NCBI GenBank assembly: GCA_030739975.1
Contig: JASLYC010000018.1
Location: 1 to 43,276 of the forward strand
DNA from: Gammaproteobacteria bacterium
GTDB lineage: Bacteria; Pseudomonadota; Gammaproteobacteria; PS1; Pseudothioglobaceae
Reading direction: 5' to 3'
DNA length: 43,276 nucleotides
Shown piece after piece: positions 1 to 43,276 of the stretch (its first letter is position 1; every line of letters starts with the position of its first letter). Below the pieces are notes generated by a model that worked only from the letters and a program-made list of their open reading frames with translations, made no database searches and was not told the DNA's origin. Made by a program: the position numbers and the translations under genes.

Positions 1-762
1 GGCCATGGGATCTTTACGCAAGTCAATACCATCACTTTTATTGAATTCATCCGCAATCCAATTAATGACTTTTTGATCAAAATCATCACCACCCAAGTGT
101 GTATCACCGTTGGTTGATTTTACTTCAAAAACACCATCACCCAGTTCTAGGATTGAAATATCAAACGTACCACCGCCTAAGTCAAAGACAGCAATTTTTT
201 CATCTTTCTTTTTATCCATACCATAAGCAAGTGATGCAGCCGTAGGTTCGTTAATTATCCGTCGTACATTTAAACCGGCAATCTTTCCTGCATCTTTGGT
301 TGCCTGACGTTGAGAGTCATTAAAGTAAGCAGGAACAGTGATTACAGCTTCAGTTATTTCTTCGCCGAGATAATCTTCAGCTGTCTTTTTCATTTTTTGG
401 ATAACCTTAGCCGATATTTCAGGAGCAGCCATTTTTTTGCCATTAACTCCAACCCATGCATCGCCATTGTCTGCCTTTACAATTTTGTACGGAACCAGAT
501 CAATATCTTTTTGTACAGCCTCTTCTTCAAAGCGTCGACCAATCAAACGCTTGATTGCGAACAGAGTGTTCTCTGGATTTGTAACTGCTTGCCTTTTAGC
601 AGGCTGACCAACTAAGACTTCATCTGAGTCTTTTGGATATGCAATAATTGAAGGAGTAGTTCGATCGCCTTCAGAGTTTTCAATAATTTTAACTGCACCG
701 CCATCCATGATAGCCACACAAGAGTTGGTTGTACCTAAATCGATACCGATAATTTTAGCCAT
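1..762 (-). CDS. dnaK: Chaperone DnaK (Hsp70), N-terminal part, truncated by window edge
   Basis: Reverse-strand translation from the ATG at 762-760 reads [22 protein letters not shown]...[15 protein letters not shown]...[39 protein letters not shown]. Absent from the ORF track because it runs off the edge. Confidence 0.97.
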
Positions 763-797
763 TTTGCTTATACTCCTTGTTTTTTCGTATAACCCTT

Positions 798-825
798 ATA
801 TAGGGTCGCACAATTATTTTTCAAG
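798..825 (-). promoter_or_regulatory. Candidate sigma-32 heat-shock promoter for dnaK
   Basis: Reverse strand reads CTTGAAA-N13-CCCTATAT, one mismatch to CTTGAAA-N13-15-CCCCATNT, about 36 nt upstream of the dnaK ATG. Confidence 0.7.
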
Positions 826-878
826 GATTAATTTGCAAATAGTGATAACACTACCTTGACGATATTAATTAAGGGGTG

Positions 879-1355
879 TTATATTGAATTTTTCAATAAA
901 TCTTCCACTGAATTAGGCACAAATGTACTTATATCTCCACCAAGAAGTAGTATTTCTCTTACCAGTGATGAAGAAATGTTAGCGTACTGTTCAGCAGGGG
1001 TCATGAAAAGTGTTTCAATATTATTATTAAGATGTTTATTCATTCCAGATAACTGGAACTCATACTCAAAGTCAGAAACAGCCCTTAAGCCACGTAGAAT
1101 TACGCTAGCGTTATGCTCATTAGCAAAATCAACCAGAAGCTTATCAAATTTTAATACTTCAATATTTTTGATCTCTTGAAGAGCGATAGTTGCAGACATA
1201 ATCCTATCATCTATGCCTAAGAACGATGGTTTACTAATATTCTGTGTTATACCAACAATAACTTTGTCAAATATCTTGCTTGCGCGACGGACTAAATCGA
1301 TATGGCCGTTAGTAATAGGATCAAAAGAGCCCGGGTATATTGCAATATTGTTCAT
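879..1355 (-). CDS. coaD: Phosphopantetheine adenylyltransferase
   Basis: MNNIAIYPGSFDPITNGHIDLVRRA nucleotidyltransferase motif; 158 aa; adjacent to rsmD as commonly seen. Confidence 0.95.
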   Translation of the reverse strand: MNNIAIYPGSFDPITNGHIDLVRRASKIFDKVIVGITQNISKPSFLGIDDRIMSATIALQEIKNIEVLKFDKLLVDFANEHNASVILRGLRAVSDFEYEFQLSGMNKHLNNNIETLFMTPAEQYANISSSLVREILLLGGDISTFVPNSVEDLLKNSI

Positions 1356-1405
1356 AGAAAGGTGCTTATTTATGAGGATGAATTAATCTATTTATTATAC
1401 TGTAT

Positions 1406-1975
1406 CTAAAGTAGTTCAATTAGACAGTAGTTGACCTGCCCAGATTTTTTTTGTTTAATTATGCTAATCTCTTTTGAGAAGGTATGTGATATTTCATCTG
1501 CCAACATTTTGTATTCAGATTCTATGTATATTTTACTTCCAGAATCAATATATCTCCCATCAGAAAGTAGTTTTAATGCTTTTGGAATGATGTTATGATG
1601 AAACGGTGGGTCTAAGAACACAAAGTCGAAGCAAGTGTCGCTTTTAGAAGATAAAAAATTGAGTGCATCTTCATTAATCATTTCTATATTATTAGATTCA
1701 AAAAGTTTAATATTTTTTTGCAAACTTTTAAACGCGTCGTAATTTTTTTCTATACTAATTACTTTATTTGCTCCGCGTGACAGAGCCTCCAGACTCAAAG
1801 AGCCGCTTCCAGCAAAAAGGTCAAGGTAATTTTTATTCAAGCATTCAAATGCAATCCAATTGAACAAGGTTTCTCGAACTTTACCAGGGGTTGGCCTTAA
1901 AGTATCAATATTAGGGAAGCTACATTTCCTCCCTTTATACTTTCCTGCAATTATTTTGAAATTATTTTTTGTGAT
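1406..1975 (-). CDS. rsmD: 16S rRNA (guanine966-N2)-methyltransferase RsmD; 5' end uncertain
   Basis: DLFAGSGSLSLEALSRGA and FVFLDPPF motifs. The track ORF (1406-1867) starts at an internal TTG; the in-frame upstream reading TKNNFKIIAGKYKGRKCSFPNIDTLRPTPGKVRETLFNW is the conserved RsmD N-terminus. Confidence 0.88.
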   Translation of the reverse strand: MTKNNFKIIAGKYKGRKCSFPNIDTLRPTPGKVRETLFNWIAFECLNKNYLDLFAGSGSLSLEALSRGANKVISIEKNYDAFKSLQKNIKLFESNNIEMINEDALNFLSSKSDTCFDFVFLDPPFHHNIIPKALKLLSDGRYIDSGSKIYIESEYKMLADEISHTFSKEISIIKQKKSGQVNYCLIELL

Positions 1976-2495
1976 AAGCTTTAAATGAATCCATCAAATC
2001 TTGTTTTGCTTCTTGTGCATTCCCCCATCCATCGATTTTTACCCATTTCCCCTCATCTAGGTCTTTATAGTAAGTAAAGAAATGCTCAATCTGGTCCTTT
2101 AGAGTGACACCGATATCGTCGATAGATTTAATATGATGATATGACCTGCATAATTCATCAGTTGGAACCGCTAAAATCTTAGAATCTTTGCCAGCCTCAT
2201 CTGTCATACGCAAAATACCAATAGGCCTTGCAGTTATTACGCTGTCATGAATTAGTGGATAAGGGGTGATAACTAAAACATCAGCAGGGTCGCCATCGTC
2301 CGCCAATGTTTCGGGGACAAAACCATAATTGCAAGGGTAGAACATAGGTGTTGATATAAACCTATCAACGAACATAGCTCCGGTTTCCTTGTCAATTTCA
2401 TACTTTACCGGGGAAGAGTGAGCCGGTATTTCTATAATTACATTAACCTCTTCAGGTATATTTCCAGCACTAACTGGTTTCAAGCTGTTTAGCAT
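1962..2495 (-). CDS. ppa: Inorganic pyrophosphatase
   Basis: VNVIIEIPAHSSPVKYEIDKETGAMFVDRF...MFYPCNYGFVPETLADDGDPADVLV family I PPase signature. Confidence 0.97.
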   Translation of the reverse strand: MLNSLKPVSAGNIPEEVNVIIEIPAHSSPVKYEIDKETGAMFVDRFISTPMFYPCNYGFVPETLADDGDPADVLVITPYPLIHDSVITARPIGILRMTDEAGKDSKILAVPTDELCRSYHHIKSIDDIGVTLKDQIEHFFTYYKDLDEGKWVKIDGWGNAQEAKQDLMDSFKAYHKK

Positions 2496-3526
2496 TCTAG
2501 TTCCTTTTTTAATAGTTTATATCTCCATCCTTTGCAAAAAGAGACCGAATTGTCGCCACGAATATAGTTCAATAATGATTTGTTTGTAGCGATTACTTCT
2601 AGCGGTAAATTATACTTGGTTGCTTTTTGCTTTATTAGTTTTTGTAGTTGAATTTTCTGTTGTTTCTCTATTTCTGTTGGGGGGTTACTTTGCTTTACTG
2701 GAATAATAACATTGTTTATTTCAGGGTGATTTGTTATAAAACTTTTGAATTGTTTTTCGTTATTTTGGCTTAGTTTTTCTTTACCTAAGGCACACCTAAT
2801 TAATTGATCATCAGACAGAATCCACTTCCTTGGTTTGTTCTTGTTTTTTGCTTTATGCTCTCTAAACGCTGATAGTGCTGCAACTTTATTTTGGGCCTGT
2901 TTAGGTAATCTGAAAATACCTTTAACTTTTTTCCATGCTTGGTCTATTGGCATTTCATATAAAGAGGAGTTCAATAACTCTTTAGAGTCTTCTTTTACCC
3001 ATTCAACTTTATTTTCAATTGCAAGTTTGTCATTAAGCTTGTAATAATTTTTTATCAGATATATTACGTCATCAAGGGCGTACTCTATAGCCTTTATAGG
3101 TAAGGGCCTAGTAGTCCAATCTAATCTTGTGTAGGCTTTTTCAAGATGAACATCTAAGAGTTCTGCGGTTAGTTCCTGGTAGGAAATTTGAATAGGGAAG
3201 TTTAGTAAACTTGCAGCTATTTGTGTATCAAATAACTGTTTTGGAATTTTATTTGAGAGACAATAAAGAGCCTCAATATCCTGTCTTGCAGAATGAACAA
3301 TCCACAAAGTGTCATCTTGGTATAGCTTCTCAAATAAAGGAACAAGGTTTTTAATAGAGATAGCGTCAATACAAGCTGCTTTAGATTTAGTGGCTATCTG
3401 TATTAAGCAAAGTATTGGACTGTAGGTGCTTGTTCTTTTGAATTCAGTATCAATTGCTAACTCTTTTTCGTGCTTTATTGATTCAACAAAATCAGCAAGA
3501 CCAGCATCACTTTTTATAATATTCAT
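2489..3526 (-). CDS. rnd: Ribonuclease D
   Basis: DEDD exonuclease motifs (LAIDTEFKRTSTY, LFDTQIAA, YALDDVIYL) plus HRDC-like C-terminus; 345 aa. Confidence 0.92.
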   Translation of the reverse strand: MNIIKSDAGLADFVESIKHEKELAIDTEFKRTSTYSPILCLIQIATKSKAACIDAISIKNLVPLFEKLYQDDTLWIVHSARQDIEALYCLSNKIPKQLFDTQIAASLLNFPIQISYQELTAELLDVHLEKAYTRLDWTTRPLPIKAIEYALDDVIYLIKNYYKLNDKLAIENKVEWVKEDSKELLNSSLYEMPIDQAWKKVKGIFRLPKQAQNKVAALSAFREHKAKNKNKPRKWILSDDQLIRCALGKEKLSQNNEKQFKSFITNHPEINNVIIPVKQSNPPTEIEKQQKIQLQKLIKQKATKYNLPLEVIATNKSLLNYIRGDNSVSFCKGWRYKLLKKELEC

Positions 3527-3858
3527 TTTTTACTATTTGTTAGTACAGATTTAAAGGTACAAAAGTTGATTTTCAATTTGAATTTAATTATTAAATACTA
3601 TTTAAAATAATTCTACATAAATACATCAATTACTGTTTTGACAGATAAATTTGATATGTTTTATATTTTACACATACAGGTTTTCCAGTTTTGTTTTGTG
3701 TTTTCTTATATCTAAGAGTATATTTAATTATAAATCGTCGCTGTTCGGCTAAATGTAGATGGGTTAATTGCAGTAATTTAACATTAACTATAACTTGCAT
3801 AATTTAATATTTATTTATGAGATAATCAGCTCAAGTTTAAATAAACAAAGCGCAATCA

Positions 3859-5964
3859 ATGCTACTTAATCAATATTTTAAGCGAATTAAATCCCCACCT
3901 ATTTGGTTCTGGATAGTGGTTTTTGCCATTTCTTTTTCTGGCATGTTTTATATAGGTATAGAGCCCAATGTATTAAAAAACATGTCCATGCCAATCACGC
4001 CCCCTGAAAACTCAAGTGCGCTAGATAAGGTTTATCTATATATTTCTCAAAGATGGTATTTGTTGCTGGTTGGATTTAATATTGTTATGAGTATAGCAGG
4101 GGCTTTTTATATTGTACTTAATCTTACAAAATTAAAAAGAAGGGCTGATTTAGAAATGATTGGCTATAGGTTTACGTGGTCTTTTTTGAAAATCATCCCT
4201 GTTCTAGTATTAGTGCCAGTTATGTCGTTTTACTTTTTCTCATTTGGCTCAATTCAGGACAATGTTAATAGCCTAGAAGTACAATCTGATAAATTTAATG
4301 AAATTGTGGCAGTCGAGGTTGATTATTTGTACAACAATACACAAGATTTGACTAAAAATTATTATATAAAACAAACTAAGAGTATTGCTGAATTATTAAT
4401 CTTAGCTGAAGATAAGCTAAACAAGTCCAAAGAGTTACTTGAGAATGGATTTGCTTGTAGTATTGCAATTAATAATATAAATACTAACCTTGGATTTATC
4501 GCTAAAAAGCGAGAAACTATTTGCGGTAATAATGAATATAGTTACCAACCCAAAGACAAAGATTTTGTGATAACTACTAAATATAAAAAAGATTACCTAT
4601 CAGCCAGATTTAAAGATTTTAGGGATGCAGCCAAGAAAAGCGGAAAAATAACAGTCAACTCTAGCATTATTCAAAAGCGCTTTATGATTGATTTTTCTTC
4701 TACCGTTTTGCTAACTGTTATAAGTGCACTTTTAGTAGTATTTAAGATGATTGAGGATTTAATGAGGCCATTAAATAGCCTATCTAGAGCAACTAGAGAA
4801 ATTTCAAAGGGTAACTACGATGTTGTTGTTGATAATTACAAACATACTAGTGATGTTAGTGGGCTTATTGAGCATTTCAATGAAATGTCTAGAAGAATAA
4901 AATCATCAAGGGAGGGTTTAGATACTCATAACGTTTATCTGGAAACCGTTTTGAAATATTCATATGGCGTTATTGGGCTAGATAAGAATAAAAAAATTCA
5001 GCTAATAAATCCAATAATTGAAAAGATGCTTTCAATAAATAATAGTGATGAATATATTGGCCTAGATTGTAAAGATATAGTCAGTCAACACCCTTATCTT
5101 CAGTCTTTATTTGAGCTTACCGACTATAAGTTTAGACAAAAATTAAATGACTGGAACGAGGAGATAGAAATAGCATTACCAAACAAGTCCGTATTGTTGA
5201 CTTGTCAGGGCACTATTCTAAAGGCTTCTAGTGGCATATTGGGTTATGTTATTGTTATTGATGATATATCAGAACTACACAAAGCTCAGAAATCAGCTGC
5301 TTGGGGCGAGGTAGCAGTCCGTATGGCTCACGAGATAAAAAATCCGCTGACTCCAATCTTGCTATCCGCACAGCGCTTAAGAAATAGGTTCTTGGATTCA
5401 TTAAAAAACAAAGATCTGGAGGTTGTAGACAAAACAACCAATACCATTATTGAGCAGGTAAGATCTATGGATGCTATGGTTAGTTCATTCGCGGAGTATG
5501 CAAACTCACCTGAAATTAGCGCTAAATTAACAGATTTAAATGAAGTAATAAAAAGGTCTGTTTCGCTATATGACGTTATTAGCGACGCCAAGATTAATTT
5601 GCACCTTTCAAATGAAATTCCCAATATACTTATTGATTCAAACAGTATTGATAGGGTTATAATTAATCTAATAAAAAATTCTTGTGAATCAGTTAAAGAT
5701 AGTGGTCATATTGAGATTAATATAACTACTGAATATTTTAATTCAAAGAAAATAGTACGTCTAAGTGTTCAGGATGATGGCGTAGGTTTTGCTAAGGGCG
5801 TTGTTAAAAAAGTTTTTGAGCCATATGTTACTACTAAACAAGAAGGAACTGGACTGGGAATGGCAATTGTACAAAATATTATTCAGCAACATGGAGCCAC
5901 TATAAAAGCAAAAAATGTCAAGCCGAATGGGGCACTGATAGTTATCGAGTTTAAGTGTGATTAA
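3859..5964 (+). CDS. ntrY: NtrY-like membrane sensor histidine kinase
   Basis: N-terminal TM segments, HAMP, PAS, HisKA (RMAHEIKNPLTPILLSAQRLRNRF) and HATPase (NLIKNSCESV, DDGVGF, GTGLGMAIV) motifs; followed by a regulator and trkA/trkH. Confidence 0.88.
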   Translation: MLLNQYFKRIKSPPIWFWIVVFAISFSGMFYIGIEPNVLKNMSMPITPPENSSALDKVYLYISQRWYLLLVGFNIVMSIAGAFYIVLNLTKLKRRADLEMIGYRFTWSFLKIIPVLVLVPVMSFYFFSFGSIQDNVNSLEVQSDKFNEIVAVEVDYLYNNTQDLTKNYYIKQTKSIAELLILAEDKLNKSKELLENGFACSIAINNINTNLGFIAKKRETICGNNEYSYQPKDKDFVITTKYKKDYLSARFKDFRDAAKKSGKITVNSSIIQKRFMIDFSSTVLLTVISALLVVFKMIEDLMRPLNSLSRATREISKGNYDVVVDNYKHTSDVSGLIEHFNEMSRRIKSSREGLDTHNVYLETVLKYSYGVIGLDKNKKIQLINPIIEKMLSINNSDEYIGLDCKDIVSQHPYLQSLFELTDYKFRQKLNDWNEEIEIALPNKSVLLTCQGTILKASSGILGYVIVIDDISELHKAQKSAAWGEVAVRMAHEIKNPLTPILLSAQRLRNRFLDSLKNKDLEVVDKTTNTIIEQVRSMDAMVSSFAEYANSPEISAKLTDLNEVIKRSVSLYDVISDAKINLHLSNEIPNILIDSNSIDRVIINLIKNSCESVKDSGHIEINITTEYFNSKKIVRLSVQDDGVGFAKGVVKKVFEPYVTTKQEGTGLGMAIVQNIIQQHGATIKAKNVKPNGALIVIEFKCD

Positions 5965-5990
5965 ATTTATCAAACTAAATAGGAGCGAGT

Positions 5991-6566
5991 ATGGATGATT
6001 TAACTTTTATAGGAAAAATATTAATAGTTGAAGATGACCACAACAACTCCGCTGCAATGAGAGATATATTGGAGGATGTGAATTATTATGTAATTCTGGC
6101 TCATAGCGCAAAGGAAGCCAAAGCTGCTATCGATAGCCAAAACTTTGATTTAGTTATGATGGATGTTTGGATGCCTGGACAGGATGGCATGTCTTTACTA
6201 GAAGAATGGACAGACTCTGGATTTACGACTCCAATTGTTATGATGTCTGGTCACGCAGAACATAAAGATGTTGTAAGAGCAATTCAGATGGGAGCCATAG
6301 ACTTTTTACAAAAACCATTGCACGATTTACTTCCACTGGTTCGCAAACTATTAAATAAACAAAACATTATAAGTATGGAGCAGGTGATTAGCGGTATTAA
6401 CTTTGATGTTCCACTAAAAACTGCTAGAAATATTTTTGAAAGACAATACTTTAATCATCACCTTGAAGAAAATGACCACAACATTGCCAAGGTTGCTGAA
6501 CTAGCTGGCCTAGAAAGGACAACTCTATACAGAAAGTTAAAAGACTTGGGGATTGACAGAAAATGA
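5991..6566 (+). CDS. NtrX-like response regulator with receiver and Fis-type HTH only
   Basis: Receiver (ILIVEDDHNN, MMDVWMPGQDG, K in FLQKPL) joined to PLKTARNIFERQYFNHHLEENDHNIAKVAELAGLERTTLYRKLKDLGI; 191 aa with no AAA+ sigma54-interaction domain. Confidence 0.87.
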   Translation: MDDLTFIGKILIVEDDHNNSAAMRDILEDVNYYVILAHSAKEAKAAIDSQNFDLVMMDVWMPGQDGMSLLEEWTDSGFTTPIVMMSGHAEHKDVVRAIQMGAIDFLQKPLHDLLPLVRKLLNKQNIISMEQVISGINFDVPLKTARNIFERQYFNHHLEENDHNIAKVAELAGLERTTLYRKLKDLGIDRK

Positions 6567-7933
6567 AAATATTAATTCTTGGCGCTGGCCAGGTCGGCTC
6601 AACACTTGCAAAATATCTATGTTCTGATAACGATAACGCCGTAACTATTGTAGACCAAAAGGAAGACAATTTATCACCCTTACAAAGACATTTGGACATT
6701 AAAACAGTTGTAGGACATGGTGCATATCCTAGCGTACTAGAGAAGGCCGGCATTAAGAAAATGGATATGGTTATAGCAGTAATGAAGTCAGATGAAAGTA
6801 ATATGGTTGCCTGCAGAATGGCTTTCACTCTTTACAATGTAGATAAAAAAATTGCCAGAATAAGAACAGCTGAATACCTACACAGGCCTGAGTTATTTTC
6901 AAAGGAAGCTGTACCAATTGACTTCCTTATAACTCCAGAAATACTAATCACTGAATACATTAAAGGTATCGTAGAAGAGCCTGGAGCTTTACAGGTGTTT
7001 GATTTTGAAAATGGATTGGTGCAGTTAGTTGAAACTCGCGCCTTCAGAGGCACTCCCATTGTTAATAGACCAGTAAAAGAGCTCCATCAGCACCTACCCG
7101 ATACTCCTATGAGGATTATAAGCCTTTACAGAAATGGAAGAGCTTTATTGTGTACTAGTGATACTGTTATTCGTGAGGGCGACCACGTATATTTTATTAC
7201 TAGAAGAGATCATATCCCTAGCCTGCTTAAAGAGTTTAGGAGGGCAGACAGATCTTATAAAAACATCATGATTGCTGGAGGCGGAACGATAGGGGCTAGT
7301 TTAGCGCAGTCACTCGAAAGTAGTCATAATATAAGAGTTATTGAACTAAATGAACAGTGCGCAATTGAGCTGGAGGAGAAACTAGATAATGCCTTGGTTT
7401 TACACGGCAATGCATCTGACGAGACTCTACTTATAGACGAAGGCATTGAAGAAACTGATCTCTTTTTGGCACTAACCGATTCTGATGAAGTTAATGTTAT
7501 AGTGTCTATCCTTGCTAAGCGTTTAGGTGCACATAAAACCATTTCTTTAGTTAAAAGGGATGTCTATGCATTACTTTCGGAGCAAAGTGAAGAGATTGAT
7601 ATGACAGTCTCCCCTGACCAGATAACTGCTAGTGGAATTTTGTCACACATTCGAAAAGGCGATACTATGAAGGTTCATTGTCTTCAGCACGGAAAAGCAG
7701 AGGCTATTGAAATTGTAGTGCATGGAGATGAGCACACATCACAAGTTATTGGTCGCCGTATTAAAGACTTAAATCTACCATCAGGGGTAGTGGTTGCAGC
7801 TGTTATAAGAGATCAGGAGCTATTAATGGGCTCAAAAAAATTATTAATAGAAGAGAACGACCATGTTTTGTTAATGCTGACAGATGTTAGTAAAATTCAC
7901 CAGGTAGAATCTATTTTTAGCGACAATGAATAG
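6563..7933 (+). CDS. trkA: Trk system potassium uptake protein TrkA
   Basis: Two RCK-N halves (MKILILGAGQVGSTLAKYL; NIMIAGGGTIGASLAQSL) and TrkA-C domains; overlaps the previous gene by 4 nt. Confidence 0.95.
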   Translation: MKILILGAGQVGSTLAKYLCSDNDNAVTIVDQKEDNLSPLQRHLDIKTVVGHGAYPSVLEKAGIKKMDMVIAVMKSDESNMVACRMAFTLYNVDKKIARIRTAEYLHRPELFSKEAVPIDFLITPEILITEYIKGIVEEPGALQVFDFENGLVQLVETRAFRGTPIVNRPVKELHQHLPDTPMRIISLYRNGRALLCTSDTVIREGDHVYFITRRDHIPSLLKEFRRADRSYKNIMIAGGGTIGASLAQSLESSHNIRVIELNEQCAIELEEKLDNALVLHGNASDETLLIDEGIEETDLFLALTDSDEVNVIVSILAKRLGAHKTISLVKRDVYALLSEQSEEIDMTVSPDQITASGILSHIRKGDTMKVHCLQHGKAEAIEIVVHGDEHTSQVIGRRIKDLNLPSGVVVAAVIRDQELLMGSKKLLIEENDHVLLMLTDVSKIHQVESIFSDNE

Positions 7934-7972
7934 GCTTTGTAAATGAACTTTACTATAAAAGGTATATAGATT

Positions 7973-9424
7973 ATGCAATTAAGTATTGTCTCTAAAACCA
8001 TTGGTCTATTGCTAATGATTTTTAGTTTTACTCAGCTACCACCAATACTGGTTAGTTATATCCAAAATGATGGCGAAATCGCGACATTTATTACGGCTTT
8101 TGTTTTTACCTTTGTAGGAGGTCTAATATTTTGGTTTCCATACAGACAATCAAGAAAGGATTTTAAAATAAGAGAGGGGGTACTAATAGTTGTTTGTTTC
8201 TGGCTAGTTCTGTCTTTATTTGCGACTACACCATTTCTACTTACAGATTCTATTGGATATCTTTCATTCTCATCTGCCTTCTTTGAGTCAATGTCTGGAT
8301 TAACTACTACAGGTGCAACTGTAATAGATAATCTTGACCAGCTTCCAAAATCAATTTTGTACTATAGGCAACAACTTCAGTGGCTTGGAGGGATGGGAAT
8401 TATTGTCTTAGCGGTTGCAATATTGCCCCTCCTAGGGGTAGGTGGCGTAGAGCTATATCATGCAGAGTCTAGTGGAATTTCAAAAGACAGGCTAACTCCA
8501 AAATTAAGACAGACAGCCTTAATGCTTTGGAAGATTTATATCGGATTAACGATAGTTTGTGCATTATCTTATATGCTTGCTGGAATGGATATATTTGACG
8601 CTATTGGGCATAGTTTTTCAACTGTAGCAATTGGAGGCTTCTCAACTCACAATGAATCTATTGGCTATTTTAATTCCTGCCAAATCGAAATTGTGGCAAT
8701 GATATTTATGTTACTTGCTGGCGTTAATTTTTCACTTCATTTTGTAGCTTGGAGTAATCTCTCGATAAATCATTACTGGAAAGATTCTGAATTTAAAGCT
8801 TACGCAGCAATTATTACAGCAGTAATTATTATTGTGGTTTTATTACTCATAGCTAACAATCAATACGATAGCTATTTAGAATCAATTAGGCATGGAGCGT
8901 TTCAGGCAATTTCAATTGCAACCACTACTGGGTTTGCTTCGCAAAAGTTTAGTAGTTGGGTGCCAGTTATACCAACTATACTGATTATAATGAGCTTTGT
9001 TGGAGCCTGTGTTGGCTCTACTGGAGGAGGCATTAAAGTTGTAAGAGTACTAGTCATGTTTCGACTTGGAATAAGAGAGATAAAGAAATATATTCACCCT
9101 AATGCCCAAGTAAACGTTAAGTTAAATCACTCCAATCTTGCAGAAAGAACTTTAACGTCAGTTTTGGGTTTTTTTTCTTTATACATAATATCCTTTGTTT
9201 TGATACTAACCCTTCTAATGTTAACTGGGATGGACCAAGTAAGCGCCTTCTCTTCAACAGCAGCCAGCATGAACAATCTAGGCCCTGGACTTGGCAGTGT
9301 GGCAGAAAATTATTCCTCTGTAAGCGATACAGCTAAATGGATTCTAAGCATATCAATGCTTATCGGACGTCTAGAGGTTTTAACACTTATTGCTCTATTT
9401 CATAAATCTTTTTGGCGTTATTAA
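7973..9424 (+). CDS. trkH: Trk system potassium uptake protein TrkH/TrkG
   Basis: Multi-TM with SGLTTTGATV and VGACVGSTGGGIKVVR selectivity-filter motifs; 483 aa. Confidence 0.93.
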   Translation: MQLSIVSKTIGLLLMIFSFTQLPPILVSYIQNDGEIATFITAFVFTFVGGLIFWFPYRQSRKDFKIREGVLIVVCFWLVLSLFATTPFLLTDSIGYLSFSSAFFESMSGLTTTGATVIDNLDQLPKSILYYRQQLQWLGGMGIIVLAVAILPLLGVGGVELYHAESSGISKDRLTPKLRQTALMLWKIYIGLTIVCALSYMLAGMDIFDAIGHSFSTVAIGGFSTHNESIGYFNSCQIEIVAMIFMLLAGVNFSLHFVAWSNLSINHYWKDSEFKAYAAIITAVIIIVVLLLIANNQYDSYLESIRHGAFQAISIATTTGFASQKFSSWVPVIPTILIIMSFVGACVGSTGGGIKVVRVLVMFRLGIREIKKYIHPNAQVNVKLNHSNLAERTLTSVLGFFSLYIISFVLILTLLMLTGMDQVSAFSSTAASMNNLGPGLGSVAENYSSVSDTAKWILSISMLIGRLEVLTLIALFHKSFWRY

Positions 9425-9506
9425 TAGTACTAATAAATAAATTCTGTTCCATTAAATTAACAGTTACAATGCCAACAATTTTAGCTAATTAAATACCAAT
9501 ACTGCT

Positions 9507-10730
9507 ATGGAAGTTATTTCTAATTTTTCCAAATTATCAGCCACTGTAGAATGCTTTTCCAACAAGGATAATATTAAGGTTGGCGAGTACAGCAACCAAG
9601 ATATACTAAGTCTTGATAATTTTAACAAAGCTAAAATAGAGATTGAATCGTGGGATGGATATAAACCAACCACACTACATTCTTTGAAAGATATCGCCAT
9701 TTATAACAATGTCGAGGAAATACTATACAAAGACGAATATTCGCGCTTTTCTTTAAAGAGTTTTAAGGCTCTTGGTGGCGCCTATGCTGTATCAAAATTA
9801 TTAATAGAAGAGCTGAAAAAAAATGAAATTGATGCAAACTCAGATGACCTAATATCTGGAAGATATGCAGGCATTACAGCCAAAATTACGGTATGTTGTG
9901 CTACCGATGGAAACCATGGCCGCTCAGTGGCATGGGGATCAAAAATGTTTGGTTGTGGTTGTGAAATATATATTCATAAAAATGTCAGTATCGCTAGAGA
10001 AAAAGCAATTGCAAAGTTCGGAGCAAATGTTCATCGTATTGATGGAAATTATGATGACTCTGTTCATATTGCAGCAAAAGTTTCAGCGGATAACAATTAC
10101 TTCGTTGTTTCAGATACATCATATGAGGGCTATACAGAAATACCAAAAAGCGTAATGCAGGGCTACACAATTATGGTCGATGAAGCTATTAACCAAATAA
10201 ATAAGTTTCCTACACATGTGTTCTTACAAGGAGGTGTGGGCGGATTAGCAGCTGCTGTAGTATCATATTTCATAGAATATGACCATATAAATACACCTAT
10301 TTTTGTAGTAGTTGAGCCGTCTAATGCAGACTGTCTATTTCAGAGCGCAAAGAGCGGCATTCCAACAATAATTGAAGGCGATTTGGAGACAGTAATGGCT
10401 GGACTGGCATGCGGCGAGGTATCTTTGTTAGCTTGGGAAATATTAAAGAATAGAGTTAATCATTTTATGGTTATAGATGATTTATGCGTTGCCCCCACTA
10501 TGCAATTATTAGCGTCTAACTCTATACCAATAATATCTGGAGAGTCTGCAGTAGCAGGCTTGTCTGGTTTTTTGTTGGCAGCAAAAAATGACTCACTCCG
10601 AGAAGAGTTAAATATAGACAGTAATTCACGTATATTGTGTTTTGGTACTGAGGGAGATACAGACGAAGAGGCCTACACAGTAGCTGTTGGAAAATCATCA
10701 CAAGATATTATAGATTCAGCAAATAATTAA
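9507..10730 (+). CDS. Diaminopropionate ammonia-lyase-like PLP enzyme
   Basis: SFKALGGAYAV (PLP lysine), CCATDGNHGRSVAWGSKMFGC, GNYDDSV, FLQGGVGGLAAAV; resembles YgeX/DpaL. Confidence 0.85.
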   Translation: MEVISNFSKLSATVECFSNKDNIKVGEYSNQDILSLDNFNKAKIEIESWDGYKPTTLHSLKDIAIYNNVEEILYKDEYSRFSLKSFKALGGAYAVSKLLIEELKKNEIDANSDDLISGRYAGITAKITVCCATDGNHGRSVAWGSKMFGCGCEIYIHKNVSIAREKAIAKFGANVHRIDGNYDDSVHIAAKVSADNNYFVVSDTSYEGYTEIPKSVMQGYTIMVDEAINQINKFPTHVFLQGGVGGLAAAVVSYFIEYDHINTPIFVVVEPSNADCLFQSAKSGIPTIIEGDLETVMAGLACGEVSLLAWEILKNRVNHFMVIDDLCVAPTMQLLASNSIPIISGESAVAGLSGFLLAAKNDSLREELNIDSNSRILCFGTEGDTDEEAYTVAVGKSSQDIIDSANN

Positions 10731-10731
10731 C

Positions 10732-11901
10732 ATGATAAACATACCAAAAAGAGGTTTTGAAACAATAGAGTATGAGTCTAGGCTAGAAAATATACAACGC
10801 CTTATGTTTGAATCTGCAATGGATGTAATTTTATTAACTACTCAAGTCGATATTGAGTATTACACTGGATTCAAAACACAATTTTTTCAAAGTCCTACTA
10901 GGCCATGGTTTGTTTTAATACCATCTAAAGGGAAACCAAGAGCAATTATTCCTGTTATTGGGGAGTCAGGAATGAGAGAGACTTGGATTGATGATATAAA
11001 AACATGGATGTCGCCTAACCCTAAAGACGATGGAATATCTCTATTAACTGATTCTATAAAATTATTCGCAAAGAATTATAAATGTATGGGTGTATCCTTG
11101 GGGCAAGAAAGCACTATTAGGATGCCACAAAGTGATTACGAAGAACTGAAAAATAATATACCTAGTATAGAAATAAAGGACGCTAATTTGATTCTTAGGG
11201 AGGTTCGCTATACTAAGTCTGCTGCTGAGGTTGATAAGATTCGTCATGTATGTCAGATCACTTCTAAGGGCTTTATTGACTTAGAGGGAATGTTAAAAGT
11301 AGGTCTTAGCGAGAGACATAATTGCCAACTTTTTAAACAATATTTGCTAGCCCTTGGCGTTGACGATTCACCTTACCTGGTTTCAGGTTCAGGGAGGGGT
11401 GGATACGGCTCGATTATTATGGGCCCTACTGATAAACTGATTGAGGAGGGTGATATATTTATTATAGATACGGGTTCAGTTTTCGATAGTTATTATTGTG
11501 ATTTTGACCGTAACTATGCTTTCGGTAGTGCAACAGATATGGCAAAAAAAGCATACCAAACTATCTTTAAGGCTACCGAAAAAGGTTTTACAGAGTGTCA
11601 GGTAGGAAATACAACTTCAGATGTATTTAATGCAATGAATACTGTTTTGCAAGATGGAGGAGCTATAGGTTCTACGGTAGGTAGACTAGGTCATGGCTTA
11701 GGTTTGCAGTTGACTGAATGGCCATCAAATACTGCAAATGACAATACTATTCTTAAGCCTGGAGTAGTATTAACCTTGGAGCCAGGCATGATGTACTTAC
11801 CTGGCAAAGAGATGGTTCATGAAGAAAATATTGTTATAACTGAAGATGGGCCTGAATGGCTAAGTATTAGGGCTAACGAAGAATTGCCGATAATCAGGTA
11901 A
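10732..11901 (+). CDS. M24-family metallopeptidase (Xaa-Pro aminopeptidase/creatinase-like)
   Basis: Pita-bread motifs FIIDTGSVFDSYYCDFDRNYAFG, GHGLGLQLTEWPS, TLEPGMMYLPG, MVHEENIVIT; starts 1 nt after the preceding stop codon. Confidence 0.85.
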   Translation: MINIPKRGFETIEYESRLENIQRLMFESAMDVILLTTQVDIEYYTGFKTQFFQSPTRPWFVLIPSKGKPRAIIPVIGESGMRETWIDDIKTWMSPNPKDDGISLLTDSIKLFAKNYKCMGVSLGQESTIRMPQSDYEELKNNIPSIEIKDANLILREVRYTKSAAEVDKIRHVCQITSKGFIDLEGMLKVGLSERHNCQLFKQYLLALGVDDSPYLVSGSGRGGYGSIIMGPTDKLIEEGDIFIIDTGSVFDSYYCDFDRNYAFGSATDMAKKAYQTIFKATEKGFTECQVGNTTSDVFNAMNTVLQDGGAIGSTVGRLGHGLGLQLTEWPSNTANDNTILKPGVVLTLEPGMMYLPGKEMVHEENIVITEDGPEWLSIRANEELPIIR

Positions 11902-11975
11902 AAACTCACATAAATGTTCCTATCTGCCTTTATATAAGGTCTGCATTATAAGAAATATAATCGATACTAGTCACA

Positions 11976-14036
11976 CTATTTTTCAATAATTACATTATAT
12001 CCTGGCAGGGTGTTTAGAATTTTTTTCCCGTAAAACTTTGTATTCAGGCGATTATCAAAAATTGTTATTTTACCAATATCTGTTTCTGTACGGATTAGCC
12101 TCCCGCACGCCTGAACCAGTCTCAGTGATGCATCAGGTAAAGATATTTCCATAAAAGGGTTTCTGTTTTTTAATTTAAGAAACTCTTGAGTGGTCTTTTC
12201 TATGGGAGATGTTGGCACACTAAAACGTAGTTTTGCAATTATTACATGACTTAATAGTTTGCCCTTAAGGTCGACACCCTCTGCAAAACTATCTAGTCCA
12301 AAAATAACGCTACCTTTATTTTTATTACAAAGCGTGATGTGTTTTTCTAGTATATTTTTTTTTGAAAATTCGCCTTGCACAAGTAATTCACATTCAAGCT
12401 CTTCATGTATCAGGTCAGCAACATTTTGCATTTGTTTGTTTGAGGCGAACAATACCAATGTAGCTTCTTTAGGGTTGATACGCTTTATAAGTTCAGAGGC
12501 AATTTCATTAGTATGATTATAAGTCTGCGTAGGGCTATGCTCTAGTTTGGCAACAATAAAATCAATCCTTTCTAGGTTAAATGGAGACGGTAGCCGTAGA
12601 TATATATTCTCATCATACTTTAATCCTAATTGCTGATTAAATCTGTCGAAACTGCCTAGCGAGGTAAGAGTGGCTGAAGTTAGAACAACACCAGGGGCCT
12701 TTGACCATATCAAACTATATAATTTAGATGATATGTCTGTTTTTGCGCTACATAAAGAGTAGTTATTTTTTTTATTTGTTAATTTAGATTCTTCTATCCA
12801 TCTAGAGTTCGGCATTTTGTCTTTTTCATCTTTAGTTAAAAAAGAATCAAGCAAAATAAGGATTGAGCTTAATTGCTGCTCGCATTCACCCAAAGCATTC
12901 CCGATTTGATCTCTAATCGATTTATCGACAATTTTAATTTTTTGATGTTCAATCCAGCCATTCTTTAATGTTTCAAATTTATTAATCACAGAGCTAAATA
13001 CATTCTTAATATTAAAGCACACAGGAGTGATTTTCTTATCGACAACCCCTTTTTCAAATATATAAATGCTTTCTTCATATTCATACTTACTCAGAGCGTC
13101 AATTAATTCATCTATATAAGAATCTATTTTCTTTATTTCACTTTTTGGTATATTTTTCTTTGTAATCTTACTAACCTGTTCGCTAACGCTTTGAGTTTTT
13201 CGGATAACAGACTTAATGTTTTCTGTTGTAGTTGATTGTGAGAATTGGGAGAGAGCTTTTTGGTTTAAGTGATGTGCCTCATCAATTACAAAAATTGTAT
13301 CCTCAACATTCGGTAGTACAGTGTTACCAGTAGAAAGGTCTGCAAGAACTAAATCATGATTGGCAATGATAACTTCAGCCTTTGCAATTTTTTTTCTGGC
13401 CATAAAGAAGCAACAGTCTTTATAGAATTCGCAACTCTTTGCAGTGCATGTAAAGCGATTACATGCTACCTTTTGCCACAAACTTTGGTCTGGAGCTTTA
13501 GTTAAATTATCAATCTCACCATTCCATTTTTTAGAAGAGTAGTCGTCAAGCATTTCATTTAACTTTTGAAGTTGAAATTTTTCTGGGGCCTCATTCCACA
13601 ATATTAAATTTTCAAATAATGGATTTTCAGTCGCAACATTGTCAACTAAGTTTACTAGATTACGAATACATAAATATCTAGACCTACCCTTAACCAAAAT
13701 GTATTCAAAGTCGGATATACAGTATTGTTGTGCTTCTGGGAGGTCTTTCTTTATTAATTGCTCCTGCAGAGCAATATTTGCAGTTGATATTACAAGTTTT
13801 TTATTGTCAGCTACTGCAATTGGAATTGCGCTTAATAGGTAGGCAATAGTTTTGCCAGTTCCAGTGGGAGCTTCAACACATAGTATATTGTTATAGCCCA
13901 CATGATCACCTGACAAAGTTTTAGAAATTTCAGCAATCATTTTGTTTTGGGCTTGCCGAACTTTGAAGTCTGACATGCCAGACTTTGCAGATATATAGGA
14001 TTGGCGGATTTGTGTTTTTAAATCGTCAGAGAGCAT
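11976..14036 (-). CDS. dinG: DinG/YoaA-family ATP-dependent DNA helicase
   Basis: Walker A EAPTGTGKT, DEAH box VIDEAHHL, Cys cluster suggesting an Fe-S domain (YLCIRN...CNRFTCTAKSCEFYKDCCFF), C-terminal QACGRLIRTETD. Confidence 0.85.
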   Translation of the reverse strand: MLSDDLKTQIRQSYISAKSGMSDFKVRQAQNKMIAEISKTLSGDHVGYNNILCVEAPTGTGKTIAYLLSAIPIAVADNKKLVISTANIALQEQLIKKDLPEAQQYCISDFEYILVKGRSRYLCIRNLVNLVDNVATENPLFENLILWNEAPEKFQLQKLNEMLDDYSSKKWNGEIDNLTKAPDQSLWQKVACNRFTCTAKSCEFYKDCCFFMARKKIAKAEVIIANHDLVLADLSTGNTVLPNVEDTIFVIDEAHHLNQKALSQFSQSTTTENIKSVIRKTQSVSEQVSKITKKNIPKSEIKKIDSYIDELIDALSKYEYEESIYIFEKGVVDKKITPVCFNIKNVFSSVINKFETLKNGWIEHQKIKIVDKSIRDQIGNALGECEQQLSSILILLDSFLTKDEKDKMPNSRWIEESKLTNKKNNYSLCSAKTDISSKLYSLIWSKAPGVVLTSATLTSLGSFDRFNQQLGLKYDENIYLRLPSPFNLERIDFIVAKLEHSPTQTYNHTNEIASELIKRINPKEATLVLFASNKQMQNVADLIHEELECELLVQGEFSKKNILEKHITLCNKNKGSVIFGLDSFAEGVDLKGKLLSHVIIAKLRFSVPTSPIEKTTQEFLKLKNRNPFMEISLPDASLRLVQACGRLIRTETDIGKITIFDNRLNTKFYGKKILNTLPGYNVIIEK

Positions 14037-14149
14037 AACAATTATATATTACTGCCTTTTAGTGAGTTTCAATTAGTGGCATATTATGCGCAAGTATTGT
14101 TATATATCATTTTTGTAAGTCACATATATATAAATGATATTAGAACTAA

Positions 14150-15121
14150 TCAAGAGTCTCTTTTCAATGATAGGTCGCACAATAATATTAATGCTTTTTT
14201 GTAGTTAGATTCTGGTAAATCCTTTATCGCTGTTCTAGCTAAGTCGGCAGATTCTTTTGCTTTTCCTCTTGCATATTCGAATGCCCCAGTATTTTTAAGA
14301 ATATTAATTACTTTATCAACGCCTACATTGTCTCTATTTTCAATAGCGCCAACAAGAATCTCGTGCTCTTTCCCTGAAGTGTGTTTTAGCGCATATATCA
14401 TCGGAAGTGTAGTTTTGCCTTCAGATAAATCATCACCAATTTCTTTTCCCATAGTTTCTACATCAGACTCAAAGTCGAGTATATCGTCAACAATTTGAAA
14501 GGCATTACCTAGGTGCAAACCGTAATCCTTTAGGGCTGATTCGAAGGCCTTATCAGCCCCAGATAAAATTGCTCCTATCTGAGTAGAGGCTTTAAATAGA
14601 CATGCGGTCTTGTTCTCAATTACCTGAAAATATTCTGATTCAGAGAGTTTTGGATTGTGACAATTTAATAATTGCATTACCTCTCCCTCTGCAATGTTAT
14701 TGGTTACTTTGGACATAATTTTCATGATGCTCATCGAATCTATTTCAACCATTAATTCAAAGGCACGAGAGTATAGGAAATCTCCCACTAGAACTGAGGC
14801 TGCATTGCCCCAAACTTCGTTAGCTGTATTACGACCCCTTCTGGTTCTTGATTCATCTACAATATCATCATGCAGAAGAGTTGCTGTATGGATAAGTTCA
14901 ATTACAACGGCCATGATATGGTGCTGTTCACCGTTATATTTTGTAGCTCTAGCGCTTAGTAATAGTAGCAATGGTCGAATTCTTTTACCACCAGCAGAAA
15001 TAATATAGTTACTCATAGTGTTAATCAGAGCAACATTTGAACTTAGGCTGCTAATAAGAGCTTTATCAGTTTTTTGTAGATCTACTTTTAGTAGCTCTTG
15101 GATGTCACTATAGTTATTCAT
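14150..15121 (-). CDS. ispB: Octaprenyl diphosphate synthase (polyprenyl synthetase)
   Basis: Aspartate-rich motifs LLHDDIVDESRTRRG and QIVDDILDFESD; GGKRIRPLL. Confidence 0.93.
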   Translation of the reverse strand: MNNYSDIQELLKVDLQKTDKALISSLSSNVALINTMSNYIISAGGKRIRPLLLLLSARATKYNGEQHHIMAVVIELIHTATLLHDDIVDESRTRRGRNTANEVWGNAASVLVGDFLYSRAFELMVEIDSMSIMKIMSKVTNNIAEGEVMQLLNCHNPKLSESEYFQVIENKTACLFKASTQIGAILSGADKAFESALKDYGLHLGNAFQIVDDILDFESDVETMGKEIGDDLSEGKTTLPMIYALKHTSGKEHEILVGAIENRDNVGVDKVINILKNTGAFEYARGKAKESADLARTAIKDLPESNYKKALILLCDLSLKRDS

Positions 15122-15198
15122 AGGGTGTCATTTTATACTAGAAACTTAAAGCTAGTTTCATGCCAATATGCAATACATTCATGGATTATATATATTAG

Positions 15199-15834
15199 TT
15201 ATTTTTTTGAAGAAATAGGCTTTAATCCATGTGCCAGAAGGTATACCTCTTTAGATCTTGGTCTTGAGGCTTTTGGTTTGCGTATAGTTACATTAACAAA
15301 TAAGTTTCGGCATGAATTAATAAAAACATCAAAGCCTTCACCTTGAAACACTTTGACAAAGAAATAACCTTTTGATGAGATTGTTTTGACTGCCATATCA
15401 AGTGCAAGCTCGCAAAGGTGCATTGATTTGGGTATGTCTACTGATAGCTGTCCACTCATATTAGGGGCCATATCAGAAAGCACCACGTCTACCTTGTTAC
15501 CTCTAGTTAATAACAATAGTTCTTCATATACAGAGTCAGTAGTAAAATCACCACACAGAAATTCAACACCATTTATCGGCTCTATATCCAATATATCGCT
15601 CGAAATAACCTTACCAGACTTGCCAACAATTTTAGCTGCAAGCTGACTCCATCCCCCTGGTGCAGCACCTAAATCTAGAACTAAATCTCCTGGCTTTATA
15701 AAATTGTCTTTGTTAACTACTTCAGACAGCTTATAAACAGCCCTTGATCGGTAACCCTCCTTTTGAGATTTTTTTACATATTCGTCTTTAATGTGCTCGC
15801 TCATCCAGCGACCAGAACTACCTTTTTTTGCCAT
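15199..15834 (-). CDS. rlmE: 23S rRNA (uridine2552-2'-O)-methyltransferase
   Basis: [55 protein letters not shown]. Confidence 0.95.
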
Positions 15835-15914
15835 AACTGTTAGTGTAAATAATTGGTAATGCTAACAGGCATTTTACGGGATAATAATGGCTTTTTTTGT
15901 TCCTCCAAATAATT

Positions 15915-17729
15915 ATGATAGATAAGCTAAGGAATATTGCCATCATTGCCCATGTTGATCATGGCAAGACTACGCTAGTTGATAAACTTCTTGAGCAGTC
16001 TCAAACTTTTGATGAAAGGTTCGAGTCTACTGACAGGATGATGGATTCGAATGATTTAGAGAAGGAGCGTGGCATTACAATTTCTTCAAAAAATACAGCA
16101 ATCAAATGGAAAGATTACCGTATTAATATTGTCGATACACCTGGTCATGCAGATTTTGGTGGTGAAGTTGAGCGCGTATTGTCAATGGTTGACAGCGTAC
16201 TATTATTAGTAGATGCAGTTGATGGTCCAATGCCGCAGACACGTTTTGTTACTAAAAAAGCTTTCGACAAAGGCCTAAACCCGATAGTTGTAATAAACAA
16301 GATAGACAGAGATAGCGCAAGACCGGACTGGGTAATTGACCAAGTATTTGACCTGTTCGACCAGCTAGGAGCAACTGATGAGCAGTTAGATTTCCCTGTT
16401 ATATACGCCTCTGCTATTAACGGATATGCATCTTTGGATGATGATGTTCGTGATGGAGATATGACCCCCATGTTCGAGACAATAATAGAAAAAGTTCTTG
16501 CGCCTGATGTTGATGTTAGTGGCCCATTTCAGATGCAAATAACAGCCCTAGATTACTCTTCATTTGTTGGTGCGATTGGTATTGGTCGTATAACAAGAGG
16601 GAGCATTAAACGTAATATGCAAGCTGTACTGATAAATGAAAACGGAAACAAAAGGAACGTAAAGATTTCTCAACTTATGGGTTTCCATGGCCTAGAAAAA
16701 ATTGAAACTAGTAGTGCACATGCTGGCGATATTGTTGCGGTTGTTGGTATTGACAATGTATCAATATCTGACACCCTGTGTGATCCAGAATCAGTCGAAG
16801 CTTTAGCGCCATTATCAGTTGATGAGCCTACAGTTTCAATGGCATTTAGAGTTAACGATTCACCATTTGCTGGTCAAGATGGAAAATATATCACCTCAAG
16901 AAATATTCGTGATCGTCTAGACAAAGAGCTTATATATAACGTAGCATTGAGGGTTGAAAATACAAGTGACCCATCAGAATTCTTGGTATCTGGAAGGGGA
17001 GAATTGCATTTATCAGTTTTAATTGAGACTATGCGAAGAGAGGGGTTTGAGCTAGCAGTCGGAAGACCTCAAGTTATTCTAAAAGAAATTAATGGGGTAG
17101 TTTGTGAGCCATTTGAACAACTAACCGTTGATGTTGAATCCCAACATCAGGGAACGGTTATGGAACGCTTAGGAGAAAGGAAAGCTGAATTAACAAACAT
17201 GATGCCAGATAGTAAGGGACGAGTAAAACTGGACTTTATAATCCCATCACGTGGCCTTATAGGCTTTAGAACAGAATTCCTAACAGCGACCACCGGTACT
17301 GGTTTGATGTATTCAACTTTTGATGGTTATAGTGCCCAAAAAACAGGGAAAATTGGTCAACGCTCTAACGGCTCTTTAATATCAATGAACCAGGGAAAAG
17401 CGGTAGCTTATGCAATATTTAATCTGCAAAAGAGTGGCAAGTTTTTTGTTGAGCATAGCACTGATATATACGAAGGTATGGTCGTAGGAATCCATTCTCG
17501 TGATAAGGACTTAGTGGTCAATGTTATGAAGGGTAAGCAATTAACCAATGTGCGTGCTTCAGGCACTGATGATGCAGTAGTATTAACTCCACCTATCAAA
17601 CTAGACCTTGAGCAGGCACTAGAATTTATCGATGACGATGAGTTAGTGGAAGTTACACCAAACAATATTCGTATTCGTAAGAGGTTGTTAACAGAAAACT
17701 CTAGAAAAAGGGCAAGAAACCAAGCATAG
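15915..17729 (+). CDS. typA: Translational GTPase TypA/BipA
   Basis: [59 protein letters not shown]. The track ORF starts at 15897 (TTG); the ATG at 15915 matches the family N-terminus. Confidence 0.96.
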
Positions 17730-17914
17730 TATTGCTCTTTAGTTGAAGATACTGGGGAAAATATATGTTATTATTGTTGCAATAAAGAAGACACAGTTGT
17801 TCAAAAAACCCCTAAATGATAGGTTTTATATTTAGGAATATTGTGTTAATATTATGCCTTTCAAAAATAATTCCAGTAGGTTAAACTAACAACATTTGTA
17901 TTCTAATGTGAACT

Positions 17915-20900
17915 ATGAATAGTTTTCTGTTATTTTTTATACGACAAAAAAGATTTGCCTTAGTTTTTACTGTCTTACTTATATCGATAGGACTTCTTTC
18001 TTTAACTAGTATTCAGAAAGATCAGCTACCTGCAATTGATTTAGAGGTATTAACTATAGTTACTGTATATCCTGGAGCTTCACCTGAGGATGTAGAACAG
18101 AATGTAACTAACCCTATTGAAGACGAAATATCGAACATATCTGGTATAGATAAATTTAGTTCTATCTCAAGAGAGGGCAGGTCATATATAGTGGTTACCC
18201 TATCACAAGACATTGACGATACTCAAGCTCTAAAGCAAGAAATAAAGGATGCAGTAAACAAGGTGCGTTCACTTCCAGATGAGGTCGTTGATCTTCCTGA
18301 AGTTATCGAAAATAAAACTTCAAGAATTAGCGTTTTAAAAATAAGCCTAGATGGTGATGGGGAATTGCCCTACGAACAGTTAAGAGATATAACTGATGAC
18401 CTTGCTAACAATATTAAGCTTATTGATGGTGTATCTGAGGTATCGAAGGAGGGCTATCTAGATCGTGAGATAAAAATAAAGCTAAATCCAGAAAAGCTTA
18501 ATCGATATAACATATCACTAAATCAAGTAATAAGTGCTATAGAAAAGCGCAATAACAGGTATACAGTTGGCTTGAATAGGAGCTTTGAGGACGAGAAGAA
18601 TATAGTCGTATTGGCTAATTTTAATCAAGCAGAGTCCGTCAGCGATGTAATCATTAAGTCTACCTTTGATGGTCCAGTTATTAGATTAAAAGATATTGCG
18701 GATATATCTATTAGTAATGTAGAAGAGAAAACAATAACTAGAATTAACAGTAAAAAAGGGTTTGTTATAAATATTCGTAAGCAAGAAAAAGCTGACGCTA
18801 TTACGACTGTTGACCTTATAAAATCTAAAATACTTAAACTAAAAGACAAGTACCCAAAAAGCTTAAAGTTATTTTATACACAGGATCTTTCTGAAAGGGT
18901 AAGGAATAGGCTAGATATTGTAGTCAAAAATGGCTTGATAGGTCTGGGAATGGTACTTATAGTTCTTGGCTTGTTTTTATCATTAAAGACAGCATTTTGG
19001 GTTGCTATAAGTATCCCCGTAACTCTACTTGGTGCTGTAGCTTTATTAGCATTTAGTGGCGAAACAATCAACCAGATATCTTTAGCAGCTATGATATTGG
19101 TTCTAGGCATTGTTGTTGACGATAGTATCATTGTTGGCGAAAGTATCCACCATCATAAGCAGTTAGGGGAAGATAAGATTTCAGCAACTTTGCACGGCTT
19201 TAAAAAAGTAATAATGCCTGTTGTTACAACCATACTAACAACCATTATAGCTTTCTCATCAATGCTATTGATGGGGGGCACTATGGGTAAGTTTATTTAT
19301 TTAATTCCACTAGTGGTTATATTTGCTTTGACCTTATCTTTTTTAGAAATTTCAGTTGCTCTTCCTGCTCATTTGGCTGGATCACATGAAAAGGTTAAGA
19401 CAAAGTATTGGTTTAAGCCTGTTGAGAATATATTTGAAAAGGTTGTCAAGTTACTGCTAAAGATACGATACCTTATCGTAGTTTTATTTGTTGGAGTACT
19501 TGTATGGACAGGAAATTTTGCTTATAACAATATGAAGTTTGTTATATTCCCTGCGGTTGGTGTTGATACAATCGATGCTCGTTTGGTGATGCCTATCGGC
19601 AGCTCTTTAGAGCTAACCGAATCAGTAGCCGAGAAAGTTGAGCAGCTAGTGTATGACGTTGTAGGGAGCGATTTAGAGTCAGTCACAACTGAAATTGGGA
19701 AAACACTTTCAAATAAGGCAGCATTTAAAATTTCTCTTGTTCCTGCCGGTAAGCAAAAAAACACATCTCACAAAATAATTAGGCAATTAAATAAAAGATC
19801 AAAAAAAATAACCGAGGCAGAAAAGATAAAATTTTCAGTAAGAAGACCGGGCCCACCCCAAGGTAAAGATGTAGAAATAAATTTGGTTGGAAATGACAAT
19901 GAGCAAAGAAGGGCAGCGGCTAATAGTGTAGAGGAAATCCTTTCATCACTGAGTGGAGTTGACAATATAAATAGAGATGACGACCCAGGAAAATCCAGAG
20001 TAGAAGTTGTCCTTGACTATGAAAAGATGTCTCGACTAAAGATTGACTTTGTGGTTCTTAGGACTTACCTTAAGACGGCATTCACTGGTACAGATATAAC
20101 CAATATACGTCAAGGCCAAAGCAATGTTAATTTCAGAGTCTATTTGGGTGATAACAGAGACCCTGATAGCCTAATTAAGTTATTAAAAATAAATAATTCA
20201 AATGGTCGTTTGGTCCCACTAACAAAGTTTATTAAGATAAGAGAAATACCTGGGGAGCCAGACTTTAATCACTTTGATGGCCAGAGGTCAGTTACTGTCA
20301 GTGCTGCTGTTGATGATGAAATAACAACCTCTCAGGGTGTGGTAGCTTTAGTAACAAAGCAGCTCGATTTAAAAAATAAATTTCCATCTATCAGAATTAT
20401 GATTACTGGTGGTGCCGAAGAGACCATGAAGTCTATGGCAAATTTCCAGAAAGCTTTCATTGTAGCTATTTTTGGAATCTTCCTTCTTTTAGCGTTACTT
20501 TTTAATTCATATTCACAGCCAATGCTAGTATTAACTGTCATCCCTTTCTCTGCTGTTGGTGTTATATGGGCTTTTTTCTTGCATGGAGAGGTGTTAAGTT
20601 TCTTTTCCCTTCTTGGTGGCTTGGCTCTAGTTGGAATTATTGTAAATGATTCTCTTGTAATGGTTTCTCACCTTAATTATCTAAAGCATAAGTATGAAGA
20701 TACAATGCTACCAGTTGAGTGGGTTGCTCAAGGTGCAAGAGATCGTCTAAGGGCAGTAGTCCTTACAACACTAACCACTTTGGCAGGAGTCATGCCTTTA
20801 GCTTATGGAATCGGCGGTACCGATCATCTATTAATGCCAATGGCTCTCTCTTTAGGTTATGGGCTATTGTTTGGTACACTTATGACGCTTATACTTTTGC

Positions 20901-20971
20901 CTTGTCTATATTTAATTAACTATAAGTTTATTAAATGGATAGCTGGATTTAGAAAAACTTCTGAGGCTTAA
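17915..20971 (+). CDS. RND-family efflux transporter permease (AcrB-type)
   Basis: 1018 aa, 12-TM RND layout; YPGASPEDVEQNVTNPIEDEI, GIVVDDSIIVGE, GGLALVGIIVNDSLVM. Confidence 0.9.
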   Translation: MNSFLLFFIRQKRFALVFTVLLISIGLLSLTSIQKDQLPAIDLEVLTIVTVYPGASPEDVEQNVTNPIEDEISNISGIDKFSSISREGRSYIVVTLSQDIDDTQALKQEIKDAVNKVRSLPDEVVDLPEVIENKTSRISVLKISLDGDGELPYEQLRDITDDLANNIKLIDGVSEVSKEGYLDREIKIKLNPEKLNRYNISLNQVISAIEKRNNRYTVGLNRSFEDEKNIVVLANFNQAESVSDVIIKSTFDGPVIRLKDIADISISNVEEKTITRINSKKGFVINIRKQEKADAITTVDLIKSKILKLKDKYPKSLKLFYTQDLSERVRNRLDIVVKNGLIGLGMVLIVLGLFLSLKTAFWVAISIPVTLLGAVALLAFSGETINQISLAAMILVLGIVVDDSIIVGESIHHHKQLGEDKISATLHGFKKVIMPVVTTILTTIIAFSSMLLMGGTMGKFIYLIPLVVIFALTLSFLEISVALPAHLAGSHEKVKTKYWFKPVENIFEKVVKLLLKIRYLIVVLFVGVLVWTGNFAYNNMKFVIFPAVGVDTIDARLVMPIGSSLELTESVAEKVEQLVYDVVGSDLESVTTEIGKTLSNKAAFKISLVPAGKQKNTSHKIIRQLNKRSKKITEAEKIKFSVRRPGPPQGKDVEINLVGNDNEQRRAAANSVEEILSSLSGVDNINRDDDPGKSRVEVVLDYEKMSRLKIDFVVLRTYLKTAFTGTDITNIRQGQSNVNFRVYLGDNRDPDSLIKLLKINNSNGRLVPLTKFIKIREIPGEPDFNHFDGQRSVTVSAAVDDEITTSQGVVALVTKQLDLKNKFPSIRIMITGGAEETMKSMANFQKAFIVAIFGIFLLLALLFNSYSQPMLVLTVIPFSAVGVIWAFFLHGEVLSFFSLLGGLALVGIIVNDSLVMVSHLNYLKHKYEDTMLPVEWVAQGARDRLRAVVLTTLTTLAGVMPLAYGIGGTDHLLMPMALSLGYGLLFGTLMTLILLPCLYLINYKFIKWIAGFRKTSEA

Positions 20972-21090
20972 GAGTAATGCTGATTAGATCCAAGCATGCT
21001 CATCATTGCAAGCCTTATGTTTGATGTTAAGGGGATGATTTATATAGTTAAATTAGTTGAATGTAGGAATCTTAGCCAATAAAGGTTTTA

Positions 21091-21687
21091 TTACTTATTT
21101 TGTAGGGCCTGACGAATCAACTGTTCAGTGGTTAGAGATTCATCTTTAATGGATGATAGCATCTTTTCTACTTCCCTAGTTTTAAAGCCCAACGCTTGGA
21201 GAGCTTGAGATGCTTGCTTGTTGTTAGGGTTTGAGGCGCTTCTTGCAGATATTTGTTGGTTATTTGAGCCACTTAAGGTTAGTTTTTCAAGCCTGTCACT
21301 TAGCTCTACAATTAGTTTTTGAGCTGTTTTTTTGCCTATCCCTGGTGTTTTTGCTAATAATACATCATCTTCATCTGATACCGCACTTATAAGTGATGCA
21401 ACAGTTAGATGGGACATAATTGCTAAGGCAACCTTAGGGCCAACGCCATTCACTCTGATGAGCTCTCTAAAAATTGTTTTTTCATCTTTGGTAATAAAGC
21501 CAAAAAGGGTATGAGCGTCTTCTTTTACATGTAGATGTGTATGTAAATCTATAGAGATCCCTTCTCCAATTTCATAAAAAGTTGACATAGGACATAAAAC
21601 TTCATACCCAATACCATTCACGTCAATTAAGATTTCCGGAGGGTTTTTTTCTAAAATATTTCCTTTTAATCTTCCAATCATATCCAA
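21091..21687 (-). CDS. ruvA: Holliday junction branch migration protein RuvA
   Basis: [62 protein letters not shown]. Confidence 0.96.
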
Positions 21688-22292
21688 GAATATTTTTTTA
21701 AGTACTGTTTTTCAAATGATTTTATTTCATCTTTGTATTGCAAGGTTAAGCCAATATCATCTAGACCTTCTAGTAGACGCCTTTTTCTCTCAGCATCTAT
21801 TTCAAATTTTACAGTTTTTTCATTAAAAGTTACTGTCTGAGTATTTAAGTCTACACTTATTTCGCTATTGGTTTTAAAGAGCTGATCCATTACGTGGTCG
21901 CTTTGAATTATTGGAAGTATCCCATTTTTAAAGCAATTGTTATAAAAGATGTCAGCAAAGCTGGGCGCAATTATTACCTTGAATCCGTAGTCTTCAAGAG
22001 CCCAAGGTGCATGTTCTCTTGACGAACCACAACCAAAATTGGTGCGCGCTAGTAGTATTTTTGCGCCTCTATATTCTGGCTTGTTTAGAACAAAACTGGG
22101 GTTTATAGGTCTTTTAGAGTTGTCCATTCCAACCTCCCCATGGTCAAGATAACGCCACTCATCAAAAAGGTTAGGCCCAAACCCAGACCTTTTGATTGAT
22201 TTTAAAAACTGTTTTGGAATTATAGCGTCAGTGTCAACATTGGCGCGATCTAAAGGAGCAGCTATTGAAGTTATTGTGGTAAATTTTTCCAT
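21678..22292 (-). CDS. leuD: 3-isopropylmalate dehydratase small subunit
   Basis: [37 protein letters not shown]. Confidence 0.96.
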
Positions 22293-22295
22293 AAA

Positions 22296-23699
22296 TTACT
22301 CCTCTATGTCAGAAAAGTGCCCTGCAATAGCGCTAGCAGCAGCGATAGCGGGACTTACTAGGTGAGTAAAAGATCCCTGACCTTGGCGCCCTTCAAAGTT
22401 ACGGTTGGATGTTGATGCACATCTTTCGCCTGGCTCTAACTTGTCTGCGTTCATGGCTAGACACATTGAGCATCCTGATTCTCGCCACTCGAAACCGGCT
22501 TCAGTGAATATTTTATCCAGACCTTCATCCTCTGCCTTTTGTTTAATAAGTCCTGAGCCAGGTACTACTAGCGCAAGCTTAATATTCTTGGCAATATGTT
22601 TGCCCTTTGCTACTTCGGCTGCTGCCCTTAAATCTTCAATTCTAGAGTTTGTGCAAGAGCCAATAAATACCTTGTCTATTTCAACAGAGTTAATGGCAGT
22701 GTTGGCCTTAAGGTTAATATAATTAAGGGCATTCTTTGTACTTTCTGCCTTGACAGGATCAGTAATATTTTTAGGGTCAGGTATTGTTCCATTAATATCG
22801 ATTACCATTTCAGGAGACGTGCCCCATGTAACTTGTGGGCTAATATTTTCTGTATTAAAGACGATAGTTTTATCGAATTTAGCATCACAATCTGAATGTA
22901 GGGTTTGCCAATACTCGACAGCATTATCCCAATCCCTATCCTTTGGACTAAAAGGTCTACCTTTAACGTAATCGATGGTTTTGTTATCAACAGCTACCAT
23001 TCCTACCCTTGCGCCTGCTTCAATTGCCATATTACACAGTGTCATTCTGCCTTCAATTGACATGTCACGTATACATTCCCCTGCAAATTCAATTGCAAAT
23101 CCAGTACCCCCAGCTGTTCCTATTTGACCAATAATGTATAGTGCAACATCCTTGGCACTGACGTTACGTTTAAGCTTCCCATTCACTTCAATTTTAAGGT
23201 TTTTTGATTTGGACTGCCACAAACATCCTGTTGCCAATACATGCTCAACTTCACTAGTACCAATACCAAAAGCAAGAGCACCCAAGGCTCCGTGAGTAGA
23301 TGTGTGTGAGTCTCCACAAACTATACTCATTCCAGGAAGAGTCACTCCTTGTTCAGGCCCAATAACATGCACAATACCTTGACGAACGTCATTCATTGTT
23401 ATTTCGTTAATCCCAAATTCTTTACAGTTTTTATCCAAGGTCTCTACCTGTAATTTAGAAACAGGGTCAATGATAGAGCTTATTCCAGAAGATCTTTCCG
23501 TTGTAGGTACGTTATGGTCAGGTACAGCTATATTGGCGTTAATTCTCCATGGCTTTCTATTAGCCATAGTTAAGCCGTCAAAGGCCTGCGGCGAGGTAAC
23601 CTCATGGATAAGTTGCCGGTCAATATAAATAAGCACGGTTGAATCATGTTCACGCACGATATGAGCACTCATTAATTTATCATAAAGCGTTTTAGACAT
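22296..23699 (-). CDS. leuC: 3-isopropylmalate dehydratase large subunit
   Basis: [60 protein letters not shown]. Confidence 0.97.
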
Positions 23700-23771
23700 T
23701 TATTGTAGTTACAAGTTTTAATTGATTAAAATAAGATATTTTACATTTGTAAAAGGACTTTAAATCAGTAT

Positions 23772-25544
23772 ATGTGCGGTATTTGTGGCCAGTTAAGATT
23801 TGACAATAATTCGGTTAATTCTAACTCACTAAATCTAATGATGGATAAAATTGCCAGACGCGGACCTGATTCAAAGGGTCAGTGGATTGACAATAATGTA
23901 GGCTTTGGACACCAAAGACTTAGTATTATCGATCTCTCAAGCTTTGGCTCTCAGCCGATGGTAGATAAAACTCTTGATTTAGTATTGGTCTTTAATGGCA
24001 CAATATATAACTACAGAGAACTTAGAAAGGCCTTGACAAATAAAGGCTACAAATTCTTTTCTCACTCTGACACAGAAGTAATAATTAAGGCTTATCATTT
24101 TTGGGGGGAGGGCTGCGTAAAAAAATTGGACGGCATGTTTGCCTTTTGCGTATGGGACAAGAAAAAAAATCAATTATTTATTGCACGTGACCGTATGGGA
24201 ATAAAGCCTCTCTACTATAGCATTACTGACAAGGCCTTCAGTTTTGCTTCAAATACACAAGCTCTTATGTCTATTGGAGCTGATAATAGTATTAACTCAT
24301 TGGCTCTCCAGCAACAATTATCGCTCCATGCAGTGATTCCAGCTCCGAACACTATTTTGAATGGAATTAAAAAAATAAAGCCAGGAACAACAATCACTAT
24401 TGACTCTAATTTCAAAGTGAATGAAAAGACTTATTGGTATCCAAATGCAACCAGACCAGAAGAAAACCATACCGATGAACAATATATTGAGCGCACACAT
24501 GAATTACTCACTGATGCTGTAATAAAAAGGATGAGCGCTTCAGATGTGCCAATCGGCGTACTGCTTTCTGGAGGTTTAGACTCTTCTTTGTTGGTTGGCT
24601 TGCTCAAAGAGGCAGGGCATGAATATGTCCGTACATTTTCAATTGGGTTCGAAGATATTGGGGACGAGGTAGGTTCAGAATTTGAATACTCTGATCAAAT
24701 TGTAGACAGATTTAATACCCATCACAAAAAATACGTAATAAGCAATAGTCAGGTTCTACCAAGACTAGCAGACGCCATATCAAATATGGCAGAACCAATG
24801 GTAGGCCAAGATGCAGTTGCATTTTATTTACTCTCTGAGAAGGTATCTAAGCATATCAAGGTTGTACTATCAGGGCAGGGCGCAGATGAGGCGTTTGGAG
24901 GGTACTTTTGGTATCCAAGAATGCAGTCCGAATCAGGTTCTGAGTATGAACGCTTTGCCAAGCACTATATAGATAGAACGTATGAGGAATACTTACTAAC
25001 CGTAAATAGCAAATATCATACCGGTAACCATGCTATGGATTGGCTTAATAAAGAGTTCTCTAAGTCAAATGCCGATGAGTTTATGGACAAGGTCTTTCGT
25101 ACCGACATAACTCGTTTGATTGTGGACGATCCAGTTAAAAGGGTAGACAACATGACGATGGCCTGGGGCCTTGAAGCTAGGGTTCCATTTATGGATTATA
25201 AGTTAATAGAGCATGCACTAAGCATGCCACCAAATTTAAAAATGCGTGAAGAAGGCAAACATCCGTTAAAGGAAATAGCCAGAGGGCTATTACCAGATAG
25301 CGTTATTGATCGCAAGAAGGGGTATTTTCCTATGCCTGCGCTTAAGTATGTACAAGGCGAGTTTTTAGAATTTATGTCTGATATACTCACCTCTAGTAAA
25401 TGCCTAAATCGTGCTATTTTTAACCAAAATTTTATACAAAATATTATTAACGAACCACAAAAATACATGACAGCGCTTAACGGATCAAGGCTTTGGCATC
25501 TGGCTTTATTGGAGTACTGGTTACAGATCAATGTAGATGAGTAA
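23772..25544 (+). CDS. AsnB-superfamily amidotransferase, likely N-acetylglutaminylglutamine amidotransferase (AsnO-like)
   Basis: [10 protein letters not shown] Gln amidotransferase N-terminus, [12 protein letters not shown]-loop; C-terminus [20 protein letters not shown]...[18 protein letters not shown] resembles NAGGN amidotransferases more than classic AsnB. Confidence 0.75.
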
Positions 25545-25977
25545 GATAGTTATACATACAGATGGCGGATGTAGAGGAAATCCTGGAATAGGGGGGTGGG
25601 GTGTATGGCTGAGATACGAAGGTAAAGACAAAAAACTCAAGGGCTCAGAGTTAAATACTACTAATAACCGTATGGAGCTTACAGCAGCTATTAAAGCTTT
25701 AGAGGCGATTAAATCGAAAAATATTGATATTGATTTGTTTACTGATTCCAAGTACGTTATGTCAGGAATCAACGAATGGATAATTAACTGGAAGTCTCGT
25801 GGCTGGAAAACAGCCAACAAAAAAACGGTCAAGAACGTTGATCTATGGAAAAAATTAGATCAATTAAATAATGAACATAGTGTTGTTTGGCATTGGGTTA
25901 AAGGGCATAGCGGAGATGAAGGTAATGAGATGGCAGACAGACTTGCAAATGAAGCAATGGATATTGCTTCAAATTAA
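25537..25977 (+). CDS. rnhA: Ribonuclease HI
   Basis: [57 protein letters not shown]. Confidence 0.96.
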
Positions 25978-26136
25978 TCTTATATATTTACATAATGGAT
26001 TAATAACAATCTAGCCCATAATATATTTGCATACACTCATACCCATAAGGTAATATAACCCCATAGCCTCTATGGACTATTGTTAACTTATGATATATTA
26101 TGGATAATTTAATCAAATATATATTTCGGGGATTCG

Positions 26137-26373
26137 ATGAAAAAAGTACTTCTTTTACTTGTATTTATGACAGGTTATTTTGCTAGTGTTGGAGTTTTGT
26201 CACACGGCAAAGATCCAGTCTTGAGTGATAATCCTACAGAAGAACAGATGCAATTAGTGCGTGATGGCGCGAGAGATTTATGTGAAAACGTAGACGATGA
26301 TAATGAGCGTGAAATGTGTGTTATGGATTACTTTGCTGAGCATAATTTAGAAGAAGAGCCAAGTTGTGACTAG
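26137..26373 (+). CDS. Small secreted acidic protein of unknown function
   Basis: 78 aa with signal peptide MKKVLLLLVFMTGYFASVGVLS and an acidic Cys-containing mature part (LCENVDDDNEREMCVMDYFAEHNLEEEPSCD). Confidence 0.65.
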   Translation: MKKVLLLLVFMTGYFASVGVLSHGKDPVLSDNPTEEQMQLVRDGARDLCENVDDDNEREMCVMDYFAEHNLEEEPSCD

Positions 26374-26415
26374 TCCAACTATTGAATGCCTTTTAAAATA
26401 ATTAGAAAGAATTTT

Positions 26416-26432
26416 CAATGTAAGTTACATTG
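26416..26432. promoter_or_regulatory. Perfect 17-bp palindrome CAATGTAAgTTACATTG, candidate operator
   Basis: 8-bp arms with 1-nt spacer, 54 bp upstream of the first rhodanese gene. Confidence 0.45.
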
Positions 26433-26440
26433 TTAATAAT

Positions 26441-26461
26441 AAAGCGCCCTTAGGGCTTTTA
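26441..26461 (+). terminator. Possible weak intrinsic terminator after the 78-aa gene
   Basis: AAAGCGCCC-TTA-GGGCTTTT, bulged stem followed by a short T-run. Confidence 0.4.
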
Positions 26462-26485
26462 TAACCAAAAAAATGAGGAATAAAT

Positions 26486-27127
26486 ATGAAACTTAAATCA
26501 TTAGTTATAAGTGCTGCATCTGTAGCATTATTAGCATCCACAGCAGTAACCGCTAAGCCAGTTGGCATAGTTTCTGGTGTTATGGATGTAGCTGGTATTT
26601 CTAGAAATCAAGATAATACAAATACTATTCATTCAGCGTTCACAAAGACTTCACGTCCTTGTCCGCCGTTCTGTATACAGCCAACTCACCCGTTTGCTCC
26701 AGCTTCGGTTGACACTGTAACTGAACTAGACATGATACATGCTGCACGCGATCTTGCTGGTGGTGACACTTCAGTAATGGTAATTGACGCTCGTACTCCG
26801 GCTTGGACTAAAGCTGATAAGGGTGGAACAATTAAAGGTGCTGTTAACATTCCATTCAACACAATCAACTCTAAGGCTTTAGCTAAAGATCCTATGGCTG
26901 TTGTTGAGATCTTAACAGATCAAATGGGTGTTGCTGATATGGATGGCGTACTAGACTTTTCTGGTGCTAAGACTTTGTACTTGTTCTGTAATGGTTTGTG
27001 GTGTGGTCAATCACCTGCAGCTATCAGAGCATTGCTACAGATTGGTTACCCAGAAAGCAAGCTTAAGTACTACCGTGGTGGTATGAACTCATGGCATTCT
27101 CTTGGTCTTTCGACTGAAGCATTGTAA
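26486..27127 (+). CDS. Exported rhodanese-like sulfurtransferase, copy 1
   Basis: Signal peptide MKLKSLVISAASVALLASTAVTA; PCPPFCIQP motif; VIDARTPAWTKADKGGTIKGAVNIPF; active-site loop LYLFCNGLWCGQSPAAIRAL; YYRGGMNSWHSLGL. Confidence 0.85.
   Translation: MKLKSLVISAASVALLASTAVTAKPVGIVSGVMDVAGISRNQDNTNTIHSAFTKTSRPCPPFCIQPTHPFAPASVDTVTELDMIHAARDLAGGDTSVMVIDARTPAWTKADKGGTIKGAVNIPFNTINSKALAKDPMAVVEILTDQMGVADMDGVLDFSGAKTLYLFCNGLWCGQSPAAIRALLQIGYPESKLKYYRGGMNSWHSLGLSTEAL
26846..27095 (+). repeat. 250-bp near-identical block, copy 1 (partner 27611-27860)
   Basis: Hand alignment gives 8 substitutions and no indels over 250 bp. Confidence 0.85.
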
Positions 27128-27136
27128 AACAGTTGC

Positions 27137-27158
27137 AAGGGGTGCCTAGGTACCCCTT
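27137..27158 (+). terminator. Hairpin between the rhodanese genes (terminator or attenuator)
   Basis: AAGGGGTgcctaggtACCCCTT, 7-bp perfect stem extendable via G-U, followed by ATTCTTTTATT. Confidence 0.4.
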
Positions 27159-27181
27159 ATTCTTTTATTGGAGAGATAATT

Positions 27182-27892
27182 ATGAATAAAATATTTTTTC
27201 TAGTTTTTACATTGTTTACAATTACAGGAATTCAGGCTGGCGATTCTATGCCTAGTACGCATAACTGGAATATTGGTTCTACTAATGCTGCGGTTCATGC
27301 ACACAGGGTAGCTTCTAGTAAGCCGGTTGGTATTGTTTCTGGTGTTTTGGATGTTGCTGGTATTTCGCGTAATGCGTGGAATGGTAATAAAATACATTCG
27401 GCATTTACAAAGACTTCACGTCCATGTCCGCCGTTCTGTATTCAACCAACTCACCCGTTTGCTCCGGCACCGGTTGATACTGTGACTGAGTTAGATGTTA
27501 TCCATGCTGCACGTGATGTAGCTGGTGGCGATACTTCAGTAATGGTAATTGATGCTCGTACTCCGGCTTGGACTAAAGCGGAAAAAGGTGGCACAATTCC
27601 ACATTCAGTCAACATTCCATTCAACACAATCAACTCTAAGGCTTTAGCTAAAGACCCTATGGCTGTTGTTGAGATCTTAACAGATCAATTTGGTGTTGCT
27701 GATATGGATGGCGTACTAGACTTTTCTGGTGCTAAGACGTTGTACTTGTTCTGTAATGGTTTGTGGTGTGGTCAATCACCTGCAGCTATCAGAGCATTGC
27801 TACAGATTGGTTACCCTGCAAGCAAGCTTAAGTACTACCGTGGCGGCATGAACTCATGGCAGTCACTAGGATTAAGCACTGTGGGTAGATAA
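27182..27892 (+). CDS. Exported rhodanese-like sulfurtransferase, copy 2
   Basis: Signal peptide MNKIFFLVFTLFTITGIQA; same CPPFC and CNGLWCGQS motifs as copy 1; extra N-terminal segment GDSMPSTHNWNIGSTNAAVHAHRVASS. Confidence 0.85.
   Translation: MNKIFFLVFTLFTITGIQAGDSMPSTHNWNIGSTNAAVHAHRVASSKPVGIVSGVLDVAGISRNAWNGNKIHSAFTKTSRPCPPFCIQPTHPFAPAPVDTVTELDVIHAARDVAGGDTSVMVIDARTPAWTKAEKGGTIPHSVNIPFNTINSKALAKDPMAVVEILTDQFGVADMDGVLDFSGAKTLYLFCNGLWCGQSPAAIRALLQIGYPASKLKYYRGGMNSWQSLGLSTVGR
27611..27860 (+). repeat. 250-bp near-identical block, copy 2 (partner 26846-27095)
   Basis: See copy 1; flanking coding sequence is visibly more divergent. Confidence 0.85.
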
Positions 27893-28438
27893 TTGATTAA
27901 ATTCAATAAGCAAAAAAAAGGGATGCTTATGGCTTCCCTTTTTTTTACATTAATTTCATCTGTGTCAGCAGAGACTCTGAGTGAGCGTTGGTACAGAATT
28001 GGTTTCGAGTACTCCCAGCAAGGTATGAACGATGACGCCTTTAGGTGGATGATAAAGTCTGCAGATGCTGGCGATGCCGCTGCACAGAACAATATTGGGT
28101 TGAGTTATCTGCACGGACTAGGGGTAGAAAAAGACGCCAAGAAGGCTTTCTATTGGTTTGAAAGATCAGCTAACCAGGGTCTGCTTTATGCACAGAGCGA
28201 ACTGGCTATGCTGTATTACCTTGGTTCCGGGGTTGATATGAATAAGTCTATGGCGCTTGATTGGTGGTTACTTGCTGCAAAACAGAATGATGAATATGCC
28301 CAATTCAATTTAGCTTCACTGTATTTAGAGTTGAACGATATCCAAAAGGCCTACTATTGGTTTACAATTGCCAATAACAATAAACATCCCGACGCCCAAG
28401 ACGCATTAGATAAACTGAGAGAAATGTATGTTGAATAA
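27893..28438 (+). CDS. Exported Sel1-repeat protein
   Basis: TTG start directly after the rhodanese stop (TAATTG); signal peptide MIKFNKQKKGMLMASLFFTLISSVSA; Sel1 repeats AAAQNNIGLSYLHGLGVEKDAKKAFYWFERSANQG and YAQSELAMLYYLGSGVDMNKSMALDWWLLAA. Confidence 0.75.
   Translation: MIKFNKQKKGMLMASLFFTLISSVSAETLSERWYRIGFEYSQQGMNDDAFRWMIKSADAGDAAAQNNIGLSYLHGLGVEKDAKKAFYWFERSANQGLLYAQSELAMLYYLGSGVDMNKSMALDWWLLAAKQNDEYAQFNLASLYLELNDIQKAYYWFTIANNNKHPDAQDALDKLREMYVE
27912..27946 (+). terminator. Strong terminator-like hairpin inside the start of the Sel1 ORF
   Basis: AAAAAAAAGGGA-tgcttatggct-TCCCTTTTTTTT: perfect 12-bp stem, 11-nt loop, 8-T run. Confidence 0.75.
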
Positions 28439-29291
28439 ATTTAATTTTTGTTGTTGTTTTTTATTGCAACTTTTTTTTGTCCACTCTGTATTTGCTACAA
28501 CACAACACTTTGTTGATACAAGTGACCGAGATATGATATTAGAGCACTATAACGAGTTTACAAAGAATACTCCAGATTTTGAAAGAGAGGAACGCATCAT
28601 AAATGAGATAGAGGACTCAGTAATGGACGGTGACGTTGAATACTTATCTCTAACAGATGATGAAGAGGTGTTCAGTATCTACACTGAATCTGAGCTTGAT
28701 GACACCAAGGGAGGGGTCATTGTCATTCACTCAAGGGGCCACCACGCTAACTGGTCAAGCGTTATTAAACCTGTCCGTGTTGAACTGACTGAGAGAGGCT
28801 GGAGTACTCTATCAGTACAGATGCCTGTTCTAGATAAGAATGCAAAGTATTATGATTATGTGCCAATCTTCCCATATGCACACCAACGTATTAGTGCCGC
28901 GATTGACTTTTTTAAAGAACAAGATATAAATAACATAGTTATAGTTGCACATGGCTGTGGTGCTCATATGTCTATGAGTTATATTGACAAGTATGGTAAT
29001 TCTGATATTTCAGCCTATGTTGGCATTGGAATGGGCGCAACTGACTACAAACAAAAAATTATCAGGCAGTTTCCGTTAGCAAAAATGGATATGCCGATAC
29101 TAGATATTTTTGGCGAAAAAGACTATCCTGGGGTTGTTAGGCTGGCAAAACAAAGAAAACCATTGCTTAACAAAGGTAACAATAGAAATCTGCAATTGCT
29201 TGTAGAGAATGCTGACCATTATTACCAAGAGCGCGATACTGTCAAGTTATTGGTAGAGAAAATAGGTAATTGGCTGGATAATATCAACTAG
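28428..29291 (+). CDS. Exported alpha/beta-hydrolase-fold protein, DUF3530-like
   Basis: Signal-like N-terminus, GGVIVIHSRGHHANWSSVIKPVRVELTERGWSTLSVQMP, NIVIVAHGCGAHMSM; overlaps the upstream gene by 11 nt. Confidence 0.65.
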   Translation: MLNKFNFCCCFLLQLFFVHSVFATTQHFVDTSDRDMILEHYNEFTKNTPDFEREERIINEIEDSVMDGDVEYLSLTDDEEVFSIYTESELDDTKGGVIVIHSRGHHANWSSVIKPVRVELTERGWSTLSVQMPVLDKNAKYYDYVPIFPYAHQRISAAIDFFKEQDINNIVIVAHGCGAHMSMSYIDKYGNSDISAYVGIGMGATDYKQKIIRQFPLAKMDMPILDIFGEKDYPGVVRLAKQRKPLLNKGNNRNLQLLVENADHYYQERDTVKLLVEKIGNWLDNIN

Positions 29292-30072
29292 AAATCAGGT
29301 AATCGAGTTCAGTTTGAGAAAAATCCGCTAACTTTCTTGCTTCAAAATTGAACGGGCCTCTTAATTTTGGCCCTACATGTTTTTTTAAAAGTTTGTCAAA
29401 TGTGTTTAAAGGTTCAAGTCCTCTTTGTTTGCACAATGAATTGAACCAGTAGTTACCAATTTTTACATGTCCAATTTCATCTGCAAAGATGATATCTAAT
29501 ATATCCGACATTTTAGTAAACTTAGAGTTTTTGAATTTCTTTTGAATTTTAGGGGTGACATCTAATCCTCTTGCTTCAAGAACTCTAGGCACTAATGCCA
29601 TCCTACTAAGTACATCGTAGTCTGTTTCATAAGTCATAGTCCATAGACCGTTATGAGCACTGAAGTCGCCATAGTTATAACCTAATTCATTAAAATAATT
29701 ATTAATTAGTTTGAAGTGTTTAGCCTCTTCAAAGGCAACCCTTATCCAATCTTTATAGAATTTTTCAGGCATAGACCTGAACCTGTAAACAGAGTCAAGT
29801 GCTAGATTTATTGCATTAAATTCAATATGACAGATAGCATGTATGGTTTTGATCATGCCAACATTTGAATTGTCACGTTTTGGCACATTTTGGAACCTAA
29901 CAAGGTTGGGTTTTGGTGGCCTTCCAGGCTCTTTAATTTTGTGTAGATGGTGATTTATCTTGTAATTTAAGTCTTCATTTAGGCTATCGAAATAGAGTTT
30001 ATTGGTTAGCTCAATTTTTTCATCTATATTACAACTCATAAGTGCACTGTGGGCTAACTCAAATGGATTCAT
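29284..30072 (-). CDS. DUF455 family (ferritin-like/MiaE-like) protein
   Basis: PGRPPKPNLV, HAICHIEFNAINLALDSVYRF, WIRVAFEEAKHF, LEARGLDVTP, IFADEIGHVKIGNYWF. Confidence 0.8.
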   Translation of the reverse strand: MNPFELAHSALMSCNIDEKIELTNKLYFDSLNEDLNYKINHHLHKIKEPGRPPKPNLVRFQNVPKRDNSNVGMIKTIHAICHIEFNAINLALDSVYRFRSMPEKFYKDWIRVAFEEAKHFKLINNYFNELGYNYGDFSAHNGLWTMTYETDYDVLSRMALVPRVLEARGLDVTPKIQKKFKNSKFTKMSDILDIIFADEIGHVKIGNYWFNSLCKQRGLEPLNTFDKLLKKHVGPKLRGPFNFEARKLADFSQTELDYLISS

Positions 30073-30626
30073 TTGTGTTTACCTGGATATATATTCTCTA
30101 TCGACCATTCCCCTATATGGGTGCGAATCAGCCTAAGCACAGGAAAACCCAACTTGGCGCTCATCCTTCTTAGCTGCCTATTTCTGCCTTCAGTTAGTTT
30201 AACTTCGAGCCAAGAGGTAGGTATATTTTTTCTAAACCTGATAGGCGGTTTTCTCGGCCATAGCCATTCTGGTTCTGGTATTTCTCTAGCTCTAGCTTTT
30301 TTGGTGAGCCCATCTTTTAGATAAACGCCAGAACATAGTTTGTCTATTGCCGAACTAGTTATTTGTCCTTCAACTTGAGCAACGTATGTTTTTTCTTTGT
30401 TAAATTTTGGATTAGAAATCTGATTTTGTAGTTTGCCGTCATTTGTCAATACAACCAATCCCTCAGAATCCTTGTCAAGTCTTCCAGCTGGATAGATGTT
30501 TTTTATTTCTATGTAATCAGAAAGGTTTTTATTTTCGCCACTAAACTGGCAAAGAATCCCAAATGGTTTGTTAAATAATACAATTTGTCTATCCATAAAC
30601 ATATTTAGCTCTTTTAACAAAAGCAT
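30069..30626 (-). CDS. RluE-like 23S rRNA pseudouridine synthase
   Basis: VLFNKPFGILCQFS, YPAGRLDKDSEGLVVLTNDG, TEGRNRQLRRMSAKLGFPVLRLIR. The start may be [13 protein letters not shown], inside the track ORF. Confidence 0.85.
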   Translation of the reverse strand: MLLLKELNMFMDRQIVLFNKPFGILCQFSGENKNLSDYIEIKNIYPAGRLDKDSEGLVVLTNDGKLQNQISNPKFNKEKTYVAQVEGQITSSAIDKLCSGVYLKDGLTKKARAREIPEPEWLWPRKPPIRFRKNIPTSWLEVKLTEGRNRQLRRMSAKLGFPVLRLIRTHIGEWSIENIYPGKHK

Positions 30627-31026
30627 CTAACTGAGAATTAGCTATAGAGCTAAATATAGGTGAAATAGCTACATCTACCAATTTTGAAGAAAAATCAAAC
30701 TGCAATTGTAGCTCGACTTTGCAGGCGCTATTGTTAAGCTTAGTGAATTTCCAATAACCAGATAGATGACTAAATGGCCCATCTTTAAGCTGCATATCTA
30801 TGCGTTTATTAGGTGTAAGCTTGTTTATCGTGGTGAAGCTTTGATTAAATGCGCTCTTATTTATCTTGACTGAGGCTGTAACTTGATCTTCAGTTTGATT
30901 TAAAATAGAAGTACTGGTGCACCAGTCTAGAAACTCTGGATATCTATCAACCTGGTTTACTAGTTGATACATTTCTTTGCAAGAGTAAGGTACGATGGCA
31001 CTTTTTGAAATATTATGCATATACAA
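30589..31026 (-). CDS. ratA: RatA/COQ10-like SRPBCC (START-domain) protein
   Basis: [37 protein letters not shown]; divergent from smpB, a conserved arrangement. Confidence 0.87.
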
Positions 31027-31034
31027 AGATCTTT

Positions 31035-31526
31035 ATGGTCAACAAATCTAAAAAAATAAAAAAAATTTCAAATACTATTGCTGTTAATAAAAAAGCAAGG
31101 CATGACTATTTTATCGAACAATCGCTAGAAGCTGGACTATCTTTAGAGGGTTGGGAAGTTAAAAGTTTGAGAGAAGGGAAGGCACAAATTAAAGAAAGTT
31201 ATGTTATCTTAAAAGATAATGAAATGTTTTTATTTGGTGCTCACTTTTCTCCTTTAAATAGTGCATCAACACATATCTTGACAGATCCTACAAGGCTTCG
31301 TAAATTACTTTTAAATAGGCTAGAAATTAATCGCATCAGGGACAAGGTTAATCAAAAAGGTGCAACTGTAGTCCCCTTGAAACTATACTGGGCTAGAGGC
31401 AAAGTCAAACTAGAGATTGGATTAGCAAAAGGCAAGAAGTCTCATGACAAGCGTCAAGATATTAAAGAGAGAGACTGGAATAGAGACAAACAAAGAGCCC
31501 TTAAAGATAAAAATATTCCAAGATAG
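31035..31526 (+). CDS. smpB: SsrA-binding protein SmpB
   Basis: [40 protein letters not shown]; the ATG at 31035 fits better than the track start at 31005. Confidence 0.95.
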
Positions 31527-31735
31527 AATAAAGTTTAGTTGTGATATTTGTTAAATATCTATAAATAGCACGTTTTTTTAATAATTTGTTTACTTTAATG
31601 AGATATATTCCTTATAATTGTAGATGTCGAATGTTGGAGGTTGGCTTTTAATGATTCGTTTTAATACACTTACCTCCTTAATAATGCCCTTTGACATTTG
31701 GTATCCAAGAATAATTAAACATAAAGGAGAAAAAA

Positions 31736-32011
31736 ATGAATAAATCAGAGTTAATAGATGCAATAGCATCTTCAGCTAATCTTTCCAAAGCAGATGCAGG
31801 CAGAGCTCTAAATGCGGCCACTGATGCTATAACTGGTGCAATGGCTAGTGGTAACGGAGTCCAGTTGACTGGATTTGGTAGTTTCGTTGTTAGAGATCGT
31901 GCAGCTCGTACAGGTCGTAATCCTCAAACTGGGGCTGCAATTCAAATAGCGGCATCAAAGGTTGCGGCGTTCAAGGCAGGTAAAGCATTAAAAGACGCAG
32001 TTAATAACTAA
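31736..32011 (+). CDS. HU-family DNA-binding protein
   Basis: [27 protein letters not shown]...[30 protein letters not shown]. Confidence 0.95.
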
Positions 32012-32030
32012 TTGATTCTTTAGAAATTAT

Positions 32031-32064
32031 AAAAAAGGGCATCCATAAGGGATGCCTTTTTTTT
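32031..32064 (+). terminator. Rho-independent terminator after the HU gene
   Basis: AAAAAAGGGCATCCATAAGGGATGCCTTTTTTTT: GC-rich stem with T-tract. Confidence 0.9.
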
Positions 32065-32165
32065 ATAAGGCAATAAATCTATATAAATACCATTAGTATT
32101 TAATAGCTCAACAATATCGTTATGATAAAATACCCGCTTTATTTTATTATAGTGGAGATAAACTA

Positions 32166-32591
32166 ATGGAACGCACTCTATCAATCATTAAACCAGACGC
32201 AGTTGCGAAAAACGTTATTGGTCAAATTTATTCTCGCTTTGAAGAGGCTGGATTTAGAATTGTGGCCGCAAAAATGTTGCACTTAGATGACGAGCTTGCT
32301 GGGGGCTTTTATGAAGTCCATAAGGAGCGACCATTTTATAATGACCTTGTAGATTTTATGACCTCAGGCCCAGTAATGGTACAAGTTCTTGAAGCGGAAA
32401 ATGCTGTTATTAAGCACCGTGAAATTATGGGTGCAACTAACCCTAAAGAGGCTCAAGCAGGCACTATACGTGCTGATTTTGCAGAATCTTTAGATGAAAA
32501 TGCTGTCCATGGTTCTGACTCACTAGAGAATGCAGCTATTGAGATCGAATATTTCTTTGGTAGTGACGGAGTCTGCCCAAGAACACGTTAG
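32166..32591 (+). CDS. ndk: Nucleoside diphosphate kinase
   Basis: [48 protein letters not shown]. Confidence 0.97.
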
Positions 32592-32610
32592 TTTGTTTGT
32601 ATTATTTTTT

Positions 32611-32640
32611 AAAACAGCGCGGTCATTCTGCGCTGTTTTA
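32611..32640 (+). terminator. Rho-independent terminator after ndk
   Basis: AAAACAGCGC-ggtcattct-GCGCTGTTTTA, perfect 10-bp stem. Confidence 0.85.
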
Positions 32641-32656
32641 GTTTAAGATACTTGGA

Positions 32657-33736
32657 ATGTTAGAAAAAAATAATCTTTTAGGATTTACCCAGCAACAACT
32701 AAATGAGTTCTTTTCACAAATAGGTGAAAAACCATACAGAACAAGGCAGCTGATGCAATGGGTTTACCATAAAGAGGTGTATAACTTTAATGACATGCTT
32801 AACCTTAGTAAAAATTTAAGGTCAAAGTTATGTTCCCTTGCCAGTCTAGATTTGCCTAAAGTATCCAAGCAAAATTTTGCTTCAGATGGGGTAATAAAGT
32901 GGTTATTAGACCTTGGCTGTAATAACCAGATTGAAATGGTTTATATTCCAGAAAATGACAGAGGTACGTTGTGTATTTCGTCTCAAGTTGGCTGCTCTTT
33001 GGCTTGCACATTCTGTTCTACTGGTATGCAGGGCTTTAATCGCAACCTAAAAACTGAAGAAATTATTGCGCAAGTGGTCATTGCAAAACAGTATTTGAGT
33101 GACAACAATAAAAACATATCTAACGTTGTTTTTATGGGTATGGGTGAACCCTTACTAAATGAAAAGGCTGTTTTTGATGCTTGCAATATATTGCTAGATG
33201 ATATGGCCTTTGGGCTTTCAAGGCGTAAAGTTACAATATCTACCTCAGGTGTTGTTCCTGCACTTATAAGGATGGCGCAAAAAACACCAGTAAGTTTAGC
33301 GATATCTCTACATGCACCCGATGACGAATTGAGAGATATATTGGTACCAATAAATCAAAAGTATCCGATAAAGTCTCTTCTAGAGGCCTGCAATAATTAT
33401 CTTAATTCTGGTGATCAGCAGCGCCACATTCTAATTGAATATGTTATGCTTGATGGTATAAATGATACTTTTGAACATGCAAATAAATTAGTAAAATTAT
33501 TAAAAGGTATGCCGACTAAAGTTAATTTGATTCCATTTAATACATTCGAAAAAACACAATATAAAACATCAAAAACGGCTACAATTAAACATTTTCAAGA
33601 TATTTTACATAAATCTGGTATTCGTACTATGACTAGGCGTACCCGAGGAGAGGGCGTTGATGCGGCATGTGGTCAACTTGCGGGAAAAGTTATAGATAAA
33701 AGCAATAGATCATTAAAAAATAATGGACGGAATTGA
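32657..33736 (+). CDS. rlmN: Dual-specificity RNA methyltransferase RlmN
   Basis: QVGCSLACTFCSTGMQGFNRNL radical SAM motif, NVVFMGMGEPLLN, RTRGEGVDAACGQLAG. Confidence 0.97.
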   Translation: MLEKNNLLGFTQQQLNEFFSQIGEKPYRTRQLMQWVYHKEVYNFNDMLNLSKNLRSKLCSLASLDLPKVSKQNFASDGVIKWLLDLGCNNQIEMVYIPENDRGTLCISSQVGCSLACTFCSTGMQGFNRNLKTEEIIAQVVIAKQYLSDNNKNISNVVFMGMGEPLLNEKAVFDACNILLDDMAFGLSRRKVTISTSGVVPALIRMAQKTPVSLAISLHAPDDELRDILVPINQKYPIKSLLEACNNYLNSGDQQRHILIEYVMLDGINDTFEHANKLVKLLKGMPTKVNLIPFNTFEKTQYKTSKTATIKHFQDILHKSGIRTMTRRTRGEGVDAACGQLAGKVIDKSNRSLKNNGRN

Positions 33737-34028
33737 CTACTACCCATACCACAGCAAGATAAAGTATAAGCCAAAATTATTGATAATCTTTATATTATTG
33801 ATTGCTTTGCTTGTCTCTTATATGTTGTTTACCAAAGAAAAAGTAATAACTAATGATGAGCCCGGTCTTATATTTATTAGTGAGCCAAAAAAAATATTAC
33901 CTAACGATATTAAAGCAAGTAAAGTTGAGGAAGTGAATGTTAGTGCAATTCAAGAAACGATATATGAAATAGAACAGCTAGACGAAGTATCGCAGGTTCA
34001 TAATAAATTATCTGACAAACAACAATAA
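33723..34028 (+). CDS. Small single-TM protein of unknown function
   Basis: 101 aa, one hydrophobic helix [18 protein letters not shown]; overlaps rlmN by 14 nt, 2 nt before ispG. Confidence 0.6.
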
Positions 34029-34030
34029 GT

Positions 34031-35107
34031 ATGAAGCCAATTCATAAAATTACTAGAAGAAAATCAAAACAAATTTTTGTTGGAGATGTCGCTGTAGGTG
34101 GAGACGCTCCAATTTCAGTTCAAAGTATGACTAACACAAATACTTGTGATATTGACTCTACTGTTAGCCAAATTAATGCAATAGCTAGTGCAGGTGCCGA
34201 TATGGTCCGTGTATCTGTACCCACAATGGATGCTGCAGAGTCTTTTAAAGAAATAAAAAAACTGTCAAATATTCCTATTATTGCAGACATACATTTTGAT
34301 TATAAAATTGCTCTAAAGGTTGCCAAGTATGGTGCAGACTGTTTACGAATTAATCCAGGCAATATAGGCAGAGAAGACCGTATTAAGGAAGTTGTTGAAT
34401 CTGCAAAAGACAACAATATACCTATACGAATAGGTGTTAATGCTGGATCATTAGAGAAAGATTTACAGAAAAAATATATTGAGCCAACTCCAGAAGCAAT
34501 GGTAGAGTCTGCTTTTAGACATATTGATATATTGAACAGGCTAAACTTTGATAACTATAAGTTGTCTCTGAAAGCTTCAGATGTTTTTATGACAGTATTT
34601 GCATATAGACAGTTATCCTCACAAATAGATAACCCTCTACACTTGGGAATTACAGAGGCTGGTTCATTTCGTTCTGGTACTGTTAAATCTTCTATTGGCT
34701 TAGGTATGTTACTTGCAGATGGGATAGGAGATACAATACGTGTATCTTTGGCGTCTGACCCGGTAAATGAAGTTAAGGTAGGTTTTGACATATTGAAGTC
34801 CCTTAATTTGCGAAAAAAAGGGGTAAATTTGATTGCCTGCCCGTCATGCTCTAGGCAGAAATTTGATGTTATCTCTGTAGTTAATGAACTTGAATCCAGA
34901 CTAGAAGATATAACCGAGCCTATAGATGTGGCAGTTATTGGTTGTGTTGTTAATGGCCCTGGAGAAGCAAAAGAGGTCTCTATTGGTTTAACTGGAGGTA
35001 GTCCAAATCTTCTTTATGTTGACGGCAAGACCCATTCAAAAATTAGCAATAAATCTTTAGTTGATGAACTTGAAAAACAAATTAGAGGAAAGATTAATAC
35101 CTTCTAA
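34031..35107 (+). CDS. ispG: 4-hydroxy-3-methylbut-2-en-1-yl diphosphate synthase
   Basis: [58 protein letters not shown]. Confidence 0.97.
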
Positions 35108-35633
35108 GTTTTCTTTTATTGCGCATATTTCTGTAAATTAATTGTACTATCCAATATCCAAGCAATGAACCTATAATTGAGAATAACAGATTTCCAAGTA
35201 AGAATGGCTGCCAAATAGGACCAAATACTTCGCCAACTCTATTTAACATTTCTAATATGTCACCCTTACCTTGGTACACATATTGGATAGATTGCATAAA
35301 GTTTTTTTCAATTGGAGTGTCCAATATCATGGCACCCAGTTTATATGCTAAATAGAAGATAAATGGCATTGTTATAGGATTAGAAATCCATACTAAAGCT
35401 ATAGATATTGGCAGGTTTGCTGAAAATATTATTGCACTTGGTGCTGCGATAAGCATTTGAAATGGTACTGGAATAAATGTGCAAAATAGACCAACAGCAA
35501 ATGCCTTAGATATTGAGCGTCTATTAAAATTCCAAAGACTAGGGTCATGTAGATGCTTAGAAAGCCAGCCCAGATTTTTATGGCTTTTTATTTCTGAGGC
35601 CTTTGGGCTAAATCTTTTTAGGGTTTTTTTCAT
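35094..35633 (-). CDS. DUF2062 domain membrane protein
   Basis: [72 protein letters not shown]. Confidence 0.82.
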
Positions 35634-37432
35634 TTTTCTGCAGCATTTACTATAGTTTCAGAGTTAATTCCATACAAAGCGTAAAGTTCATTTTGGGTTC
35701 CTTGCTCACTGAACTCGTCTGGAAGACCAAGAATAGTTAACGGTGTTTTTATGTTGTTCCTCTGTAAGCATTCACTAATCGCACTTCCAGCTCCTCCACT
35801 AACTACATTATCTTCAATGGAAATCAGTCTTTCGTGATTTAAAGATAATTCTTTAATTAATTTTTCATCTAAAGGCTTAATAAATCTCATATCAACAAGA
35901 GTTGCATTTATTTTTTCTGCTGCAATCAATGCCTCTTGCATAGTCGTTCCGAAAGATAAAATGGCATTTTTTACACCTTTTTTGATGATTTTGGCTTTCC
36001 CAATTTCTATTACATCTGAAGACTGGTATTCAGCTTGCTGGGATTGACTTCTTGGGTATCTTACACAGACTGGACCTTCAGTAATAAATGCAGTATTCAG
36101 CATTTTGTACATTTCTTGAGCGTCACTAGGCGCCATAATTACTAAATTTGGAATACACCTTAAAAAGCTTAAGTCAAAACTTCCAGAATGTGTTGCTCCG
36201 TCAGCACCTACTAATCCTGCACGGTCAATTGCAAAAACCACATTAAGATTCTGTAGGGCAATATCATGAATAAGTTGATCGTATCCCCTCTGCAAAAAAG
36301 TAGAATAAATCGCAACAATTGGTTTAAGGCCCTTCGTTGCTATACCGCCAGCAAAAGTTATTGCATGCTGTTCCGCTATACCTACATCGAAGTATTGGTT
36401 AGGGAATTTTTCTACAAATTTCATCATTCCTGAACCCGCAGACATGGCAGGAGTTATAGCTATTAAATGTTTATCATTTGATGCCTTATCGATAAGCCAT
36501 TCTCCGAAAACTTCGCTATAGCTAGGCAAAGACGAGCTACCTGAAGATGATGGAGATATGCCGTGAAACTTTTGTGGGTCTTTCTCAGCAGTTTCCAGCC
36601 CTTGCCCTTTTTTGGTAATCACATGCAGCATTCTTGGGTGGTTTTGGTCTTTGAGGTTTTGTAGAGTTTTAATTAATGAAGATATGTCATGACCATCAAT
36701 AGGGCCAAAATAATTAATCCCAAGCTCTTCAAACAATGTGCCAGGTAATATCATTCCTTTTAAATGCTCTTCTGACCTTTTAGCAAGCTCATGCATTAAT
36801 GGCATTTTCTCTAGAAAACCTAGAGACTTAGATTTCATTGTTGAATACACCTTTCCTGACATTAGTCTGGTTAGATATTTACTCATTGCCCCAACATTTT
36901 TGGAAATACTCATATCGTTATCATTTAAGATAATCAAAATATCTGCATCACTATCGCCTGCATGATTTAGGGCCTCGAAGGACATACCACCAGTTAGAGC
37001 TCCATCACCAATAATAGCTATAGATTTATTGTCTTTGCCTTTTATCTTATTTGCGACTGCAATTCCAAGAGCGCTACTGATAGATGTGCTTGAATGTCCA
37101 GCACCAAAAGCATCATGCTCACTTTCAGAAATTTTGGTAAAGCCTGAGATTCCATCTTTTTGCCTTAAGGTATGCATTCTACTATGCCTACCAGTAAGAA
37201 TTTTATGTGTGTATGCCTGGTGTCCAACGTCAAAAACAAGACTATCTTCAGGTGTATCAAAGACATAATGCAGGGCAATAGTTAGCTCAATGGTTCCAAG
37301 GTTTGGAGCCAAGTGGCCACCTGTTTTTTGGACGTTTTCAATTAAAAACTCACGAATCTCACTCGCTAAAGATTGGAGTTGCTCTATGTCGAGCTTTTTA
37401 ATATCTACTGGTGAATTAATATTTTCGAGCAC
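35630..37432 (-). CDS. dxs: 1-deoxy-D-xylulose-5-phosphate synthase
   Basis: GGHLAPNLGTIELTIALHYVFD, IGDGALTGGMSFEALNHAG, YFGPIDGHDI, DRAGLVGADGATHSGSFD. Confidence 0.97.
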   Translation of the reverse strand: MLENINSPVDIKKLDIEQLQSLASEIREFLIENVQKTGGHLAPNLGTIELTIALHYVFDTPEDSLVFDVGHQAYTHKILTGRHSRMHTLRQKDGISGFTKISESEHDAFGAGHSSTSISSALGIAVANKIKGKDNKSIAIIGDGALTGGMSFEALNHAGDSDADILIILNDNDMSISKNVGAMSKYLTRLMSGKVYSTMKSKSLGFLEKMPLMHELAKRSEEHLKGMILPGTLFEELGINYFGPIDGHDISSLIKTLQNLKDQNHPRMLHVITKKGQGLETAEKDPQKFHGISPSSSGSSSLPSYSEVFGEWLIDKASNDKHLIAITPAMSAGSGMMKFVEKFPNQYFDVGIAEQHAITFAGGIATKGLKPIVAIYSTFLQRGYDQLIHDIALQNLNVVFAIDRAGLVGADGATHSGSFDLSFLRCIPNLVIMAPSDAQEMYKMLNTAFITEGPVCVRYPRSQSQQAEYQSSDVIEIGKAKIIKKGVKNAILSFGTTMQEALIAAEKINATLVDMRFIKPLDEKLIKELSLNHERLISIEDNVVSGGAGSAISECLQRNNIKTPLTILGLPDEFSEQGTQNELYALYGINSETIVNAAEK

Positions 37433-37482
37433 TAACTTGTCTACCTATAAAAAACAACATTATACTTCATAGGGATATTAAA

Positions 37483-38847
37483 TTACCAAGACGGTCTGCG
37501 AATTTTTTTGGTAGAGTCTTTTTGAATGTTTTTACTTTTAATTTTAATTCTTTCATCAAAATTTCTAGCAATAAATCCCAGCTCTGGGTTTATCTCTTGC
37601 ATCGGTATCCATACACGATAGCCACTACCTTTTGCCACCTCTATATCTTCTTTGTGTTCGGTAGTTATTGATTCAACTGTAGTATTAAAACAGCCACTAG
37701 GAAGGATAACTTCAATTGAATCACCAACACTGAATTTATTTTTAGCTTCAATGAACGCCATACCATTTTTATAGTCTAGAATTTCGCCAACAACTTGTTG
37801 CTTGTTTGATCTTGAGTAATTATCAAAGTATGTTTGTAATTCTTCTGGCTGATGGCGACGATAAAAACCATCGGTATAACCCCTATTTGCTAGATTTTCT
37901 AATACACCAAATGCATCAGGATTGAATTCCCTGCCAGCTACAGCATCGTCTATCGCTTGTGAGTATACTTGGGCTGTACGTGCTGCATAGTAGTGAGACT
38001 TAGTGCGACCTTCAATCTTTAATGAATCAATACCCATAGTGGTTAGAGTATGTACATGCTCAATTGCTCTTAGATCTTTCGAATTCATTATATAAGTACC
38101 ATGCTCGTCTTCATAAGCCGGCATTAACTCTCCAGGCCTTCCTTCTTCCTCCAAAAGTACAACCTTGTCTGTTTCATTTTTTATTTCAATCGCTTTAATG
38201 TCGCCTTCAATGGTTTCTTTTGCTTCAGTAACATCATACTTCCAACGACAAGAGTTAGTGCAAGAGCCTTGATTGGGATCTCTATGGTTGAAATATCCAG
38301 ATAAAAGACATCTTCCAGAATAAGCAATACATAATGCGCCATGAACAAACACTTCAAGCTCTATATCTTGACATTCCTGACGGATTTCTTTGATCTCATC
38401 TAGGGATAGTTCACGAGAAAGAATAATGCGACTAATTCCTGAACTTTTCCAGAATTTTACTGTTGCGTAATTGATGGTATTGGCTTGCACAGATAAATGT
38501 ATCACTTGATCAGGAAATTTCTCTTTGACCATCATAATAAGTCCAGGATCTGCCATAATAAGGGCGTCAGGACTAAGCTCAATTATTGGCTCAATGTCCT
38601 TCATATAGGTTTTAATTTTGCTATTATGAGGGATAATATTTGAGGCAACAAAGAATTTTTTATCGCTCTTGTGCGCCTCTATAATCCCCTTTTTTAGGGT
38701 ATCAAAATCAAATGAGTTATTTCTAACTCGTAAACTATATCTGGGTTGACCAGCATAAACTGCATCAGCACCATATGCGTATGCATAATGCATATGTTTT
38801 AAACTTCCTGCTGGCGAAAGTAGTTCTGGTCTATTCATGAAATGCAT
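37483..38847 (-). CDS. trhP: U32-family protein, YegQ/TrhP-like (tRNA hydroxylation)
   Basis: RPELLSPAGSLKHMHYAYAYGADAVYAGQPRYSLRVRNNSF; HGALCIAYSGRCLLSGYFNHRDPNQGSCTNSCRW. Confidence 0.88.
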   Translation of the reverse strand: MHFMNRPELLSPAGSLKHMHYAYAYGADAVYAGQPRYSLRVRNNSFDFDTLKKGIIEAHKSDKKFFVASNIIPHNSKIKTYMKDIEPIIELSPDALIMADPGLIMMVKEKFPDQVIHLSVQANTINYATVKFWKSSGISRIILSRELSLDEIKEIRQECQDIELEVFVHGALCIAYSGRCLLSGYFNHRDPNQGSCTNSCRWKYDVTEAKETIEGDIKAIEIKNETDKVVLLEEEGRPGELMPAYEDEHGTYIMNSKDLRAIEHVHTLTTMGIDSLKIEGRTKSHYYAARTAQVYSQAIDDAVAGREFNPDAFGVLENLANRGYTDGFYRRHQPEELQTYFDNYSRSNKQQVVGEILDYKNGMAFIEAKNKFSVGDSIEVILPSGCFNTTVESITTEHKEDIEVAKGSGYRVWIPMQEINPELGFIARNFDERIKIKSKNIQKDSTKKIRRPSW

Positions 38848-38876
38848 TTTATCACGAGAGGCCTGTAAATACCCTC

Positions 38877-39488
38877 ATGTATAATGTCCATTCCATGTAT
38901 TTAAGAAGCGACATAACAAGATTAAAAGAAGATTTAACTATTAATGCTAAATTGCTAGGTCACGAGTTAATCCTGAAAACTAGATGGGGTGTTTTTAGCC
39001 CTAGAGCTATAGATGAGGGGACTTTGCTGTTTATGAAGTATCTAGACATAAATGAGCATGATAAGTGCCTAGATTTAGGATGCGGATATGGACCAATTGG
39101 GTTGGCGGTAGCTAAGTCTTGTAAGAATGGTGAGGTACACATGGTTGATAAGGATTTTGTTGCAATTGAGCTATCAATTATCAATGCAAAATTAAATAAA
39201 ATTAATAATGCCCATGCTTACTTGTCAGATGCATTTTTAAATGTAAATAAAAAAGAATACTTTGACCAGGTATTGTCTAATGTGCCTGCCAAAGTAGGAA
39301 GAGAGCAGTTAAGTATTATTTTGTATGATGCTTACGATTCGCTTAAGCCAGGGGGCAAGATTACCTTTGTTACAATTAATGGTTTAAGAGATTTTGTAAA
39401 AAATAACTTTAGGTCAGTTTTTGGAAACTACAAGAAACTCAAGCAAGGACAAAAGTACACTATATCTCAGGCTACTAAAGTGCAGTAA
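38877..39488 (+). CDS. RsmC-like (MTS domain) SAM-dependent methyltransferase
   Basis: WGVFSPRAIDEGTLLFMKYL, CLDLGCGYGPIGLAVA; motif IV position reads VLSNVPAKVG. The start may be MYLRSDITRL, a few codons into the ORF. Confidence 0.78.
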   Translation: MYNVHSMYLRSDITRLKEDLTINAKLLGHELILKTRWGVFSPRAIDEGTLLFMKYLDINEHDKCLDLGCGYGPIGLAVAKSCKNGEVHMVDKDFVAIELSIINAKLNKINNAHAYLSDAFLNVNKKEYFDQVLSNVPAKVGREQLSIILYDAYDSLKPGGKITFVTINGLRDFVKNNFRSVFGNYKKLKQGQKYTISQATKVQ

Positions 39489-39558
39489 TATAAAATATGA
39501 AGCATAATAAGAGTAAAATGTTAAGCTATTTTTAAACAGATTAATTGGAGTATTAATA

Positions 39559-39888
39559 ATGGATGTAATGGAAAAAATTCAACAGCAAGTAGATAGTGCT
39601 GCGATAGTTATATATATGAAAGGAACACCGCAATTTCCACAGTGTGGTTTTTCTGCAAGAGCTGCACAAACTCTAGCTTCCACCGGGGTTGAATTTGCTT
39701 ACGTAAATATTTTTGAAGACCAAGAGGTATTCCAAAGCCTTCCAGAATTTGCAGATTGGCCAACTTTTCCACAAATTTACTTTAATTCAGAGTTAGTAGG
39801 GGGTGGAGATATCATTATTGAGATGGCTGAAATGAATAGTCTCAAAGGTGCCATGGAAGAAGCTGTAGAGAAATTTAATAGCAATTAA
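39559..39888 (+). CDS. grxD: Monothiol glutaredoxin (Grx4-type)
   Basis: VIYMKGTPQFPQCGFSARAAQTL with CGFS active site; WPTFPQIYFNSELVGGGDII. Confidence 0.95.
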   Translation: MDVMEKIQQQVDSAAIVIYMKGTPQFPQCGFSARAAQTLASTGVEFAYVNIFEDQEVFQSLPEFADWPTFPQIYFNSELVGGGDIIIEMAEMNSLKGAMEEAVEKFNSN

Positions 39889-39891
39889 GCG

Positions 39892-40578
39892 TTATAAGCT
39901 ATGAAGTTTATAGCCGTTCTCTTTTAGCCACTTTATACTGTTCTTATATTCAGGCAATATACTGGCAACTAAAGCCCAAAACATCTTTGAATGGTTCTTA
40001 TATACTGTATGAGCTAGCTCATGCACAATGACGTAGTCAATTACAGCTACAGGAGCCATTATTAATAGATAGTTAAGGTTTATGTTGTTTTCTTTACTGC
40101 ATGAACCCCACAAGGTTTTCTGAGCCTTTATTCTAACCTTATTGTATTTAAGCTGGAAAGTATCAGCATAATAGTTGAGCCTTGGAATTGCTATTTTTGT
40201 GAATGCAGATTTATACCACTTCAAGAAATCTTCTTTATCGCCTATAGAAGAAATAAATGATTTACCATCAAATAGCAATGCTTTGATTTGTTTAGATAAA
40301 ATTAGAGGATAGAGATTTCCAAGGTATAAAAAATCTTCATTTTCAATATATCTATGTTTTGAGACAATATTTGACTGCGATAATGCAATCTTATTGTTTA
40401 TCCATTCAGACTTTTCACAAATAAATTTTTCAATCTCCTTGTTGCTTAATCTATGGGGGCTACGAACTATTAGTTGTGCTTTCTTGTTAATTTGAAGGCT
40501 AAGAGTTTTTCTCTTTGAGCGAACTAGCTTGTATTTAATGTTTTGATTATTAGTCAATCCAAGACCTTGCATTTTCAA
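39892..40578 (-). CDS. YgjP-like (DUF45) metallopeptidase
   Basis: [51 protein letters not shown] (HExxH). Confidence 0.85.
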
Positions 40579-43276
40579 ACATTCTCATCCAAGGGCTACG
40601 TTCATCCCAGCCATCAGGGTGCCAGGAGTTTTGTACGGCCCTAAAAACTCTTTCAGGGTGTGGCATCATAATAGTAACTTGTCCTGAGTCATTACAAACC
40701 CCAGCAATAGCATTTTCTGAGCCATTTGGATTGTGGGGATATTGCTGAGTAGAGTTACCAAAATGGTCAACATATTTGAGAGCTAAATTACTGTCAGATT
40801 GATTGGCGTTAAATTTTACTCTTCCCTCACCGTGAGCTATTGCAATAGGCATTATTGAACCAGCCATATCCTTTAGAAAAATAGATTTTGATTTCTGAAC
40901 TTTTACAGACGAAAAGCGTGCCTCGAATTGTTCTGATTTGTTACGGTTAAAGGTAGGCCAGTTATCAGATCCAGGAATGATATCGGTTATATTAGACATC
41001 ATCTGGCAACCGTTACATATTCCCAGTGCGAAGCTGTCAGAACGATCAAAGAAAGCACTAAAGTCATCTTTAGCTCTGTTGTTGTATAGTATAGAGTTTG
41101 CCCAACCTCTACCTGCACCCAAAACATCCCCATAAGAGAATCCACCACAAGCAACTAGACCATTGAATTGCTTGAGTGAAGTGCGGCCTGAGAGTATATC
41201 GCTCATATGTACATCAACTGCTTCGAATTCAGCCTTAGAGAATGCAGCGGCCATTTCAATCTGACCGTTAATCCCTTGCTCTCTGAGTACAGCTATTCTT
41301 GGCTTTATTTTTGTTTTTATATATGGTGAAACAATTGACTCATTTATGTCAAAAGATAGAGCAGTCTTTATGCCTTTAGTATCTTCTGATACTCCAGTGA
41401 ATTCCTGCTCAGCACATTCTGGATTGTCCCTCAGTCTGGCAATTTCGTAGGAGGTTGATGACCATATTGATTGTAATTCAGAGCGTTTAGCTTGATATAC
41501 TAACTTTTTGTTTGATTTAATAATAATTTCGTCAGTATCATTTATTGTTGCTATTTTTCTTGTACAGGCTAACAAACCAACATCTGAAAGCATACTAAGT
41601 ACAGTCTTTTTGTTTTCATTATCAACCTGAATAACACACCCAAGTTCTTCATTGAAGAGTTCAGTTATAGCATCCTCACTGACATCTATTGTAAGACCAA
41701 GATGAGAGCAAAAGGCCATTTCTAATAATGTTACAATCGCACCACCATCACTCCTATCGTGGTACGAGCTTATTAGGTTTTTTTTATTAAATAGGTTAAT
41801 AATAGAGAAAAAGCTACTAAATAGTCTGCTGTCATCTAAATTAGGCGCTATATCGCCAACCTGATTATATACTTGGGCGAGACATGAACCTCCCATCCTA
41901 TTCTTCTTAAAACCCAAGTCAATTAATAGTAGCTCTGACCCTTTGATGTTTTTGAGCAAGGGTGTTTTTTGTAATCTGGCGTCTGGAGTTTTGGAGAATG
42001 CACTAATAATAAGTGACAATGGTGCTGTTACAGATTTGCTTTTACCTTCTTCAAGCCAAGAACTCTTCATTGACATTGAGTCCTTGCCTACCGGTACAGT
42101 TAAACCAAGTTCAGGGCATAGTTCCATTCCAACAGCCTCAACAGCATCAAATAGTTTGGCATCTTCGCCAGGGTGGCCACTAGCAGCCATCCAGTTAGCT
42201 GATAGACTAATGTCTTTTATGTCTTCAATATATGCCGATAACATGTTTGTAAGTGATTCACCAATACTCATTCTTGCTGCAGACTTAGCATCACAAAGCG
42301 CTACTGGAGTTTTTTCTCCTATAGACATAACTTCACCCTGATAGCCAATATAGTCTGCTAAAGATATAGCACAGTCAGATACTGGGACTTGCCAAGGGCC
42401 AACAAGCTGATCCCTAGCGACCATTCCTGTGACTGAACGATCCCCTATAGTTATAAGAAAGTTTTTGCTAGCAACTGTAGGTAGTTTAAGTATGCGTTTA
42501 ATTGCCCCATCTATTGTAATTTTTGATGTATCTAGTGAGGCTAATTCATTATTAATAGAAACTGCAACTTTGTTGGTCTTTGGAGGGTCGCCTAAAAGAA
42601 CCTTCATTGGCATATCTATAGGCCTATCTTTGAAATAATCGTCCGTTAAAATTAAGTCCTGGTTTTCAGTAGCAGTTCCTAATACTGCGAATGGAGCCCT
42701 TGCTCTCTTACAAATTTTTGAAAAAACATCTATGTTTTCTTCTTCAATTGCTAATACATAGCGTTCTTGTGATTCGTTACACCAAACTTCAAGTGGAGAC
42801 ATCTGTCTGTCGTCGTTAGGCACCATTCTTAATTCAAATATACCGCCCCTGTTTGAGTCATTTACTAGTTCTGGTAGACCATTAGATAAGCCACCTGCAC
42901 CAATATCATGGATAGAAACGATTGGGTTATTGTTACCCATATTGATACAGCTATCAATAACTTCTTGAGCTCTTCTTTGCATTTCAGGATTTGCTCGCTG
43001 AACTGAAGCAAAATCAAGGTCTTCACTCTGTTCACCACTACCCACTGATGAAGCTGCACCTCCACCTAAACCAATTAGCATTGCAGGACCTCCTAATACA
43101 ACCAACTTGCAACCGACCGGTATCTCACCTTTTTTGATGTGTTGTTCTTGTATATGTCCCATACCACCGGCAAGCATAATAGGCTTGTGGTATCCACGCA
43201 CATCACCATCATTCGATAGCTGTTCGTAGGTTCTAAAGTATCCCAAAGTATTAGGTCGACCAAACTCGTTGTTAAA
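40550..43276 (-). CDS. purL: Phosphoribosylformylglycinamidine synthase, C-terminal part, truncated by window edge
   Basis: ORF stays open to the window end (upstream reads [18 protein letters not shown]); [66 protein letters not shown]. The track start at 43246 is an internal TTG. Confidence 0.97.

Follow-up and report, generated by a model that had tools for sequence, protein, structure and literature searches.

Inside the reading frame of a Sel1-repeat gene, directly 3' of a secreted rhodanese-like gene, lies a hairpin that is most likely, judged from its comparison across related genomes, the intrinsic terminator of the rhodanese mRNA doubling as codons for the Sel1 signal peptide. The window (the whole stretch of 43,276 nucleotides analysed here) comes from a 1.5-Mb draft genome, and named relatives sharing the locus include Candidatus Thiodubiliella endoseptemdiera. 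The reading we favour with good, though not complete, confidence is that of a dual-use element: a predicted rhodanese terminator that also supplies the signal-peptide codons, with partial read-through, modulated by ribosomes, feeding Sel1 and DUF3530. Table 1 gives the features of the locus.

Table 1. Features of the rhodanese-Sel1-DUF3530 locus, numbered by position in the window.
Feature	Position	Strand	Basis
Weak sigma-70-like promoter match, 5' of first rhodanese	26412..26440	+	9/12 matches (number of such matches in the scan not above chance)
First secreted rhodanese-like gene (tandem paralogue)	26486..27127	+	Pfam PF00581, E 3.1e-8
Ordinary intergenic terminator-like hairpin between rhodanese 1 and 2	27137..27158	+	Terminator scan
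Second secreted rhodanese-like gene, hairpin 3' of its end	27182..27892	+	Pfam PF00581, E 2.1e-7
Sel1-repeat protein gene, 181 aa, predicted secreted	27893..28438	+	Pfam PF08238, E 1.2e-23
Sel1 TTG start, abutting rhodanese stop (TAATTG)	27893..27895	+	Position kept in 30/32 loci
Sel1 signal peptide, MIKFNKQKKGMLMASLFFTLISSVSA/E	27893..27970	+	Translation; by eye (n-, h- and c-region, A-x-A-like end)
Intrinsic-terminator hairpin with A8/T8 tracts, within Sel1 ORF	27912..27946	+	Inverted repeat, fold, conservation in 32 loci
DUF3530 gene, 11-nt overlap with Sel1 3' end	28428..29291	+	Pfam PF12048, E 6.8e-25

The hairpin consists of AAAAAAAAGGGA (27912-27923), TGCTTATGGCT (27924-27934) and TCCCTTTTTTTT (27935-27946), and being symmetric it is terminator-like on the minus strand also. 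The initial annotation described a perfect 12-bp stem with an 8-T run, holding in-frame ATGs at 27923 and 27929, and both coordinates and sequence are as described. RNAfold gives -16.5 kcal/mol, as good as none of 200 dinucleotide shuffles (z -4.2 to -4.4), and a scan of the whole window, both strands, finds three hairpins at -14 kcal/mol with at least 8 T (this element being counted once per strand) against 0.025 in shuffles; such a hairpin is beyond chance. Its T8 is the 3' arm pairing with the A8, with no additional tail, and its G+C core combines GGGA/TCCC with GC/GC on the other side of a T.T mismatch. With a core of -9.4 kcal/mol, against -11.3 for the HU core, it falls a little short of the HU terminator, and its T-run is longer than that of the terminator after ndk; this core stem, that of the source species itself, is among the weaker ones. 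A simple terminator scan of the window did not pick up the hairpin, probably because of the internal mismatch and the loop limit. An Rfam search gave no known RNA family at its gathering score (best E 0.17, all matches far below). Elsewhere in the window, a second ORF-internal terminator-like hairpin lies at 10537-10573 (-14.6 kcal/mol, T6), 176 nt before the end of its ORF.

The rhodanese stop codon (TAA, 27890-27892) is followed directly by the TTG that had been proposed as the Sel1 start. An in-frame TTG is found 0-5 nt past the rhodanese stop, about 15-21 nt 5' of the stem base, in 30 of the 32 loci compared, and in the other two (L064 and L059) an ATG 5' of the stem serves instead. The stop-to-hairpin distance varies over all three relative frames, and the TTG tracks the Sel1 frame. 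No Shine-Dalgarno-like sequence precedes the TTG across the loci compared. Starts at the in-frame ATGs 27923 and 27929 are not general (the first position is GCG in 11 of 32 loci; the second is ATG in 3). Because the only start present in all 32 loci is the TTG, or ATG in two, upstream of the stem, the TTG assignment is well supported. Translation bears out the further claim that the T-run provides Phe-Phe codons of a signal-peptide hydrophobic core, the signal peptide being assigned by inspection: the hairpin codons read K-K-G-M-L-M-A-S-L-F-F, in which the Lys-Lys/Arg-Gly of the n-region comes from the A-tract and GGG, a set of hydrophobic residues from the loop, and the Phe-Phe(-Phe) of the h-region from the T-tract. 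Over the 32 loci these codons follow the pattern K/R-[G/R]-[M/V/A]-L-x-[A/T]-[S/P/L]-x-F.

Sel1 orthologues occur in 36 of 83 genomes of the family, most with the same rhodanese-Sel1-DUF3530 order. The hairpin sits in the same Sel1 codons at 32 orthologous loci from 31 genomes (Thioglobaceae/SUP05 relatives, sulfur-oxidising marine bacteria; the set leaves out duplicates, broken copies and detached copies), and is found in every one of the nine genera represented. Of all 35 loci whose Sel1 start region is intact, it lies within the Sel1 ORF in 32 and is non-coding only in three genomes, G055, G050 and G058. What is conserved is a G+C stem with A- and T-tracts, the T-tract being present in 32 of 32 loci with five invariant T columns; the spacing from rhodanese stop to stem is 16-22 nt in 30 loci, and 31 and 189 nt in the other two. 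Among 369 sampled class members, no Sel1 orthologue outside the family was found at E 1e-30, and the order-level search for outgroups covered the same 83 genomes only; there being no outgroup with Sel1, nothing outside the family polarises the order of events, whether the terminator or the signal peptide came first. A search for further copies with a model (R1) built from these loci found strong sites at this locus, matches that are there by construction, and the weaker matches inspected adjoin other genes 3', as ordinary terminators do, none of them shown to lie within signal-peptide codons.

Several other features of the locus vary. The 3' parts of the tandem rhodanese genes (26735-27105 versus 27500-27870) share 92% DNA identity over 371 nt, unlike the 5' parts, a pattern such as recent duplication or gene conversion would leave. 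The inter-rhodanese terminator at 27137-27158 varies by lineage, with no obvious hairpin in L055, L058, L060 and L064, and differs in this from the Sel1-embedded one. In genus g6 (L106, L071 and L067), rhodanese and Sel1 are decayed and the DUF3530 match is still long (in L106 also unbroken); L106 and L071 retain the hairpin as a drifting copy. The operon is also a recurrent site of a MITE-like element (L059, L061/L030, L066, L104) whose terminal repeats resemble GAGACCTTTGCATAAATA...TATTTATGCAAAGGTCTC; it lies between the two rhodanese genes in Thiodubiliella, in the gap that parts the hairpin from rhodanese in L059, and close to the detached terminator and Sel1 in G058.

RNA structure within the Sel1 codons is, by the comparative evidence, under clear selection across the family. 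When the 32 loci (31 distinct) are aligned without gaps, 97% of stem cells are paired and 21 cells are changed on both sides of the stem, versus 4.1 in shuffles, with every slid-register control far lower (the loci are related, and neither these cells nor the codons counted below are independent events). Most compensatory changes take G-C to A-U at one pair and C-G to U-A at another, and the pair states change repeatedly and independently by parsimony on a FastTree phylogeny of the mature protein. Synonymous recoding, in which the peptide is kept and codons are redrawn from background usage (500 draws per locus), yields folds averaging -4 to -9 kcal/mol against -10 to -19 for the native sequences, whose values are reached in 0-17 of the 500 draws at each locus. 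The resulting z values run from -2.2 to -6.0 (mean -3.8); 288 control windows from Sel1 bodies have a mean z of -0.24 (sd 1.1), and the detached Sel1 copies and other signal peptides scatter within about +/-1.8 of zero. Codon choice in the stem is also skewed relative to background, with Ser as TCC in 24 of 24 cases (5% in the background), Pro as CCC in 6 of 6 (6%), Gly as GGG in 21 of 22 (13%) and Arg as AGG in 10 of 10 (11%); the rare codons are those complementary to the opposite arm. Aligning homologous loci for conservation beyond codon constraints had been put forward as a check, with relatives that keep the peptide and lose the complementarity as the adverse case. Such relatives were looked for and the opposite was found, a hairpin kept with complementarity exceeding the needs of the codons.

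Here is an RNA structure selected inside codons for which natural separations show which function owns the hairpin. In G055 and G050, rhodanese is followed by the hairpin (AAAAGGGGCGTTATGTTAATAGCGCCTTTTTT and GGAAAAGGGCGTAATAACGCCCTTTTTT, respectively) out of any Sel1 frame, and Sel1, further downstream, starts at an ATG and has another signal peptide, one free of the hairpin. G058 has the same terminator 3' of rhodanese on one contig and the detached Sel1, with its own ATG and no hairpin, on another. The former TTG reads TTA in all three, and the three detached Sel1 copies form one group within the embedded lineages (tree with midpoint rooting). At L059, rhodanese and the hairpin are parted by an inserted repeat, the MITE-like element, whose end supplies the ATG of the ORF, still upstream of the hairpin. 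At separation, then, the hairpin remains with rhodanese and the start codon is lost, which argues that the element is the rhodanese terminator and that the TTG is a real start. Comparison of loci shows a conserved hairpin, selection at the RNA level, coupling to rhodanese rather than to Sel1, and the start codon; together with the three separations, this supports the proposal of the initial annotation that one element could both end rhodanese transcripts and encode a signal peptide.

In the mechanism proposed, the terminator would end an abundant rhodanese mRNA about 55 nt past its stop codon, a minority of polymerases would read through to make the Sel1-DUF3530 message, and expression would thereby be stepped down between a sulfur enzyme of very high abundance and its scarce partners. 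Two rhodanese-like genes, possibly this pair, were the second and third most transcribed in the Thiodubiliella (Thioglobaceae) symbiont of a deep-sea scallop (PMC10999363). A scan of the + strand from 26737 to 28512 found no sigma-70-like promoter site, and any promoter upstream of the hairpin meets the same terminator, so that the simplest and probable source of Sel1 and DUF3530 expression is partial read-through; the rhodanese gene could contain a promoter that the scan would miss as too weak or atypical. In E. coli, a terminator 17-18 nt past a stop codon is 12-80% efficient (0.12-0.8), depending on sequence, the repression of a terminator by the ribosome fades beyond about 27 nt from the stop, and terminators in the opening 100 bp of an ORF are efficient, the newly initiated ribosome not having caught up (PMC4824070). 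With the stem starting no more than 16-22 nt past the rhodanese stop, a last rhodanese ribosome that follows RNA polymerase closely would probably increase read-through. From this spacing and the E. coli data we infer actual termination that is partial and modulated by the rhodanese ribosome, with read-through accordingly partial, rather than a strict gate by Sel1 translation. Judged by the spacing, it is plausible that rhodanese ribosomes set the level of read-through, and the ribosome that matters is more likely to be completing rhodanese than translating the Sel1 leader. Predicted terminators inside ORFs face the objection that functional ones would yield non-stop mRNA (PMC4824070). Terminated rhodanese mRNAs would carry the Sel1 start and no stop codon, with MIKFNKQKKGMLMASLFF as the predicted truncated product, and a weak TTG without a Shine-Dalgarno sequence would limit initiation on them. 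Keeping such non-stop translation low may be the reason for TTG here as against ATG in the three detached copies.

A translation-gated attenuator, in which ribosomes starting at or entering Sel1 melt the hairpin and Sel1 and DUF3530 are transcribed only during leader translation, is the most serious of the alternatives, and we consider it unlikely. The whole hairpin does lie in translated sequence a short way past the TTG, and there is precedent in the pyrBI attenuator, a terminator in a leader ORF (cited in PMC4824070), but the E. coli terminators described in that work as lying in the opening 100 bp of an ORF are efficient. The stretch from TTG to stem carries no conserved regulatory codons or run of one residue in the 32 loci, and a TTG without a Shine-Dalgarno sequence would make a poor gate.

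Rather less probable is a complete rhodanese terminator combined with a separate Sel1-DUF3530 promoter inside the rhodanese gene, that is, overlapping operons as exemplified by frd/ampC. Conservation of the terminator, the far higher expression expected of rhodanese, and the unbroken DUF3530 match in L106, whose rhodanese and Sel1 are decayed, would all fit; against this, the scanned + strand has no sigma-70-like site, and such a promoter would sit upstream of the hairpin, its transcripts facing the same terminator. We regard it as improbable, more so than either of these, that the main role of the hairpin is to shield a processed rhodanese mRNA at its 3' end or to sequester the ribosome-binding region of Sel1. 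A stable stem just past a highly expressed gene could serve the first purpose, and in some genomes the hairpin covers an internal ATG or GTG, but neither protection nor start masking would need the T-tract kept in every locus, and the Sel1 start is upstream of the stem. That the hairpin is a chance by-product of coding a Lys-rich n-region and a Phe-rich h-region in an AT-rich genome has next to no probability: the favoured AAA and TTT (71% of Lys, 85% of Phe) make a T-run alone partly expected, but synonymous recoding, the fixed rare TCC, CCC, GGG and AGG codons, and the covarying stem columns rule it out, and the hairpin survives as non-coding DNA 3' of rhodanese in three genomes.

As a dual-use terminator and signal peptide, the 35-nt element holds two codes, for termination and for protein export, and makes a testable case. 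It suggests a reason for a conserved weak TTG and a way in which a signal peptide might arise from a terminator, and it is a warning for start-codon and terminator annotation tools that filter out such overlaps. Tentatively, and with more doubt than belief, exaptation of an intrinsic terminator as a signal peptide might be a general route, of which this family of Pseudomonadota would be a fixed, long-conserved case. If so, the layout of a terminator (A-tract, G-rich arm, loop, C-rich arm, T-tract), in the right frame, would amount to a Lys-rich n-region followed by a Phe/Leu-rich h-region, and an ORF extended back through an upstream terminator would gain both a secretion signal and read-through-dependent expression. 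A literature search of partial coverage found no overlap of terminator and signal peptide, which is weak evidence of novelty.

The hairpin is most likely a variant of the internal operon terminator or attenuator, a known class, in an unusual and conserved place. It has the marks of an intrinsic terminator: a stable G+C stem-loop beyond chance, a T-tract directly after the stem, and compensatory change. The frd terminator/ampC attenuator of E. coli lies in an untranslated leader, with a promoter inside the upstream gene; there, as here, the terminator of one unit stands at the start of the next, whereas here it lies in codons and no promoter match is found. Internal operon terminators set stoichiometry in ABC importers of cellulolytic Clostridia (PMC9045158), where, similarly, a terminator stands within one operon between an abundantly needed first gene and low-level partners. 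The arrangement at the present locus agrees, with rhodanese upstream and downstream genes that have no promoter match, the abundance of rhodanese being taken from another genome (PMC10999363) and expression here being predicted. In Clostridia the terminators are 3' of the binding-protein gene, with no signal-peptide coding described in the part of PMC9045158 considered; their usual location is outside the downstream coding sequence, whereas here, in 32 of 35 loci, the hairpin is within the next ORF and encodes its signal peptide. The pyrBI attenuator of E. coli (cited in PMC4824070) is likewise an intrinsic terminator in translated sequence, sensitive to ribosome position, but it senses UTP and uses a leader peptide of its own. 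At the present locus the ORF is a structural gene that continues into the Sel1 domain, rather than a separate leader ORF of the trp/pyrBI type, and neither conserved regulatory codons nor a sensor is found between TTG and stem in the loci compared. Closest in geometry are the tR2 test constructs (PMC4824070), with a terminator less than about 27 nt from a stop codon and within the first 100 bp of an ORF; those are artificial, whereas the hairpin here is evolved and conserved.
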